This document shows positions 1 to 64,000 of a stretch of DNA of 64,000 nucleotides, one piece after another. The notes below the pieces were generated by a model. It made no database searches. It was not told the origin of the DNA and saw only the letters and a program-made list of their open reading frames with translations. How positions within the stretch are numbered: position 1 is the stretch's first letter; every line of letters starts with the position of its first letter. Location of the stretch: the NCBI RefSeq assembly GCF_016597785.1, contig NZ_JAENJG010000002.1, positions 372,001 to 436,000 of the forward strand. Direction: 5' to 3'. A program made the translations under genes and the position numbers. The stretch comes from Leucobacter sp. L43. Its GTDB lineage: Bacteria > Actinomycetota > Actinomycetes > Actinomycetales > Microbacteriaceae.

Positions 1-75
1 AGTAGAGGCGTCGACCACGCGGATACTCCACGTCGCCCGCGGGTCCAGTCGGGGCAGCCGCAGGGACGGGGTCAT
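1..75 (-). CDS. serine hydrolase, N-terminal fragment (cut by window edge)
   Basis: Only about the first 25 residues are visible, reading toward the left edge. The start codon overlaps the LD-carboxypeptidase stop (ATGA), so this is the next gene of the same minus-strand operon. The visible end, WSIRVVDAST, resembles the first beta strand of class A beta-lactamase-like serine hydrolases, which often read 'xxSIxVxDxxTG'. The family call rests on this short stretch and on the peptide-hydrolase context. It is a guess until the rest is read. Confidence 0.35.
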   Translation of the reverse strand, partial: MTPSLRLPRLDPRATWSIRVVDAST

Positions 76-1028
76 CGTTCTCGTCCGTCGACGACGAGCC
101 GAGCAGTAGCTCCCGTCGCGTCGAGGGTGGCGTCGACGTTCAGCGGAACACTCAGAGCTTCGGGGTCGTGCCCGAACCCCTGCTCCCAGAGCACAGGAAC
201 GCCGAGGCCGCCGAGATACTCGTGCATGAGGTCGCGCACTTCATCGGGGTCGCCGCACTCGTGCCAGGAGCCGAGCACGATCCCTTCAGCCGCAGCGAGG
301 CGCCCCGCACGCTGCAGCTGCAGCAGAAGATTATCGAGACGGTACAGGTCTTCATCGATGTCTTCGAGGAACAGAATGCCGCCTGGAGAACGTTCTGTTT
401 CCGGCGATCCCAGCGCTGCCGCGAGCAGGCTCAGATTTCCGCCGGTGCAGCGTCCCGATGCCGCGCCAGCGACGAGCACGTCGGTCTTCGGACCCGTGAG
501 TTCGCGATCGGCCCACGGCTCGAAGAGCCAGCGGCGGACGTCCGACCGAATGAACTCCGAATCGCGGAAGACGCCGTTGCCCGGCATCGGGCAGAAGAGA
601 CTCGGAACATCGAGGTGGACCCTGAACGCCTCGTGGAGGGCGGTGATGTCGGACGAGCCGGTGAGCAGTTTCGGTCGGCCATCGGCTCGCGCTCTGGCGG
701 CTCGCATCTGCGTCCAGTCGATGCCGTCGAGCAGGCGCATGGCGCCGTATCCGCCGCGGAGGCAGACGACAGCGTCGACCTCTGGGTCGCACCATCCGTT
801 GACGAGATCATCGCGGCGCGCATCGTCTTCTCCCGCGAGGTATCGGGATCGCGAGTGCCTGTCGAGCACGTGCTCGCCGACGCGAACGGTGAGCCCCCAC
901 GCCTCGTAGTAGGAGACGGCTCGTGCAAGGCTGGTTCTCGTGCTCGGCCCTGCGGGTGCGACGATCGCGACGGTGTCGCCCGGGGCGAGGGGAGCCCTGT
1001 CGAGATACGCGGTGCGAAGTTCGGTCAT
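72..1028 (-). CDS. LD-carboxypeptidase, peptidase family S66
   Basis: 318 residues, the usual size for S66 muramoyl-tetrapeptide carboxypeptidases, which cut the L,D bond before the terminal D-Ala of murein peptides in the cytoplasm. The Ser-Glu-His triad of the family is visible: Ser126 in TGSSDITA, Glu222 in LFLEDIDED and His287 in GFGHDPEAL. The start overlaps the stop of the upstream double ATPase by 4 bases (ATGA), so it is co-translated with a peptide importer. That supports a role in trimming imported cell-wall peptides. Some S66 members act on microcin C7-like toxins (MccF). Family assignment is firm; the exact substrate is inferred. Confidence 0.88.
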   Translation of the reverse strand: MTELRTAYLDRAPLAPGDTVAIVAPAGPSTRTSLARAVSYYEAWGLTVRVGEHVLDRHSRSRYLAGEDDARRDDLVNGWCDPEVDAVVCLRGGYGAMRLLDGIDWTQMRAARARADGRPKLLTGSSDITALHEAFRVHLDVPSLFCPMPGNGVFRDSEFIRSDVRRWLFEPWADRELTGPKTDVLVAGAASGRCTGGNLSLLAAALGSPETERSPGGILFLEDIDEDLYRLDNLLLQLQRAGRLAAAEGIVLGSWHECGDPDEVRDLMHEYLGGLGVPVLWEQGFGHDPEALSVPLNVDATLDATGATARLVVDGRER

Positions 1029-2671
1029 GCGGTTTTCTCCCTGACACTCGGCGCCGCCGCGAGCAGTTCCTTCGTGTACTCGTGCTTCGGGCGCAGGAGT
1101 ACCTCCTCAGTGGGTCCTTGCTCGACGATCTCGCCGTGGTACATCACGGCGACGCGATCGGCGATGTTCCACGCCAAGCCGAGATCGTGAGTGATGACGA
1201 GAGCGGAGAGTCCGAGCCGTTGCTTCAGCGAAAGCATGAGTCCGAGGATCTCGCCGCGCACCGAGGCGTCGAGCGAAGCAACCGGCTCGTCGGCGATGAG
1301 CATCTCCGGGTGCAGAGCGAGTGCGCCGGCGATGACGACCCGCTGACGTTGACCCCCCGAGAGTTCCTGCGGGATCGCGCCGAAGAACCGCTCGGGAGGC
1401 GAGAGCTCGGCATCCACGAGGCTCTGGGCCACGCGCTCCCGTTCGTCACCCGAGATGCCCTGCACACGCAGTCCTTCCGCCACAGATTCGTACACGCTGA
1501 GCTTCGGGTTCAGCGCTGCGGATGGATCCTGCAGCACGAGCTGCACCCGTCTGCGGAAGCGTCGCAGTTGCTTTCCCTTGTCGGGCAGGGGCTCACCCGC
1601 AAAGCGGATGTCGCTTCCCTCGTCCGTCGGTTGCAGCCCCATGAGCGCTCGAGCAAGAGTGGTCTTGCCCGATCCCGATTGCCCGACAAGGGCGACGATC
1701 TCGCCGCGGTGTACGTCGAGGTCGACATCTCGTACTGCGCGCGTACCTCCGGCGCCGTGGTACGTCACATTGACTCCGCGCGCCGAGAGGAGCACCTCGT
1801 TGCTCGGCTCCGAACGGCCCGGCTCATGCGCTCCGGCGCCGTGACGAGTAACCGGTCGCATGCGCGATGCCGGGTCACCGATGACCGGGAACGCATCTGC
1901 GAGCTTGCGGGTGTACGGCTCGTTGGGCTCGGAGCAGATCATGCGCGCTTCGCCGATTTCGACGAGCTCACCATTGCGCATGATCGCGATCTGCTCGCAT
2001 GCGGTTGCGAGAACCGACAGGTCGTGGCTGATCATGAGCAGTGAGATGCCACGCTCCGAGACGAGTCGGGAGATCATGTCGAGGATCTGCTTCTGCACAA
2101 TCACGTCGAGAGCGGTCGTCGGTTCATCAGCGATGATGATGTCGGGCTCGCATGCGAGGGCCATCGCGATCATGACGCGCTGCTTCTGACCACCCGAGAG
2201 TTCGTGCGGAAATGCTCCCGCCTTCTCTGGCGGCAGGTCGACGATTTCGAGCAGTTCGAGCACGCGCGTCTCCCGCGCTTTGGCTGTCTTCCAGCGTTCG
2301 GTCACGTGGATCTGCAGCGCCTCGGTGATCTGAGCGCCGACCGTGTGCACCGGATTGAGCGAGTGCATCGCCCCCTGGAACACGATCGAGGCCTGAGCCC
2401 ACCGCAGCGCACGCAGCTCCCCGAACCTCAGCGAAGCGACGTCGGTCTCTCCGATGAGGACTCGGCCGTCCAGACGTGCGTTCTTCGGGAGGAGACGGAG
2501 TGCGCTCATGGCGAGCGTCGATTTCCCGGATCCTGATTCTCCGGCGATTCCGAGCGTGCCCCCAGCGGGGAGTTCGAGTGACACCGACCGTACGGCCGCG
2601 ATCTCTCCGCGGTCGTTGCGGCCAGAGGTGCGATAGGTGATCGATACGTTATCGAATGTCAGACCGGGCAT
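1025..2671 (-). CDS. dipeptide/oligopeptide ABC transporter, fused double ATPase (DppD-DppF type)
   Basis: 548 residues with two complete ABC ATPase halves. The first has Walker A GESGSGKST at 44-52 and LSGGQ at 158-162. The second has GQSGSGKTT at 330-338 and LSGGQ at 437-441. In E. coli these halves are separate proteins (DppD and DppF); here they are fused, as in many actinobacteria. Each half ends in the 'EPYTRKL/KHEYTKELL' segment typical of peptide importers. It starts 3 bases after the permease gene and overlaps the LD-carboxypeptidase. It powers uptake by the two permeases encoded just upstream. Confidence 0.93.
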   Translation of the reverse strand: MPGLTFDNVSITYRTSGRNDRGEIAAVRSVSLELPAGGTLGIAGESGSGKSTLAMSALRLLPKNARLDGRVLIGETDVASLRFGELRALRWAQASIVFQGAMHSLNPVHTVGAQITEALQIHVTERWKTAKARETRVLELLEIVDLPPEKAGAFPHELSGGQKQRVMIAMALACEPDIIIADEPTTALDVIVQKQILDMISRLVSERGISLLMISHDLSVLATACEQIAIMRNGELVEIGEARMICSEPNEPYTRKLADAFPVIGDPASRMRPVTRHGAGAHEPGRSEPSNEVLLSARGVNVTYHGAGGTRAVRDVDLDVHRGEIVALVGQSGSGKTTLARALMGLQPTDEGSDIRFAGEPLPDKGKQLRRFRRRVQLVLQDPSAALNPKLSVYESVAEGLRVQGISGDERERVAQSLVDAELSPPERFFGAIPQELSGGQRQRVVIAGALALHPEMLIADEPVASLDASVRGEILGLMLSLKQRLGLSALVITHDLGLAWNIADRVAVMYHGEIVEQGPTEEVLLRPKHEYTKELLAAAPSVREKTA

Positions 2672-2674
2672 GGC

Positions 2675-3598
2675 TCATCTGCTCCTGAGGGTGGGATTGA
2701 CGATGTTCTCGACGGCGCGCCCCATGAGCGTGAATGCCAGCACGACCAGCACGATCGCGATGCCCGGGGTGATGACGTACCACCAGTAGCCGCTCGTGGC
2801 GGCTGAGACGTCCATGGAGTTCTTGAGGATCGTGCCCCAGGACTGAACGCGGGGGTCCCCGAGTCCGAGGAAGGCGAGCGTCGACTCGGAGATGATCGCT
2901 GAACCCACGGTGAGCGTCGTGTTCGCAAGCACGAGCGGCAGTACCCCGGGCAGCAGGTGCTTCGTGATGATGTGCCAGTGGCTTGCGCCGAGTGCCCGGG
3001 AGCGCTCGATGTAGCCGCGCGATTCGACGGTGAGGGTCTGCGAGCGCACGACTCGCGCCGTACCGGCCCACGACGTGAGACCGATCGCGATGATGATCGT
3101 GAGTACGCCGCGGCTGAGTACCGAGGAGAGCACGATCGCGAGGATGAGCGCCGGCAGAACGAGGAAGAAATCGATGAGTCGCATCAGTACGTTGCCCGCT
3201 GCGCCGGTGAAGTGGCCGGCTGCGATGCCGACGAGCGTGCCGATGACCATGGACATCGCAGTCGCTGCGAGTCCCACGAGCAGGGAGACGCGCGCGCCCC
3301 AGACCATGCGGACCCATAGTTCACGGCCCTGATGGTCCGTGCCGAGCGGATGGTCGAGCGATGGTGGGGCGAAGCGCTCCTGATCGACGAGAGTCGTCAC
3401 ATCGAGCATGTGCGCCGGCGCAAGGACCGGGGCGAGCACCGCGACGACTGCGATGAGCACGAGGAATCCGAGGCCGACCATTCCGGCGCGATGATGTCGG
3501 AACTGATCCCAGAAATCGTGCAGCGCGGCGCGGCGGCGCGCCCAGGCGTAGTAACGCGGAGAACGCTGTTGCTTCGGATCTGCGGTGAGCGTGGTCAT
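2675..3598 (-). CDS. dipeptide ABC transporter permease, DppC/OppC family
   Basis: 307 residues from the ATG at 3598, which overlaps the stop of the preceding permease (ATGA). The longer frame upstream is only a shadow of that permease. It has an N-terminal cytoplasmic tail (DFWDQFRHHRAGMVGLG), six predicted membrane helices, and the EAA loop near SRALGASHWHIITKHLLP that docks on the ATPase. The segment FAPPSLDHPLGTDHQGREL is the standard DppC signature before the transport domain. It forms the second half of the membrane channel. Confidence 0.93.
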   Translation of the reverse strand: MTTLTADPKQQRSPRYYAWARRRAALHDFWDQFRHHRAGMVGLGFLVLIAVVAVLAPVLAPAHMLDVTTLVDQERFAPPSLDHPLGTDHQGRELWVRMVWGARVSLLVGLAATAMSMVIGTLVGIAAGHFTGAAGNVLMRLIDFFLVLPALILAIVLSSVLSRGVLTIIIAIGLTSWAGTARVVRSQTLTVESRGYIERSRALGASHWHIITKHLLPGVLPLVLANTTLTVGSAIISESTLAFLGLGDPRVQSWGTILKNSMDVSAATSGYWWYVITPGIAIVLVVLAFTLMGRAVENIVNPTLRSR

Positions 3599-4638
3599 GC
3601 GCGCCTCACTCTCGGGTCGAGTTGACGGTAGATGAGGTCGGCGATGAGGTTCATCGCGATGATGATCGCGGAGAACACCACGAAGGTGCCCTGCAAGAGC
3701 GGGAGGTCTGGACCCTTGATCGCCTCGAAGGTCAGCTTTCCGAGGCCGGGCCAGGAGAATACCGTCTCGACGGTCACGGCGCCCGCGATGAGTCCGCCGA
3801 GATGCATGAAGATGAGCGTGACGGTCGGGAGCAGCGCGTTCGGGACCGCGTGACGCCTGCGCACGAGGTCGTCCCGCAGCCCCTTGGCGCGGGCAGTGGT
3901 GAGGTAGTCGGCGCTCATCTCCTCGATGAGCGAGCTGCGCATCACCATGAGGTACTGCGCGTAGACCACGGCGACCATGGTGATGACCGGGAGCACCATG
4001 TGCGAGGCGATGTCGAGCGTCGCACCGAGCGCATCCGTCGGCGGGTTCGGGGAGCGCATGCCGCCCGTCGGGAACCAGTGCAATGTCCCGCCGAAGATCA
4101 TCAGCAGGATGAGGCCGAGCCAGAAGGTCGGCACTGACCAGAGCACGAGCGAGGATGACGAGGCGAGACGATCGAATCGCGAGCCGTGCTTCCAGGCGGC
4201 CTTCTGGCCGAGCCACAACCCGAGGGCGATTGCGAGAATGGCGGCGGTGCCGGTGAGTAGGATCGTCGGCCAGAAGTACTGGCCGATGAGACTCGACACC
4301 GACGTCTTGTAGACGTAGCTCTCGCCGAAGTTGAGGGTGAACACGTTGACGAGGTAGTCGAAGAACTGCTGCCAGAGCGGCTTGTTCAGGCCGAACTGCT
4401 CGCGGAGCAGTTCCATCTGCTCCGGCGTCATCTGCCGTTCGCGCGCCATCGAGGCGACGGGGTCTCCGGGCAGGATCTTGAACGCGAAAAAGCCGAGCAC
4501 GATCACCATGCCAAGGCTGATCGCAGCTCCGCCGAGCTTGGAGAGGACGTACTGTATCGCTGAGGTATCGCGCGGGCGTTCCTCTGCGCTCGCGCTGGTC
4601 GCTATTGCCGATGTGGACGGTGGCACCGAGTTGGTCAT
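3595..4638 (-). CDS. dipeptide ABC transporter permease, DppB/OppB family
   Basis: 347 residues. The first membrane helix (GMVIVLGFFAFKILPGDPV) and the following PGDP segment are typical of DppB. The EAA docking loop is TTARAKGLRDDLVRRRHAVPNALLP. The gene follows the binding-protein gene after 74 bases that contain a strong hairpin, and overlaps the second permease by 4 bases. It pairs with that permease to form the peptide channel. Confidence 0.93.
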   Translation of the reverse strand: MTNSVPPSTSAIATSASAEERPRDTSAIQYVLSKLGGAAISLGMVIVLGFFAFKILPGDPVASMARERQMTPEQMELLREQFGLNKPLWQQFFDYLVNVFTLNFGESYVYKTSVSSLIGQYFWPTILLTGTAAILAIALGLWLGQKAAWKHGSRFDRLASSSSLVLWSVPTFWLGLILLMIFGGTLHWFPTGGMRSPNPPTDALGATLDIASHMVLPVITMVAVVYAQYLMVMRSSLIEEMSADYLTTARAKGLRDDLVRRRHAVPNALLPTVTLIFMHLGGLIAGAVTVETVFSWPGLGKLTFEAIKGPDLPLLQGTFVVFSAIIIAMNLIADLIYRQLDPRVRRA

Positions 4639-4664
4639 GAGAACTCCTGTGGATCGATCCTGGA

Positions 4665-4703
4665 GTGCTGCGGAGGACGCGGAGGCCGAGGCCTCCGCAG
4701 CAC
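4665..4703 (-). terminator. intra-operon hairpin between binding protein and permease genes
   Basis: GTGCTGCGGAGG at 4665-4676 pairs perfectly with CCTCCGCAGCAC at 4692-4703: a 12-bp stem with a 15-nt loop in the 74-bp gap. In ABC importer operons such a hairpin after the binding-protein gene commonly stabilises the upstream mRNA or partly terminates transcription, giving excess binding protein. There is no T-run after it, so partial read-through is likely. Confidence 0.55.
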
Positions 4704-4712
4704 GAGCCGGGC

Positions 4713-6557
4713 CTATTCGACGTCGGCGAGGTTCTTTCGACGCATGACCATGTAGACGACGCCTCCGATGATGACGAGCAGTACGACGCCTCCGGCGATC
4801 AAGAGACCGGTGTTCGCGCCTTGATCGGACGAAGCGTCCGTTCCTTCGACGGGGGCGACTGTCAGGTAGCCCCAGTAGCCGGCCTGGTTCGCGATGATGC
4901 CGCCGTCCTCCGGCTGCAGCGTGAACCCATCGAAGCGGTCGGAGCGGTACGCTTCGAGGCCGTTGGCGTACCAGTTCGCGATCTGCACGGTGTCCGTGTA
5001 ATTCATCGCGAGCATCTCCTGCACGATCTCCTGACGCTTCCCCTCATCGAGCTCCGAGCGCTGCTCCGCGTACAGCTTGTCGAATTCGGGGTTGCAGTAG
5101 CCGTCCTGCGAGGTGCCGCCGGTGCCGTCTTCACTCGTGGGAAGGTTCGCACAGGTATTGATGCCGAGTTGGTAGTCGGGGTCCGGGTTCACCGACCAGC
5201 CCGTGAAGTAGATGTCGTAATCGCCCTTCACGGAAGCCGCGCTGACGGTATCGGCATCGGACGACTCGACGTTGATCTTGATCCCGATGTCTTGCATCCA
5301 TGGGACGAAGAACTCGGAGATCGATTGCTCGTTCGGTTCGCCCGCGTCAACGAGGAGACGGAGCTCGAGCTTTTGACCATCCTTCTCACGGATGCCGTCG
5401 GTGCCTTCGACCCAGCCCGCCGCATCGAGCTTCTCCTTTGCGGCTTCCGGATCGAATTCGACGATGGCCGAATCGTCGTCGGACAGGTGCCATTTGGGAA
5501 ATGACGCCGGAATGAAGCTCGTGGCTGGCACGCCCTCGCCCTCGAGCACCTTGTCGAGCAGGGTCTTCGTGTCGGTGCCGAGACGGATCGCCTGTCGCAC
5601 TTCGACGTCCTTGAGGGCTTCGGCACCGGTGCCGTACGGCGTGCCTTCGCGGGTCTGCATGCCCGGGTTGAGACTGAACGACTGGTAGCGGCGGCCGATG
5701 CCGGAGTGCGTCGTCACTCCTTCGACTCCCTCGAGAGCCTTGAACTGGGTCGGTGTGAGGCCAGTGACCATGTCGACGTCGCCCGCCTTCAGCGCCTGCA
5801 CCTGTGCGTCTGAGTTCGTGTAGTAGACGTACTGCAGCTTGTCGACCTTCGGTGCGCCTCTCCAGAAATTCGGGTTGGCCTTGAACGCGATGGATTCGTT
5901 GGCCTGATAGCTCTCCAGCACGAAGGGGCCGGAGCCCACGACATCGGCGTCATTCTGAAATTCGGCTGGATTGTCGATCTGCTCCCAGATGTGCTTCGGC
6001 ACGACCGGAATCTCTGACCCGGGGTTCGGCGCTTGTGGGGCCTTCAAGTTGATCACGACCGTGAGATCGTCGGGGGCTTCGACCGACTCGAAGCCCGAGA
6101 CCAGGTTGCCGTTCGCGGTGCCGAGTTCGGGAACCGACATCATCTGGTCGTACGTGTATTTCACGTCGGCCGACGTGATCGGTTCACCGTCGGACCACTG
6201 CATGCCCTCACGGAGTGTGAACACCCACTGCGCACCGTCTTTCTCCGTGGTCCACGACTCCGCGAGACCTTCAGTGGGTGAGCCGTCCTCTGAGCTGTTC
6301 TGCACGAGCGACTCGTACATGTAGCGGATCGTGTTCGTGGGGAGCAGGTAGATCGAGATGAACGGATTGAAGTTGTCGACGAACCCCGAGGTCGCGATGC
6401 GCAACGTGCTCGCGTCTGCTGCCTCGTCAGTCGGGGCCTCGGCTAACGCGGGCGCGGCAAACGCGGTCGCTGGCGCCACGGTGAGTGCGGCGCATGCAAC
6501 CGCAGCTCCCGCTGCGAGCGCGCGGAGCCGGTGTCTGCGTGGAGGAGTGTGCATCAT
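4713..6557 (-). CDS. peptide-binding protein of ABC transporter (SBP family 5), C-terminally membrane anchored
   Basis: 614 residues from the ATG at 6557, preceded by AAGGGA nine bases upstream; a farther ATG at 6587 lacks this. Residues 1-40 form a signal peptide (basic RR, hydrophobic stretch, AxA-type site near TAFAAPALA). No good lipobox is present. The body matches family 5 peptide-binding proteins (TLRIATSGFVDNFNPF; KYTYDQMMSVPELG; GWSVNPDPDYQLG). Unusually, the C-terminus carries a membrane helix (TGLLIAGGVVLLVIIGG) followed by MRRKN, which would anchor it outside the membrane in place of a lipid. It captures peptides for the downstream importer. Confidence 0.9.
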   Translation of the reverse strand: MMHTPPRRHRLRALAAGAAVACAALTVAPATAFAAPALAEAPTDEAADASTLRIATSGFVDNFNPFISIYLLPTNTIRYMYESLVQNSSEDGSPTEGLAESWTTEKDGAQWVFTLREGMQWSDGEPITSADVKYTYDQMMSVPELGTANGNLVSGFESVEAPDDLTVVINLKAPQAPNPGSEIPVVPKHIWEQIDNPAEFQNDADVVGSGPFVLESYQANESIAFKANPNFWRGAPKVDKLQYVYYTNSDAQVQALKAGDVDMVTGLTPTQFKALEGVEGVTTHSGIGRRYQSFSLNPGMQTREGTPYGTGAEALKDVEVRQAIRLGTDTKTLLDKVLEGEGVPATSFIPASFPKWHLSDDDSAIVEFDPEAAKEKLDAAGWVEGTDGIREKDGQKLELRLLVDAGEPNEQSISEFFVPWMQDIGIKINVESSDADTVSAASVKGDYDIYFTGWSVNPDPDYQLGINTCANLPTSEDGTGGTSQDGYCNPEFDKLYAEQRSELDEGKRQEIVQEMLAMNYTDTVQIANWYANGLEAYRSDRFDGFTLQPEDGGIIANQAGYWGYLTVAPVEGTDASSDQGANTGLLIAGGVVLLVIIGGVVYMVMRRKNLADVE

Positions 6558-6616
6558 TGCTTGGCATCCCTTCGATTTCGACCACATTCAACGCTGATGT
6601 GGGGTCGGTGCTCACC

Positions 6617-6645
6617 ATCGAACCTCAAAACGGCATGGTGGTCAA
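6617..6645 (-). promoter_or_regulatory. possible promoter of the peptide importer operon
   Basis: On the minus strand TTGACC (6640-6645) lies 17 bases before TTCGAT (6617-6622), a weak -35/-10 pair. It would give a 5' leader of about 50 bases before the binding-protein start at 6557. The -35 is good; the -10 matches poorly. Confidence 0.3.
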
Positions 6646-6655
6646 TAGATTCGTG

Positions 6656-6738
6656 ACGTATCTTCTAAAAAGGTGTGCATCGGTATTACTCCATCATTGG
6701 GGAACGCCTGCGGCTGTGTGCCGATATGCGTAACGTAT
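6656..6738. repeat. paired ACGTAT motifs 77 bp apart (candidate operator)
   Basis: ACGTAT occurs at 6656-6661 and again at 6733-6738, in the related contexts CGTGACGTATC and CGTAACGTATC, exactly 77 bp apart. This gap between the M20 gene and the binding-protein gene holds no gene. The same spacing recurs at 7914-7996. The two sites could be halves of a looped operator, but no regulator with a DNA-binding domain is visible nearby. Confidence 0.3.
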
Positions 6739-6779
6739 CGTTCATGGATCCGGACCGGTGTACGTTTCGGGGAGCGTGC

Positions 6780-7904
6780 TCACGCGGATGAGAGCAGTGC
6801 CGTGAGCAGGTCGATCCGCTCCCGAAGCGACTCCACGATGACGTGCTCATCGAGCGCATGGGCACCGCCTCCCCGCGGACCGAAACCGTCCACCGTCGGA
6901 ATGCGGAGACTCCCGAGCAGGTTCGTGTCACCCGCGCCCGCTGCCGGACGCCCGTCGATCCGTTGGCCAAGGCTTGCAGCCGTGGATGCAATGGTCGCTG
7001 TCAAAGCGGCATCGGGTGCCGTGGCACGCCATGCTGGCCGGCTGCTCAGCGTCTCGACCTCGAGGCGGGAGCCGTGCCGGATCGGAGCGAGGCCGTCCAG
7101 GGCGTTCAGCACCGCAGTTTCGGACTCTCCGTCGATGAACCTCAGTCCGATTTCGGCCTCGGCGACGTCCGGAACGACGTTCGCACGGGTTCCCCCGGCA
7201 ACGGTGCCGATGTTGCAGAGTACTGGCGCGGAAAGCGCGGGGTCCTCGACCAGCATGCGCACGCGCATGAGCTGATCGACGAGCTCGTCAATGGCCGAAA
7301 TCCCGAGCTCGGGATCGAGCGCGGCGTGGGCGGATCGACCGACGGCTCGGATGATCACCCTCGTACTCCCGCGGCGTCCGACCTTGAGTGCCCCGTCGGG
7401 GTGCGGCGATTCAAAGCCGATGGCCGCACGTGCCCCGACCGCCTCCTGCGTGATGAGTGAGGCGGTGGTCGGGGATCCGACTTCCTCATCGCACGTGAGG
7501 ATCACTCTCACCGGCATCGCCGGGGCTCCGCCGATGCGCTCGAGTGCCTCGCACATGACGGCTATGCCGCTCTTCATGTCGTAGGCGCCCGGCCCTCGGA
7601 TGACGGTACCGTCGTGCGACCACGGCAACGCCTGATCGAGTGTGCCGCGCGGCCAGACGGTATCGGTGTGCCCCACGAGGAGGAGTGGATCGGGCCCGGC
7701 GCCGAAGTCGGCGAGGATGCTCGTGCCGGCATCGGTGCGAATGCGTCGAACGGCGCCGCCGATGGCGGCGAGTCGCTCGCTGAGGGGAGTCGCGATGCGC
7801 TCACTCGCTTCGGTGTCGAAGGACGGCGATTCGATTTCTACGAGCATGCGAAGAAAATCCACGACCGGATCGGTCTGGCGCGACATCCACGGCGCTGCGT
7901 TCAT
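6780..7904 (-). CDS. M20-family metallopeptidase, candidate N-acyl-L-amino acid deacylase
   Basis: 374 residues with the M20 two-metal motifs GHTDTVWP (His, Asp), PGAYDMKSG, and CDEEVGS (general-base Glu), plus a dimerisation domain around GRRGSTRVIIRAVGRSAHA. It resembles CPG2/ArgE-like carboxypeptidases and deacylases. It is transcribed away from a GNAT and a racemase gene; together these match the three enzymes of the succinylation route that turns D- into L-amino acids, where the M20 member removes succinate. A simple peptidase role is the alternative. The start is uncertain: ATG 7904 lacks a ribosome site, and ATG 7886 is also possible. Confidence 0.85.
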   Translation of the reverse strand: MNAAPWMSRQTDPVVDFLRMLVEIESPSFDTEASERIATPLSERLAAIGGAVRRIRTDAGTSILADFGAGPDPLLLVGHTDTVWPRGTLDQALPWSHDGTVIRGPGAYDMKSGIAVMCEALERIGGAPAMPVRVILTCDEEVGSPTTASLITQEAVGARAAIGFESPHPDGALKVGRRGSTRVIIRAVGRSAHAALDPELGISAIDELVDQLMRVRMLVEDPALSAPVLCNIGTVAGGTRANVVPDVAEAEIGLRFIDGESETAVLNALDGLAPIRHGSRLEVETLSSRPAWRATAPDAALTATIASTAASLGQRIDGRPAAGAGDTNLLGSLRIPTVDGFGPRGGGAHALDEHVIVESLRERIDLLTALLSSA

Positions 7905-7913
7905 GTTTATGAA

Positions 7914-7996
7914 ACGTATCCTAGGGTTGCAAGGGCCGCAAGACCCTTATAGCATCGAGCCATTCACTGATGAATCTCGTTGCATAGGAAACGTAT
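7914..7996. repeat. second pair of ACGTAT motifs 77 bp apart in divergent promoter region
   Basis: GAAACGTAT occurs at 7911-7919 and 7988-7996, so the ACGTAT cores (7914-7919 and 7991-7996) are again exactly 77 bp apart. They sit at the two ends of the intergenic region between the divergent M20 and GNAT genes; the second overlaps the GNAT ribosome-binding site. Binding here could block both directions. The spacing match with 6656-6738 is seen directly; function is inferred. Confidence 0.3.
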
Positions 7997-7997
7997 G

Positions 7998-8819
7998 ATG
8001 GCGCCCGGGTTGCTGACACTCACGTTCGAAACGCCCACAGCTGGCGATGCCTCTGAGACGCTTTCCGGGCGAGAGCTGCGTGGGTACGAGGAATTCAGGG
8101 CCGCAGCAGCGCTCTATGTGGACGTGTTCCAGTATCGCGCTCCTGAGTTCGCTCTCAACCCGAACCTGCTCAGCGCGCTCGCCCAAAACGGAGGATCGTC
8201 CGTCGGCGTATTCACGAGCCACGAGGAACTCGTCGGTTTCGCATACGGTTTCGCAGGGCGGGACACCGACGGAACCGAGTTCCACTACTCCCAGGCGGCG
8301 ACCGTCGATCCACGGTTCCAGGGCCGTGGAGTGGGGCGCATGCTCAAGCATCTGCAAGCCGAGGTCGCCGAGCACTGGGGCCATCGCACGATGCGGTGGA
8401 CATTCGATCCGCTCCTCGCGAGAAACGCGCACTTCAACTTCGATTCGCTCGGCGCATCGGGCATCGCGTACCTGCCCGATTACTACGCCCGAGCCGGCAC
8501 CGATCGCATCCTGGTCGAGTGGGTGCTTGATGACCGCGGAGACCGCGAACAGACCCGGACGAGCCCCTCGAAACGTCGTGCTCCAGCCCTCGGGGTGCAC
8601 GAGTGGGGCGAGATCGAAGCGGTCGACGACGCACTGTGGATCGCCTTTCCCGCGGTACCGCCAGTGCGCACCGAAGTGGCGAGCGAAATGCGGTCGCACC
8701 TCGCGGCCTCCCTCACCACGGCGATCGATTCCGGGCGTGTGCTCGTCGGATGTACGAGGATCAACGACGAGACCGCCGCCTATCTTGCGGTCCCCGATAT
8801 CCGGATGGAGCAGCGATGA
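7998..8819 (+). CDS. GNAT-superfamily acyltransferase (COG3375-like), candidate D-amino acid N-succinyltransferase
   Basis: 273 residues from the ATG at 7998 (AGGAAA six bases upstream); ATG 7995 is an alternative. The acyl-CoA loop RFQGRGVGRMLKH, then the conserved WTFDPLLARNAHFNFDSLGA and YYARAGTDRILVEW blocks are typical of the COG3375 group, which is often encoded next to MenC/racemase-type enolase-superfamily genes. In the known D-to-L amino acid route this enzyme succinylates the D-amino acid. The next gene overlaps its stop by 4 bases. Family is clear; the donor and acceptor are inferred from the racemase two genes on. Confidence 0.82.
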   Translation: MAPGLLTLTFETPTAGDASETLSGRELRGYEEFRAAAALYVDVFQYRAPEFALNPNLLSALAQNGGSSVGVFTSHEELVGFAYGFAGRDTDGTEFHYSQAATVDPRFQGRGVGRMLKHLQAEVAEHWGHRTMRWTFDPLLARNAHFNFDSLGASGIAYLPDYYARAGTDRILVEWVLDDRGDREQTRTSPSKRRAPALGVHEWGEIEAVDDALWIAFPAVPPVRTEVASEMRSHLAASLTTAIDSGRVLVGCTRINDETAAYLAVPDIRMEQR

Positions 8820-9508
8820 CGAAAGAGACGCCGGCGCGCAGCGAGAGCGACCTCGACCGCACCCTGAGGTCGCCGGGAGACCGCTTCGGAGAGCGGATCC
8901 GTTCAAACCTCTCGGCCGAGAACATCCAAACACGAGTCATCGAGAGCGAGAAGCGATCGCTCCAGCGCACCCTCGACGAACTCGCAGCGAGCGGTGAGGT
9001 GCCGCAGGCCGCGGCGCTCATTCTTGGAGCCAGACGCCGTTTCATCGGCGGCGAGGGCAAGGGAGCCGCGTACGCGCAACTTTTGAACGCCGATCTCTCC
9101 GCGACCCTTTCAAACGTATTCCTGGTCGATGGGCGAGCGCTCTCTCCGATCACCGTGCTCACCGATGTGCGCGCGAGCGACGTGCTCATCGTGTTTTCGA
9201 TGCGCCGGTATCGAGCTGAAACGGTGCGGCTCGGCGAGCTCTTCCATGAGGCCGGAGGTCAGCTGGTGGTCATCACCGACAGCGACGATGCGCCGCTCGC
9301 GCGCCTCGCGAGCGCGCTGATCAAAGTGCACACGGAGTCGGCCTCTTACGCGGACTCGCCCACCGCGGTGGCCGCGGTCTGCCACCTCCTCAGCACACTG
9401 ACGACTGCAAGCGCAAAGGGGGCCAGACGGCGCCTCACGGTTCGCGACCAGTACGCCGCCGAACTCGCTCTCTACCTCCCCGAACACGAGCAGGAGAACG
9501 AGCGATGA
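8816..9508 (+). CDS. SIS-domain protein of the RpiR/MurR type lacking the HTH domain
   Basis: 230 residues from the ATG overlapping the GNAT stop. The first 55 residues (DRFGERIRSNLSAENIQT, then a helix) look like the linker of RpiR/MurR regulators, followed by a sugar-phosphate isomerase fold (FIGGEGKGAAYAQLL; DVLIVFSMRRYRAETV; GGQLVVITDSDDAPLA). RpiR regulators normally begin with an HTH of about 75 residues; none is present here, and the upstream frame is only a GNAT shadow. So it probably senses a sugar phosphate or related ligand without binding DNA itself, or it is a truncated regulator. Its place inside the operon favours a real role. Confidence 0.78.
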   Translation: MTKETPARSESDLDRTLRSPGDRFGERIRSNLSAENIQTRVIESEKRSLQRTLDELAASGEVPQAAALILGARRRFIGGEGKGAAYAQLLNADLSATLSNVFLVDGRALSPITVLTDVRASDVLIVFSMRRYRAETVRLGELFHEAGGQLVVITDSDDAPLARLASALIKVHTESASYADSPTAVAAVCHLLSTLTTASAKGARRRLTVRDQYAAELALYLPEHEQENER

Positions 9509-10644
9509 AGATCGAGCGCGTGAGACTCTTCGCGCTCCGTCTGCCGCTGCTCCACAGCTTCGAGACGAGTTCGCACCGGAAGTCCGGCATCGAGCACGTG
9601 CTCGTGGAGCTCACGAGCGACTCAGGAACGACCGGTTGGGGTGAAATCGCTTCACCGAGCGACCCCTACTACTGTGCAGAGAACACGGATACTGCGTGGT
9701 ACATCGCCACCAACTATCTGGTGCCGCGAGTGCTCGATACCGAATGGGACCGGCCGGAGGAGGTCGAGCGCGCGTGGTCTAACATTCGAGGGCACGAGTT
9801 CGCGAAGGCCGGATTCTCGGCGGCGGCCTGGGACCTGACCGCGAAGCACGACGGCATCTCACTCGCGCGAGCGCTCGGAGGCACACGGGATGAGATCGAG
9901 TCGGGAGTCTCGCTCGGCATCGAACGGTCAGAGCAGGATCTCCTCGCACAGGTAGGTCAGCAGCTCGACGCCGGGTACGGTCGTGTGAAGCTCAAGATCG
10001 CGCCCGGCTGGGATGTTTCCCCCGTCGCCGCCGTGCGCGACGCCTTTCCGGATATCGATCTGCATGTCGACGCAAACGGGGCGTATCCGCGCACGAGCGA
10101 GGCGCTCGAGGTGCTGCAGCGACTGGACCGGTTCTCGCTGACCATGCTCGAGCAACCTTTCGCCGCGCGTGATTTCATGGCCCATGCCGAACTGCAGCAG
10201 CGGATCGAGACGCCCATCTGCCTCGATGAGTCCGTGGTGACGGTCGCCGACCTCGAGACGATGATCCGGCTCGACGCGGGGCGCATCCTCAACATCAAGG
10301 TGTCCAGGATGGGCGGTCTCACCGAAGCGCAGAACGCGCATCGCGTCGCTGAGCAAGCCGGTATCCCGGTGTGGTGCGGGGGCATGCATGAGTTCGGGAT
10401 CGGTCGCGCAGCGAACGTCGCGCTGGCATCACTGCCGAACTTCCATCTTCCCTCTGATGTCTCGGGATCGGACAAGTACTACGCGAACGATCTCATCGAG
10501 CCGCCAATTCGGGCGCGTGAAGGTCGCGTTGCGGTTCCAACGGCGGTGGGCATCGGGCACGAGGTGGATGTCGCTCGGGTCTCGGTCGACGCGAATCGCA
10601 CGTTCGATTCTGCTTCGAGGGAGCTCGCGGGGGTGCCAGGGTGA
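9505..10644 (+). CDS. enolase-superfamily N-acylamino acid racemase (MenC/NSAR family)
   Basis: 379 residues with a complete enolase-superfamily active site: KLK motif (Lys162, Lys164), metal ligands Asp189 (HVDANG), Glu216 (LEQPF) and Asp241 (LDES), and second catalytic Lys265 (NIKVSRMGG). KLKIAPGWD and GGMHEFGIGRAAN are hallmarks of the o-succinylbenzoate synthase / N-succinylamino acid racemase branch. No menaquinone genes are near, whereas an acyltransferase and an M20 hydrolase are, so racemisation of N-succinyl amino acids is the likely activity. Overlaps both neighbours by 4 bases. Confidence 0.88.
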   Translation: MKIERVRLFALRLPLLHSFETSSHRKSGIEHVLVELTSDSGTTGWGEIASPSDPYYCAENTDTAWYIATNYLVPRVLDTEWDRPEEVERAWSNIRGHEFAKAGFSAAAWDLTAKHDGISLARALGGTRDEIESGVSLGIERSEQDLLAQVGQQLDAGYGRVKLKIAPGWDVSPVAAVRDAFPDIDLHVDANGAYPRTSEALEVLQRLDRFSLTMLEQPFAARDFMAHAELQQRIETPICLDESVVTVADLETMIRLDAGRILNIKVSRMGGLTEAQNAHRVAEQAGIPVWCGGMHEFGIGRAANVALASLPNFHLPSDVSGSDKYYANDLIEPPIRAREGRVAVPTAVGIGHEVDVARVSVDANRTFDSASRELAGVPG

Positions 10645-11735
10645 ATCTCCATCCAGTGATCGACGGGCACAACGATCTTGCCTGGGCTTGCAGGGAGACG
10701 CGTGCCTACTCAGTGAACGGGCTTGAGAGCGGAGCGACAGGTCTGCACACGGACCTCGCGCGCCTCGAAACAGGCGGCGTCGCGGGGCAGTTCTGGTCGG
10801 TCTGGGTTGATCCTGCACTGCAGGGAGCCGAGCAAGTCGTCGCCACCCTGGAGCAGATCGATTTCGTCCATCGATTCGTGGAGCGCTACCCCGAGCGGGC
10901 TCGTCTGACGCGCACGGCAGCCGAAGCGCGAACCGCGATGGCCGAGGGGCGCATCGCCTCCTTCATCGGCGTCGAAGGGGGTGCGCAGTTCGACGGGTCT
11001 CTTGCGGCGCTGCGGCAGTTCGCGAGGCTCGGATCTCGGTATGTCACGCTCACCTGGTCCCGCACGACCGACTGGGCCGATTCGGCGACCGATGACGCGC
11101 GGCACGGCGGCCTCACGGAATTCGGCCGAGAAGTGGTGCGCGAGATGCAACGCATCGGCCTGCTCGTCGATCTCGCGCATGTCGCACCAACGACGATGCG
11201 CGATGCGCTTGCTGTCAGCGAGCGGCCTGTGATGGTGAGTCATTCCGGTTCGCGGGCAGTGTGCGATCACCCTCGCAACGTGCCAGACGACGTACTTGCC
11301 GAGATCGGTTCGAGCGACGGTGTGATCATGGTGGCGTTCGTCCCCTCATTCCTGTCGGAGGACCGGCACGCGTGGGTGCGGGCCGGAGAGGAGGGTGATC
11401 CGCCACCGGTGGGAGTTGGAGATGTCGCCGACCATCTCGACCACATGCGAGATGTCGCGGGTGTGCATGCGGTGGGAATCGGCGCGGACTACGACGGAAC
11501 CGACGCGATGCCCATCGGCCTGGGGGACGTCTCGGGCTACCCCCGGCTCTTCGAAGAGCTCGAACGACGCGGGTGGTCGGATGATGAACTCCGGGGTCTC
11601 GGTACCGACAATGTGCTCCGGGTGCTCGAAGCCTCCGACGGCGACTACCTCGACTTCCTCGCGGGCCGCGCCCCGCAGCCTCCGGCCTCCGCAATCGCCC
11701 CGGCGGTCGACCTCTCCAAGAAGAAAGCAGGATGA
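10641..11735 (+). CDS. membrane-dipeptidase-like metallopeptidase, family M19
   Basis: 364 residues with the M19 two-zinc ligands: His10 and Asp12 (IDGHNDL), Glu112 (GVEGGAQF), His180 (VDLAHV) and His201 (VSHSG), plus GIGADYDG late in the barrel. Bacterial M19 enzymes are cytoplasmic dipeptidases that accept a D-residue at the C-terminal side (L-D or even D-D dipeptides). That suits cleavage of cell-wall dipeptides delivered by the adjacent importer. No signal peptide is present. Translationally coupled to the racemase upstream and the amidotransferase downstream. Confidence 0.9.
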   Translation: MNLHPVIDGHNDLAWACRETRAYSVNGLESGATGLHTDLARLETGGVAGQFWSVWVDPALQGAEQVVATLEQIDFVHRFVERYPERARLTRTAAEARTAMAEGRIASFIGVEGGAQFDGSLAALRQFARLGSRYVTLTWSRTTDWADSATDDARHGGLTEFGREVVREMQRIGLLVDLAHVAPTTMRDALAVSERPVMVSHSGSRAVCDHPRNVPDDVLAEIGSSDGVIMVAFVPSFLSEDRHAWVRAGEEGDPPPVGVGDVADHLDHMRDVAGVHAVGIGADYDGTDAMPIGLGDVSGYPRLFEELERRGWSDDELRGLGTDNVLRVLEASDGDYLDFLAGRAPQPPASAIAPAVDLSKKKAG

Positions 11736-12460
11736 TCTTGGTCGTGATTCCCCGTGTGCTGGTGGTAGTGAATTCTCCCGGCTCTGGACCTCGACGGCTT
11801 GCCGATTGGCTCGCGGATCGCGGCGTGGACGTCGTAGAGCGACTGGGACAGCACGGCCTCCCCAGAACGCTCGAGGGCTACCACGGACTGGTGCTGCTCG
11901 GAGGAGGATTGATGCCAGACGACTACGAGCAGGCGCCATGGTTGGGCGACGAGCGCCACCTCACCGAAGAGGCCATCGAGCGTGACGTTCCGACGCTCGG
12001 AATCTGTTTGGGCGCGCAGGTGATCGCCGACGTGGCAGGGGGAGAGGTGCGCGAGAACTTCGGGCCGAAGGAACGAGGAAGCACCGTGATCCGCTCGACC
12101 CGAGCGGGTCGTGCCGACGCCGTGCTCTCCGCGATCGGCTCAGCCGCCCCCATGATCGAGAACCATCGGGACATGATCACGAGGCTTCCCGCGGGTGCGA
12201 CGCTGCTCGCGTCGAGCGATGCCGTCGAGCACCAGGCGTTCCGCATCGGGGAACACGTGCGAGGCGTGCAGTTCCACCCCGAGGCGAGCGCCGCGAACCT
12301 TGCCGGTTGGGATGATGCAGCACTCACCGGTGAGGGGTACGACATCGGCATCCTGCTGGCGGCCGCCCAGCGGGACGACGCTGAGAACACCCGTGCGAGC
12401 CATGCGCTCGTCGACGCGTTCGCTGAGGAGATCCTCGAGCGCGCTCGGGCCGAAACATGA
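11732..12460 (+). CDS. class I glutamine amidotransferase-like protein
   Basis: 242 residues of the GMP-synthase glutaminase fold. The nucleophile is the Cys in LGICLGAQV, and the His-Glu pair is in GVQFHPEAS. There is no attached synthetase domain and no synthetase gene nearby. In this operon it may hydrolyse an amide or gamma-glutamyl bond of a cell-wall peptide, for example D-isoglutamine, which is amidated in many actinobacterial walls. This is inference. It overlaps the M19 gene and the beta-lactamase-fold gene by 4 bases each. Confidence 0.8.
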   Translation: MILVVIPRVLVVVNSPGSGPRRLADWLADRGVDVVERLGQHGLPRTLEGYHGLVLLGGGLMPDDYEQAPWLGDERHLTEEAIERDVPTLGICLGAQVIADVAGGEVRENFGPKERGSTVIRSTRAGRADAVLSAIGSAAPMIENHRDMITRLPAGATLLASSDAVEHQAFRIGEHVRGVQFHPEASAANLAGWDDAALTGEGYDIGILLAAAQRDDAENTRASHALVDAFAEEILERARAET

Positions 12461-13965
12461 ATCGCGTCATCGACCGCACGGGCTTCGCGGAGATTCCCGC
12501 GACGTGCGCCGAGTCCGCGCTGCAGCGCGCTTTCGATCGGCACGATCTCGCGCTCGCTCCTGCCGCGCTCGCCGCAATCTTCGACCCCGAGGGCGTGATC
12601 TCGTGGAAGGCCACCGGTGAACCTCGGAGGGATGGACGGCCTGTGACGCGCGGCTCGGTGTTCCGAATCGCGTCGATGACGAAGAGCTTCCTCGCCGCAG
12701 CAGCATTGGAGCTGCGCGACCGAGGCGAGTTCGATCTCGACCGCCCGATCGACGCGTACGTACCGGGCGTGCGGTTCGACTTCGCCGGCGAGGCGGTACC
12801 CGTGACCGTCCGGCAGTTGTTGACGAACCGGTCCGGCCTCCCCGAAGACAACGCTTGGGCGGACCGTCTGCTCGGGGCTGATCCCGGGGCCATCGACGCA
12901 CTCGGAGCGGCCGGCCTGCGGCTCACGGCAGAACCGGATGATCGCTACCAGTACTCCAATCTCGGAATGTCGTACGTAGGACGCGCGATCGAGGCAGTGA
13001 CGGGCCACGCGGTCGAGGACGAGATCACCGAGCGCCTGCTCGAACCGCTCGGTCTCGCGCACACTCGATTCGAGCCGGCAGCGTACTCTGCGGATCGGAC
13101 GCTCGCCGCCGGGTTCCGCACCTTCAACGGGGGACGCAGCTTCTCGGATGAGCCGTATGTCGGCGCGGGCGCGCTCTCGTGCATCGGAGGCCTGTTCAGC
13201 ACGGTGGATGACGTTGCCCGTTGGGCCGCTTTCCTGCAATCCGCGTTCTCCGATGCCCCTCTGCACCCCGAGGTGCTCAGCGCTCGGAGCAGAAGGGAGA
13301 TGCAACGCATTTCCACAGCAATACCGCTCGATGCGGAGCCGTCGGCCGAGCCGCAGCTGCCGAAACTGCAGGCGATCGGGTACGGCATGGGGCTCGTCGT
13401 GGAGCAGGATCGCCGGTTCGGGCGCATCGTGCAGCACGCGGGCGGGCTGCCTGGGTTCTCGTCTCATATGCGGTGGCATGTCCCCAGCGGTTGCGGCGTG
13501 GTCGCTTTCGGTAACTCGGATGTCTTCGGGGCGGGCGGACTCGCGACCCGTGCGCTCGCCGAAGTGCTCGAGGCGGTCGATGCGCCATCGGAGCACCTCC
13601 CCCCATGGCCGGAGACGCTCGATGCCGGGAAGCGCATCGATGATGCAGTGCGGACGGGCGAACCCCTGGACGGTCTTGCCGGCCTCTTCTCAGCGAACGT
13701 CATGCACGACCTGCCCGCAGCAGTGCGGGAGCAGAGACTCGTGCACGCACGCAGCGACGCTGGCCCGGTGTCGCTGCGGCAGCAACCGTTCGAGGAACGC
13801 GTGCTCGCGCCGCGGGGGCCCGCGGAGCTGCGCTGGCGCATCGCGTGCGCTCGCGGTTCGCTCGTTTGCGAGATCCGGCTCGTGGGTCTGCGCGGTCCCC
13901 TCGTGCAGTCATTGGCCATCGAGTGCCGCGACGTCGGCACAGCAGCGGAAGGGAGCACCATATGA
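12457..13965 (+). CDS. class C beta-lactamase-fold serine hydrolase
   Basis: 502 residues. The penicillin-recognising motifs are present: SMTK (Ser73-Lys76), YSN (Tyr166-Asn168) and HAGGLPGF around residue 330, with a C-terminal domain of about 110 residues. No signal peptide is seen, so it acts in the cytoplasm, unlike true AmpC enzymes. Cytoplasmic relatives include D-aminopeptidases, D-amino acid amidases and esterases. In this operon, cleavage of D-amino acid peptides or amides is the likeliest job; antibiotic resistance is not. Confidence 0.82.
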   Translation: MNRVIDRTGFAEIPATCAESALQRAFDRHDLALAPAALAAIFDPEGVISWKATGEPRRDGRPVTRGSVFRIASMTKSFLAAAALELRDRGEFDLDRPIDAYVPGVRFDFAGEAVPVTVRQLLTNRSGLPEDNAWADRLLGADPGAIDALGAAGLRLTAEPDDRYQYSNLGMSYVGRAIEAVTGHAVEDEITERLLEPLGLAHTRFEPAAYSADRTLAAGFRTFNGGRSFSDEPYVGAGALSCIGGLFSTVDDVARWAAFLQSAFSDAPLHPEVLSARSRREMQRISTAIPLDAEPSAEPQLPKLQAIGYGMGLVVEQDRRFGRIVQHAGGLPGFSSHMRWHVPSGCGVVAFGNSDVFGAGGLATRALAEVLEAVDAPSEHLPPWPETLDAGKRIDDAVRTGEPLDGLAGLFSANVMHDLPAAVREQRLVHARSDAGPVSLRQQPFEERVLAPRGPAELRWRIACARGSLVCEIRLVGLRGPLVQSLAIECRDVGTAAEGSTI

Positions 13966-15233
13966 TCCGACATCACGTGGTCGTCGTCGGCGGCGGCCTC
14001 ATTGGACTGAGCACGGCGCACGCGCTGCTGCGCGAGGGCCACAAGGTCACGATCGTCGAGAAGCGGGCACTGGGCAGCGGTGCGGCGACCGGCAACGCCG
14101 GGGAGCTGACCCCCCAGCAGGTCGCCCCGCTCGCATCGGCGAACACCGCGCGCGATGTCTTCCGCGGCGTGCTCAGCCGAAATTCGTATCTTTCGATCGA
14201 TCCGCTGCAGCTGCCCCGTCTCGCCCGCTTCGGGCTCGGCTTCCTTCGCGCTGCCCGCACTGCGAATGCGAGCAGGGGAGCCGCCGCCCTCGCACAGTTC
14301 TCCGGAGGCATTCGCGCGGCCTTGCAGCGCATGGCTGACGATGGCGTCGACATCTCGGGCGGGGGTGACGGGTTCCTCATGACGTCGTCCGACGAGACGG
14401 AGTTGGATGCTGCGCATGCCGCATACCGGGAACGAGCGGAACGCGGATGGGGTGCCGGTCCGGGACCCGTACTGCGGGGCGATCAACTCCGCGCCGCGGA
14501 ACCAGCGCTCCAACCGTCGGTGGTGGGCGGGTTCGTGCTGCCCGGAGAGTTCTCGCTCGATCCCGTGACCTTCGTCGCAAGTCTCGTCGAACGCGTGCGG
14601 GCGGGCGGCGCAGAGATCCGCGAAGGACTCGCCGCAATGCGCATTGGAACGGGTCCGAGCGCGAGCATTGTCTGCGCGGACGAGAACGGCGCCGAGGTCA
14701 CCATCCGCGGTGACCGACTCGTGATTGCGGCGGGCGCGTGGACGACCTCGATCCTGCGCCGATCTCGGATTCGTTCCGCCCCCGTTGTCTCGGGCAAGGG
14801 ATACAGCTTCACCGTGCCGGTCGACCGCATGCCGTCTTCGCTCGTGCACGCCATGGACCTCCACTGCGTCGCAATCCCGATGCACGGCCGCCTGCGCATC
14901 GTGGGCATGATGGAATTCGACGGCCACCCGGAGCGGTCGAATCCGCACCGGTTTGAGGTGCTCACCCGCGCCGCATCGCGACTCATCGCCGACGCCGATT
15001 GGTCGGCGCGCACCGATGAATGGGTCGGAGCACGGCCCATGACCGCCGATGGGCTCCCTCTGCTCGGACGCGTTCCACGGCGGCCGGATGTCATCGTCGC
15101 GGCGGGGCACAATATGCACGGACTCTCGCTCGGACCCATCACGGGTCAGATCGTTGCCGCGCTCGTCGCTGACCGGGAACCGTTCGTCGAGGGACGTCGA
15201 GTCGACCTCGCGCCCTTCGCAGTGCGACGCTGA
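13962..15233 (+). CDS. FAD-dependent D-amino acid oxidoreductase (DAO/DadA family)
   Basis: 423 residues from the ATG overlapping the previous stop (ATGA). The N-terminus has the dinucleotide fold VVVGGGLIGLSTAHALLREG, and the C-terminus has GARPMTADGLPLLGRV and GHNMHGLSLGPITG, typical of DadA-like D-amino acid dehydrogenases. It would deaminate D-amino acids to 2-oxo acids and ammonia, giving a second exit for D-amino acids besides the racemisation route. Last gene of the seven-gene operon. Other DAO-family substrates (glycine, sarcosine, hydroxyproline) cannot be excluded. Confidence 0.85.
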   Translation: MIRHHVVVVGGGLIGLSTAHALLREGHKVTIVEKRALGSGAATGNAGELTPQQVAPLASANTARDVFRGVLSRNSYLSIDPLQLPRLARFGLGFLRAARTANASRGAAALAQFSGGIRAALQRMADDGVDISGGGDGFLMTSSDETELDAAHAAYRERAERGWGAGPGPVLRGDQLRAAEPALQPSVVGGFVLPGEFSLDPVTFVASLVERVRAGGAEIREGLAAMRIGTGPSASIVCADENGAEVTIRGDRLVIAAGAWTTSILRRSRIRSAPVVSGKGYSFTVPVDRMPSSLVHAMDLHCVAIPMHGRLRIVGMMEFDGHPERSNPHRFEVLTRAASRLIADADWSARTDEWVGARPMTADGLPLLGRVPRRPDVIVAAGHNMHGLSLGPITGQIVAALVADREPFVEGRRVDLAPFAVRR

Positions 15234-15424
15234 CCACACGGGCGCATGCGCATCGGCGCGTCCGTCCCGCTAAGCTGGACGGGTTCGTTCAGAGACAGGG
15301 TCTCCGTGCGCACGGCTTCAGGGGCCAATCCGGGTCCGCTCGCCATCGGCTGCCCGTTCGCGGCCCGCGAGCACGACGGACACCAGGCAGACCGACCCGA
15401 GGCAGACCGAACCCAGGAGCGACG
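15234..15424 (+). promoter_or_regulatory. lysA upstream region: -10 element, small stem and 15-bp tandem repeat
   Basis: This 191-bp gap has no convincing gene. TAAGCT (15271-15276) is a plausible -10 for lysA and lies in the loop of a short stem (CCGTCC 15262-15267 with GGACGG 15277-15282). The predicted leader carries a 15-bp tandem repeat, AGGCAGACCGA at 15385-15395 and 15400-15410, just before the ribosome site. I see no lysine riboswitch architecture; the region is too short for one. Confidence 0.35.
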
Positions 15425-16876
15425 ATGGCACAGGTGAACCCCGCTGGTGCGACACCAGCCGCCGACCCGAACAGCATCGACCCGCGCGTCTTCCCCTCGT
15501 CTGCGCGTCGCGGGACCGAGTGCCGAGAGTTGCAGCTCGGCGGTGCGCGCGCGACCGAGCTCGTCGAGCAGTACGGCTCGCCGCTGTACGTGATCGACGA
15601 GGCGGCCGCCCGCGATCGGGCCAGCGAGGTCCGAGTCGCCCTCGAATCCGAGGCTGAGCGCATCGGAACGAGTGCGACCGTGTACTACGCGGGCAAGGCG
15701 TTCCTGTGCGTCGAGGTGGCGCAGTGGATGGCCGAAGAGGGCCTCGCGATCGACGTCGCGAGCGGGGGAGAGCTCGCCGTCGCGCTCGCCGCCGGAGTGG
15801 ACCCGGCGCGCATCGGCTTCCACGGCAACAACAAATCGGAACGCGAGATCGCGCGTGCGGTCGAGGCGGGCGTCGGCACGATCATCATCGACAGCGAGGT
15901 CGAGACCGAGCGCATCGCGCGTGCGGCAGCGGCGGCGGATCGCCGCCAGCGCGTGCGGCTGCGCGTCAATAGCGGCGTGCACGCATCGACGCACGACTTC
16001 CTCGCGACGTCTCACGAAGATCAGAAGTTCGGTCAGCCGCTCAGCGAGGCGCCGCGACTGGTCGAGGCGATCCTCGCTCATGACAGCCTCGAGTTCGTGG
16101 GGCTCCACTGCCACATCGGCTCCCAGATCTTCGCGACCGACGGTTTCCGCGAGTCCGCCAGGCGCCTGGTGGGCGTGTACCCGGAGCTCGAGCGGATCGC
16201 CGGCCGACCGATTCCCGAGCTGAACCTCGGCGGCGGTTTCGGCATCGCCTATACGTCGGCGCAGGCGGAGCAGGCTCCCGAGGTCGCTGCCATCGCACGA
16301 CAGCTCGCCGACATCGTCGCGGAGACCTGCGCTGAAGCCGGCGTATCGGTTCCGCAACTCGCGTTCGAACCGGGTCGCGCCGTCATCGGGCAGGCCGGGG
16401 TCACCCTCTACACGGTGGGAACCACGAAGCCCGTGCTGCTCGCCGGCTCCGATGCGGCGGCCGACCCAGCCGACCTGGGATTCGCCGAACGCCTCTACGT
16501 GAGCGTCGACGGCGGCATGAGCGACAACGCCAGACCCGCCCTGTACGGCGCCGACTACCAGGTCCGCATCGCGAACCGCGAGAGCGACGCCGACCCGGCG
16601 CTCGTACGGGTGGTGGGCAAGCACTGCGAGTCGGGCGACATCGTCGTGCAGCGCGACGTGATCCCGGGCGATGTGCGCGCAGGCGACACGCTCGCCGTCG
16701 CGGTCACCGGAGCCTACTGCTGGTCCCTCTCCAGCAACTACAACTACGTGCCGCGACCGCCGGTCATCGCCGTGTCGAACGGCTCCTCGCGCGTCATCGT
16801 GCGGGGCGAAACCGAGGACGAGTTGCTCGCGAAGTCCGTGATTCCGGCGCCGGTGGCCCCGGCGAACGCCGGCTGA
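15425..16876 (+). CDS. lysA: diaminopimelate decarboxylase
   Basis: 483 residues. This PLP enzyme makes L-lysine from meso-diaminopimelate, the last step of lysine synthesis. The PLP lysine is Lys91 in YYAGKAF. HCHIGSQI and the glycine-rich ELNLGGGFGIAY bind the cofactor phosphate, and GKHCESGD supplies the active-site Cys of the dimer partner. AGGAG precedes the ATG. lysA-hom-thrB in a row is the usual actinobacterial aspartate-family arrangement. Confidence 0.96.
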   Translation: MAQVNPAGATPAADPNSIDPRVFPSSARRGTECRELQLGGARATELVEQYGSPLYVIDEAAARDRASEVRVALESEAERIGTSATVYYAGKAFLCVEVAQWMAEEGLAIDVASGGELAVALAAGVDPARIGFHGNNKSEREIARAVEAGVGTIIIDSEVETERIARAAAAADRRQRVRLRVNSGVHASTHDFLATSHEDQKFGQPLSEAPRLVEAILAHDSLEFVGLHCHIGSQIFATDGFRESARRLVGVYPELERIAGRPIPELNLGGGFGIAYTSAQAEQAPEVAAIARQLADIVAETCAEAGVSVPQLAFEPGRAVIGQAGVTLYTVGTTKPVLLAGSDAAADPADLGFAERLYVSVDGGMSDNARPALYGADYQVRIANRESDADPALVRVVGKHCESGDIVVQRDVIPGDVRAGDTLAVAVTGAYCWSLSSNYNYVPRPPVIAVSNGSSRVIVRGETEDELLAKSVIPAPVAPANAG

Positions 16877-16946
16877 GGATCGCCGGCCCAGAATTCTCCC
16901 GCCGTTCTCGGCGGATCGAACACGACGCACTATCAAGGAGACGAAC

Positions 16947-18266
16947 ATGAATGGTTATCGTGACCTCCGCATCGGGTTGCTCGGCTGCGGCTCGGTCGGC
17001 GCACAGGTGGCCCGGCTGATCCTGGAACACGGAGACGAGCTGGCCGCGCGCATCGGGGCGCGTCTGACGCTCGCAGGCATCGCGGTCCGCAACGTCGACG
17101 CGCCGCGCGATGTCGAGCTGCCGAGGGAGCTGTTCACGACCGACGCCGAACGTCTCGTCCAGGGCTCCGATATCGTCATCGAGCTCATGGGCGGCATCGA
17201 ACCGGCCCGCACGCTGATCACGCAGGCACTGCAGGGCGGCGCCGACGTCGTCACCGCGAACAAGGCGCTCATCGCGGCGCACGGTCCCGAGCTCTCGGAA
17301 GCGGCGGAACAGGTCGGCGCACAGCTCTCGTACGAGGCGGCCGTCGCCGCGGCGATCCCGATCCTGCGCCCTCTGCGCGAAAGCCTGGCCGGTGACCACA
17401 TCACCCGCGTGCTCGGGATCGTGAACGGCTCGACCAATTACATCCTCGACCGCATGGACCGATTCGGCGACAGCGCCGAAGACGCATCGCGGGTGGCGAG
17501 CGAACTGGGCTTCCTCGAAGCCGATCCGACCCTCGACGTCGAGGGCTACGACGCCGCGCAGAAAGCGACCATCCTCGCGAGCATCGCCTTCCACACCGAG
17601 GTGCCCGTCGACGCGGTGCACCGAGAGGGCATCACGCAGATCACGGCGGAGCAGATCGAAGCGGCGAAGAGCGCTGGGTACGTCATCAAGCTCCTCGCGA
17701 TCGCCGAGCGGTTGCAGGCCGCTGACGGCACCGACGGAGTCTCGGCGCGCGTCTACCCCGCGCTGATCCGCCGCGACCACCCGCTCGCAGCGGTGCACGA
17801 GGGCAAGAACGCCGTGTTCGTCGAGGCGGAGGCCGCCGGCGAGTTGATGTTCTACGGCGCCGGAGCCGGCGGAGCGGAAACCGCTTCGGCGGTGCTCGGA
17901 GACCTCGTCTCCGCAGCGCGCAGGCACGTCGTCGGCGGCCCGGGCATTCCGGGGTCGCTGCATGCCGAGCTGCCGATCCTTCCCGTCGGCGAAGTGATGA
18001 CGGCTTACCAGATCATGCTCGAAGTGCGCGACCAGCCAGGCGTGCTCGCGAGCATCGCGGGCATCCTCGCCGAGCGGGGAGTATCTGCCGCGAGCGTCGA
18101 GCAGACCGTCGCTCGAGGCGGGGCAGGCGACGAGCCGAGCGCGGCTCTGGTCATCGGCACGCACCGCGCGCGCGAAGCCGATCTCGCTGCGACGGTCGAA
18201 GCCCTGCGGGCCGCCGAGGTCGTCACCGCCGTGACGAGCGTGCTGCGCCTCGAGGGTCAGGCGTGA
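16947..18266 (+). CDS. hom: homoserine dehydrogenase
   Basis: 439 residues, the normal length for the form with a regulatory ACT domain. It reduces aspartate semialdehyde to homoserine with NAD(P)H. The Rossmann motif LLGCGSVGAQVARL is near residue 10, NGSTNYILD and GYDAAQKATILASIAFH mark the catalytic domain, and an ACT domain (VRDQPGVLASIAGILAERG) lies near residue 355, the usual site of threonine feedback. AAGGAG precedes the ATG. Overlaps thrB by 4 bases. Confidence 0.96.
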   Translation: MNGYRDLRIGLLGCGSVGAQVARLILEHGDELAARIGARLTLAGIAVRNVDAPRDVELPRELFTTDAERLVQGSDIVIELMGGIEPARTLITQALQGGADVVTANKALIAAHGPELSEAAEQVGAQLSYEAAVAAAIPILRPLRESLAGDHITRVLGIVNGSTNYILDRMDRFGDSAEDASRVASELGFLEADPTLDVEGYDAAQKATILASIAFHTEVPVDAVHREGITQITAEQIEAAKSAGYVIKLLAIAERLQAADGTDGVSARVYPALIRRDHPLAAVHEGKNAVFVEAEAAGELMFYGAGAGGAETASAVLGDLVSAARRHVVGGPGIPGSLHAELPILPVGEVMTAYQIMLEVRDQPGVLASIAGILAERGVSAASVEQTVARGGAGDEPSAALVIGTHRAREADLAATVEALRAAEVVTAVTSVLRLEGQA

Positions 18267-19219
18267 GCGCGACCGGCAGCGGGATCGGTCGCACCGTCAA
18301 GGTGCGCGTGCCCGCGACGAGCGCGAACCTGGGCCCCGGATTCGACACGCTCGGCATCGCGCTTGCGTACGGAGACGAGCTGACGGTCGTCGTGCGCGAC
18401 GCGCCCGGCGCGACCGTCGAGGTCACGGGCGTCGGAGCCGGCGAGGTTCCCACCGATGAGACGAACCTCGTGGTCCGTTCCGCCGCCCACGTCTTCGCGC
18501 AACTCGGACGCCGCATGCCCGGCATCGACGTCGCCGCCACGAACCGCATTCCGCACGGGCGCGGCATGGGATCCTCCGGATCGGCCATCGTCGCCGGCGT
18601 GATGATCGCCGCCGGCCTGCTGCAGAGCGACCCCGAAGCTCCTGTCGCGCTCACCGAGGAGCAGCTGCTCGCATTCGCGACCGAACTCGAGGGGCACCCC
18701 GACAATGTCGCACCCGCGCTGTTCGGCGGACTGACCATCGCGTGGACGACGGAGCAGGGCCCGCGCTTCAAACGGCTGATGGTGCACCGCGGCGTGGCGC
18801 CGCTCGTGCTCGTGCCGAGCTTCACCATGTCGACCGAGCTCGCTCGAAGCCTGCAGCCGAAGCAGGTGCCGCATGAGGACGCCGTCTTCAACGTCTCTCG
18901 GTCGGCGCTGCTCATCGCCGCACTCACGCAGAGCCCCGAACTCCTGCTCGAGGCGACCGAGGACCGGCTGCATCAGAACTATCGCGGTGCCGCCATGCCG
19001 GCCACGCGCGACCTCATCGGCGAGCTGCGCTCAGCGGGGCATGCAGCAGTGGTCTCCGGTGCCGGCCCGTCGGTGCTCGTGCTCTCGAACGGGCCGTTGG
19101 ATCGCATGCAGGCAGCGGATTTCGTGGCTGCCCATCACCCGGATTGGCGCGTGCTCACCCTGGCCGTCGATACCAAGGGTGCTACAGTTGAAACGACCCC
19201 TGCGGGAGCGGCGCTCTAG
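18263..19219 (+). CDS. thrB: homoserine kinase
   Basis: 318 residues of the GHMP kinase family. It phosphorylates homoserine on the way to threonine. The ATP-binding glycine-rich loop is IPHGRGMGSSGSAIVAG, preceded by the substrate segment PATSANLGPGFDTLG. It starts with GTG overlapping the hom stop (GTGA), so it is translationally coupled. thrC is not in this window. Confidence 0.95.
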   Translation: MSATGSGIGRTVKVRVPATSANLGPGFDTLGIALAYGDELTVVVRDAPGATVEVTGVGAGEVPTDETNLVVRSAAHVFAQLGRRMPGIDVAATNRIPHGRGMGSSGSAIVAGVMIAAGLLQSDPEAPVALTEEQLLAFATELEGHPDNVAPALFGGLTIAWTTEQGPRFKRLMVHRGVAPLVLVPSFTMSTELARSLQPKQVPHEDAVFNVSRSALLIAALTQSPELLLEATEDRLHQNYRGAAMPATRDLIGELRSAGHAAVVSGAGPSVLVLSNGPLDRMQAADFVAAHHPDWRVLTLAVDTKGATVETTPAGAAL

Positions 19220-19371
19220 CCTCGCCCGTCGATGTCCGCTCATGCGGAACCGTGGGTCGTTATCGCACCGTGAACACATCGCACGGTGATCCCGAAGCAC
19301 ACATGTGCACTACCGCGGGAATGCGCGCCCACTTGCGCGTGCAGTCCCGTCGGCGTTCCGAAAGGAAGAAC
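19220..19371 (+). promoter_or_regulatory. leader region of the rho-locus gene with an inverted repeat
   Basis: This 152-bp gap between thrB and the rho-locus start contains CACCGTG (19266-19272) and CACGGTG (19282-19288), able to form a 7-bp stem with a 9-nt loop. rho genes often have autoregulated leaders, so the stem may matter, but nothing here proves it. An ATG-led reading upstream in the same frame (19321) is possible; the GTG at 19372 has the better ribosome site. Confidence 0.3.
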
Positions 19372-21579
19372 GTGGAATCCAACGTTGAAGACAACACCAC
19401 TCCCGCACCCGAGGAAGCCGCCGCGCCGACGCGTCGCCGTGCTTCTCGTCGCGTGAGCGCCGCCGCTGGGGCTGCCGCTCCCGAGGCCGCTCCGGCTGCT
19501 GAGGCGCCCGCTGCAGCTCCGGCTGCCGAAGCGCCGGCTGCTGAGGCGCCGGCCCCTGACGCAGCGGAAGCACCCGCCGCCGCTGCGCCGAAGAAGCGCG
19601 CGACGCGCAGCCGGAAGAAGGTCGACGCGCCCGCCGATGCGACGGCGCAGGATCCGGCAGCCGAGTCGGATGCCACGGCAACGACTGCATCCTCGAGCAC
19701 CGAGGCGGGCGATGCATCGAGCGCGCCGGAAGAGCAGCCAGCTGCTGCTCCGAAGAAGCGCGCGACGCGCAGCCGCAAGAAGGCTGAAGCGCCCGCCGAG
19801 CCTGCGACCGCTGCATCTGCAGACGCGAATGCCTCCGCCGATGCCGCCGCTGCCGCGACTGACGCGGCTCCGGCGCAGTCGACCGATACGGCAGCCGAAG
19901 CTCCGACTCAGGAGGCTCCTGCCAAGCGCACGCGCAGCCGCCGGGCCTCGTCAGCGACGGCCGCGGCCCAGACCGCTGCAGCAGAGACGGGTACGGGGGA
20001 GACCGGCACGCCGGAATCGCACGAGGGCGCCGCGTCGAACGCCGATGCCGCTCAGAGCAACGGCCAGCAGGCCGATTCCTCGGAGCAGTCGGATCGCGGT
20101 GAGAAGTCGGATCGCGGTGAGAAGTCGGATCGCGGCGAGCAGTCGGATCGCGCTTCGGATCGCGGCGAGAAGTCGGAGAACTCCGACGGTGAGCGGTCGG
20201 GGCGCAACCGCCGCGGCCGCGGTCGAGGCCAGAAGAACGAGAACGCGGAGTCGAACGAGCAGACCGATGCTGCCGCCTCCTCTGACGACGAGGGCAAGCA
20301 GCGCGGTTCCGGTCAGAACGGCAACGGGCCGCAGAACGGCCAGAAGAACGGCGACGCGAAGAACGGCGACAACTCGAGCCGGTCGAGCCGCACCCGGCAG
20401 CGCGACCGCAAGCGTCGCGGTCAGGGCGACGACCTCGAGCCGGAGATCACCGAAGACGACGTGCTGCTGCCGATCGCGGGCATTCTCGACGTGCTCGACA
20501 ACTACGCGTTCGTGCGCACGAGCGGTTACCTCCCCGGCACGAGCGATGTCTACGTGTCGCTCGGGCAGGTCAAGAAGTACGGCCTGCGACGCGGCGACGC
20601 GGTGGTCGGAGCGATCCGTCAACCCCGTGACAACGACAGCGCGAGCCGTCAGAAGTACAACGCGATCGTGAAGATCGATACCGTCAATGGTCGACCGGTC
20701 GATGAGCAGCCGGAGGAGCGCGTCGACATCGCCGACCTCACGGCCATCTACCCCGAAGAGCGGCTGCGCTTCGAGACGACGCAGCAGGGCGTGCTCGGTC
20801 GTGCCATCGACCTCGTGGCACCGACCGGCCTGGGTCAGCGCGCAGCGCTCGTGCTTCCCGCGCACTCCGACGGCACCGCGGTGCTCGGCGAGCTCGCCGA
20901 GGCGATCAGCACGAACCGACCCGATGCGCACCTCGTGCTGCTGCTCGCGAATGCGCAGCCGGAGGAGATCACCCGGCTGCAGCGATCGGTGCGCGGTGAG
21001 GTCGTCGCCGCGAGCTTCGACCGCGGCGCCGAGGATCAGGCGATCATCGCCGAACTCGCGATCGATCGTGCGAAGCGACTCGTCGAACTCGGCCACGACG
21101 TCGTCGTACTCGTCGACTCGTTGAACCGATTCGCGCGTGCCTACGCTCAGGCCCAGCACGCGCAGAGCCGCCCGGCTCTGGACGAGATCGACGAGCTCGC
21201 ACTCGCCCAGATCAAGCGTCTGCTCGCCTCGGCTCGCAACGTGGAGAACGGCGGCTCGCTCACCGTGCTCGCGACGGTGCACTCGAAGACCGGTCTCGCA
21301 GCCGACAAGCTGCTGCTGCGCGAGGTGCGCGCAGTCGTCAACAGCGAGGTGCGATTCGCGAAGTCGGCCGCCGGCCTTCCTCCGGTCGTCAAGCTCGCCG
21401 CGTCGCGTACGCGCAACCCCGAGTCGGTACTCGGTGCTGATGAGACGGCGGCGCTGGCAACGCTTCGCGCGGATCTCGGTTCCGACGGCGCGGAGGAACG
21501 ACTCCGCGAGCGCCTGAGCGCGACGGCGTCGAACGCCGCGCTTCTCGCAGAGGTGCAGCGTTCGGGCGGTCTGGCCTAG
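19372..21579 (+). CDS. rho: Rho-like protein with degenerate ATPase motifs
   Basis: 735 residues from the GTG at 19372 (AAAGGAAG upstream). Residues 1-355 are a disordered Ala/Pro/Glu then Asp/Arg/Lys/Asn-rich extension, common in actinobacterial Rho. The cold-shock RNA-binding domain (about 360-435: GYLPGTSDVYVSLGQVKKYG) is well conserved. The motor core aligns throughout, yet its key residues are gone. The P-loop normally PPKAGKT reads PAHSDGT (496-502). DERPEE reads NAQPEE, losing the catalytic Glu (Ala528). The Q-loop SGGVD segment is replaced by RPALDEIDEL, and the arginine finger aligns with Lys. The Walker B Asp582 remains. The frame is intact, so it is unlikely to be a pseudogene. It probably binds RNA without ATP-driven translocation. 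Confidence 0.9.
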   Translation: MESNVEDNTTPAPEEAAAPTRRRASRRVSAAAGAAAPEAAPAAEAPAAAPAAEAPAAEAPAPDAAEAPAAAAPKKRATRSRKKVDAPADATAQDPAAESDATATTASSSTEAGDASSAPEEQPAAAPKKRATRSRKKAEAPAEPATAASADANASADAAAAATDAAPAQSTDTAAEAPTQEAPAKRTRSRRASSATAAAQTAAAETGTGETGTPESHEGAASNADAAQSNGQQADSSEQSDRGEKSDRGEKSDRGEQSDRASDRGEKSENSDGERSGRNRRGRGRGQKNENAESNEQTDAAASSDDEGKQRGSGQNGNGPQNGQKNGDAKNGDNSSRSSRTRQRDRKRRGQGDDLEPEITEDDVLLPIAGILDVLDNYAFVRTSGYLPGTSDVYVSLGQVKKYGLRRGDAVVGAIRQPRDNDSASRQKYNAIVKIDTVNGRPVDEQPEERVDIADLTAIYPEERLRFETTQQGVLGRAIDLVAPTGLGQRAALVLPAHSDGTAVLGELAEAISTNRPDAHLVLLLANAQPEEITRLQRSVRGEVVAASFDRGAEDQAIIAELAIDRAKRLVELGHDVVVLVDSLNRFARAYAQAQHAQSRPALDEIDELALAQIKRLLASARNVENGGSLTVLATVHSKTGLAADKLLLREVRAVVNSEVRFAKSAAGLPPVVKLAASRTRNPESVLGADETAALATLRADLGSDGAEERLRERLSATASNAALLAEVQRSGGLA
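20089..20172 (+). repeat. 18-bp tandem repeats encoding SDRGEK units in the Rho-like N-terminal extension
   Basis: TCGGATCGCGGTGAGAAG occurs at 20089-20106 and 20107-20124, a near copy at 20125-20142, a 12-base partial at 20143-20154, and another near copy at 20155-20172. They encode SDRGEK/SDRGEQ units. The near-identity at DNA level suggests recent expansion by slippage. Two longer copies of PKKRATRSRKK lie farther upstream in the same extension. Confidence 0.85.
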
Positions 21580-21586
21580 TACGCAC

Positions 21587-21616
21587 GAGCCCGCCCCGGT
21601 GATCCGGGGCGGGCTC
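21587..21616 (+). terminator. perfect 13-bp hairpin after the rho-locus gene
   Basis: GAGCCCGCCCCGG (21587-21599) pairs perfectly with CCGGGGCGGGCTC (21604-21616) around the loop TGAT, starting 8 bases after the stop codon. It lacks a following T-run, as many high-GC actinobacterial terminators do. It separates the rho-like gene from the prfA promoter. Confidence 0.75.
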
Positions 21617-21637
21617 AGTCGTCGCCGGATGCGGCGC

Positions 21638-21643
21638 TAGATT
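21638..21643 (+). promoter_or_regulatory. -10 element of prfA
   Basis: TAGATT lies 44 bases before the prfA ATG and after the rho-locus hairpin, a plausible -10 giving a short leader that contains TTAGGAAG before the start. No clear -35. Confidence 0.4.
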
Positions 21644-21687
21644 GGGGGCGGCGACACCATCGCAGCCGCGAGACGTTAGGAAGATAC

Positions 21688-22764
21688 ATGTTCGAACAGG
21701 TCGAAGGGCTGATCGCGGAGCACGCGCGGCTGCAGGAAGAACTCGCGGATCCCGCACTGCACGCAGACGCGTCGCGTGCGAAGAAGGTCAATCGGCGATA
21801 CGCCGAGCTCAGCAAGATCAAATCGGCTCACGAGCACTGGCAGCAGGTGGGCGACGACCTCGAGGCGGCGCGCGAGCTCGCGAAAGAAGATGAGGCGTTC
21901 GCCGAGGAGGTCCCGGAGCTCGAGGCCAGCCTGGCGGAGGCTCAGGAGCGCGTGCGGCGCCTGCTCATTCCGCGCGACCCCGACGACGCCAGAGACGTCA
22001 TCCTCGAGATCAAGGGCGGCGAAGGCGGCGCCGAGTCGGCCCTCTTCGGCGCCGACCTGCTGCGCATGTACATGCACTACGCGGAGTCCAAGGGCTGGAA
22101 GACGGAGATGATCGAGGCCGACGAGAGCGACCTCGGCGGGTACAAGAACGTGCAGATCGCCATCAAGGCGAACGCGGCGGATCCATCGCAGGGCGCCTGG
22201 GCGCACCTCAAGTACGAGGGAGGCGTGCACCGCGTGCAGCGCGTTCCCGTGACCGAATCGCAGGGGCGCATCCATACGTCGACGACCGGTGTGCTCGTGT
22301 ACCCCGAAGTGGACGAGCCGGAGGAGGTCGGGATCAACCAGAACGATCTCAAGATCGACGTGTACCGGTCGTCGGGCCCCGGCGGTCAGTCGGTGAACAC
22401 GACCGATTCGGCCGTGCGCATCACGCACCTCCCGACGGGCATCGTCGTGGCGATGCAGAACGAGAAGAGCCAGTTGCAGAACCGCGAGGCCGCGATGCGC
22501 GTGCTGCGAGCGCGACTGCTCGCGCGTCAGCAGGAGGAGGCCGCGGCAGAGGCCAGCGCGCACCGGTCGAGCCAGATCCGCACGATGGATCGGTCGGAGC
22601 GCATCCGCACGTACAACTTCCCCGAGAACCGCATCGCCGACCATCGCACCGGATACAAGGCCTACAACCTCGACCACGTGATGAACGGCGCGCTCGACGC
22701 CGTCATCGAGTCGTGCATCCGTGCCGATGAGGAGGCGCGCCTGGCCGACCTCGGACAGGAGTAG
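21688..22764 (+). CDS. prfA: peptide chain release factor 1
   Basis: 358 residues. It reads UAA and UAG stop codons and triggers peptide release. The codon-reading tripeptide is PVT (187-189, [10 protein letters not shown]), the release-factor 1 pattern, and the catalytic GGQ is at 232-234 ([15 protein letters not shown]). AGGAAG precedes the ATG. Its usual partner prmC, which methylates the GGQ glutamine, lies about 4 kb downstream, separated by inserted genes. Confidence 0.97.
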
Positions 22765-22942
22765 GCGCGCCAGGCCCTGGCCGTGGGCGTGGCTCTGGTC
22801 CTGGACCTGGCCCTGCCTCTCACCGAAGCACCGGGGGCCACGCGCCGAACCGCGACCCCGCAACCCGAACCGCCACCCTGCACCCTGGAGAAATCGCGCA
22901 CCACAGGCCCGGGGAAGGGCAGGAGGCCGGTACGCTGAACCC
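22765..22942. other. gene-free gap with low-complexity CTGG-rich sequence
   Basis: No gene is supported in this 178-bp gap. Positions 22770-22820 are an imperfect run of CTGGNC/GTGGGC units. The right end holds the -10 element of the next gene. The low complexity may be eroded coding sequence, but no remnant family is recognisable. Confidence 0.4.
22931..22936 (+). promoter_or_regulatory. -10 element of a leaderless transcript (acetyltransferase)
   Basis: TACGCT lies six bases before the ATG at 22943, placing the predicted transcription start at or next to the start codon. An AGGAGG at 22921-22926 is too far from the ATG to serve as its ribosome site. Confidence 0.5.
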
Positions 22943-23482
22943 ATGTCAGATGCCGTGCTGCCGCTCGTCGGTCCCCTGGTCACTCTCCGCGCCCCCGGCC
23001 CGGCCGATCTCGACCCGCTCGTCGCGATTCTCGACCAGCCGGAGGTCTCGCTCTGGTGGGTGGGCTACAGCCCGCAGCGCGTGCGCGCCGAGTTCATCGA
23101 CGCCCCGGACGTCGCGCGCATCATCGAGGTGGAGGGGCAGACCGCGGGGGCGATGTTCGTGCTGCGCGGGGAAGATCCCGAGTATCCGACGACGGTGATG
23201 CACCTGTTCATCGGCACCGTGTTTCGCGGGCGGCGCATCGGCGAGGAGGCGCTGGCGCTCGCCATCCGCTCCGAGTTCGCGGAGGGGATCACGCGCGTGA
23301 CTCTGGACCCGAACGTGAACAACCCGGGTGCGATCCGCAGCTACGAGCGCCTGGGGTTCCAGCGTGTCGGCGTGCTCCGCGATTACCAGGTGCGACCCGG
23401 TGGGGCGCTCGAAGACGCGCTGCTGCTCGACCTCACGCGATCCGACTTTCCCGACGGCCCGCCGCTCCCGTCGCGCGCTTGA
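22943..23482 (+). CDS. GNAT-family N-acetyltransferase (AAC(6')/IacC-like)
   Basis: 179 residues from the ATG at 22943. GNAT fold: VTLRAPGPADLDPLVAIL at the N-terminus, WWVGYSP, the acetyl-CoA segment FRGRRIGEEALALAI, and LDPNVNNPGAIRSYERLGF, which together resemble the aminoglycoside 6'-acetyltransferase / siderophore acetyltransferase branch. The substrate is unknown; resistance should not be assumed. It stands alone between prfA and an MFS gene. Confidence 0.82.
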   Translation: MSDAVLPLVGPLVTLRAPGPADLDPLVAILDQPEVSLWWVGYSPQRVRAEFIDAPDVARIIEVEGQTAGAMFVLRGEDPEYPTTVMHLFIGTVFRGRRIGEEALALAIRSEFAEGITRVTLDPNVNNPGAIRSYERLGFQRVGVLRDYQVRPGGALEDALLLDLTRSDFPDGPPLPSRA

Positions 23483-23498
23483 GCTCTGCCCGCGGCGG

Positions 23499-23504
23499 TA
23501 GCAT
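23499..23504 (+). promoter_or_regulatory. -10 element of a leaderless transcript (MFS transporter)
   Basis: TAGCAT lies six bases before the ATG at 23511, the same spacing as at several other starts in this window. No Shine-Dalgarno sequence is present. Confidence 0.5.
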
Positions 23505-23510
23505 GGCACT

Positions 23511-24902
23511 ATGCGCGCTGCCCGTCCGATCCTTCCCTGGGTCGTCTGGGGAACCGCGGCGCTCGCCTACGCGATAGCGATCATCAACCGCTCGTCGCTC
23601 TCCGCCCTCGGTCCGGCGGCGCAGGAACACTTCGGCATCGATGCGACGACGCTGGCCTCGTTTCCGGTGATCCAGTTGCTGGTGTACGCCGGCCTGCAGA
23701 TCCCTGTGGGAGTGCTGCTCGATCGCATCGGGCCGCGCGCGATGATCCTCATCGGGGGCGTGCTGATGATCGTCGGGCAGGCGGCCATGGCGACCGTACC
23801 CGAGGTGGGGCTCGCCATCGTCGCACGCGTGCTCGTGGGCGCCGGTGACGCCTGCACGTTCATCAGCGTCATGCGCATGCTGCCCGAATGGTTCTCGTTG
23901 CGGCAACTGCCGACCATCAGCCAGGCCACCGGCCTCATCGGGCAGTCGGGTCAGCTCGTCTCGGTCGTGCCGCTCGCCGTGCTCGTCGGAACCGCCGGTT
24001 GGATGGGCGGGTTCCTCGGCCTCGCCGCCGTCGGGTTGCTGGTCGTGATTCTCGGCGTCGTCGTGCTGCGAGATGCGCCCGGCCAGGAGACACTGCTCGA
24101 GCGGGTCACGGGGAGGCGGGGTCGCACGACCGAGAATGCGCGGTCGTTCGCCGACACTCGCACGGCCGCGATGGCCGCGGTGCAGCCGCCCGCGACTGAG
24201 ATGATCCCCGTGATCTCCGAGGTTCGGGTGCGCGGACTGGGGTTCTGGAACCGCGCGCGGCGGCTGCTTCGACTGCCCGGCGTCAGGCTCGCGTACTGGG
24301 TGCACTTCGCCTCGCCGTTCGCAGCGAACGTGTTTCTGCTGCTCTGGGGAACCCCGTTCCTCGTCGGCGGCCTCGGGCTCGATGAGGCGGACGCGCGCGG
24401 TCTGCTCAGCCTCACCGTCATCTCTTCGATGGTGGCGAGCGTGGTGCTCGGCCCGTTGAGCTCTCGCTTCATCGAGCGCCGCGTCTGGTTCAATCTCGGC
24501 ATCACCGTCGCGATCGCGCTCGTCTGGACATCGGTGATCGTCTGGCCAGGCACGCCGCCGCTCGGTCTCGTACTGGTGCTCCTGCTGATCCTGCCGCTCG
24601 GGGGACCGGCTTCGATGATCGCGTTCGAGGTGGCCCGGTCGCACACGCCTCGGAGCTACGCGGGGTTCGGCACGGGGCTCGTGAACACGGGCGGGTTCAC
24701 GGCGTCGCTGCTCGTGATCCTGCTCATCGGTTTGGTGCTCGACGTGCAGGGCGCCGGATCGCCCGAGAACTACTCGCTCCACGCCTTCCAGGTGGCGTTC
24801 GCCGTGCAGATCCCGTTCTGGGCGCTGGGCATCGTCATGATCATCGTGGAGCAGCGGCGCACGAAGCGCTGGATGGACGAGAACGGACGCACGCTGCGCT
24901 GA
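23511..24902 (+). CDS. MFS transporter
   Basis: 463 residues with about 12 predicted membrane helices. The segment after helix 2 (VGVLLDRIGPRAMILIGGVL) matches the MFS loop 2-3 motif, and a cytoplasmic stretch of about 60 residues divides the two halves. It looks like a CynX/NarK-like single-polypeptide carrier, but the substrate cannot be read from sequence. It converges with cysE, 16 bases apart. Confidence 0.85.
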   Translation: MRAARPILPWVVWGTAALAYAIAIINRSSLSALGPAAQEHFGIDATTLASFPVIQLLVYAGLQIPVGVLLDRIGPRAMILIGGVLMIVGQAAMATVPEVGLAIVARVLVGAGDACTFISVMRMLPEWFSLRQLPTISQATGLIGQSGQLVSVVPLAVLVGTAGWMGGFLGLAAVGLLVVILGVVVLRDAPGQETLLERVTGRRGRTTENARSFADTRTAAMAAVQPPATEMIPVISEVRVRGLGFWNRARRLLRLPGVRLAYWVHFASPFAANVFLLLWGTPFLVGGLGLDEADARGLLSLTVISSMVASVVLGPLSSRFIERRVWFNLGITVAIALVWTSVIVWPGTPPLGLVLVLLLILPLGGPASMIAFEVARSHTPRSYAGFGTGLVNTGGFTASLLVILLIGLVLDVQGAGSPENYSLHAFQVAFAVQIPFWALGIVMIIVEQRRTKRWMDENGRTLR

Positions 24903-24918
24903 GGGCGCCGCGTCCCGC

Positions 24919-25485
24919 TCAGATCACGTAGAAGTCGGCCATGTCCGGCTGCTCGATCGGGGCACCTCGCCGCGGTCGCCCCTGCGCGGGGATCCCGGTG
25001 AGCGTGGTCCACGGCGGTGCCGACCGCACGACCACGGCGTTCGAGCCGATCGCGCTGTCGTGCTGGATCTCGATGTCGCCGAGCAGTTTCGCCCCGGCGC
25101 CGATGATGACCCGGTTGCCCACGGTCGGGTGCCGCTTGCCGCGGTCATGCCCGGTGCCTCCGAGGGTGACGCCGTGGTAGATGAGCACGTCGTCGCCGAT
25201 GACGGCGGTCTCGCCGATGACGACTCCCATGCCGTGGTCGATGAACAGTCGGCGGCCGATCGTGGCCCCGGGGTGGATCTCGATACCGGAGCAGAATCGG
25301 GATACCTGGGAGATGGCGCGCGGCACGAACCGCATGCCGCGCCGCCACAGCGCGTGCGACACGCGATGCCACCAGACGGCATGGAGGCCTGAATACACGA
25401 AGAACACCTCCGCCGCACTGCGCGCTGCTGGATCGTGCGCGCGGGCGGCGGAGATGTCTTCACGAATGCGGGAGAACACGCTCAT
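24919..25485 (-). CDS. cysE: serine O-acetyltransferase
   Basis: 188 residues, the short EpsC-like form. It acetylates serine for cysteine synthesis. A left-handed beta-helix of hexapeptide repeats is visible (GIEIHPGATIGRRLFIDHGMGVVIGETAVIGDD), with the catalytic His in FIDHGMG and the glycine-rich GGTGHDRGKRHPTVG loop. It lies 38 bases downstream of cysK on the same strand, forming a cysK-cysE operon. The C-terminus ends in I, as needed for docking into cysteine synthase (usually a terminal Ile). Confidence 0.95.
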   Translation of the reverse strand: MSVFSRIREDISAARAHDPAARSAAEVFFVYSGLHAVWWHRVSHALWRRGMRFVPRAISQVSRFCSGIEIHPGATIGRRLFIDHGMGVVIGETAVIGDDVLIYHGVTLGGTGHDRGKRHPTVGNRVIIGAGAKLLGDIEIQHDSAIGSNAVVVRSAPPWTTLTGIPAQGRPRRGAPIEQPDMADFYVI

Positions 25486-25523
25486 CTCGTAGGGGGTGTC
25501 TGCGTCGTCAGATTCCTGCAGCC

Positions 25524-26459
25524 TCAGGCATCGAGGTCCTCGAAGAGCACCGTCGAGAAGTAGCGTTCACCGAAATCAGGGACGACGACGACGATCTTCT
25601 TGCCGGCGTTCTCGGGGCGCTTGGCGACCTCGGTGGCGGCCCAGACGGCGGAGCCGCCGGAGATGCCGGCGAGAATGCCCTCGTCCGTTGCGAGCGCGCG
25701 CGCCTTCGCGATGGAATCGGCGAGCGTGACGTCGATGACCTCGTCATAGACCTCGCGGTCGAGGATCGGGGGAACGAAGTTCGCGCCGAGTCCCTGGATC
25801 TTGTGGGGACCAGCGTTGCCCTCGGTGAGCAGCGGCGAGTCGATCGGCTCGACGGCGATGACCTGCACGTTCGGGTTCTGCTCCTTCAGGTACCCGCCGG
25901 CGCCGGTGATGGTGCCCCCGGTGCCGATTCCCGCGATGAAGATGTCGACCGAGCCATCGGTGTCGTTCCAGACCTCCGGCCCCGTGGTGGCGCGATGGAC
26001 TGCCGGGTTCGCGGGGTTCGCGAACTGCTTCGCGAGCACAGCGCCCGGCGTGTTCGACGCGATCTCCTCGGCCTTCGCGACGGCGCCCTTCATGCCGAGG
26101 GGGCCCTCGGTGAGCACGATCTCGGCGCCGTAGGCGCGCAGCATCTTGCGGCGCTCGATGCTCATGGTCTCCGGCATGGTCAGGATCACGCGGTAGCCGC
26201 GGGCCGCGCCGACGAAGGCGAGTGCGATCCCGGTGTTGCCGCTCGTGCCTTCGACGATGGTGCCGCCGGGCTGCAGATCGCCCGACTGCTCTGCGGCGTC
26301 GATGATGGCGATGCCGATGCGATCCTTCACCGAGCCGGCCGGGTTGTAGAACTCGAGCTTCGCGAACACCTCGGCGCCCGCATCCTCCGTAACGCGGTTC
26401 AGTCGGACGAGGGGCGTGTTGCCGAACGCCTGCGTGATGTTGTCGTAGGTCCGTGCCAT
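25524..26459 (-). CDS. cysK: cysteine synthase A
   Basis: 311 residues. This PLP enzyme replaces the acetate of O-acetylserine with sulfide. The PLP lysine is Lys45 in [11 protein letters not shown], and GTSGNTG binds the substrate carboxylate. [15 protein letters not shown] is the phosphate loop. The gene leads a cysK-cysE pair, allowing formation of the cysteine synthase complex. Confidence 0.96.
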
Positions 26460-26520
26460 GGTGCTGCATCCTCCTGGGGTCGAATCGTTGCGGGCCGCTG
26501 GGGCGGCGAGGCCTCCTCAA

Positions 26521-26526
26521 ACTATA
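26521..26526 (-). promoter_or_regulatory. -10 element of cysK-cysE
   Basis: On the minus strand TATAGT lies 61 bases before the cysK ATG, within AACCGATCGATATAGTTTG, an AT-rich island in a GC-rich region. The neighbouring CGATCGAT could be an operator. No clear -35 was identified. Confidence 0.45.
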
Positions 26527-26648
26527 TCGATCGGTTATCCTTCGCGTTCGCAGACGTTATGCAGCAAGTCGCAGTGTGACGCCGGGCGCCAGACGGCGTC
26601 GAACGTGCGCCGCACGACGGCTCGCGACCGATGTGGGAGGGTGGAGTC

Positions 26649-27554
26649 ATGCTTGACGAACAGGGCGTTGCCCCGACGGCGACCGCACGGGTCGATGTGC
26701 TGCTGGACGCGATGCGGCAGCGGATGCTCGCCGGGGGAATCGAGGATCCGTCGGCCGATGCCGAGCTCATCCTCGGGCACGTGCTCGGCGAGTCGCGCGG
26801 CCGGGTGCAGGCGCTGGCCGTGATGCGGGCAGAGATCACGCCTGCTGACGCGGCAGCGGCGGTGGAGCTCACGGAGGAGCGCGCCCGCCGGGTCCCGCTG
26901 CAGCACCTGACCGGCCGCGCGCCGTTCCGATCCATCGAGCTCGCGGTCGGTCCTGGAGTCTTCGTGCCGCGCCCCGAAACGGAGGTCGTCGCCCAGTTCG
27001 CGATCGATGCGCTGCAGCTGGTCCCGGATCCCGAGCCGATCGCCGTCGACCTCTGCACGGGGAGCGGCGCGCTCGCCCTGGCGATGGCGCACGAAGTCCC
27101 GAGGGCCCGGATCTGGGCGGTCGAGATGAGTCGCGAGGCCTTCGCCTGGGCGGAGCGGAACGTCGCAGAGTGGGGCGACGGTCGCGTGTCGCTGGTGCAG
27201 GGGGACGCGACCGCTCTGGAGGAGATCGCCGACCTCGCGCCGCTCGCGGGGCGCGTGCACGTACTGGTGTCGAATCCTCCATACGTGCCGAGCGGCATGG
27301 TGCCCCGCGATCCGGAAGTGCGGGATCACGATCCGCAGCTCGCGCTGTACGGGGGAGAGGACGGCCTCGACATCGTTCGGAGCATCAGTCGGTCGGCGCG
27401 CGCACTCGTCGTCTCCGGGGGAACCCTCGTGATCGAGCACGCGGAGTCGCAAGGGCGCGCGATCCGGGAGGTGCTGACCGCGGACGGCTGGCGCGCAGCC
27501 GCGACCCATCCGGATCTCACCGGGCGGGACCGGGCGACGACCGCCCTGCGATGA
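26649..27554 (+). CDS. prmC: release factor glutamine N5-methyltransferase
   Basis: 301 residues from the ATG at 26649 (GGAGGGTGGAG upstream). It methylates the GGQ glutamine of release factors. The SAM motif is VDLCTGSGALALAMA and the catalytic NPPY is at 209-212. The N-terminal helical domain (about 1-110), with RRVPLQHLTGRAPF, is typical. prfA is about 4 kb upstream, with acetyltransferase, MFS and cys genes between. Confidence 0.95.
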   Translation: MLDEQGVAPTATARVDVLLDAMRQRMLAGGIEDPSADAELILGHVLGESRGRVQALAVMRAEITPADAAAAVELTEERARRVPLQHLTGRAPFRSIELAVGPGVFVPRPETEVVAQFAIDALQLVPDPEPIAVDLCTGSGALALAMAHEVPRARIWAVEMSREAFAWAERNVAEWGDGRVSLVQGDATALEEIADLAPLAGRVHVLVSNPPYVPSGMVPRDPEVRDHDPQLALYGGEDGLDIVRSISRSARALVVSGGTLVIEHAESQGRAIREVLTADGWRAAATHPDLTGRDRATTALR

Positions 27555-27597
27555 GAGGCCGGGCGGGCGATCCAGTCGGTCCCGTGCGCGACAGGAG

Positions 27598-27603
27598 TAG
27601 ACT
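27598..27603 (+). promoter_or_regulatory. -10 element, near-leaderless transcript (YwlC/Sua5)
   Basis: TAGACT lies eight bases before the ATG at 27612. The predicted transcript starts at or within two bases of the start codon. Confidence 0.45.
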
Positions 27604-27611
27604 GGCGAGCT

Positions 27612-28277
27612 ATGGCCGAGTTCTTCGATTGCTCCGATAGTTCGCAACTGCTCGCCGGTACGCGCACCGCACGGCAGGCGATCGGCCGGGGTGAACTCGT
27701 CGTGGTTCCGACCGACACGGTCTACGGCGTCGCCGCCGATGCCTTCAACCCCGATGCGGTGCAGCGCCTGCTCGACGCGAAGGGTCGCGACCGGCAGTCT
27801 CCGCCCCCGGTGCTGATTCCGAACACGGATACGCTCGCGGCCCTCGCCGCTGAGGTCGTCGCCCCCGTTCGCGCCCTGGCCGACGCGTTCTGGCCGGGCG
27901 CGCTCACGATCATCACGCAAGCCAACCCGCTCCTCAGCTGGGATCTCGGCGAGACCGGGGGCACCGTCGCGCTCCGCATCCCGCATCAGCCGCTCGCGCT
28001 CGAGTTGCTCCGTGAAACCGGGCCCCTCGCCGTCTCCTCGGCCAATCTGACCGGTCGGCCGGCGGCGCGCACGGCGGCCGAAGCGCGGGAGATGCTCGGG
28101 GACTCCGTTTCGGTCTACCTGGACGCTGGCCCGGCGGCCGGCGACGGCGTCGCATCGACGATCGTCGATGCCACGCGCCTGACCGAGGACGGCGGCGAGA
28201 TCCGCATCCTGCGCGAAGGCGGCGTCTCCCGCGATCTGATCGCGGAACTGCTGCCGCAGGTCGTGTTCGGGGAGTAG
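27612..28277 (+). CDS. L-threonylcarbamoyladenylate synthase (TsaC/YwlC family)
   Basis: 221 residues, YrdC-like fold. It makes threonylcarbamoyl-AMP from threonine, bicarbonate and ATP for the t6A37 modification of ANN-decoding tRNAs. Visible motifs are VVPTDTVYGVAADA, KGRDRQSPPPVLI, FWPGALTII, VALRIPHQPLALELL and GPLAVSSANLTGRPA. It lacks the C-terminal Sua5 extension. The order prmC, ywlC, wecA, atp is typical for actinobacteria. Confidence 0.93.
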   Translation: MAEFFDCSDSSQLLAGTRTARQAIGRGELVVVPTDTVYGVAADAFNPDAVQRLLDAKGRDRQSPPPVLIPNTDTLAALAAEVVAPVRALADAFWPGALTIITQANPLLSWDLGETGGTVALRIPHQPLALELLRETGPLAVSSANLTGRPAARTAAEAREMLGDSVSVYLDAGPAAGDGVASTIVDATRLTEDGGEIRILREGGVSRDLIAELLPQVVFGE

Positions 28278-28278
28278 C

Positions 28279-29487
28279 GTGCTTGCCTACGTGACGGTCG
28301 TCGCGGTCGCGGCTCTCGTCACTGCGGTCGCCTCCTGGGGAGTGCTTCGGCTGAGCCGCCGCTTCCATTGGACGCCGGAAGTGCGCGCCCGCGATGTGCA
28401 CACCGCCCCGACGCCACGACTCGGCGGGGTCGCGATGTTCCTCGGGATCGTCGCAGCCTTCGCGGTCGCGAGCACCCAGCACGAGTTCGCGTCCCTCTTC
28501 GCCCAGCGCAACCAGATGTGGGCCCTGCTCGGTGCCTGCGGCATCATCGCCGTGGTCGGCGTGCTCGACGACCTGCTCGACCTCGACTGGATGATCAAGC
28601 TCGCCGCGCAGCTCGTCGCGTCCGGCATTCTCGCGTGGAGCGGCATCCAGATCGTCTCCCTGCCGTTCGGGGACACGCTGATCATCGGCTCCCCGGTGGT
28701 GAACTTCCTCCTCACCGTGTTCTTGATGACGCTGGTGATGAACGCCGTCAACTTCGTCGACGGCCTCGACGGCCTGGTCGCGGGTGTCGCGATCATCGCG
28801 AACTCGCTGTTCTTCATCTACACGCGTCTGCTCAACGACCAGATCGGGCGCGTCGACTCGGTCATCCTCGCGAGCCTCATCGCCATCGTCATCGTCGGCA
28901 TCTGCGTCGGATTCCTGCCGTTCAACTGGCACCGCGCGCGGATGTTCATGGGGGACACGGGAGCGCTGCTCGTCGGACTGCTGATGGCGACGTCGACCGT
29001 GTCGGTGACCGGGCAGCTGAATCCGGCCTCCCTCGATCAGAAGCTCGTGCTCGCGAGCTACATCCCGATCATCCTTCCGATCGCCGTGCTGGCCCTGCCG
29101 CTCGCCGATTTCTCGCTCGCGGTCGCACGACGGCTGCGCGCGGGGAAGAGCCCGTTCACCGCGGACCGACTCCATCTGCACCACCGCCTGCTGGACATGG
29201 GCCACTCGCCGCTCCAAGCGGTCTGCATCTTCTACGCGGGCACGGCAGTGCTCTCGGTGGCGGTGCTGCTCGTCTTCACGACTCAGAGCTTCGTACTGCC
29301 TGCGGTCGTGCTGGGCATGGGGGGAGCGGCGACGTTCGCGCTCCTGATGTACCCGGCCCGTCGCGTCCGTGCAGCTGCGGCACGGAAGGGCTTGGTACCG
29401 TTGACGCGACGGCCCACCCGAGCCGACGCCGCCGGCGTCGATCCGCTCGCCGAGCAGGCGCCGCCGAAAGGATCCCAGAGTGAGTGA
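28279..29487 (+). CDS. wecA: undecaprenyl-phosphate GlcNAc-1-phosphate transferase family protein (WecA/TagO type)
   Basis: 402 residues, about 10-11 membrane helices, member of the polyprenyl-phosphate phospho-sugar transferase family. It starts glycan assembly on undecaprenyl phosphate. Motifs: RLGGVAMFLG, VLDDLLDLDW (Asp-Asp, Mg), MNAVNFVDGLDGL (catalytic), FMGDTGALLVG, and HLHHRLLD (HIHHRL-type, carbohydrate recognition). Start is GTG two bases after the ywlC stop. It overlaps atpI by 8 bases. Confidence 0.92.
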   Translation: MLAYVTVVAVAALVTAVASWGVLRLSRRFHWTPEVRARDVHTAPTPRLGGVAMFLGIVAAFAVASTQHEFASLFAQRNQMWALLGACGIIAVVGVLDDLLDLDWMIKLAAQLVASGILAWSGIQIVSLPFGDTLIIGSPVVNFLLTVFLMTLVMNAVNFVDGLDGLVAGVAIIANSLFFIYTRLLNDQIGRVDSVILASLIAIVIVGICVGFLPFNWHRARMFMGDTGALLVGLLMATSTVSVTGQLNPASLDQKLVLASYIPIILPIAVLALPLADFSLAVARRLRAGKSPFTADRLHLHHRLLDMGHSPLQAVCIFYAGTAVLSVAVLLVFTTQSFVLPAVVLGMGGAATFALLMYPARRVRAAAARKGLVPLTRRPTRADAAGVDPLAEQAPPKGSQSE

Positions 29488-29950
29488 TCTCGCGCAGCCG
29501 AACGAGACCGACCCTCGGCCGATGCCGTCCTCCCAGCCCGTGCTGCTGCGCGCGCTGCGGTGGGGCCTGGTCGTCACCGCGGCCCTGATCGTGGCCTTCG
29601 CGGTGATCGGGTACCTCGCGTCCGGTCAGCCGGGCCTCTGGGGCGGAGTCATCGGAACCGCGCTGGGCGGCCTCTTCCTGATGATGACGGTGGGCAGCAT
29701 CGCGTTCGCGAATCGATTCATCGAGCGCGACTTCTACATCACGGCCTTCTTCGGCATCGTGCTCGGAAGCTGGGTCTTCAAATTCATCGTCTTCATCGTC
29801 GCCGTCGTCCTGCTGCGCGACGCCGAGTGGCTCGATACGCGGGTCATGTTCTTCGGCGTGATCGCGAGCGTCATCGCCTCGCTGGTGCTCGACGTCGTGG
29901 TCATCTCGCGCTCGCGCATCCCGATCATCTCGGATACCCGGCGATCCTGA
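29480..29950 (+). CDS. atpI: AtpI-like membrane protein
   Basis: 156 residues with four predicted membrane helices after a polar N-terminus. Position just before atpB and overlap with the wecA end identify it as the poorly conserved actinobacterial AtpI, thought to help c-ring assembly or Mg uptake. Sequence alone would not identify it. It starts with GTG at 29480. Confidence 0.75.
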   Translation: MSDLAQPNETDPRPMPSSQPVLLRALRWGLVVTAALIVAFAVIGYLASGQPGLWGGVIGTALGGLFLMMTVGSIAFANRFIERDFYITAFFGIVLGSWVFKFIVFIVAVVLLRDAEWLDTRVMFFGVIASVIASLVLDVVVISRSRIPIISDTRRS

Positions 29951-29997
29951 ACCTGTGATCACACCGTTTCGAGTTTCTTCTGGAGCGGAAAGGTTGA

Positions 29998-30003
29998 TAC
30001 ACT
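29998..30003 (+). promoter_or_regulatory. -10 element of the ATP synthase operon
   Basis: TACACT in the 157-bp gap after atpI, within TTGATACACTCAAG. It would give a leader of about 98 bases before atpB. A -35 match upstream is weak (TTCTTC area). Confidence 0.45.
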
Positions 30004-30107
30004 CAAGTATGTTCCCTGCTGGGCTGGTTGCGCTGTGCCACCGCCGCCCCGGGGGCACGACCACCGTTCGACACCGTGCTGGCTGATGCCGCACCGAAGT
30101 CAGGAGA

Positions 30108-30932
30108 ATGGCGCTGTTCGCTAACGCTATGCACCTCGTGGCCCCCGTACTTTTCGCGGCCGAAGAGGGTGAATTCCACGCGCCGACGATGGCCGAGTTC
30201 TTCCCCGACATCGTGCTCTTCGAAGGTACGCCGTTCGCGATGAACCGGATCATGCTGATCCGTGTCCTCATGATGGTCGTACTGCTGCTCCTCTTCTGGC
30301 TCGGCACTCGCCGGATGCGTGTCATCCCGACGCGCGGGCAGTCCCTTGCAGAGATGGCGCTCGATTTCGTGCGCGTCAACATCGCTGAGGACCTGCTCGG
30401 AAAGAAAGACGGACGCCGCTTCCTTCCCATCCTCACCGCCATCTTCTTCACCGTTCTGGCGTTCAACATCACGGGCATCGTCCCAGGGTTGAACATCGCG
30501 GCCAGCTCGGTCATCGGCTTCCCGCTGACGCTCGCGGCGGTCTCGTACGTGACCTTCATCTACGCGGGCATCAAGAAGAGCCCGGGCAACTTCTTCAAGA
30601 ACGCGCTCTTCCCGTCAGGCGTGCCGAAGGCCATCTACATCATCGTGACGCCGATCGAGTTCGTCTCGACGTTCATCATCCGTCCGGTCACGCTCACGCT
30701 CCGACTGCTGATGAACATGCTCGTAGGCCACCTGCTCCTGGTCCTGCTCTTCGCAGCGACGCAGTTCTTCCTCTTCTCGGGCGAGGGCTTCTTCAAGCTC
30801 TTCGGCGTCGGCACGTTCGCATTCGGCGCGGCGTTCACGCTCTTCGAGATCCTCGTGGCCGTTCTGCAGGCCTACGTCTTCGCACTTCTCACCGCCGTCT
30901 ACATCCAGCTCGCGCTGGCTGAAGAGCACTAA
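30108..30932 (+). CDS. atpB: F1Fo ATP synthase subunit a
   Basis: 274 residues, 5-6 membrane helices. It forms the proton half-channels against the c-ring. The essential arginine is in RPVTLTLRLLMNMLVGH, and the last helix is FALLTAVYIQLALAEEH. Start choice is awkward: AGGAG ends only one base before ATG 30108, while ATG 30129 has no ribosome site. Confidence 0.95.
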   Translation: MALFANAMHLVAPVLFAAEEGEFHAPTMAEFFPDIVLFEGTPFAMNRIMLIRVLMMVVLLLLFWLGTRRMRVIPTRGQSLAEMALDFVRVNIAEDLLGKKDGRRFLPILTAIFFTVLAFNITGIVPGLNIAASSVIGFPLTLAAVSYVTFIYAGIKKSPGNFFKNALFPSGVPKAIYIIVTPIEFVSTFIIRPVTLTLRLLMNMLVGHLLLVLLFAATQFFLFSGEGFFKLFGVGTFAFGAAFTLFEILVAVLQAYVFALLTAVYIQLALAEEH

Positions 30933-31211
<279 letters not shown>

Positions 31212-31250
31212 GCCGCTTTCACCTTTCCCTAGTCTCGAAAGGGAGGCTCG

Positions 31251-31802
31251 ATGAATAACGCAGTCTTCGTTGCAGCGGAGGAGGGCGCGAACCTCAATCC
31301 GCTCTTCCCCGCAACGTACGACATCGTGTGGTCTGCGGTCGTCTTCGCCATCATCCTCGTCGCATTCTGGAAGGTCTTCCTTCCCAAGATGCAGACGATG
31401 CTCGATGCTCGCGCAGAGGCGATCGAAGGCAACATCGCCAAAGCCGACGAGGCTCAGGCGAAGGCCGAGGCCGCACTCCAGGAATACACCGCCCAGCTCG
31501 CGAGCGCTCGGCAGGAGGCCGGCGAGATCCGCGAGTCGGCTCGTCTCGACGCGAACAAGATCGTCGCAAAGGCGAAGGAGGATGCGGTGACCGAGCAGGC
31601 ACGCATCACCCACGCCGCGCAGGCGCAGATCGAGGCCGAGCGCCAGAGCGCTGTCGTCTCGCTCCGCAAGGACGTGGGCTCGCTCGCCATCGACCTCGCT
31701 TCGAGCGTGGTCGGCGAGACGCTCACCGACGACCAGAAGGCTTCGGCGCTCGTCGATCGCTTCCTGGCCGACCTCGAAGCATCCGAGAAGGCGGCTCAGT
31801 AA
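31251..31802 (+). CDS. atpF: F1Fo ATP synthase subunit b
   Basis: 183 residues. One membrane helix (IVWSAVVFAIILVAFWKVF) is followed by a long charged coiled coil, the peripheral stalk. GGGAGG precedes the ATG. The stop and the atpH start overlap in TAATG. Confidence 0.96.
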   Translation: MNNAVFVAAEEGANLNPLFPATYDIVWSAVVFAIILVAFWKVFLPKMQTMLDARAEAIEGNIAKADEAQAKAEAALQEYTAQLASARQEAGEIRESARLDANKIVAKAKEDAVTEQARITHAAQAQIEAERQSAVVSLRKDVGSLAIDLASSVVGETLTDDQKASALVDRFLADLEASEKAAQ

Positions 31803-32578
31803 TGGGAAGCGCGTCACGCGAAGCACTGGCCCAGGCGCGAACCGCGCTCAGGTCCGGTCTCGACACGAACGCCGGCGGTGAGCTGCTGCAAGCGGCGAGC
31901 CGGGTTGCTGAGAGCCCCGCGCTCGCAGCGGCGCTCGGCGATGCTTCGGCTCCGGCCGAGGCGAAGTCGCAGCTGGTCGAGCGACTCTTCAGCGGTCTCT
32001 CCGCTGGCGCGCGCTCAGTACTCACCGCTGCCGTTCAGGCCCGGTGGTCGAATGTCGCCGAGTTCGTCTCGGGCGTCGAAGAGCTCGGCATTCGTGCGGA
32101 AGGCGCCGTGAACCCGGCGCTCTCCGATGAGCTCCTCGCTGCGGTCGATGTGATCGATCGCAACCATGAACTGCAACTCAGCCTCGGCAGCAAGCTGGCA
32201 GACCCTGCCGGCAAGCTCGCCCTCGTGCAGCGCCTCTTCCAGGGGAAGACATCGGCTTCGGCCCTGACCGTCCTCTCGCATCTCGTCGCAAGCCCGCGCG
32301 GTCGGCGTCTCGACGCCACGCTGCGTCAGGCAGCACGCCTCGCGGCGGATGAGGCCGGCAGCGAGCTCGCAACGGTCACCGTTGCGACGCCGCTCACGGC
32401 GGAGCAGCAGCAGCGTCTGGCACGCGCACTCGAGCAGTCGGCGGGGCGCCCCGTGCGCATCACGACCGTGGTCGACCCGACTCTGGTCGGTGGAATCCGG
32501 GTGCAGATCGCCGATGACGTGATCGACGGAAGCGTTCGCGCGCGGCTCGCCGATCTCCGACAGCAGCTCGCTGCATAG
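31802..32578 (+). CDS. atpH: F1Fo ATP synthase subunit delta
   Basis: 258 residues from ATG 31802, sharing one base with the atpF stop. Longer than the about 178 residues of E. coli delta, typical for actinobacteria. The C-terminal TVATPLTAEQQQRLARAL and DPTLVGGIRVQIADDVIDGSVRARL are the conserved delta signature. It links the stalk to the top of F1. Confidence 0.95.
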   Translation: MGSASREALAQARTALRSGLDTNAGGELLQAASRVAESPALAAALGDASAPAEAKSQLVERLFSGLSAGARSVLTAAVQARWSNVAEFVSGVEELGIRAEGAVNPALSDELLAAVDVIDRNHELQLSLGSKLADPAGKLALVQRLFQGKTSASALTVLSHLVASPRGRRLDATLRQAARLAADEAGSELATVTVATPLTAEQQQRLARALEQSAGRPVRITTVVDPTLVGGIRVQIADDVIDGSVRARLADLRQQLAA

Positions 32579-32632
32579 CGACAACTTTTCACCCCCGGGG
32601 GCTGCGCTTCCGGAACAGACAGAGGAAACGAA

Positions 32633-34261
32633 ATGGCAGAACTCTCAATCAGCCCGGATGAGATCCGTAACGCGCTGAAGGACTTCGCAGCGTCGTACGA
32701 GCCCACCGAGGCTGGCAAGACCGAGGTCGGCACGGTCGTCGACGCCGCTGACGGCATCGCGCACGTCGAGGGACTCCCGGGCGTGATGGCGAACGAACTG
32801 ATTCGCTTCGCGGACGGCACCCTGGGTCTCGCGCAGAACCTGGAAGAGAACGAGATCGGTGTGGTGGTGCTCGGTGAGTTCACCGGCATCGAAGAGGGCC
32901 AGCAGGTCACCCGCACCGGCGAGGTGCTCTCCGTTCCCGTTGGCGAGGGCTACCTCGGCCGCGTGGTCGACCCGCTCGGCAAGCCCATCGACGGACTCGG
33001 CGAGATCACCGGAATCGAAGGCCGTCGCGCCCTCGAGCTCCAGGCTCCCGGCGTCATGCAGCGCAAGTCGGTGCACGAGCCTCTGCAGACCGGCATCAAG
33101 GCGATCGACGCCATGATCCCCGTCGGCCGTGGCCAGCGCCAGCTCATCATCGGCGACCGTCAGACCGGCAAGACCGCCCTCGCGATCGACACGATCATCA
33201 ACCAGAAGGCGAACTGGGAATCGGGCGACATCTCGAAGCAGGTGCGTTGCATCTACGTCGCGATCGGTCAGAAGGGCTCGACCATCGCTTCGGTGAAGGG
33301 CGCGCTCGAAGACGCCGGAGCGATGGAGTACACGACCATCGTGGCATCCCCGGCTTCGGATCCCGCTGGCTACAAGTACCTCGCCCCCTACACCGGCTCG
33401 GCCATCGGCCAGCACTGGATGTACGCGAGCAAGCACGTCCTCATCATCTTCGACGATCTGTCGAAGCAGGCTGAGGCCTACCGCGCGGTATCGCTGCTGC
33501 TGCGTCGTCCGCCGGGGCGCGAGGCATACCCGGGTGACGTCTTCTACCTCCACTCCCGTCTGCTGGAGCGGTGCGCGAAGCTCTCCGACGAGCTGGGCGC
33601 GGGTTCGATGACCGGTCTGCCGATCATCGAGACGAAGGCCAACGACGTCTCGGCCTACATCCCGACCAACGTGATCTCGATCACCGACGGCCAGATCTTC
33701 CTGCAGTCCGACCTGTTCAACTCGAACCAGCGGCCCGCCGTCGACGTCGGCATCTCGGTGTCGCGCGTGGGCGGCGACGCTCAGGTGAAGTCGATCAAGA
33801 AGGTCTCGGGTACGTTGAAGCTCGAGCTCGCTCAGTACCGTGCGCTCGAGGCGTTCGCGATGTTCGCGTCGGATCTCGATCCGACCAGCCGCAGGCAGCT
33901 CGCCCGCGGTGCGCGCCTCACGGAGCTCCTCAAGCAGCCCCAGTACACCCCGTACCCGGTCGAAGAGCAGACCGTGTCGATCTGGGCGGGTACCAAGGGC
34001 TTCATGGATGACGTTCCGGTGGAGGACATCCTCCGCTTCGAGCGCGAGTTCCTCGACTACCTCGGACGCAACTCCGAGGTGCTGGGCACGCTCCGCACGA
34101 CGAACGTCCTCGCCGACGAAACCGTCGCCGAGCTCGAAAGCCAGATCGGCAAGTTCACGAGCGAGTTCCGCACGTCGAGCGGTCAGAGCCTGGCCGAGCA
34201 GTTCGACGCGATCGACGAAGCCGAGATCCAGCAGGAGCAGCTGGTCGTCAACAAGAAGTAG
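32633..34261 (+). CDS. atpA: F1Fo ATP synthase subunit alpha
   Basis: 542 residues. P-loop GDRQTGKT is at 174-181 in a non-catalytic nucleotide site. The ATPase signature [17 protein letters not shown] and the helix beginning [15 protein letters not shown] follow. GAGGAAACG precedes the ATG. Confidence 0.98.
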
Positions 34262-34267
34262 GGATCA

Positions 34268-34295
34268 GTGGGCGGGGACGATCGTCCCCGCCCAC
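34268..34295 (+). terminator. perfect 12-bp hairpin between atpA and atpG
   Basis: GTGGGCGGGGAC (34268-34279) and GTCCCCGCCCAC (34284-34295) around GATC form a perfect stem a few bases after the atpA stop. There is no T-run. Inside an operon it more likely tunes subunit ratio or mRNA decay (alpha and beta are needed at three copies each, gamma at one) than ends transcription. Confidence 0.6.
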
Positions 34296-34340
34296 CCCGA
34301 ACCTTGATCACCAGCCAGCCCCAACCACTACAGGAGAGAC

Positions 34341-36714
<2,374 letters not shown>

Positions 36715-36717
36715 ACG

Positions 36718-36975
36718 ATGGCGCTGAACGTGAGCGTCGTCTCGGCCGAGCGTCAGGTCTGGGCGGGTGAAGCCTCCCAGGTCATCGCGAAGACGGTCGA
36801 AGGCGAGATCGGTATCCTCAGCGGCCACGAGCCACTGCTCGCGCTTCTGGCGAAGGGCGAGGTGCGCGTGACCACCGCTGGCGGCGAGAAAGTCGCGGTC
36901 GAGGCGGAGGGCGGGTTCCTCTCGGTCGACCACGACACCATCACCATTGTCGCGGGACGCGCCACCGTAGCGTAG
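36718..36975 (+). CDS. atpC: F1Fo ATP synthase subunit epsilon
   Basis: 85 residues, three bases after atpD. The N-terminal beta-sandwich (SVVSAERQVWAGEASQV; GEIGILSGHEPLLALL) is present, but the C-terminal two-helix inhibitory domain of E. coli epsilon is absent, as in several actinobacteria. Auto-inhibition by epsilon is therefore unlikely here. Confidence 0.95.
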   Translation: MALNVSVVSAERQVWAGEASQVIAKTVEGEIGILSGHEPLLALLAKGEVRVTTAGGEKVAVEAEGGFLSVDHDTITIVAGRATVA

Positions 36976-36988
36976 TCCCCAACACCAG

Positions 36989-37033
36989 CGAACGGCCGGT
37001 CATGCCCTCCACGGGGCACTGATCGGCCGTTCG
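36989..37033 (+). terminator. terminator-like hairpin after the atp operon
   Basis: CGAACGGCCGGTCA (36989-37002) pairs with TGATCGGCCGTTCG (37020-37033) with a single mismatch. The 17-nt loop contains TGCCC and GGGCA, which can extend the structure. It lies 14 bases after atpC and before the yaaA start at 37059. Confidence 0.65.
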
Positions 37034-37058
37034 TTCGTGCAGCGCACGAAAGGTACGC

Positions 37059-37859
37059 ATGTTCCTCCTGCTTCCGCCGTCCGAGACGAAGCGGCCCGGC
37101 GGCGCCGGCGCGTTCGATCCAGCACGGCTCCGATTCGCTGACGAGCTCGCCGAGTTCCGACGACGCGTGCGCGAAGCGCTCGAATCGCTGAGCAGCGACG
37201 AGGCGGCGGCAGCGAAAGCGCTGAAGCTCGGGGTGAAGAACCGCTCCGAGCTCGCGCACAACCGCCGACTGGGTGAGAGCGGCGTGCTGCCGGCGATCGA
37301 GCGGTACACGGGAGTGCTGTACGACGCCCTCGAAGTCGCCACGCTCGATACGGCGTCCCGGAAGTGGCTCGACGATCACGTCGCTGTGCAGTCCGCGCTC
37401 TTCGGCCTGATCGGTGCGGGGGATGAGATCCCCGCGTACAGACTCTCCGCGAGCTCGCGCCTGCCGGAACTCGCCATGCCGCTGAAACGCCTGTGGAGCG
37501 GCGCACACGCTGCCATCTCGTGGGATGACGCCCCCGGACTGGTGCTCGATCTCCGCTCACAGGATTACGCAGCTCTCGCCCCGCTCCCGGACGGTATCGG
37601 ATGGTTCCTGCATGTCGCGCAGCGCAGCGCGGACGGCGAGGTACGCGCCCTGAACCACTTCAACAAGGCGGCGAAAGGCGATCTGGTGCGGCGCCTCGCG
37701 AGCGACCAGGCCGCCGTTTCAGATATGGACGCGCTCCTCAGCTGGGGCTCGTCGGCAGGGCTCGAGCTGCACGCCGACCCCGACGAGCGGACCCTCACGC
37801 TCGTCACGCAGCTCGGTGCTCCGGGCATGACCGCATCGCGGCAAGCGGATGCAGGGTAA
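37059..37859 (+). CDS. yaaA: peroxide stress protein YaaA (UPF0246/DUF328)
   Basis: 266 residues. Conserved N-terminus LLLPPSETK, central RYTGVLYDAL, LFGLIGAGDEIPAYRLSA, DLRSQDYA and late FNKAAKGDLVR mark the YaaA family, which protects DNA and proteins from oxidation by limiting free iron in E. coli; the fold binds DNA. AAAGG precedes the ATG. Confidence 0.9.
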   Translation: MFLLLPPSETKRPGGAGAFDPARLRFADELAEFRRRVREALESLSSDEAAAAKALKLGVKNRSELAHNRRLGESGVLPAIERYTGVLYDALEVATLDTASRKWLDDHVAVQSALFGLIGAGDEIPAYRLSASSRLPELAMPLKRLWSGAHAAISWDDAPGLVLDLRSQDYAALAPLPDGIGWFLHVAQRSADGEVRALNHFNKAAKGDLVRRLASDQAAVSDMDALLSWGSSAGLELHADPDERTLTLVTQLGAPGMTASRQADAG

Positions 37860-37889
37860 TATGGCTCGGGTGTCTATGAGAGGGAAGCT

Positions 37890-38891
37890 GTGACGGCTCG
37901 CGGAGAGAACGGAGTTCGGCGACGGCTGAACTATCGTGCCGGAGGCGATCTCGAGCTCGAACTCTCGTGGTTCGCGATGACGGACGTCGGGCGCCGTCGA
38001 GAGAACAATCAGGACAGCTACGTGACGGCCCCGCCGGTGTTCGCGATCGCGGACGGGATGGGCGGTCACTCCGCCGGCGAGATCGCCTCGGCAGCGGTCG
38101 TTCGACGTCTCGCCGAACTCGGCGGCAAAGACCTGGTGAGCGAGCAGGACATCGACGAGACGCTCGGCGACGCCGTCGACGATATCGAGCTCGACGCCGG
38201 CGACACGGAGCTCGGAGCAGGCACGACGGTGACCGGAGTCGTGCTCGGCACGGATCCCGAGCCGACGTGGAAGGTCTTCAACATCGGCGACTCCCGCGTC
38301 TACCAGTACTTCAAGGGTGCGCTGAGCCAGATCACCGTGGATCACTCGGTCGTGCAGCACCTCATCGATACCGGCGCGATCACCGAGGAAGAGGCGGAGG
38401 TGCACCCGCACGCCAACGTCATCACGCGCGCCGTCGGGTTCAACGAGGCGCCCATTCCCGACTACACGTCGCTGGCGCTCATCGCGGGTCAGCGGCTGCT
38501 CATCTGCTCCGATGGCTTGACCAAGGAGCTGACCGATGTCGGCATCCAGCACTTCCTCGCGACGGAGGTCACTGCGGAGGCTGCCGCCCGCTCGCTCGTG
38601 CGGCACGCGCTCGAGAACGCGGGCCGCGACAATGTGACCGTCGTCGTCATCGATGTGCACGCGGTCGGAGATGTCGTCGACACCGGAAGCATCGAGGGAT
38701 CCGGCATCGATCTCTCGGACCACACGGAGAGCGTGTGCTCCGAGGGCGACCGGAGCCGCGCTGCGGCGGCAGTGACATCGGCTCCGGTGCACACGCCGAG
38801 CCGGGATGGCCAGGACGAGGAGGACTGCGACGACGTCGAGCCCGTGATCCTCCCCGATGCGCCGAGCACGCCCCGCCCGGAAGAACGCTGA
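37890..38891 (+). CDS. PP2C-family Ser/Thr protein phosphatase
   Basis: 333 residues from GTG 37890 (GAGAGGGAAG upstream). PP2C metal motifs are complete: ENNQD42, ADGMGGHSAGE, GDSRVYQY, CSDGLTKEL and GRDNVTVVVID. Unlike PstP it has no membrane helix; the last 80 residues are acidic and disordered. It would be a soluble phosphatase, possibly countering an FHA/PknB-type kinase system encoded elsewhere. Confidence 0.9.
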   Translation: MTARGENGVRRRLNYRAGGDLELELSWFAMTDVGRRRENNQDSYVTAPPVFAIADGMGGHSAGEIASAAVVRRLAELGGKDLVSEQDIDETLGDAVDDIELDAGDTELGAGTTVTGVVLGTDPEPTWKVFNIGDSRVYQYFKGALSQITVDHSVVQHLIDTGAITEEEAEVHPHANVITRAVGFNEAPIPDYTSLALIAGQRLLICSDGLTKELTDVGIQHFLATEVTAEAAARSLVRHALENAGRDNVTVVVIDVHAVGDVVDTGSIEGSGIDLSDHTESVCSEGDRSRAAAAVTSAPVHTPSRDGQDEEDCDDVEPVILPDAPSTPRPEER

Positions 38892-38934
38892 GCGCTGCGG
38901 CCCAGCGCTCGCCGAGGCGCGCCGCCGCGAGCCC

Positions 38935-40305
38935 CTACGAGCTCGCGACCGAGAACGACTCCTGCAGCACGGACATGACGTCGGCGATGAGTGCGTCACT
39001 CATCTTCAACGAGGGCAGGAAGCGAATCGCCTGATTGTGCACGCCGCTGCTCAGCAGCAGCACCCCCCGTTGCGCGGCCGCGTCGATGACTCGAGCGACG
39101 AGATCGGCGTCGGGTTCGAGCGTGCCGGGCTTCGTCACCTCGATGGCGAGCATCGCCCCCATGCCGCGCACCTCGGCGATCGCGGGGAAGCGTTCCTGAA
39201 GCTCGCGCAGGCCGGCCCCGAAGGAGGACTCGATGCGTCGGGCCTCGCCGAGCAGGCCGAGCGATTCGATCTGCTCGAAGACGGCCACGGCGGCCGCGCA
39301 CGACACCGGATTGCCGCCGAAGGTTCCTCCGAGTCCGCCCGGCTGCGACTGGTCCATGATGTCGGCCCTGCCCGTGATCCCCGCGAGCGGCAGGCCTCCG
39401 GCGATGCCCTTGGCCGAGAGCACGATGTCGGGCACGACGCCGAACTGCTCGATCGAGAAGACCGTGCCGGTGCGCGCCATCCCCGCCTGCACCTCATCGG
39501 CGATGAAGACGATGCCGTTGGCGCGGCACCACTCGGCGAGCGCCGGGAGGAAGCCGTCGGCTGGCACGATGAAGCCGCCTTCACCCTGGATCGGCTCGAC
39601 CACGAGGCATGCGAGGTCGGATGCCCCGGCCTGCTTCTCGAGGTAGGCGATCGTGCGCGAGGCGGCCTCTGCACCGGTGAGTCCGTCGTGCAACGGGTAG
39701 GAGTTCGGCGCCTTGTAGATGTCGCCGACTCGCGGGCCGTACCCGAGCGCGTACGGCGCAGCCTTGTGATTCATGCTGCTCGTGAGGAGCGTGCGACCGT
39801 GGTAGGCGTGCTCGAGCACGGCGACCCCCGGCCGTCCCGTGAACTTCCGTGCGATCTTGACGCCGTTCTCGACTGCTTCGGCCCCCGAATTCATGAGCAG
39901 TGTCTTGTACGGAGCGCTCGCCGTCGACCCCGGTACGTGTTTCGCGAGATGCTCGGCGACCTGCACGTAGGGTTCGTACGGGGTCATCGTGAAGAGCGTG
40001 TGGGTGACGTTCTGCAGCTGGGCGGTCGCCGCCGCGACGACGCGATCATCAGTGTGCCCGATCGTGGTGACGCCGATGCCGCCGCAGACGTCGATGATCT
40101 GATTGCCGTCGACATCGATGAGGATCGAGTCGTGCGCGCGCTCGATGTACACGGGGAGCACGCTGTGCACGCCGGGAGGCACGACTGCGCGTCGCCGCTC
40201 GTGGATCTCCTTCGAGCGGGGCCCGGGGATCTCGGTGCGTACGAGACGCTCTTGAGGAACTGAAGATTCGGTGCTGACGGCTACGGCGCTGGTCGCTGAA
40301 CTCAT
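38935..40305 (-). CDS. class III aminotransferase, 4-aminobutyrate transaminase-like
   Basis: 456 residues from ATG 40305. PLP site: IADEVQAGMARTG and the lysine in LSAKGIAGGLPLAG; GAEAVENGVKIARKFTGRPG and GGTFGGNPVSCAAA complete the class III pattern. Closest in style to GabT, converting GABA plus 2-oxoglutarate to succinate semialdehyde. No succinate-semialdehyde dehydrogenase is adjacent. GABA occurs in the cell wall of some Leucobacter species, so recycling is conceivable but unproven. Confidence 0.85.
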   Translation of the reverse strand: MSSATSAVAVSTESSVPQERLVRTEIPGPRSKEIHERRRAVVPPGVHSVLPVYIERAHDSILIDVDGNQIIDVCGGIGVTTIGHTDDRVVAAATAQLQNVTHTLFTMTPYEPYVQVAEHLAKHVPGSTASAPYKTLLMNSGAEAVENGVKIARKFTGRPGVAVLEHAYHGRTLLTSSMNHKAAPYALGYGPRVGDIYKAPNSYPLHDGLTGAEAASRTIAYLEKQAGASDLACLVVEPIQGEGGFIVPADGFLPALAEWCRANGIVFIADEVQAGMARTGTVFSIEQFGVVPDIVLSAKGIAGGLPLAGITGRADIMDQSQPGGLGGTFGGNPVSCAAAVAVFEQIESLGLLGEARRIESSFGAGLRELQERFPAIAEVRGMGAMLAIEVTKPGTLEPDADLVARVIDAAAQRGVLLLSSGVHNQAIRFLPSLKMSDALIADVMSVLQESFSVASS

Positions 40306-40312
40306 GGTCTCG

Positions 40313-40318
40313 ATCCTA
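40313..40318 (-). promoter_or_regulatory. -10 element of a leaderless transcript (aminotransferase)
   Basis: On the minus strand TAGGAT lies seven bases before the ATG at 40305. It shares a 49-bp divergent region with the OsmC promoter, so the two genes may be co-controlled. Confidence 0.5.
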
Positions 40319-40342
40319 CTCTCGGGGCACTGCGACACCGTT

Positions 40343-40348
40343 TAGAGT
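40343..40348 (+). promoter_or_regulatory. -10 element of a leaderless transcript (OsmC)
   Basis: TAGAGT lies six bases before the ATG at 40355. Confidence 0.5.
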
Positions 40349-40354
40349 GGGGTC

Positions 40355-40831
40355 ATGAAGGATCTGCACGAGTACCGCGTCGGTGTCGAGTGGACGGGCA
40401 ACCGCGGCTCCGGCACGAGCGGGTATCGCGCGTACGGGCGCGAGCTGCTGATCCACGCCGAAGGGAAGGCTCCGCTCGAGGGCTCGGCGGATCCCACCTT
40501 TCACGGCGACCGCGACCGGTGGAACCCGGAGGAGCTCCTCGTCACCGCGCTCGCTCAGTGCCATATGCTCTCCTACCTGCACATGGCCGTGCGCGCCGGG
40601 GTCGTCGTCGTCGCGTACAGCGACGCCGCGACCGGCGTGATGCGGCAGCAGGGGATCGGCGGAGCCTTTGAAGAGGTCATCCTGCGTCCGCGCGTCACCG
40701 TTGCCGCGTCCGGCATGGTCGACGCGGCGCGGGCGGCGCACGCAGACGCCTTCGCAGCGTGCTTCATCGCGAACTCGGTGAACTTCCCGGTGCGGCACGA
40801 GCCGGAGATCGTGGTCGCCGCGGGAGAGTGA
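40355..40831 (+). CDS. OsmC-family peroxiredoxin-like protein
   Basis: 158 residues. OsmC fold; the two reactive cysteines are in LVTALAQCHMLSYL and AACFIANSV. Such proteins reduce organic hydroperoxides using a thiol cofactor, here presumably mycothiol or lipoylated proteins. It is leaderless and divergent from the aminotransferase. Confidence 0.88.
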   Translation: MKDLHEYRVGVEWTGNRGSGTSGYRAYGRELLIHAEGKAPLEGSADPTFHGDRDRWNPEELLVTALAQCHMLSYLHMAVRAGVVVVAYSDAATGVMRQQGIGGAFEEVILRPRVTVAASGMVDAARAAHADAFAACFIANSVNFPVRHEPEIVVAAGE

Positions 40832-40874
40832 GGCCGGGCGACGTCGCGCGACCAGCTCAGCTCCCGGTTCCCAA

Positions 40875-40880
40875 TACAAT
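40875..40880 (+). promoter_or_regulatory. -10 element of a leaderless transcript (metG)
   Basis: TACAAT, close to consensus, lies seven bases before the ATG at 40888. Confidence 0.55.
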
Positions 40881-40887
40881 GGAACCC

Positions 40888-42474
40888 ATGGCCAACCCCT
40901 CCTCGTTCTACTTGACGACCCCCATCTTCTACGTCAATGACGCCCCGCACATCGGGCACGCCTACACCGAAGTGGCCGCCGATGTGCTCGCTCGCTGGCA
41001 CCGCCAGGCCGGGGACGACACCTGGTTCCTCACGGGCACGGACGAGCACGGTCAGAAGATCTTGCGCACCGCGACTGCGAACGGCGTCGCACCGAAGGAG
41101 TGGGCGGACCGTCTGGTCGAGTCGGCCTGGAAGCCCCTGCTCGATCTGATCGACATCTCCAACGACGACTTCATCCGCACGACCGACGCGCGCCACGAGG
41201 CCGGCGTCGCGAAGTTCCTGCAGAAGCTGCACGACGACGGCCACGTCTACGCGGGCGAGTTCGAAGCGCTCTACTGCGTCGGGTGCGAGGAGTTCAAGCC
41301 CAAGAGCGAGATCGTCGACGGCACCGGTGAGTTCGCGGGTCAGAAGGTCTGCGCCATCCACTCCAAGCCCCTGGAGCTGCTGCAGGAGAAGAACTACTTC
41401 TTCAAGATGAGCGCCTTCCAGGATCGTCTGCTCGCGCTCTACGAGGAGCAGCCCGACTTCGTGCAACCGGCCAGCGCGCGAAACGAGGTCATCGCGTTCG
41501 TGCAGCAGGGACTCGAGGATCTCTCGATCTCCCGCACCTCGTTCGACTGGGGCATTCCGATCCCGTGGGACGCATCGCACGTCACCTACGTCTGGTTCGA
41601 CGCGCTGCTGAACTACGTCACAGCCATCGGCTACGGCCAGGACGATGAGGAGTTCGCGCGCCGGTGGCCGGCGAACCATCTCGTCGGCAAAGACATCCTG
41701 CGTTTCCACGCGGTGATCTGGCCGGCGATGCTCATGGCAGCAGGGCTCGAGGTGCCCAACCACGTCTTCGCCCACGGCTGGCTCCTCGTGGGCGGCGAGA
41801 AGATGTCGAAGTCGAAGCTCACCGGCATCGCGCCGAACGAGATCACCGATACGTTCGGCTCGGACGCGTTCCGCTACTACTTCATGCGAGCGATCTCCTT
41901 CGGGCACGACGGTTCGTTCAGCTGGGAGGATCTCGCGGCACGCTACCAGGCCGAACTCGCGAACGGTTTCGGCAACCTCGCGAGCCGGGTACTCGCGATG
42001 AACGCGAAGTACTTCGAGTCCCGAGTGCCGGAGGCGGCCGACGAAGCGCCGGCGGACGAGGCGATTCGCGAACTCGCGGCATCGGCGGCAGCGCGAGCCG
42101 ACGAGCGCATGGATGCGTTCGCGATCCACGAGGCGATCGCCGCGATCTGGGAGCTCGTCGACGCGCTGAACGGGTACATCACCGAGCAGGAGCCCTGGGT
42201 GCTCGCGAAGGATCCGGGGCAGCGCGCGCGTCTCGGCACCGTGCTCTACACGGCGACCGAAGGGCTGCGCGTGCTCGCCGAGCTCCTCGCTCCGGTGGTG
42301 CCGCTCGCGACCGACAAGCTGTGGGCAGCGCTCGGCGCCGAGTCCGCGCTCGGCGCACTCGACGAGCAGCCGCTCCGCGATGCGGCCGTCTGGGGCAAGC
42401 TTGCGCCGGGCACCGAGCAGCAGCCGCTCACGGTGCTGTTCCCGCGGATCGAAGCCGACGAGACGGGCAAGTGA
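40888..42474 (+). CDS. metG: methionyl-tRNA synthetase
   Basis: 528 residues from ATG 40888. It charges tRNA-Met. HIGH is at 21-24 (NDAPHIGHAYTE) and KMSKS appears in GGEKMSKSKLTG. No C-terminal tRNA-binding (Trbp111) domain is present. It overlaps tatD by 4 bases (GTGA), giving the common metG-tatD-rsmA operon. Confidence 0.97.
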   Translation: MANPSSFYLTTPIFYVNDAPHIGHAYTEVAADVLARWHRQAGDDTWFLTGTDEHGQKILRTATANGVAPKEWADRLVESAWKPLLDLIDISNDDFIRTTDARHEAGVAKFLQKLHDDGHVYAGEFEALYCVGCEEFKPKSEIVDGTGEFAGQKVCAIHSKPLELLQEKNYFFKMSAFQDRLLALYEEQPDFVQPASARNEVIAFVQQGLEDLSISRTSFDWGIPIPWDASHVTYVWFDALLNYVTAIGYGQDDEEFARRWPANHLVGKDILRFHAVIWPAMLMAAGLEVPNHVFAHGWLLVGGEKMSKSKLTGIAPNEITDTFGSDAFRYYFMRAISFGHDGSFSWEDLAARYQAELANGFGNLASRVLAMNAKYFESRVPEAADEAPADEAIRELAASAAARADERMDAFAIHEAIAAIWELVDALNGYITEQEPWVLAKDPGQRARLGTVLYTATEGLRVLAELLAPVVPLATDKLWAALGAESALGALDEQPLRDAAVWGKLAPGTEQQPLTVLFPRIEADETGK

Positions 42475-43388
42475 GTCAGGCTGCTGCAGCGGTTCCCGAG
42501 GGCGGGCTCCGCAAACGCAAGTCGGACGGGCGGGACCTCACGCGGCCTGCGGCTCCGGAGCCCCTGCCGCTGCCCGTATACGACAACCACACGCACCTCG
42601 AGTTCGAGGACGGTGTGGATCAGCTCGACCCGCTCGAGTCGCTGGCGCGTGCCGCTGCAGTCGGCGTGCAGGGAGTCGTGCAGGTCGGAACGGATCTCGA
42701 GACGAGCCGGTGGAGCGCGCAACTGGCGGCGAGCGACGCGCGCGTGCTGGCCGCGGTCGCACTCCACCCGAACGAGGCGCCGCGCGTCGCTGAGCTGGGG
42801 CTGCTGCACGAGCAGCTCTCCGAGATCGCCCGGCTCGCAGCTCAGCCTCGCGTGCGCGCGATCGGCGAGACCGGGCTCGACTTCTTCAGAACGGGCGAGG
42901 ACGGCCGGGACGCGCAGATCGAATCGTTCGAGGCGCACATCGAGATCGCCAAGGCGAACGGCATCGCCTTGCAGATCCACGATCGCGATGCTCACGACGA
43001 GGTCGTGGCCACCCTGATCCGCGTGGGCGCACCCGAGCGCACGGTGTTCCACTGCTTCTCGGGCGATGCGCGCCTCGCGAAGATCTGCAACGACCACGGC
43101 TGGTACGTGTCGGTGGCAGGACCCTCGACCTTCAAGAACGCGCCCGTGCTCCGCGAGGCGATCGCCGTCGCGAAGCCAGAGCTCCTGCTGATGGAGACCG
43201 ACGCCCCGTTCTTGACGCCGGAACCCTATCGCGGGCGGCCGAACGCGCCGTACCTGCTGCCCTACACGGTGCGGCGCCTGGCGGAGACCCTCGAGCGCCC
43301 CCTCGATGAGGTGTGCGCGCTCATCGCCGCCAACACGGAACGCGTGTACGGATCGTGGCAGCTCGAATCAGCTGAGGCGACTTCGTGA
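42471..43388 (+). CDS. tatD: TatD-family metal-dependent DNase
   Basis: 305 residues from GTG 42471, overlapping the metG stop. Metal ligands: DNHTHLEF, the Glu in GETGLDFFR, His in QIHDRDAHDE, HCFSGD, and Asp in METDAPFLTPEPYRG. The N-terminal 35 residues are a basic extension not seen in E. coli TatD. It sits in the metG-tatD-rsmA operon. Confidence 0.93.
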   Translation: MSQAAAAVPEGGLRKRKSDGRDLTRPAAPEPLPLPVYDNHTHLEFEDGVDQLDPLESLARAAAVGVQGVVQVGTDLETSRWSAQLAASDARVLAAVALHPNEAPRVAELGLLHEQLSEIARLAAQPRVRAIGETGLDFFRTGEDGRDAQIESFEAHIEIAKANGIALQIHDRDAHDEVVATLIRVGAPERTVFHCFSGDARLAKICNDHGWYVSVAGPSTFKNAPVLREAIAVAKPELLLMETDAPFLTPEPYRGRPNAPYLLPYTVRRLAETLERPLDEVCALIAANTERVYGSWQLESAEATS

Positions 43389-44296
43389 GCGACGAGAACC
43401 GCGAAGCGCCTGCGCTGCTCGGTCCGGCGCAGGTGCGCGAGCTCGCCGAGCGACTCGGCGTGTCGCCGACGAAGAAGCTCGGGCAGAACTTCGTCATCGA
43501 CCCGAACACGGTGCGCAAGATCGTGCGGCTCGCCGGCGTGCAGCGGGGGGAGCGCGTGGTGGAGATCGGACCCGGGCTCGGTTCTCTGACGCTCGGACTG
43601 ACCGAAACCGGCGCGGGCGTCACCGCTGTGGAGATCGATCACCGGCTCGCCGCCGAGCTCCCGGCGACGGTGGCTGCGATGCAGCCGGAGGTCTTCGCGG
43701 ATGCGGAGCGCCCGCGTCTGAGTGTGGTGCGCAGTGATGCGCTCGACGTCACCGCCGAGGATTTCGCGGCAGACGCGGCGCCCACGAAGCTCGTGGCGAA
43801 TCTTCCGTACAACGTGTCGGTGCCGATCCTGATGCATCTGCTCGAATTGCTCCCCGACCTGCGCGGCGGCCTCGTGATGGTGCAGGCCGAAGTGGGGTAC
43901 CGCATCGCCGCGCAGCCCGGATCGAAGGAGTACGGATCGCCGAGCGCGAAAGCGGCCTGGTACGGTCCGTGGCGCATCGCAGGCACCGTGAGCCGCAAGA
44001 TCTTCTGGCCCGTGCCCGGCGTCGACTCCGTGCTCGTGGGATACGAGCGTCGAGACGAGCCTCGCGGCACCGAGGCCGAGCGGCGTCTGACCTTCGAGCT
44101 CGTCAACGCGGCATTCGCGCAGCGCCGGAAGATGCTGCGTCAAGCCCTGCAGCCGGTGCTGGGAGGGTTCGATCGCACCGTGGGCGTGATCACGGCAGCA
44201 GGGTCGAACCCCGCAGCGCGGGCGGAGGAACTCGCGATCGACGAGTTCCTCGCGATCGCCCGCGCGGCAGCCAGTGCTACGGAGTCCGGGGAGTAA
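43385..44296 (+). CDS. rsmA: 16S rRNA (adenine1518/1519-N6)-dimethyltransferase
   Basis: 303 residues from GTG 43385, overlapping tatD. It dimethylates two adjacent adenines near the 3' end of 16S rRNA. SAM motif VVEIGPGLGSLTLGL, catalytic NLPYNVSVPIL, and N-terminal KKLGQNFVID are visible. Its end overlaps the convergent MarR gene by 20 bases. ispE, usually next in actinobacteria, follows after the MarR/MFS pair, which looks inserted. Confidence 0.96.
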   Translation: MSDENREAPALLGPAQVRELAERLGVSPTKKLGQNFVIDPNTVRKIVRLAGVQRGERVVEIGPGLGSLTLGLTETGAGVTAVEIDHRLAAELPATVAAMQPEVFADAERPRLSVVRSDALDVTAEDFAADAAPTKLVANLPYNVSVPILMHLLELLPDLRGGLVMVQAEVGYRIAAQPGSKEYGSPSAKAAWYGPWRIAGTVSRKIFWPVPGVDSVLVGYERRDEPRGTEAERRLTFELVNAAFAQRRKMLRQALQPVLGGFDRTVGVITAAGSNPAARAEELAIDEFLAIARAAASATESGE

Positions 44297-44813
44297 GGCC
44301 GAGCGAGAGAGCGTGCAGGAGCTCGGTGAACCGCACGATGTCGCTGACGGTCCAACGTCCCATCGCGTCGCGGAGCTCGTGCTCCTTCTCGCCCCGAGTC
44401 ATCGCGAGACGCTGCGTCCCGAACTCGCTCACTGAAATGCGGATCGACCGGCCGTCGCTCGGATCCGGCGCGCGGTCGATGAGGCCTCGCTCGTCGAGAT
44501 CGCGGATCGTGCGGCTCATCTGCCCCTTGTCGGTGAGCAGTATCTCGGTGAGTTCGGAGAGCGTCGCACTCCCGACCCGGGAGATCGTCGTCAGCACCTT
44601 GTAGGCGCCGGGAAGCATCCCCTCGCTCACCTGCGACGCATTCGCCATCGCCGACCTGCGAAACTGAGTGAAGATGAGCTCGAACTCCCGCTCGAGCGCC
44701 TCGAAGGCCTGCGTGCGCGGGTCGCCCGCGGGGCTCCCACTGCGGTCCTCGTGCTCGGAAGCCGAGGAGGGCGCAGCGGGAGCCGCGGAAGCCGGACGCG
44801 TGGGTGACGACAT
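44277..44813 (-). CDS. MarR-family transcriptional regulator
   Basis: 178 residues from ATG 44813 (GGAGAAG upstream). Winged helix: MLPGAYKVLTTISRVGSATLSELTEILLTDKGQMSRTIRDLDERGLIDRAPDPSDGRSI-type pattern, with the DxRxxxI wing. It lies 4 bases after the DHA2 exporter gene in one operon. It most likely represses this operon through the GTTGAC array at 46564-46624, with a drug-like ligand relieving repression. Confidence 0.9.
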   Translation of the reverse strand: MSSPTRPASAAPAAPSSASEHEDRSGSPAGDPRTQAFEALEREFELIFTQFRRSAMANASQVSEGMLPGAYKVLTTISRVGSATLSELTEILLTDKGQMSRTIRDLDERGLIDRAPDPSDGRSIRISVSEFGTQRLAMTRGEKEHELRDAMGRWTVSDIVRFTELLHALSLGLTPRTP

Positions 44814-44817
44814 GTCG

Positions 44818-46515
44818 CTACTTCTCCGACGGCCGGTTCGGAGCGTCGTCGTCCTCGACCACGGGGATGCCACCGGTCGCGGTCAGCACCCCCATGCCCT
44901 CCGAGGTCGACACTGTGGCGAAGTCCGCCTCAGATGCGTGCGCACGCTCGCTGTTCGTCATGCTCGTGAGCGGGGTGTTCGGCAGGAAGATGATCGCGAT
45001 GAGGCTGAGCACCGCGAACGGCACGGCGATGAGGAAGGAGTGCGAGATGCCCTGCGCGTAGACGTCTTCGACGATGATCCTGATCGCGTGCGGCATCGTC
45101 GAGACCTCTGGCAGAGCCCCCGACTTCAGCTGCTGCGCGACGGCGATGCCCTCTTCGCCGAGCGACTGGACCGCGGTGGCCATCTTGCGAAGGATGGATT
45201 CCGATCCCATGAGGTCGCTCACGCGGGCCGCTAGCGCTGCGCCCATCACTGAGACGCCGATCGTGCCGCCAAGGCTGCGGAAGAACGTGACACCCGAACT
45301 GGATACGCCGATCTGCGCGGGATCCGCGGTGTTCTGCACGACGAGCACCAGGTTCTGCATCGTCATGCCGACGCCGGCGCCGAGCAGGAACATGTACAGG
45401 GAAACCAGAGCGAAGTTCGTGTCGTAATGGATGGTCGAGAGCATCGTCGAGCCGGCGATCAGCAGCACGGCCCCGACGATCAGGTACGGCTTCCACTTGC
45501 CGTACTTCGTGATGAGACCGCCGACGCCGATCGAGGCGAGCAGGAGGCCGGCGATCATGGGGATCGTCATGACGCCCGCCTGCGTCGGGGTGGCCCCGCG
45601 CGAGAGCTGCATGTACTGGCTCAGGAACACGGACGAGCCGAACATGGCGATGCCGGTGGCGATCGAGGCGACGACGGCGAGCGTGAACGTGCGGCTGCGG
45701 AAGAGCGTCAACGGTACGAGGGGCTCTTTGGAGCGCAGTTCGACGATGATGAACAGCGTCGCGGCGACGAGGGCGCCGCCGACCATCAGGATGGTCGTCA
45801 GGCTCCACCAGTCGTAGTCGCGCCCGGCATTGGTCACCCAGATGAGCAGCAGCGATACCGACACGGAGAGGAGCACGATGCCGAAGTAGTCGATGCTGGT
45901 GCGCTTGCGCGGACGCTTGGGCAGGTGCAGGGTCTTCTGCACGATGAACAGCGCTGCGACGGCGAACGGCAGTGCGACGAAGAAGTTCCATCGCCAGTTG
46001 ATCGAATCGGTGATGACGCCGCCGAGCAGCGGACCGCCGACGGTCGAGAGCGCCATGACGGCCCCGAAGAGGCCCATGTAGCGTCCGCGCTCGCGCGGGC
46101 TGATGATGTCGGCCATGATGACCTGGCTGAGGGCTGCGAGTCCGCCAGCGCCGATGCCCTGCACCGCGCGGAAGGCGATCATCGTGCCGGGGTCCTGCGA
46201 GAACCCGGCCGCGGCCGTCGCGAGCACGAAGATGCCGATCGCGAGTTGGAACAGGAGCTTGCGATTGAAGAGATCGGAGAGCTTGCCCCAGACCGGCGTC
46301 GAGATCGCGGTGGTGAGTAGTGTCGCGGTGACGACCCAGGTGTACGCGGCCTGATCGCCCTTGAGGTCGTGGATGATGACGGGCAGCGAGCTCGACACGA
46401 CGGTCGAGGCCAGCATGGAGACGAACATGCCGAGGAGGAGCCCTGAGAGCGCCTCGAGGACCTGGCGATGCGTCATCTTCGGCGGTTCCGTGGGTGCGGA
46501 TGCGGGGAGAGACAT
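44818..46515 (-). CDS. DHA2-family (EmrB/QacA-type) multidrug efflux MFS transporter
   Basis: 565 residues with about 14 predicted membrane helices. Motif A-like GKLSDLFNRKLLFQ, and motif C-like region AVMALSTVGGPLLGGVITDS (the antiporter GPxLGG pattern) support proton-coupled export. It is transcribed with the MarR gene downstream. The substrate is unknown. Confidence 0.92.
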   Translation of the reverse strand: MSLPASAPTEPPKMTHRQVLEALSGLLLGMFVSMLASTVVSSSLPVIIHDLKGDQAAYTWVVTATLLTTAISTPVWGKLSDLFNRKLLFQLAIGIFVLATAAAGFSQDPGTMIAFRAVQGIGAGGLAALSQVIMADIISPRERGRYMGLFGAVMALSTVGGPLLGGVITDSINWRWNFFVALPFAVAALFIVQKTLHLPKRPRKRTSIDYFGIVLLSVSVSLLLIWVTNAGRDYDWWSLTTILMVGGALVAATLFIIVELRSKEPLVPLTLFRSRTFTLAVVASIATGIAMFGSSVFLSQYMQLSRGATPTQAGVMTIPMIAGLLLASIGVGGLITKYGKWKPYLIVGAVLLIAGSTMLSTIHYDTNFALVSLYMFLLGAGVGMTMQNLVLVVQNTADPAQIGVSSSGVTFFRSLGGTIGVSVMGAALAARVSDLMGSESILRKMATAVQSLGEEGIAVAQQLKSGALPEVSTMPHAIRIIVEDVYAQGISHSFLIAVPFAVLSLIAIIFLPNTPLTSMTNSERAHASEADFATVSTSEGMGVLTATGGIPVVEDDDAPNRPSEK

Positions 46516-46563
46516 TGGTTCCTGATTCTGTGTGCTGCGGAGTGCTGTGAGCGTGAGAGCATC

Positions 46564-46624
46564 GGTTGATGCAAGTCAACAGTTGACGAAGATCAACCAT
46601 ACCACTTGGTTGACCGTTGTCAAC
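46564..46624. promoter_or_regulatory. array of GTTGAC/GTCAAC half-sites, likely MarR operator
   Basis: Within 60 bp upstream of the efflux operon lie GGTTGA (46564-46569), GTCAAC-A-GTTGAC (46575-46587, perfect palindrome), TCAACCA (46593-46599) with TGGTTGA (46607-46613), and GTCAAC (46619-46624) opposite GTTGAC (46609-46614). Overlapping inverted repeats of one hexamer are typical of an autoregulated MarR-family operator. The array lies between the efflux start (46515) and the ispE promoter. Confidence 0.7.
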
Positions 46625-46672
46625 TAACGAACGAGTGTGACACGCACGTCCGATCGGCGCCCGCGCTTGCGC

Positions 46673-46678
46673 TAGCGT
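46673..46678 (+). promoter_or_regulatory. -10 element of a leaderless transcript (ispE)
   Basis: TAGCGT lies six bases before the ATG at 46685. No ribosome site precedes the start. Confidence 0.5.
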
Positions 46679-46684
46679 AGGACC

Positions 46685-47611
46685 ATGGGTAGGAGCCGAG
46701 GGGGCCCGGTCACGGTGCGCGCGCCAGGGAAGATCAACGTGTTCTTCCGCGTGGGCGCGCTGCAGCACGACGGGTACCACGACGTGGCCTCGCTGTACCA
46801 GGCCGTGTCGCTCTTCGAAGAGGTCACCGCCGTCGCCGCCGCCGACTTCTCGATCCAGTTCGTCGGCCCCGTCGACGCCTCCGGGCTCCCGCGAGACGAT
46901 TCGAATCTCGCGATCGCGGCGGCGAAGCTCTTGGCGCAGCGCACGGGATACGCGGGCGGCGTCGCGCTCACGGTGCTCAAGCGCGTGCCCATCGCCGGCG
47001 GCATGGGCGGCGGCTCCGCCGATGCGGCTGCCACGCTCGTCGCCTGCGACGAACTGTGGGGCACGGGCCTCGGCCGCGCAGGCCTCCTCCCGCTCGCCGC
47101 TGAACTGGGGGCGGACGTGCCGTTCGCGCTCGAAGGCGGTACCGCCGTCGGCACCGGACGAGGAGATGAACTCAGTCCGGCCCTCGCGAAGGGCGACTTC
47201 CACTGGGTGCTCGCGCTCTCCGACTCGGGGCTCAGCACGCCGGTCGTGTACCGGACGCTCGACGAGCACCGCGACCGTCACGCCAGCGCACTCGGCCCGC
47301 AACCCGATCTCGTGAAAGTGGAGACGGCGGTGCTGCAGGCGGTGCGCGTCGGCGATGCCGACTCCCTCGCGGACGCGATGCACAACGATCTGCAGGTCGC
47401 GGCGCTCAAGCTCGCCCCTGAGCTCACCGAGATCCTCGAACTGGGGGAGTCGCGGGGCGCCCTGGCGGGAATCGTGTCCGGATCCGGCCCGACCATCGCG
47501 TTCCTCGTCGGCACGCCGCAGGAGGCGGCCGAAGTGCGTGCGGTGCTCGGCCGGCGCGGCTTCCGGGCGCTCATCGTGTCGGGGCCCGTGCCCGGCGCGC
47601 GCGTCATCTGA
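46685..47611 (+). CDS. ispE: 4-diphosphocytidyl-2-C-methyl-D-erythritol kinase
   Basis: 308 residues, GHMP kinase of the MEP isoprenoid pathway. N-terminal [14 protein letters not shown], the ATP loop [16 protein letters not shown] and C-terminal [14 protein letters not shown] are diagnostic. Its usual neighbour rsmA lies 2.4 kb upstream, separated by the MarR/MFS operon. Confidence 0.95.
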
Positions 47612-47688
47612 GCGAGATCGCCGCGACGCTCGACATCCTGCTGATCCTCCGCGGGAATACGCGCGACCCGCTCGGCGCTGCACCGTGT

Positions 47689-48390
47689 GTGAATGAAACA
47701 CTGCCAGCGGGCGAGACGATCCGCGTCGATATCTGGTCCGACATCGCCTGCCCCTGGTGCTATCTCGGCAAGCACCGCTTCGATGCCGCGGTGCGCGCGT
47801 TCCGCGAGCAGCACCCCGGCGTCGCAGTCGAGGTCGAGAGCCACAGCTTCGAACTCGCGCCCGACACCCCGTTGGACTTCTCCGGCAGCGAGATCGACTT
47901 CCTGGTGCGGCACAAGGGCATGCCTGCAGCGCAGGTCGAGCAGATGCTCGGGCAGATGACCGAGCTCGGCGCCACCGAGGATGTCGAGTTCCGGTTCCCA
48001 GACGTCAAGCACGCGAACACGCAGCGCGCCCACCGAGTACTGCACCTCGCACGGGATCGCGGCGTGCAGGCGGAGGTGCAGGAGCGTCTGTTCCGCGCGT
48101 ACTTCGCGGAGGGCGAGAACATGTCCGACGCCGATGCGCTCGCGCGGCTCGGCGCCGAGGCGGGGCTCGACGCCGATGAGGTGCGGGCAGCGCTCGATGA
48201 CGAGGCGTACGGCGAGGCGGTGCAGCGCGACATCGTGCGCGCGCGGCAGCTCGGCATCACCGGCGTTCCGTTCTTCCTGCTCGACGGGCAGTACGGGGTC
48301 TCGGGCGCGCAATCAGCAGAGGCGTTCGCGAACGTCTTCGACCAGGTGCTCGGGTTCCAGCGGGGCGACGCGCCGGCCGGCACGGTCTAG
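47689..48390 (+). CDS. DsbA-family oxidoreductase, FrnE-like
   Basis: 233 residues from a GTG start. The redox motif CPWC is at 21-24 (DIACPWCYLGK) and the cis-proline region is GITGVPFFLLDGQYGVSGAQ. No signal peptide is seen, so it is a cytoplasmic thioredoxin-fold disulfide oxidoreductase like FrnE, which is linked to oxidative and metal stress. A cysteine-rich small protein gene follows 28 bases later and may be its partner. Confidence 0.9.
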   Translation: MNETLPAGETIRVDIWSDIACPWCYLGKHRFDAAVRAFREQHPGVAVEVESHSFELAPDTPLDFSGSEIDFLVRHKGMPAAQVEQMLGQMTELGATEDVEFRFPDVKHANTQRAHRVLHLARDRGVQAEVQERLFRAYFAEGENMSDADALARLGAEAGLDADEVRAALDDEAYGEAVQRDIVRARQLGITGVPFFLLDGQYGVSGAQSAEAFANVFDQVLGFQRGDAPAGTV

Positions 48391-48418
48391 ACTCGTCCAC
48401 ATTCAGAAGGAGCACAAG

Positions 48419-48595
48419 ATGACTGAACAGCACCGCACCGAGACCACTGCAGGAGACGCACCGTCGGTCGGATCGGAGACGGGCCTCGAAGGCGCCGCAT
48501 CGTTCGCCGACGCCGAGACGCGAGAGATCCTGAACCTGCTGGGCGACAGCGAGTCGGGCGGATCTTGCTGCGGCGGGTCGTGCTGCGCGGCCTAG
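48419..48595 (+). CDS. 58-residue protein with C-terminal paired cysteines
   Basis: ATG 48419 is preceded by AGAAGGAG at good spacing and lies 28 bases after the FrnE-like gene, so expression is well supported. The protein is acidic and ends GGSCCGGSCCAA. The four cysteines, in two CC pairs, could bind a metal or be substrates of the neighbouring disulfide oxidoreductase. The layout, a leader-like acidic helix (ETREILNLLGDSESGG) then a short Cys/Ser/Gly tail, also resembles a ribosomal peptide precursor, but no modifying enzymes are near. Function unknown. Confidence 0.7.
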   Translation: MTEQHRTETTAGDAPSVGSETGLEGAASFADAETREILNLLGDSESGGSCCGGSCCAA

Positions 48596-48624
48596 AGCGA
48601 TGAGGCGCGGGCTTCTCAGGCCTG

Positions 48625-50490
48625 CTACCCGGGCGTCTGCTCCGCATCGGGCGTCGAGGCCGGAAGGTCGTCGCAGTTCGGGGTCGCCGGCTTGCCTTCC
48701 CAGCGATCGAGCGTCCACTGCACGATCTGCGGAGTGAGCGGCGAGTCCGCCGCCACCAGGGTGTTGTGACTGAGGCCGGGGAACGTGCGGTAGTCGATGT
48801 CGACGCCGTCCGTGCAACGCGCCTCGACCCAGTCGCGCTGCATCTCCGGGCGGACGAGCGGATCCGCCCGACCCTGGGCGACGAGCACCGGGGCGGGGAA
48901 CGGGCCGACAGGCGTCTGCGCCTTCAGGCGATCGCCGAACTCGCCGTTCAGCAGGCGGTCGGGGAAGATCTGGTTCGGGATCTGCGACCCCCTCAGGATC
49001 GCCGCGAGCACGTCGCTGCCGTTGAAGCACAGGGAGCGGATGTGCTCGACCGGGCCCTGTGATCCCGGCGTGAGCTGCGATCTCAGATCGAGGTCGGGGT
49101 ACAGCCGCGCCCATGTCGTCGCGATGTACGCGGAGACGGTCTTGCCGGCGGCGTCGTTCTTGTCGACCTCGGCGAGCCCGAACAGGTCGGCTGCCGGCGC
49201 GAAGGCCGCGACCCCGCGCACGGTGAGCTCCGGCGCGTAGTCCTCGGCGATCTGCCCGGTCCAGAGCGCGCCCTGCCCGCCCTGCGAATGTCCCCAGACG
49301 ACCGTCTCCGTCGTCGTCGTGACGGCGTCGAGCTGCTGCACGGCTCGCGAGGCGTCGAGCACATTCCGGGCCTCCGCGTCTCCGACGAGGTAGGGGTGCA
49401 CGCCGCGGGTGCCGAGCCCGACGTAGTCGGACGTGACGGCGACCCAGCCGTGCTGCGCGACCATCTCGGCGAGAGCGGTACCCGCTCCGTCCGAGAACGG
49501 CGCGGCACTCATGGAGGGCGCGCACTGCGCTACGACGCCCGTCGTACCGTGAGCGATGCTGAGCAGGGGCAGCGGACGTTTCGTCGGCTCGACCGGGGCG
49601 AGCACGGTGCCGCTCGAGACGGCGGGCGTGCCGTCGGGGTGCGTGGTCGTATACAGGATCTTCCAGGCTCGCGCGCCCTCGGGCACCCCGGAGTCGAGCG
49701 GCTCGGAGCGCAGCAGTTGACCCGGGGCGCCCGGTACGTCCGCAGGCGGCGAGTAGAACGCGCCCGGCTGGGGCATCGGCGACCCTCCGAGCACGGTGCC
49801 GCTGCCCCAGGCGAGCAGCGCGGCGGCTGCGAGCGACGCGACGGCGCCCACGGTTCTGGCCCATCGACGCAGTCGCGAGGGCCGCGCACCGGTGCGGGAT
49901 GCTGCATCGCGAACCGGCGCGCCGACCTCGAGCGCACCTCCGACTCGGGCGGATCGCAGCCGCACCACTGCATCCCAGATGGCGTGCAGGCCGACCGCGA
50001 CCAGCCACAGTGCGAGTCCGAGCCTGAAGACTGTCAGCGTCAGCACCGGCCAGGAGAAGGCGACGACGCCGAGCACGATCGTCGCCGCACCCATGATCGC
50101 CGACGCGGCGCGGGCGTCGGCGTGCCACCCATCGCGGCCGGTGATCGCGTTCCACAGCGCGAGCGCGCCGTGCACGACGAGCGCGGCGCCGACGAGGAAC
50201 GCGAGCCAGGGCGCACCCGCGTCGGGCCAGAGCGCCATCAGCGCGCCGAGCGCGACGAGCGCACCGCCGACCAGTCGCGTGAGCGAAGGGATCCGCGGCG
50301 CGCCCTTGGGTCCTCCGACCGCGGGCGAGGGGCGGAAGAACGACCCCGCCCCGACGCTGATGAGCCCGAGCCCCGTGATGATCGCGATGCCGTGCACGGT
50401 GACGGGAGCGAAGATCAGCGCCGCTCCCAGCGCGACGGCAGCAGCACCGAACAGCACTCGCGACGCGGTGCGTGAGAACCTGGATGTCAC
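48625..50490 (-). CDS. membrane fusion: DUF308 (HdeD-like) domain plus secreted-lipase-type alpha/beta hydrolase
   Basis: 621 residues from GTG 50490 (GGGAAGG upstream); ATG 50541 would add 17 residues. About seven membrane helices fill the first 230 residues, with the six-helix DUF308/HdeD repeat pattern, then an alpha/beta hydrolase of the LIP (secretory lipase) family. The nucleophile is in VVWGHSQGGQGAL near residue 400, with Asp in GRADPLV and His in GLSHNTLV. Seven helices would put the hydrolase outside the cell. Fused membrane-anchored lipases of this kind are uncommon. It is divergent from the ABC-F gene. Confidence 0.85.
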   Translation of the reverse strand: MTSRFSRTASRVLFGAAAVALGAALIFAPVTVHGIAIITGLGLISVGAGSFFRPSPAVGGPKGAPRIPSLTRLVGGALVALGALMALWPDAGAPWLAFLVGAALVVHGALALWNAITGRDGWHADARAASAIMGAATIVLGVVAFSWPVLTLTVFRLGLALWLVAVGLHAIWDAVVRLRSARVGGALEVGAPVRDAASRTGARPSRLRRWARTVGAVASLAAAALLAWGSGTVLGGSPMPQPGAFYSPPADVPGAPGQLLRSEPLDSGVPEGARAWKILYTTTHPDGTPAVSSGTVLAPVEPTKRPLPLLSIAHGTTGVVAQCAPSMSAAPFSDGAGTALAEMVAQHGWVAVTSDYVGLGTRGVHPYLVGDAEARNVLDASRAVQQLDAVTTTTETVVWGHSQGGQGALWTGQIAEDYAPELTVRGVAAFAPAADLFGLAEVDKNDAAGKTVSAYIATTWARLYPDLDLRSQLTPGSQGPVEHIRSLCFNGSDVLAAILRGSQIPNQIFPDRLLNGEFGDRLKAQTPVGPFPAPVLVAQGRADPLVRPEMQRDWVEARCTDGVDIDYRTFPGLSHNTLVAADSPLTPQIVQWTLDRWEGKPATPNCDDLPASTPDAEQTPG

Positions 50491-50588
50491 GGGCGGCCTT
50501 CCCTGGCTGGATCCGCGAGGAGCGGGTCTGACTCGATCCATCGCGCGACCGCGACATCGCCAGTGTAGTGAGACTCCTGCGGCACGAC

Positions 50589-50594
50589 TACGCT
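50589..50594 (+). promoter_or_regulatory. -10 element of a near-leaderless transcript (ABC-F)
   Basis: TACGCT lies nine bases before the ATG at 50604. The earlier in-frame ATG at 50568 lies upstream of this element. Confidence 0.4.
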
Positions 50595-50603
50595 GGGAAA
50601 CAT

Positions 50604-52436
50604 ATGGCGCATTTACTGGGAGCCGAGGCCCTGCACCTCGAAGTACCGACCAAGACCGTGTTCGACTCGGTCACGCTCGGCGTGGCCGAGGGGGACCGCA
50701 TCGGCATCGTCGGGCGCAATGGCGACGGCAAGTCGAGCCTGCTGATGATGCTGGCCGGTCGGCGCGAGCCCGACGGCGGCAAAGTGACGCTGCGCGGCGG
50801 GACGACGATCGGCGTGCTCGATCAAGCGGACGTGTTCGAGGCGGGCCAGACGGTGGGCCGCACGGTCGTCGGCGACCGCGAGGAGTACGAGTGGGCGAGC
50901 GACCCGCAAGCGCGCGAGGTGATCGCCGGCCTCATCTCGGACCTCGACTGGGAGGCTCCGCTCGACGCGCTCTCCGGCGGTCAGCGCCGACGGGTGGCGC
51001 TCGCGCGGCTGCTCGTGCAGCAGTACGACATCGTCTTCCTCGACGAGCCGACGAACCACCTCGACGTCGAGGGCATCGCCTGGCTCGCGAATCACCTGCA
51101 GCGCCGCTGGCCGAAGGGCCAGGGCGCACTGCTCGTCGTCACGCACGATCGGTGGTTCCTCGATGAGGTCTGCAATATGACCTGGGAGGTGCACGATCGC
51201 ATCGTCGAACCGTTCGAGGGCGGGTACGCCGCGTACATCCTGCAGCGCGTCGAGCGGGACCGGCAGGCGGCGACCATCGAGCAGAAGCGGCAGAATCTCG
51301 CGCGCAAGGAGCTCGCCTGGCTGCGCCGCGGTGCGCCTGCTCGCACGTCGAAGCCCAAGTTCCGCATCGACGCGGCGAACGAGCTGATCGCAGACGTTCC
51401 CGAGATCCGGGATCGCGTGTCGCTGCAGTCGATGGCCGTCGCCCGTCTCGGGAAAGAGGTCGTCAACCTCGTCGAAGCGGGAGTCGCCTACGACGGCAGG
51501 GTGATCATCGAGGACGTCGACTGGTTGCTCGCCCCGGGTGAGCGCACGGGAATACTCGGCGTGAACGGAGCGGGCAAATCGACGCTGCTCGGCCTGATCT
51601 CCGGCACCGTCGAGCCGACGTCCGGGCGCGTCAAGCGCGGCAAGACCGTGCAGGTGGCGACCCTCACCCAGCGTCTCGACGAGCTCGAGGAGCATCTCCA
51701 GGATCCGGTGCGCAAGGTGATCGACGGCCTGCGCACGAGCTTCACCGTCGGCAGCGGATCGAAGGCCCAGGATCTCACGCCGGGTCAGCTGCTCGAGCGC
51801 ATGGGCTTCACGAGCGCGCAGCTGTCGACGCCCGTGAAGGATCTCTCCGGTGGGCAGAAGCGCCGACTGCAGCTCCTGCTGATCCTGCTCAACCAGCCCA
51901 ACGTGCTGATCCTCGACGAGCCGACGAACGACCTCGACACCGACATGCTGGCCGCCATGGAGGATCTGCTCGACTCCTGGCCGGGCACCCTCATCGTGGT
52001 GTCGCACGACCGGTACTTCCTGGAGCGCGTCACCGATCAGCAGTACGCCATTCTCGACCGGCACCTTCGGCACCTGCCGGGCGGTGTCGACCAGTACCTC
52101 GAACTGCGCAGTCGGGAGCAGTCGGGGTCGACGGCGTCGTCGTCCGGATCGGCATCGCAATCGACGGGGAGCACCGCGTCGCAGGCAGCCGGAGCCGCAC
52201 GCAAGCCGGCGCTCGGGGGCGCGGAGCGGCGTGCCGCAGAGAAGGAGTTGTCGGCCGTCGAGCGCAAGATGGAGCGGTTGCAGCGCGATGCCGCGCAGGC
52301 GCGCACCGGCCTCGCGGCGATGGATCAGGGCGACTACACGAAGCTCAACGCCGAGATGACGAAGATCACCGCGATCGAAGACGAGGTCGCGGCCCTCGAG
52401 GAACGGTGGCTGGAGCTGTCGGGCGCGCTGGAGTAG
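50604..52436 (+). CDS. ABC-F family ATPase
   Basis: 610 residues from ATG 50604. Two soluble ABC domains without membrane helices: Walker A GRNGDGKSSLL and GVNGAGKSTLL, signatures LSGGQRRRVALAR and LSGGQKRRLQLLL, joined by a P-site-tRNA-interacting linker (RQAATIEQKRQNLARKELAWLRRGAPARTSKPKFR type). The C-terminus has a coiled coil (AAEKELSAVERKMERLQRD). It most resembles Uup/Ettx-type translation factors. Uup is linked to ribosome function and transposon excision. Antibiotic resistance is possible but not indicated. Confidence 0.92.
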   Translation: MAHLLGAEALHLEVPTKTVFDSVTLGVAEGDRIGIVGRNGDGKSSLLMMLAGRREPDGGKVTLRGGTTIGVLDQADVFEAGQTVGRTVVGDREEYEWASDPQAREVIAGLISDLDWEAPLDALSGGQRRRVALARLLVQQYDIVFLDEPTNHLDVEGIAWLANHLQRRWPKGQGALLVVTHDRWFLDEVCNMTWEVHDRIVEPFEGGYAAYILQRVERDRQAATIEQKRQNLARKELAWLRRGAPARTSKPKFRIDAANELIADVPEIRDRVSLQSMAVARLGKEVVNLVEAGVAYDGRVIIEDVDWLLAPGERTGILGVNGAGKSTLLGLISGTVEPTSGRVKRGKTVQVATLTQRLDELEEHLQDPVRKVIDGLRTSFTVGSGSKAQDLTPGQLLERMGFTSAQLSTPVKDLSGGQKRRLQLLLILLNQPNVLILDEPTNDLDTDMLAAMEDLLDSWPGTLIVVSHDRYFLERVTDQQYAILDRHLRHLPGGVDQYLELRSREQSGSTASSSGSASQSTGSTASQAAGAARKPALGGAERRAAEKELSAVERKMERLQRDAAQARTGLAAMDQGDYTKLNAEMTKITAIEDEVAALEERWLELSGALE

Positions 52437-52447
52437 GCGGCTCCTCG

Positions 52448-53488
52448 ATGCACGTTCTCGATCCGCTCACCGCCGCTGACGAGCGCGCGCTCGCCGCAGT
52501 GCTCGATGAGCACTTCGACGTCGAGGCGGTGCACTGGCAGCGGCTCGGCGGCGAACTCGACATCAATTATCGAGCGACCCTTGCGGACGGAGGCGCCCGA
52601 TTCGTGCGCCTCTCACCCACGCCTCTCGACGAGGCGACCTTCGCGTGGCAGAACGCCGTGCTCGAACAGCTCGAGGAGCGCCCCCTCCCGGTCGCGACCC
52701 CGGTCTTGCAGCGCGCTGCAGACGGGTCGGTCGCGAAGTCGTTCGTCGCAAGGGACGGCCGCGCGCTTCGTGCGCGGGTGACGAGCTGGGTCGCCGGCAC
52801 CAGCGTCGCCGAACTCGGCGGCACCGACGCGGCATACCGCCGGAGTCTCGGAGCGCTCGCCGCCGAGGTTCCGCGCAGTCTTCACCCGCTCGCGGAACGA
52901 CACGACGGCCAGAATCTGCACCACTGGATGGCTGACCGCGCGGGCGATTCGATCAGAAGCACCTGGGATGCGGTCGTCGACCCGGCACGACGGGCGCTGC
53001 TGGAGGAAGTCCTCCGCCGATTCGACGTCATCGAGCCGAAGCTCTCGACGCTCCCGCGAGCCGTCGTGCACCAGGACCTCCACGACTTCAATCTGCTCGC
53101 GGAGCGGCGTCAGGACGGCGCCGTCAGCATCATGGGCATCGTCGACTTCAACGATGCCGTCGCGACCGTGCGGATCGCCGAGCTCGCAGTTGCGGCGGCC
53201 TATGCGGCGCTGCGCCAAGGCGACGCGTTCGCGGCCTTCTCCGATGTCGTGTCGGGCTACGTCGCGCACTGCTCGCTCACGGCTGAGGAGATCGAGGTGC
53301 TGTACCCGCTCGCCGTCGCCCGACTCGCGGTGAACGCGAGCACGTGGACGCACCGGGGCCGTGAGGGCAACCGCGCCTACGCCGAGGCGCGCATGGCCGC
53401 CACCTGGCCGGCGCTCGAGCAGCTGCTCCGCGTCGCACCCGCGGAGGCCGCAGCGCGCTTCGCCGCAGAGCCGCTCCCGGAGCGCTGA
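52448..53488 (+). CDS. APH-fold phosphotransferase, hydroxylysine/amino-alcohol kinase-like
   Basis: 346 residues from ATG 52448, 11 bases after the ABC-F stop. Catalytic Asp210 in VVHQDLHDFN, with Asn215, and metal-binding Asp233 in VDFNDA. The LDxNYRxxLxDG start and HQDLHDFNLL pattern fit the hydroxylysine-kinase/choline-kinase-like group. It converges with an AGXT2L-like PLP enzyme; kinase plus phospho-lyase pairs of this kind degrade hydroxylysine or phosphoethanolamine in animals, and fused versions exist in bacteria. Substrate inferred, not shown. Confidence 0.82.
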   Translation: MHVLDPLTAADERALAAVLDEHFDVEAVHWQRLGGELDINYRATLADGGARFVRLSPTPLDEATFAWQNAVLEQLEERPLPVATPVLQRAADGSVAKSFVARDGRALRARVTSWVAGTSVAELGGTDAAYRRSLGALAAEVPRSLHPLAERHDGQNLHHWMADRAGDSIRSTWDAVVDPARRALLEEVLRRFDVIEPKLSTLPRAVVHQDLHDFNLLAERRQDGAVSIMGIVDFNDAVATVRIAELAVAAAYAALRQGDAFAAFSDVVSGYVAHCSLTAEEIEVLYPLAVARLAVNASTWTHRGREGNRAYAEARMAATWPALEQLLRVAPAEAAARFAAEPLPER

Positions 53489-53503
53489 GACGGGCGGCGC
53501 GGA

Positions 53504-54826
53504 CTAGCGCGAGAGCGCGCCCGCGAGCGACTCCAGCAGCCGAGGGGCGTGCTCGTCGCCGAAGACGAGCGGAGGCCGAATCTTGAGCACGTTGGCCTGC
53601 GGCCCCGATGCGCTGATGAGCACGCGATCAGCGCGCATGCGATTGACCACGGCGGCTGCGAGAGTCGGATCCGCCACGCCCTCGTCGTCCACCACCTCGA
53701 GCGCGAAGAACAAGCCGGATCCGCGCACGGCGCCGATGCTGTCATTGGCCAGAGCGATCCCTCGCAGCTCTGAGAGCATGCGTGCGCCGAGCGCCGCCGC
53801 ACGCGCGATCAGGTCTCGCTCGGTGATCTCGTCGAGCACGGCCTGGCCAGCGGCGACGCTCACGTGATTGCCGCCGAACGTGTTGAAGAACCGCATGTCG
53901 GCGCCGAAGCGGTCGAGGAGCTCGGGCCGGGAGAAGAGTGCGGCGATGGGCAGGCCGTTGCCCATGGGCTTGCCGGCGACGACGAGGTCGGGTGCGACCT
54001 CGTGCTGCGGAAAGCCCCACCAGGCGCCGGTGCGCCCGAACCCGGTCTGCACCTCGTCCGCGATGTAGAGGCCGCCCTGCGCGCGGATCTCCGTCGCCGC
54101 GCCGCGCAGCAATCCGGGCGCCGTTCCCTGCAGTCCGTCGCTCGAGAGAATCGAGTCGACGATGAGCCCGGCAGGCTCGTGGCCGCGCGATCGCAGCGCA
54201 TCCGCCGCCTCGCGCACGCGCACGGCGAGCGCGGCCGCAGCCCGGTCGGGGGACTCCCGGGCGAGATCGGGCGCTGCGATGAGTTCGACATCGTCGGGTA
54301 TCGGATTGTTCGGGCCGAGGCTCGGTGAGATGGCCGCCGCCGCCGCGGTCGTGCCGTGATAGGCGTGCGCCGTCGCGATGATGCCCCGGCGGCCCGTCAC
54401 GTGCCGGGCGACGCGCAGCGCGAGGTCGACGGCCTCGCTGCCGGTGCAGACGAAGACGGCCTGCTCGAGACCGTGCCCCAGGAGCCCGGTGACGCGTTCG
54501 GCATAGGCGACGACCTCGTCGCCCAGATAGCGGGTGTGCGTGTTGAGTCTGCCGAGCTGGGCAGCCACGCGCTGCTGCACGATCGGGTTCGCGTGACCGA
54601 CCACCGGCACATTGTTGTACGCGTCGAGGAACGCGTTGCCCTCGGCGTCGTAGAGCCACACGCCCTCGCCACGCACGAAGTGCACCGGCCGGTCGTAGAA
54701 GAGCCGGTAGGCGGCGCCCATCGCGCGGGTTCGCCGCGCGATGAGCTGCGCGTCCGCTGGCGAGAGATCGGCCGCGCGTCCCGGGTCGAAGCTGTTGGCC
54801 ATGTGCATTTCGCGTGCGACGCTCAT
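53504..54826 (-). CDS. class III PLP enzyme, AGXT2L-like (phospho-lyase or aminotransferase)
   Basis: 440 residues from ATG 54826 (GGAGGG five bases upstream). PLP lysine Lys286 in VVAGKPMGNGLP and Asp257 in IADEVQTGFGRTG. FLDAYNNVPVVGHANP, LNTHTRYLG and GKPMGNG are characteristic of the AGXT2L branch, which includes ammoniophospho-lyases for phosphoethanolamine and phosphohydroxylysine as well as alanine-glyoxylate aminotransferase 2. The neighbouring kinase favours a phospho-lyase. The regulator gene on the other side reads divergently. Confidence 0.85.
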   Translation of the reverse strand: MSVAREMHMANSFDPGRAADLSPADAQLIARRTRAMGAAYRLFYDRPVHFVRGEGVWLYDAEGNAFLDAYNNVPVVGHANPIVQQRVAAQLGRLNTHTRYLGDEVVAYAERVTGLLGHGLEQAVFVCTGSEAVDLALRVARHVTGRRGIIATAHAYHGTTAAAAAISPSLGPNNPIPDDVELIAAPDLARESPDRAAAALAVRVREAADALRSRGHEPAGLIVDSILSSDGLQGTAPGLLRGAATEIRAQGGLYIADEVQTGFGRTGAWWGFPQHEVAPDLVVAGKPMGNGLPIAALFSRPELLDRFGADMRFFNTFGGNHVSVAAGQAVLDEITERDLIARAAALGARMLSELRGIALANDSIGAVRGSGLFFALEVVDDEGVADPTLAAAVVNRMRADRVLISASGPQANVLKIRPPLVFGDEHAPRLLESLAGALSR

Positions 54827-54922
54827 CGTGTCCCTCCTCGCCGGCCGTCCGGCAGCGGCCCCCGCCCCACTGTATCCCGCGCCCGTGAACGATCCAGTAC
54901 TCCGCAGCGCACCACTCTGCCG

Positions 54923-54928
54923 CACAAT
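54923..54928 (+). promoter_or_regulatory. possible -10 element of a leaderless transcript (PucR-type regulator)
   Basis: CACAAT lies six bases before the ATG at 54935; the first base departs from TANNNT. Confidence 0.35.
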
Positions 54929-54934
54929 GGAGTC

Positions 54935-56032
54935 ATGCACGATCCGCGTTGGCTCCAGCTCATCGATCGCGTGCGCGCGGACACGCCGAGGCTGCTCGAC
55001 GACTTCTTGACGGAGCTGAGCACGCACGAGGGGTACGTCGGCGACGCGGTCGCGGCAGAGGATATCGAGCGCACCGCGCGGAACGCGTTCGCGCTGTTCG
55101 CCTCGCGCCTCGCCGCTGAGGCCGGGGCGGAGGCGCCGTCGGAGTTCGCCGAGGCGCTCGGGCGACGCCGCGCGCGGCAGGGTGTGCGCGTCGAGCGCTT
55201 CATGGAAGCGGTGCGCATCAACTTCCGAGTGCTCTGGCGAGGGCTCGAACGGGCGGCCCAGCCCGACCTCACCGACGCGCTGCTGGCCCACGGCGAGCTC
55301 GTGCTCGACGTCGTCGAACGCTACGCGACGGAGGTGCAGCGCTCGTTCCTCGAGGAATCGGACTCGATGACGCAGCAGCGGCGAACGGCGAAGGAACGGG
55401 CGCGATCGAGACTGTTCTCCGGGCAGGCCGACGGCGACGAACTGGTGGCGATCGCGCACCTGCTGCGACTCTCATCGTCGGTCGAATACGAGATGCTCGC
55501 CACGACGCGCGACGGGGACCGGTTGGCGCGGGAGGTGCTCGAGAGCGGCGGCCAGTACGTCGACGACGGCGGCACGACCGTACTGCTGCGTCCACGACGC
55601 GGGCCCATCGACTGGGTCGACGCCGATCCTGCCCTCTGCGGCGGCTACCTCTCGCGCGTGGGCGGTCTCGACCGCGTCGGGCGAGCGGCGACCATCGCGA
55701 TCGACCTCGCCGAGCGCGCTGACGACGGAGCGGTCTTCCGACTGCGCGACGGCTTCGCCTCGATCGCACGCGAGACGATGCTCGAGCGGGTCGACGGATT
55801 CATGCACGAACTGACCGGAGCCTTCGACTCGCTTCCCGATGCAGAGCGGGAGCGCCTCGCGGTGACGCTGCGCGCGTTCATCCGCACGGGTTCGATGCAG
55901 CGCACGGCTGAAGAGCTCTTCTTCCACCGCAACACCGTGCTCAAGCGGTTGCGCGTCTTCCAGGACCTCAGCGGCCTCGACGTCACCGTGCCGCGCGATG
56001 CCGCGATCGCGATGGTGATCCTCGACCTCTGA
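54935..56032 (+). CDS. PucR/CdaR-type transcriptional regulator
   Basis: 365 residues from ATG 54935. The N-terminal 160 residues are a helical sensor-like domain (RsbT-co-antagonist-like), the middle is a GGDEF-like fold, and the C-terminus is the PucR HTH (RTGSMQRTAEELFFHRNTVLKRLRVFQ). It is divergent from the AGXT2L-like gene and upstream of an M20 hydrolase, so it likely controls both. Confidence 0.85.
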   Translation: MHDPRWLQLIDRVRADTPRLLDDFLTELSTHEGYVGDAVAAEDIERTARNAFALFASRLAAEAGAEAPSEFAEALGRRRARQGVRVERFMEAVRINFRVLWRGLERAAQPDLTDALLAHGELVLDVVERYATEVQRSFLEESDSMTQQRRTAKERARSRLFSGQADGDELVAIAHLLRLSSSVEYEMLATTRDGDRLAREVLESGGQYVDDGGTTVLLRPRRGPIDWVDADPALCGGYLSRVGGLDRVGRAATIAIDLAERADDGAVFRLRDGFASIARETMLERVDGFMHELTGAFDSLPDAERERLAVTLRAFIRTGSMQRTAEELFFHRNTVLKRLRVFQDLSGLDVTVPRDAAIAMVILDL

Positions 56033-56081
56033 GGGGGTGAGACGGGTGTCCGAATGCACACGAAGCGACGACAAGCGGAGG

Positions 56082-56098
56082 CGATCCGACACGGATCG
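56082..56098. repeat. perfect 7-bp inverted repeat before the M20 promoter
   Basis: CGATCCG (56082-56088) and CGGATCG (56092-56098) around ACA, 17 bases before the predicted -10 at 56115. It could be an operator for the PucR-type regulator or a hairpin after its gene. The rest of the 56033-56126 gap shows nothing. Confidence 0.35.
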
Positions 56099-56114
56099 GC
56101 GGCGCTCCTGGACA

Positions 56115-56120
56115 TAGCCT
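56115..56120 (+). promoter_or_regulatory. -10 element of the M20 gene, leaderless for a short upstream frame
   Basis: TAGCCT lies six bases before ATG 56127, the same geometry as the other leaderless starts here, but that ATG opens a 22-codon frame, not the M20 gene. Confidence 0.4.
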
Positions 56121-56126
56121 CGGAGC

Positions 56127-56195
56127 ATGCGGAATGACCCGCGGCCGGTGACCTGCGCGCCGCCGGCGAGTACACCGGACCCGGAGGCCCCATGA
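56127..56195 (+). CDS. possible 22-residue leader peptide coupled to the M20 hydrolase
   Basis: The frame starts at the predicted leaderless position and ends in a TGA that overlaps the M20 start codon (ATGA). The peptide is Pro-rich with one Cys (MRNDPRPVTCAPPASTPDPE then AP). The coupling geometry is striking, but so short a frame can arise by chance, and the M20 gene has its own GGAGG. Confidence 0.35.
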   Translation: MRNDPRPVTCAPPASTPDPEAP

Positions 56196-57475
56196 TCTCG
56201 ACCACGCAGACCCAGCGCATCCTCGACGCCGTCGACGCCGCATTCGACGAGCAGGTGCGCGCGACCGCCGACCTGGTCTCCGCGCCCTCGTTGCGCGCGG
56301 ACGAGGAAGCCGCGCAAGACCTCATCGAGGGGCGCATGGCCGCGCTCGGCCTCGACATCGACCGCTGGACGATCGGTTCGCCCGAACTCGAATCGCATCC
56401 CGGGTACGGGCCGTCCACCGTCGACTACTCGGGGATGACGAACGTGGTCGGAACCTACACGCCGGCGCGAGAGGCTGGCCGATCGCTGATTCTGAACGGT
56501 CACATCGACGTCGTGCCGGAGGGGCCGGAAGCGCAGTGGTCGCGCTCGCCGTGGGACGCCGAGGTGCGCGCCGGATGGATGTACGGTCGCGGCGCCGGTG
56601 ACATGAAGGCCGGGCTCATCGCGAACCTGTTCGCGTTCGATGCGCTGCGCCGCGCCGGCCTGGCGCCGACCGCCCGTGTGCACCTGCAGTCCGTCGTCGA
56701 GGAGGAGTGCACCGGCAACGGTTCGCTCGCCGCACTGCTGCGCGGCTACGAAGCCGACGCCGTCATCATCTCGGAACCCGAGGAGGACGCGCTCGTCCGC
56801 GCGAACGTCGGCGTCCTGTGGTGCACCATTCGGGTGAGCGGCGAGCCGACCCATCCGCGTGAGATGGCGAACGGCTTCAACGCCATCGACGCGGCCTACG
56901 AGGTGATCGAGGCGCTTCGCGGGCTGGAGCAGGAATGGAATGCCGAGCAGTCACAGCACCGGTACTTCGAGGATCTCGATCACCCGATCAACTTCAACAT
57001 CGGCGGCATCCGAGGCGGAGACTGGCCGTCGAGCGTTCCGGCGTGGTGCGAACTGAGGCTTCGCGTGGCGCTGTACCCCGGCATGGCCGCCGCGGATGCG
57101 CACGCCGCGGTCGAGCAGTGCGTGCGTGCGGCCGCGTCGGGCGCCGAGGATCGCCGCCCGTTCGACGTCGAGGTGACGCCCGACGGGTTCTACGCTGAGG
57201 GCTACGTGCTCGAACCGGGCAGCGACGCCGAGGCGGTGCTCGAGCGGACGCACCGGGCCGCGTTCGGGCGCGAACTCACCAGTTTCACCACGCCGGGCTA
57301 CCTCGATGGTCGCGTGTTCGTGAACTACGGCAACACGCCGACGCTCGTGTACGGGCCGGTATCCGAGAACATCCACGGGTTCGACGAGCGCGTCAGCATC
57401 GAGTCGATTCGCCGTTGCACGCAGTCGATGGCGCTCTTCATCGCCGAATGGTGCGGGGTCGAAGAAATCGATTGA
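56192..57475 (+). CDS. M20-family metallohydrolase (ArgE/DapE-like deacylase)
   Basis: 427 residues from ATG 56192 (CCCGGAGGCCCC upstream). Metal and catalytic motifs: NGHIDVVPEGP, GRGAGDMKAGL, VVEEECTGNG (general-base Glu), IISEPEEDALV, and C-terminal ENIHGFDERV. It resembles the ArgE/DapE/ACY1/CPG2 group. Following a PucR-type regulator and near a kinase/PLP-enzyme pair, it probably deacylates or cleaves an amino-acid-like compound. Substrate unknown. Confidence 0.88.
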   Translation: MISTTQTQRILDAVDAAFDEQVRATADLVSAPSLRADEEAAQDLIEGRMAALGLDIDRWTIGSPELESHPGYGPSTVDYSGMTNVVGTYTPAREAGRSLILNGHIDVVPEGPEAQWSRSPWDAEVRAGWMYGRGAGDMKAGLIANLFAFDALRRAGLAPTARVHLQSVVEEECTGNGSLAALLRGYEADAVIISEPEEDALVRANVGVLWCTIRVSGEPTHPREMANGFNAIDAAYEVIEALRGLEQEWNAEQSQHRYFEDLDHPINFNIGGIRGGDWPSSVPAWCELRLRVALYPGMAAADAHAAVEQCVRAAASGAEDRRPFDVEVTPDGFYAEGYVLEPGSDAEAVLERTHRAAFGRELTSFTTPGYLDGRVFVNYGNTPTLVYGPVSENIHGFDERVSIESIRRCTQSMALFIAEWCGVEEID

Positions 57476-57581
57476 GCCGGGAGGGGCGCGTGTCGACGGT
57501 ACTCGATAGCCTGGATGCAGAGCCCGCACGTGCACCGAGCGCGCGGGCGCGCAAGCTGCAGAGATCCGTGAAAGGAACCCC

Positions 57582-58667
57582 ATGGCGTATCGAGTGCAAG
57601 GCGTTGTCGTCCGAGAGAAGAACGCCCCGGTCACCATCGAAACGGTGATCGTGCCGGACCCGGGCCCGGGTGAGGCCGTCGTCGACATTCTCACGAGCGG
57701 CGTCTGCCACACCGACCTGCACTACAAGCTGGGCGGCATCAACGACGAGTTCCCGTTCCTCCTCGGCCACGAGGCGACGGGTCGCGTCGCGGCTGTCGGC
57801 GAGGGCGTGACCGAGGTCGCAGTGGGGGATCGCGTGATCCTCAACTGGCGCGCGGTCTGCGGGCAGTGCCGCGCCTGCGCGAAAGGGCAGCCGCAGTACT
57901 GCTTCGACACGCACAACGCGAAGCAGAAGATGACGCTCGAGGACGGCACGGAGCTCTCACCAGCACTCGGCATCGGAGCGTTCATCGAGAAGACCCTCGT
58001 CGCCGCCGGCCAGTGCACGAAGATCGACGAGGAATCGGATGCCGCCGCAGTCGGACTGCTCGGCTGCGGCGTCATGGCGGGCATCGGTGCGGCGATCAAC
58101 ACCGGTGGCGTGCAGCGCGGCGAGTCGGTCGCGGTCATCGGCTGCGGCGGCGTGGGCACTGCGGCGATCGCCGGCGCGCAGCTGGCGGGAGCGACCACGA
58201 TCATCGCCGTCGACATCGACGACGCGAAGCTCGAGCAGGCGAGGCGCTTCGGGGCGACGCACACCGTGAATTCGCGCTCCGAGGATCCGATCGAAGCGAT
58301 TCGCGCGCTGACGGAGGGGTTCGGCGCCGACGTGGTGATCGATGCTGTGGGCCGTCCTGAGACGTACACGCAGGCGTTCTACGCTCGCGATCTCGCTGGC
58401 CGCGTCGTACTCGTCGGCGTACCGACGCCCGAGATGCAGCTGGAACTGCCGCTGCTCGACGTCTTCGGGCGGGGCGGATCGCTGAAGTCGTCGTGGTACG
58501 GCGACTGCCTGCCGAGCCGAGATTTCTCGATGCTCATCGATCAGTACAAGCTCGGGCGTCTCGATCTCGAAGGGTTCGTGACCGAGCGCATCGGCCTGGG
58601 CGACGTCGAGGCCGCATTCGACCGGATGCACGAGGGCACCGTGCTGCGCTCGGTGGTGGTGCTCTGA
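57582..58667 (+). CDS. mscR: S-(hydroxymethyl)mycothiol dehydrogenase
   Basis: 361 residues, zinc alcohol dehydrogenase family, matching mycothiol-dependent formaldehyde dehydrogenases. Catalytic zinc: Cys and His in GVCHTDLHY and GHEATG; structural zinc: [18 protein letters not shown] site: [29 protein letters not shown] and [11 protein letters not shown] are characteristic of the mycothiol enzyme. It oxidises the formaldehyde-mycothiol adduct and S-nitrosomycothiol. AAAGGAA precedes the ATG. Confidence 0.93.
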
Positions 58668-59293
58668 TGGCCGCGCGTATCGAACGACTGGTCACGAGCG
58701 GCACGTTCTCGCTGGACGGCGGCACGTGGGACGTCGACAACAACGTCTGGATCGTCGGCGACGACTCCGAAGTGATCGTCATCGATCCCGCTCACAGCGC
58801 CGAAGCCGTGGCGGAGGCCGTCGGCGAGCGCCGCACCGTCGCGATCCTGCTCACCCACGGGCACGACGACCACATCCGTGCGGCACGCGAGACGGCCGAT
58901 CGACTCCAGGCGCCGTTGCATCTGCATCCAGCCGACGCAATGCTGTGGGAGACCGTGTACGACTCGGCCCCCGATGCGGAGATCGCGGACGGCGATGTGT
59001 TTTCGGTGGCGGGCGTCGAGCTGACGGCGCTGCACACGCCCGGGCACTCGCCCGGCTCGACCTCGTTCACCGCGCCCCAGCTCGACGCGGTGTTCACCGG
59101 GGACACCTTGTTCCAGGGCGGACCCGGTGCGACCGGTCGCTCCTTCAGCGATTTCCCGTTGATCATCGAGTCGATCCGCGGAAAGCTGCTCACCCTTCCG
59201 GCTGAGACCGTGGTGCACACCGGACACGGAGACACGACGACGATCGGCGATGAGGCCCCGCACCTCGACGAGTGGATCGCGCGCGGGCACTAA
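58667..59293 (+). CDS. metallo-beta-lactamase-fold hydrolase, MscR partner
   Basis: 208 residues from ATG 58667, sharing one base with the mscR stop (TGATG). Zinc motif LLTHGHDDHIRA, then HTPGHSPGSTSF and FTGDTLFQGGPGATGRS match glyoxalase II-like MBL proteins. Genes of this type often follow mscR; it may hydrolyse the S-formylmycothiol product or another mycothiol thioester. Confidence 0.9.
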   Translation: MAARIERLVTSGTFSLDGGTWDVDNNVWIVGDDSEVIVIDPAHSAEAVAEAVGERRTVAILLTHGHDDHIRAARETADRLQAPLHLHPADAMLWETVYDSAPDAEIADGDVFSVAGVELTALHTPGHSPGSTSFTAPQLDAVFTGDTLFQGGPGATGRSFSDFPLIIESIRGKLLTLPAETVVHTGHGDTTTIGDEAPHLDEWIARGH

Positions 59294-59325
59294 CAGCACT
59301 GCGAGCAGATCCGCGGACTCGCGAT

Positions 59326-59370
59326 GCCGCGCGCGTGACGTCGTATGACGGCGGACGTCACGCGCGCGGC
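59326..59370. terminator. perfect 17-bp hairpin after the mscR-MBL operon
   Basis: GCCGCGCGCGTGACGTC (59326-59342) pairs perfectly with GACGTCACGCGCGCGGC (59354-59370) around an 11-nt loop, in the gap before the VOC gene. It is the strongest stem found in the window. It has no T-run. Its full symmetry would also allow protein binding (GACGTC ends). Confidence 0.75.
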
Positions 59371-59392
59371 CGCGGTGTGATGAACTCTCGAC

Positions 59393-60040
59393 ATGAGCAT
59401 CCCGCGTCTTCTCGACCACATCGTCATCGCCGGCCCCGATCTCGACGCACTCATCGAGTGGTTCGCTGACCGGACGGGGGTCACCGCCGAACGCGGAGGG
59501 GCGCACCCCACCGGCACCGCGAATGCCCTCGTTGCGCTCACGGTGGGAGAGCAACGAGGCCCGCAGTACATCGAACTCATCGGCCCTGATCCGGATCGCG
59601 AGACCGCTGCGCTCCCGACGACGTTCGCGATCGACACTCTCGACGAGCCTCGCGTGCAGGCCTACGCCGTGCACCCGCACGACATCGACGCGACGGTCGC
59701 CGCTGCCCGGGCGAGCGGGTTCGATCCCGGTGACGTCTGGGAGCTCTCCCGGCGCACCCCCGCGGGAGAGCTGCTCGAATGGCGCCTCACCGGAGCGGCG
59801 ATGCACCGCCTCGACGTGCCATTCCTGATCGATTGGGGAACGACGGCGCAGCCTGGAACGGGAGAGCTGCCGACGATCGAACTCGTCTCCTTCGTCCGTG
59901 AGGAGCCGGACCCTCTGGCGGTCGACACTGCGCTCGCGGCGCTCGGCCTGGGCGACGGTGCCGCCGAGACCATCACTGGACCTCGCCCGGGGTATCGACT
60001 CGAGCTGCAGCGCGCCGATGGCGCGCTCGTGACCTGCTGA
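59393..60040 (+). CDS. VOC/glyoxalase-like domain protein (Glyoxalase_3 type)
   Basis: 215 residues. N-terminal LLDHIVIAGPDLDALIEWFADRTGV is the vicinal-oxygen-chelate first module, and GPQYIELIGPDP and ELLEWRLTG carry possible metal Glu residues. Such proteins are usually annotated only as glyoxalase-like. It is followed one base later by an M20 amidohydrolase, so the two are co-translated. Confidence 0.75.
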   Translation: MSIPRLLDHIVIAGPDLDALIEWFADRTGVTAERGGAHPTGTANALVALTVGEQRGPQYIELIGPDPDRETAALPTTFAIDTLDEPRVQAYAVHPHDIDATVAAARASGFDPGDVWELSRRTPAGELLEWRLTGAAMHRLDVPFLIDWGTTAQPGTGELPTIELVSFVREEPDPLAVDTALAALGLGDGAAETITGPRPGYRLELQRADGALVTC

Positions 60041-60041
60041 C

Positions 60042-61376
60042 ATGCCCGCCCCCCGCAGCGGTGGCGCGAACCATGCGCAAGAGGTGTACCTCGAGTACCA
60101 GCGACGTTCGAGAACCCCGCAGACGCCCCCGGGCGACGAGCCGTCGCGGTTCGCCGGAGCCGGAGCAGACGCTCACACGAAGCTGGGGCGATCCGTCGAC
60201 GATCTGAGGCCTGCGCTCGAGACGCTCGCAACCCGCCTCTACGAAGCCCCCGAGATCGGCTTCGCAGAGCACGGCTCGGTGCGGGAGCTCGCCGCTGTGC
60301 TCATCCAGCACGGCGTCGAGCCCGAAGTGGGGGCGTACGGCCTCGAAACGGCCCTCCGGGCGCAAGTCGGCACCGGGAACGGGCCGCACTTCGCGATACT
60401 CGCCGAGTACGACGCGCTCCCCGGGATCGGTCACGCCTGCGGGCACAACCTGATCGCGGGCATCGCCGTCGGCGCGTTTCTCGGCGCCGCTCCGATCGTG
60501 CGTGAACTCGGCGCGACCCTCTCGCTCATCGGGACTCCGGCGGAGGAGAACGGCGGCGGCAAAGAGCACATTCTGCGAGCCGGCGGGTTCGATGAGATTC
60601 ATGCCGCGGCGATGGTGCATCCGGCGGCGGGTGCGAAAGCCTCCCCGATCTGGGGTGAGCGCACCACGGGCGTGCGCCGTATCGCGGTGACGTACCGGGG
60701 CCGCGCTGCCCATGCCGCTGGGGAGCCATGGCTCGGAATCAACGCGCTCGACGCCGTCGTATCCGCATACCAGTCGGTGGCCCAGCTGCGGCAGCACATC
60801 CTCCCCATCGACCGCGTGCACGGCATCATCACCGACGGCGGTGCCGCGCCGAACGTCGTGCCGGAGCAGGCCTCAGCGCTCTTCTACGTGAGATCCGGCG
60901 AGATCGATACGTTGCGGGTGCTCACGGACCGCGTGGTCGATGCGCTGCGCGGGGCAGCGCTCGCCACCGGCACGACCGCGGAGATCGAAGTCGACCCCGT
61001 ACCGCCGTATCTGCCGCTGGAGCCGAGCGTCGAGCTGATGCGCCGCTGGGCCGGAGCGCTCGGTGAGCGAGGACGAGAGACGCCGCCGTCACCCGTGGTC
61101 GCCGCGCAGGCCGGGCCGTCGACCGACATGGGAAACGTGACGCAGTTCATCCCCGCCATCCATCCGTCGATCGGGATCGGCGGTCCGGAGACGGTGCACC
61201 CCCACCACGCCGCGTTCGCCGACCAGACCGTGCAGCCATCCGCGTTCGCCGCGATGACCGATGCGGCCGCAGGACACGGTGCAGTGGCGATCGACTACCT
61301 CGCCGATGGGGCGCTGCGGGCCGCCGTCGATGCTGAGTTCGCGGCGCGCGGCGGGCGGTATCGCTGGGAGTCGTGA
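60042..61376 (+). CDS. M20-family amidohydrolase (AbgB/IAA-amino acid hydrolase-like)
   Basis: 444 residues. Motifs: LAEYDALPGIGHACGHNLIAG (metal His/Cys region of the M20D group), GTPAEENGGGKEHIL (catalytic Glu), VHPAAG, GRAAHAAGEPW and late HPHHAAFAD. The pattern matches AbgB/p-aminobenzoyl-glutamate and N-acyl amino acid hydrolases. This is the third M20 gene in the window, and the three belong to different branches. Substrate unknown. Confidence 0.87.
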   Translation: MPAPRSGGANHAQEVYLEYQRRSRTPQTPPGDEPSRFAGAGADAHTKLGRSVDDLRPALETLATRLYEAPEIGFAEHGSVRELAAVLIQHGVEPEVGAYGLETALRAQVGTGNGPHFAILAEYDALPGIGHACGHNLIAGIAVGAFLGAAPIVRELGATLSLIGTPAEENGGGKEHILRAGGFDEIHAAAMVHPAAGAKASPIWGERTTGVRRIAVTYRGRAAHAAGEPWLGINALDAVVSAYQSVAQLRQHILPIDRVHGIITDGGAAPNVVPEQASALFYVRSGEIDTLRVLTDRVVDALRGAALATGTTAEIEVDPVPPYLPLEPSVELMRRWAGALGERGRETPPSPVVAAQAGPSTDMGNVTQFIPAIHPSIGIGGPETVHPHHAAFADQTVQPSAFAAMTDAAAGHGAVAIDYLADGALRAAVDAEFAARGGRYRWES

Positions 61377-61387
61377 CTCCGGGAGTC

Positions 61388-61441
61388 GTGGCGCTGCTGC
61401 CGCGCGCGCGGGGTGCCGTGACGCTGCTGCCGCGCGCGCGG
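61388..61441. repeat. 24-bp direct repeat with 30-bp period
   Basis: GTGGCGCTGCTGCCGCGCGCGCGG (written here as a 24-base unit at 61388-61411) recurs at 61418-61441 with one change (GTGACG). It lies in the 91-bp gap between the M20 amidohydrolase stop and the convergent TetR stop. Self-complementary CGCGCGCG in each copy could fold. Confidence 0.6.
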
Positions 61442-61467
61442 CTGAGCGGCACCGAAAGCGCGGGGGT

Positions 61468-62142
61468 CTAGCGGCGCAGCTGCTCGGAGACTGCTGTCAG
61501 TACGGAATCGGGGGAACCGGTGGCGTCGTAGACCGCCACCAGGACGCGGCGCTCGCTGCTGTCGTGATCGGCCGTGAGCCAGCGCAGGTAGAGCGAAATG
61601 AGCTCGCGCAGATCCTCGGTCAGCGCGGCCGCGGCGTCCGTGGTGCGGCCGCGCAACCACGCGCGCAGTGCGGCGTTGTGGGCCGCAACGAGCGAGGCGC
61701 CGAGGGTCGACGCCACCCAGGCAGGCGCACCCGGCTGCTGCACCTCGCGGATGTAGCGGGTGAACACGCGTTCGTAGCGGTGGGTGATGACGAGCTCTCG
61801 GTCGCGGAGAGCGGGCGTGAGGCGCATGAGTTCGAACCGCAGCCGTGCGGCCTCTGGATCGCGGAGCAGGAGTCGCAGCACATCGGCTGTCGCAGAGACG
61901 AGAGCGTCCGCGGGGGTGAGGGTCGTGTCCTCGAGGGCGGCCTCGAGACGGGCGAGCGCGTGATCGTGGTCGGCGAAGATGACGTCGTCTTTGCTGCCGA
62001 AGCGTCGGAAGAACGTGCTCCGGCTCATCCCGACCGCTGCGGCGAGAGCTTCAGCCGTCGTCGCTTCGTAGCCGCGTTCCGCGAGGTGGCGGATCGCCGC
62101 GGTCGAGCTCTCCGGCGTCATTCCGGCTCCGTGCGGTGGCAT
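61468..62142 (-). CDS. TetR-family transcriptional repressor
   Basis: 224 residues from ATG 62142 (ATG 62121 possible). N-terminal HTH: AAIRHLAERGYEATTAEALAAAVGMSRSTFFRRFGSKDDVIF-type TetR pattern with the YxTxFxxFxSK end. The C-terminal ligand domain is unassigned. It is divergent from an acyl-CoA dehydrogenase gene, whose promoter contains a good palindrome, so an acyl-CoA ligand is plausible. Confidence 0.88.
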   Translation of the reverse strand: MPPHGAGMTPESSTAAIRHLAERGYEATTAEALAAAVGMSRSTFFRRFGSKDDVIFADHDHALARLEAALEDTTLTPADALVSATADVLRLLLRDPEAARLRFELMRLTPALRDRELVITHRYERVFTRYIREVQQPGAPAWVASTLGASLVAAHNAALRAWLRGRTTDAAAALTEDLRELISLYLRWLTADHDSSERRVLVAVYDATGSPDSVLTAVSEQLRR

Positions 62143-62241
62143 GCCAAGAAACTAGCACACCGGTGACGCGGTGAAACCGAGTTCCACTCGTGAAGGCGTT
62201 ACGAGCGCGGGGCGGTCGGGGTTTCGCTGTGAGGAATGGAC

Positions 62242-62270
62242 TTGACTTGACACCGAGTGTCAGGCATGCT
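62242..62270 (+). promoter_or_regulatory. promoter with embedded TetR-type operator
   Basis: TTGACT (62242-62247) and CATGCT (62265-62270), 17 bases apart, form a -35/-10 pair for the acyl-CoA dehydrogenase. Between them lies the perfect palindrome TGACAC-CGA-GTGTCA (62248-62262), where a bound repressor would block RNA polymerase. The divergent TetR gene starts about 100 bp to the left. Confidence 0.6.
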
Positions 62271-62313
62271 CGACGGCGAACGCGTCGGCGCGCGCCGTCG
62301 CAGGGAGGAACCC

Positions 62314-63537
62314 ATGCCGAACTCGAAGCCGGTCGTCAGCCAGGGTACCGCGGAGCCCGAATATGCGCTCTGGGAACCACTCGATCCCGATGTCGCCGGA
62401 GTCTTCCGCGGCGTCTCGAGCGAGGATCTCGCATACCGGGATCGGGCTCGCGCGTTCGTGCAGGATGAGCTGCGGCCCGTCATCGCAGGCATCTGGGATC
62501 GGGCCGAGTATCCGCTCGATCTCGCGCTTCGCCTCGGCGAACTCGACCTCATGCGCGACGGCATCGACGTTCCGGGTTATCCGGAGCAGAGCCTGCTGGC
62601 CGCGAGCCTCACCATGATGGAGCTCGCGCGCGGAGATGGGTCGATCGCGACGATCGTCGGCGTGCAGGGCGGTCTCGCGCTGCGCTCGATCGCGTACTGC
62701 GGCTCCGAAGCGCAGCGCGATCGTTGGTTCGAACCGCTCGCGAGGGGCACCGAGCTCGGAGCGTTCGCACTCACCGAGCCGACGCACGGTTCGGACTCCG
62801 TCAGCTTGGAGACGAGCGCCGAAGCGGACGGAGACGAGTACGTCATCACGGGGCACAAGAAGTGGATCGGGTCGGGCAGCGTCGGTCAGGTGTCGGTGGT
62901 CTGGGCCCGAGGCGATGACGGTCAGGTGCAGGGCTTCCTGGTGCCGCAAGACGCGGAAGGATATCGGGCGACGACGATCGAGGGGAAAGTCTCGTTGCGC
63001 GCCATCTGGCAGGCGCACATCGAGCTCGACGGTGTGCGGGTGCCGGCGAGCGCGAGGATGCCGGGCGCGAACAGCTTCAAGGACACGGCCCGCGTGCTGC
63101 AGGCGACGCGCCTCGGCGTCGCCTGGTCCGCGCTCGGGCACGCCGTCGCCGTCTACGAGTCGGCCGTGCACTACGCGAAGCAGCGCGTGCAGTTCGGAAG
63201 GCCGCTCGCCGCCTCGCAGATCGTCCAGTCCCGGCTCACCGAGATGCTGAGCGGCGTGACCTCGTTGCAGTCCCTCCTCATGCAGCTCACGCGCGCGGAG
63301 GAGCGGGGTGAGCTGTCGGGGCCCGGCGCCTCGCTCGGCAAGTACACCGCCACGCGCACGGCGCGGGATCTGGCGCGGAACGCTCGCGACCTGCTCGGCG
63401 GCAACGGCATTCTGCTCGAGAATCGGGTCGCTCGCCACTTCGCCGACATCGAAGCCTTGCACACGTACGAGGGCACGGAGACGGTGCAGGCGCTCATCAT
63501 CGGTCGCGACATCACGGGAATCTCCGCATTCGCCTGA
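62314..63537 (+). CDS. acyl-CoA dehydrogenase, glutaryl-CoA dehydrogenase-like
   Basis: 407 residues from ATG 62314 (GGGAGGAA upstream). FAD/substrate motifs: GAFALTEPTHGSDSVSLETSA, GHKKWIGSGSVGQVSVVWAR. The catalytic Glu386 sits in HTYEGTETVQALIIGRDITG, which matches the TYEGT site of glutaryl-CoA dehydrogenase. It would oxidise a glutaryl-CoA-like or short acyl-CoA. The TetR repressor is divergent and a PucR-type regulator converges from the right. Confidence 0.88.
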   Translation: MPNSKPVVSQGTAEPEYALWEPLDPDVAGVFRGVSSEDLAYRDRARAFVQDELRPVIAGIWDRAEYPLDLALRLGELDLMRDGIDVPGYPEQSLLAASLTMMELARGDGSIATIVGVQGGLALRSIAYCGSEAQRDRWFEPLARGTELGAFALTEPTHGSDSVSLETSAEADGDEYVITGHKKWIGSGSVGQVSVVWARGDDGQVQGFLVPQDAEGYRATTIEGKVSLRAIWQAHIELDGVRVPASARMPGANSFKDTARVLQATRLGVAWSALGHAVAVYESAVHYAKQRVQFGRPLAASQIVQSRLTEMLSGVTSLQSLLMQLTRAEERGELSGPGASLGKYTATRTARDLARNARDLLGGNGILLENRVARHFADIEALHTYEGTETVQALIIGRDITGISAFA

Positions 63538-63539
63538 GT

Positions 63540-64000
63540 TCAGTCCTCGAGCGGCGCTGCAACCCCGGCTGATCCCCGGGACCTCGGGGAACCGGTGGCC
63601 GGTGCGAGCGCTCCGGAGTCGAGTGCGAGCCAGAGGAGTGCGCGCTCGGTGGGGGCGTCGAGCCGCACGTCGAGATCGCGCTCGGCAGCGTGCAGGTGAC
63701 TGCGCAGCGTCTGCCGGTGCACCGCGATCTGAGCGGCCGCGCGTTCGATGGCTCCGTTGGCCGCGAGGTACGCGTGCAGTGCGACGCGCGTGCGCTCGGC
63801 GAGGGCGGGATCGAGCATCTCCAGGCGCCGTCGCCATTCCGCGAACACCGGGACGGTTCTGGAGGCGTCGATCGAGGCGCTCCAGGCCTCCCGACGGCTC
63901 AGCTCGGCGTACGACACCGCGACGACGTCGCGCTCCCGGGTGCCGAGGTGCGCCCGTGCCGCTTCGGCTCGCAAGTCGAGCAGCCCGCTCGCGGGCGCGG
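63540..64000 (-). CDS. PucR-type transcriptional regulator, C-terminal part (cut by right edge)
   Basis: The reading frame stays open to the right edge, so this is the last about 153 residues of a longer protein. The PucR HTH is AANGAIERAAAQIAVHRQTLRSHLHAAERDLDV. Its stop lies two bases from the acyl-CoA dehydrogenase stop (convergent). It may control a pathway beyond the window. Confidence 0.8.
   Translation of the reverse strand, partial: APASGLLDLRAEAARAHLGTRERDVVAVSYAELSRREAWSASIDASRTVPVFAEWRRRLEMLDPALAERTRVALHAYLAANGAIERAAAQIAVHRQTLRSHLHAAERDLDVRLDAPTERALLWLALDSGALAPATGSPRSRGSAGVAAPLED

Follow-up and report, generated by a model that had tools for sequence, protein, structure and literature searches.

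Whether Rho ends transcription through its motor, or partly through binding and allostery, is a long-running question, and it is raised directly by the rho locus of Leucobacter sp. L43. A sequence-only reading of the window (the whole stretch of 64,000 nucleotides analysed here) had described a Rho that had lost its ATPase active site and kept its N-terminal RNA-binding domain. Is the motor of this Rho really gone, and if so, what could the protein still do?

The longest frame at the locus (19252-21579, forward strand) has 775 codons; the GTG at 19372 is a possible start only, and from it runs the open frame of 735 codons that had been reported. Residues are numbered here in the 775-residue frame, from which 40 is subtracted to obtain the numbering of the 735-codon frame. 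Profile matches were obtained with PF07497, the Rho RNA-binding domain (residues 409-483, 86 bits), with PF00006 (residues 517-681, 45 bits) and with TIGR00767, the NCBIfam Rho equivalog, the last at 330.4 bits and below its curated cut-off of 509.45. Rho proteins with insertions are known. The flanking genes are taken to be thrB and prfA from the usual gene order, and the order thrB-rho-prfA was found in 34 of 36 fetched Leucobacter loci, the contig stopping before thrB in the other two. The features are collected in Table 1.

Table 1. Features of the rho locus, in positions of the window
Feature	Position	Strand	Remarks
Motorless Rho gene	19372..21579	+	735 codons from GTG 19372; PF07497, TIGR00767; only Rho found
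N-terminal extension, long, low-complexity, presumably disordered	19372..20412	+	Residues 41-387; from sequence
Primary RNA-binding domain, near-invariant	20455..20694	+	Residues 402-481; PF07497 match, invariant columns
Former Walker A / P-loop PAHSDGT	20857..20877	+	Residues 536-542
Former catalytic Glu and Arg valve, N567 A568 Q569	20950..20958	+	D E R in intact Rho
Retained helix region PEEITRLQRSVRGEV, proposed NusG-facing surface	20959..21003	+	Residues 570-584; putative NusG role
Walker B strand VVVLVDS	21100..21120	+	Asp622 retained
Former Q-loop region, mostly rewritten	21151..21210	+	Residues 634-653
Former R-loop	21277..21303	+	Residues 676-684; K683 lost
E690 to R	21319..21321	+	Fixed in motorless Leucobacter
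Arg finger R721, retained	21412..21414	+	Alignment to M. tuberculosis Rho and 96 intact Rho
thrB (homoserine kinase), presumed upstream neighbour	18263..19219	+	Name from usual gene order
prfA (release factor 1), presumed downstream neighbour	21688..22764	+	Name from usual gene order

The motor motifs were read against M. tuberculosis Rho and 96 intact Rho cores, of which 22 belong to other families of the order and 74 to named records (one of the latter, L129, has PHESGKS, a type found in some Leucobacter), and the positions of the catalytic Glu, Arg valve, Arg finger, Walker Lys and R-loop Lys follow the accessible part of PMC8828861. PPKAGKT of the M. tuberculosis protein aligned to PAHSDGT, which placed Gly541 at the Walker Lys and Thr542 at the Walker Thr, and agreed with the replacement that had been read by eye at residues 496-502 of the shorter frame. 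DERPEE was likewise confirmed to have become NAQPEE, with Ala568 (Ala528 in the 735-codon numbering) for the catalytic Glu; the Arg valve has become Gln569 and the R-loop Lys Ala683. This protein matched all 29 of the intact-invariant columns of the RNA-binding domain, 2/7 in the P-loop, 0/4 in the catalytic segment, 4/13 in the Q-region and 2/6 in the R-loop; the Q-loop segment has indeed been largely rewritten, and the RNA-binding domain indeed remains. Walker B Asp622 was found in place as described, and the Arg finger, which had been said to align with Lys, is in fact Arg. The claim that all hexamer-motor residues were lost was therefore too broad, since the Arg finger and Walker B Asp persist, although most are lost, including the Arg valve and R-loop Lys that it had not listed. 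A predicted model of the protein retains the Rho / RecA-like fold, with the RNA-binding part at low confidence. We regard loss of the Rho motor in this lineage as nearly certain.

The genome is 99.86% complete in three contigs, and the rho locus was the only Rho-like place found in it. TIGR00767 found two places in the genome (this locus and one that is ATP-synthase-like) and PF00006 found three (this locus and two that are ATP-synthase-like); the non-Rho places are, in our reading, ATP synthase subunits. The search that had been proposed for a second rho with an intact GKT thus returned none, and the profile searches with TIGR00767 and PF00006 over the genome gave no sign of a hidden second Rho. 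In the related Leucobacter genomes any further Rho match had an E value of 3e-10 or weaker. Against NF041509, the Rho2 short form paralog, the protein scored 316 bits, far under the cut-off of 628, and no second Rho was found beside it.

The alignment of rho-locus proteins across Microbacteriaceae, also proposed earlier, showed the same losses throughout much of the genus. The sample comprised 37 Leucobacter genomes, 36 of them with rho, and three more, giving 39 with a readable P-loop; GK[ST] was absent in 31 and kept in eight. In all 31 motorless Leucobacter the catalytic Glu was Ala (Glu in 96/96 intact Rho), the Walker Lys was Gly (20) or Ala (11) and the Walker B Asp was present, while the Arg finger was found in 14. 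Glu690 was Arg in 31/31 (Glu in 95/96 intact), and the changes Ser587 to Ala, Phe658 to Leu, and Ile688 and Phe689 to Leu were equally fixed. The intact-invariant columns retained across the 31 were 28/29 in the RNA-binding domain, 1/7 in the P-loop, 0/4 in the catalytic segment, 1/13 in the Q-region and 1/6 in the R-loop, and nine of the proteins were also short at the C-terminus. The genus name was taken from record titles and source names, which include L. chromiiresistens, L. chromiireducens, L. massiliensis, L. insecticola and L. viscericola; the annotation of most named entries reads transcription termination factor Rho. Among the best 120 database clusters listed for the alignment query, 28 lacked GK[ST] and had Ala at the Glu position, 91 had GK[ST] and Glu, and one lacked GK[ST] and had Glu. 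The sequence-only reading had made a real observation, but had missed the graded loss across the genus, the other lineages and the erosion of the RNA channel where the ATP site persists.

Two observations concern individual frames. The rho match of G005 (L039) contains one in-frame TAG, and the C-terminal end has thus seemingly been lost recently in that species. In G016 and G023 (L050, L057) the rho frame is open over 1111 and 1193 codons, which leaves it unsure where the protein starts and how long its low-complexity tail is.

The sequences bear signs of selection. For the dead ATPase domain omega was 0.03-0.37 over 32 chosen motorless pairs, which denotes purifying selection, and 0.04-0.10 in the two C-truncated groups; it exceeded the omega of prfA in 31 of the 32 pairs, and constraint is therefore weaker than on prfA. 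G016 and G023 are separate genomes (cores 91% and 90% identical) with the same motor losses, and because these losses are identical, neither chance nor assembly error accounts for them. Selection and synteny indicate a functioning gene. The lost catalytic motifs, the fold kept in the predicted model and the purifying selection together mark a pseudoenzyme, and a pseudo-Rho with an RNA-binding domain and without ATPase and translocase residues, as first suggested, is supported by motifs, selection and synteny.

The eight Leucobacter that keep GK[ST] retained the Walker Lys and the catalytic Glu in every case. Two of them, G018 and G021, were near intact (Q-region 8 and 9/13, R-loop 5/6, GTGN 8 and 7/10). 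The other six had 4 to 7/13 in the Q-region, 1 to 5/10 in GTGN and 1 to 5/6 in the R-loop, and their P-loops were also altered outside GK[ST], with 3 or 4 of 7 columns left; the RNA channel was thus already eroded in six of the eight ATP-site-keeping Leucobacter. Because the Q-region and GTGN are eroded while the Walker Lys and Glu remain, the alignments suggest that translocation of RNA through the ring was abandoned first and that loss of the Walker Lys and catalytic Glu followed, and proteins in this state are possible ATP-binding, poorly translocating intermediates. Genus g48 had GKS and Glu in 6/6 genomes, with 4 to 6/13 in the Q-region. Lys and Glu kept beside an eroded Q-region and GTGN were seen in g48 (L077, L078, L080-L083) and also in L041, L044, L045, L056, L059 and L084. 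The mean net charge of the Q-region (residues 634-655) fell from +0.99 in intact Rho through +0.50 to -1.03 in motorless Rho, a shift that should disfavour RNA in the channel.

Motor loss was also found outside Leucobacter. Of 299 genomes sampled from the family, 266 scored above the Rho cut-off; the low scores of G098 and G115 came from intact genes split between contigs, which were left out of the column counts, and G002 (72% complete) and G093 (420 contigs), where no Rho was found, were not counted as losses. The Walker Lys and catalytic Glu were missing in 5/5 genomes each of g27, one member of which has a Rho identical to a Canibacter zhoujuaniae protein, and of g82, a small-genome lineage whose few named relatives are records of a freshwater metagenome, a Microbacteriaceae bacterium or an Actinomycetota bacterium. 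In the 91 clusters nearest g82 the Walker Lys was Arg, the catalytic Glu was Gly and the R578 position was Arg, each in 91/91. They represent a freshwater Microbacteriaceae clade (P0121-P0211; L093, L096-L099), whose motorless Rho is short, at about 410 residues, and has a conserved replacement sequence. Partly eroded Rho occurred in one genome each of g34, g37 and g45, of which g45 and g37 are weaker cases because the former retains the catalytic Glu and the latter, after a deletion, GKT.

A single origin of all these losses was examined and is spoken against by parsimony, which required six changes when a quick tree was built from thrB+prfA (86 rows; one more was left out as too short). This count has its limits, since the clade of motorless Leucobacter has support 90 (not starred) on the tree and g34, g37 and g45 contribute a single genome each. 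A common origin of the losses in Leucobacter and g27 was not rejected (AU test, one clade, p 0.537), and the Leucobacter and Canibacter (g27) losses may share an origin.

Across 248 Actinomycetota genomes, 209 scored above the Rho cut-off and 21 had no match at E 1e-40. Among 17 weak Rho (f24, f46, f49, f58, f72; L292-L308) the Walker Lys was missing in 12, often with Arg instead: f24 1/1, f46 5/5, f49 5/5 and f58 1/5, with Lys kept in the one f72 and four f58 proteins. Nine of the 17 retain the catalytic Glu, including 4/5 of f49, and these Rho have therefore eroded in other ways. The f49 and f58 alignments lack the Q-loop. Six further genomes that were searched again (two f37, two f61, one f73, one f68) gave no Rho-length match.

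What role could be left to such a protein? The reading we favour, at a probability of roughly 55%, is that of a motorless, RNA-tethered Rho that modulates elongation or termination without translocating, probably on elongation complexes. It is favoured because the RNA-binding parts are kept, the motor parts are largely lost and no other Rho was found, and it is non-translocating because a Rho without a motor could not thread or pull RNA. The primary sites would bind nascent RNA, the N-terminal domain would tether to RNAP, NusA and NusG through surfaces that intact Rho also uses, and the helix at residues 570-584 would contact the NusG KOW domain; with threading and pulling lost, action would be by roadblock or allosteric stalling and not as a helicase. 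According to the accessible part of PMC11018626, E. coli Rho can engage elongation complexes ahead of transcript binding, its N-terminal domains touching NusA, NusG and RNAP; NusA, NusG and Rho are then able to stall RNAP. The likeness to the allosteric and stand-by models, in the parts available of PMC11018626 and PMC9908020, lies in a role that needs the RNAP and Nus contacts of the N-terminal domain and no early translocation; those models, however, as far as these parts go, concern motor-competent E. coli Rho, for which termination is still proposed to be completed by ring closure and translocation.

Within the helix, Pro570, Glu571, Thr574, Arg578, Gly582 and Glu583 were kept in the 31 motorless Leucobacter, the five g27 and the five g82 proteins. 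Counted more strictly, with a column scored as retained only if at least 90% of rows have it, the helix kept 7/11 columns, only moderately above the 51/130 of the ATPase domain. Arg578 aligns to E. coli Arg221, and the pairing of nusG-G146D with rho-R221C may mark a NusG link at this position. That pairing appears in a strain list in the part seen of PMC1950744, and the corresponding part of PMC7819879 states that NusG KOW binds the Rho C-terminal domain and also S10. The KOW domain scarcely differs between motorless and motor-bearing Leucobacter, a similarity that is uninformative because KOW also binds S10; an altered KOW was not seen within Leucobacter (30 NusG aligned), and KOW was more divergent in the motorless G119 (g82) and G139 (g27). 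The R578 position was Arg in 7/17 of the weak Rho (f24 1/1, f72 1/1, f46 3/5, f49 1/5, f58 1/5). The helix residues may instead be kept for the fold.

Work on intact Rho counts in part against a non-translocating modulator. The best solved-structure match is M. tuberculosis Rho (7oqh; 41% identity over 353 residues), a poor NTPase and helicase by the accessible text of PMC8828861, which nevertheless retains the catalytic residues according to that text and requires a competent ATP site according to excerpts of PMC4499133. A motor-free action of M. tuberculosis Rho was proposed and later disputed (PMC4499133, in part), and the termination defect of E. coli mutants in the Q-loop and the primary site could not be repaired (PMC1950744, in part). 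The data from both species say that termination requires the motor. The Leucobacter protein differs from the Rho of TIGR00767, including those of E. coli and M. tuberculosis, in lacking the Walker Lys, the catalytic Glu and the Arg valve, and in its score, which at 330 bits stays below the cut-off of 509.

The alternative that survives best, possible though less probable than a tethered modulator, is that the gene is a relic on its way to loss, left with some function in RNA binding, as a chaperone or in condensates but not in termination, and that transcription ends otherwise. Graded erosion within the genus, C-terminal shortening in 9/31 motorless proteins, eroded Rho in other Actinomycetota lineages together with the 21/248 genomes lacking a match, and the higher omega of the dead domain than of prfA in 31/32 pairs all fit a relic, as does the combination of an RNA-binding domain with a long low-complexity tail. 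Against it stand the low omega values of the dead domain, which do not exceed 0.37 in the chosen pairs and lie at 0.04-0.10 in the two C-truncated groups, and the fixation of A568, A587, L658 and R690 in 31/31, which is unexpected under plain decay, although common descent explains part of it. That ATP still drives this protein as a motor, through an unusual nucleotide site, is very improbable: Asp622, R721 and Thr542 at the Walker Thr position remain, but the Walker Lys is Gly or Ala and the catalytic Glu is Ala in 31/31, most Q- and R-loop residues are lost, and the Arg finger persists in only 14/31. A dead pseudogene, or an error of sequencing or assembly, can practically be set aside: nothing was found in its favour, 31 genomes show the same class of loss, the open frames are long, selection is purifying, and close relatives carry the same sequence type.

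Returning to the tethered modulator, its more specific form, in which motorless Rho terminates or silences Leucobacter transcription without ATP hydrolysis through RNA tethering and allosteric stalling of RNAP, is speculative and rather unlikely. If true, it would be a natural split between Rho's allosteric and translocase functions, arisen on more than one occasion within Actinomycetota and frequent among freshwater bacterioplankton. As it stands, most examined Leucobacter have, as the only Rho found, one whose motor has been removed and whose RNA-binding half and gene have been kept. Because close sister species still have the ATP site, the motor question becomes testable across species; and because annotation mostly reads transcription termination factor Rho, Rho-based inferences and bicyclomycin action may fail here. 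We found no earlier description of an only-Rho gene that has lost its motor and is yet under selection; the literature searched, which included few subscription papers, gave no account of a motorless Rho or of Leucobacter Rho, and D'Heygere 2013 and Moreira 2024 may touch on it. Absence of Rho is known in some bacteria, namely cyanobacteria, from the available part of PMC13289151, by which a minority of transcript ends in a cyanobacterium without Rho are consistent with intrinsic termination.

It is fair to infer, as had been suggested, that this lineage may end transcription without Rho helicase, but the sampled regions show no shift to canonical intrinsic terminators. Terminators were scanned with a simple home-made gene finder over 200 kb from each of eight genomes, the L43 genome being represented by one contig. 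Among the motorless genomes, U-tract terminators were found at 0/145 gene ends in L43, 1/151 in G017 and 7/165 in G003 (C-truncated Rho, lower GC); where the ATP site is kept they were found at 0/158 (G011) and 0/144 (G021), and in three intact-Rho genomes at 3/145, 0/151 and 4/162. Shuffled and reverse-strand controls gave 0 to 4 U-tract matches per genome. Compensation by U-tract intrinsic terminators was thus not seen, these being no commoner in L43. Canonical U-tract terminators were near-absent at ends in 8/8 sampled Microbacteriaceae (L212-L291), whatever the Rho state. An extra RNase HI as compensation was not seen either, a match being present in 29/30 genomes and single in 28 of these; G119, the one genome of the freshwater clade tested, had no RNase HI match. 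The purine bias of coding sequence, considered as a Rho footprint, was unrelated to Rho state in the eight genomes. Best-hairpin energy did not differ with Rho state among these eight; at convergent and well-spaced codirectional ends it lay below that of dinucleotide shuffles in 8/8 genomes.
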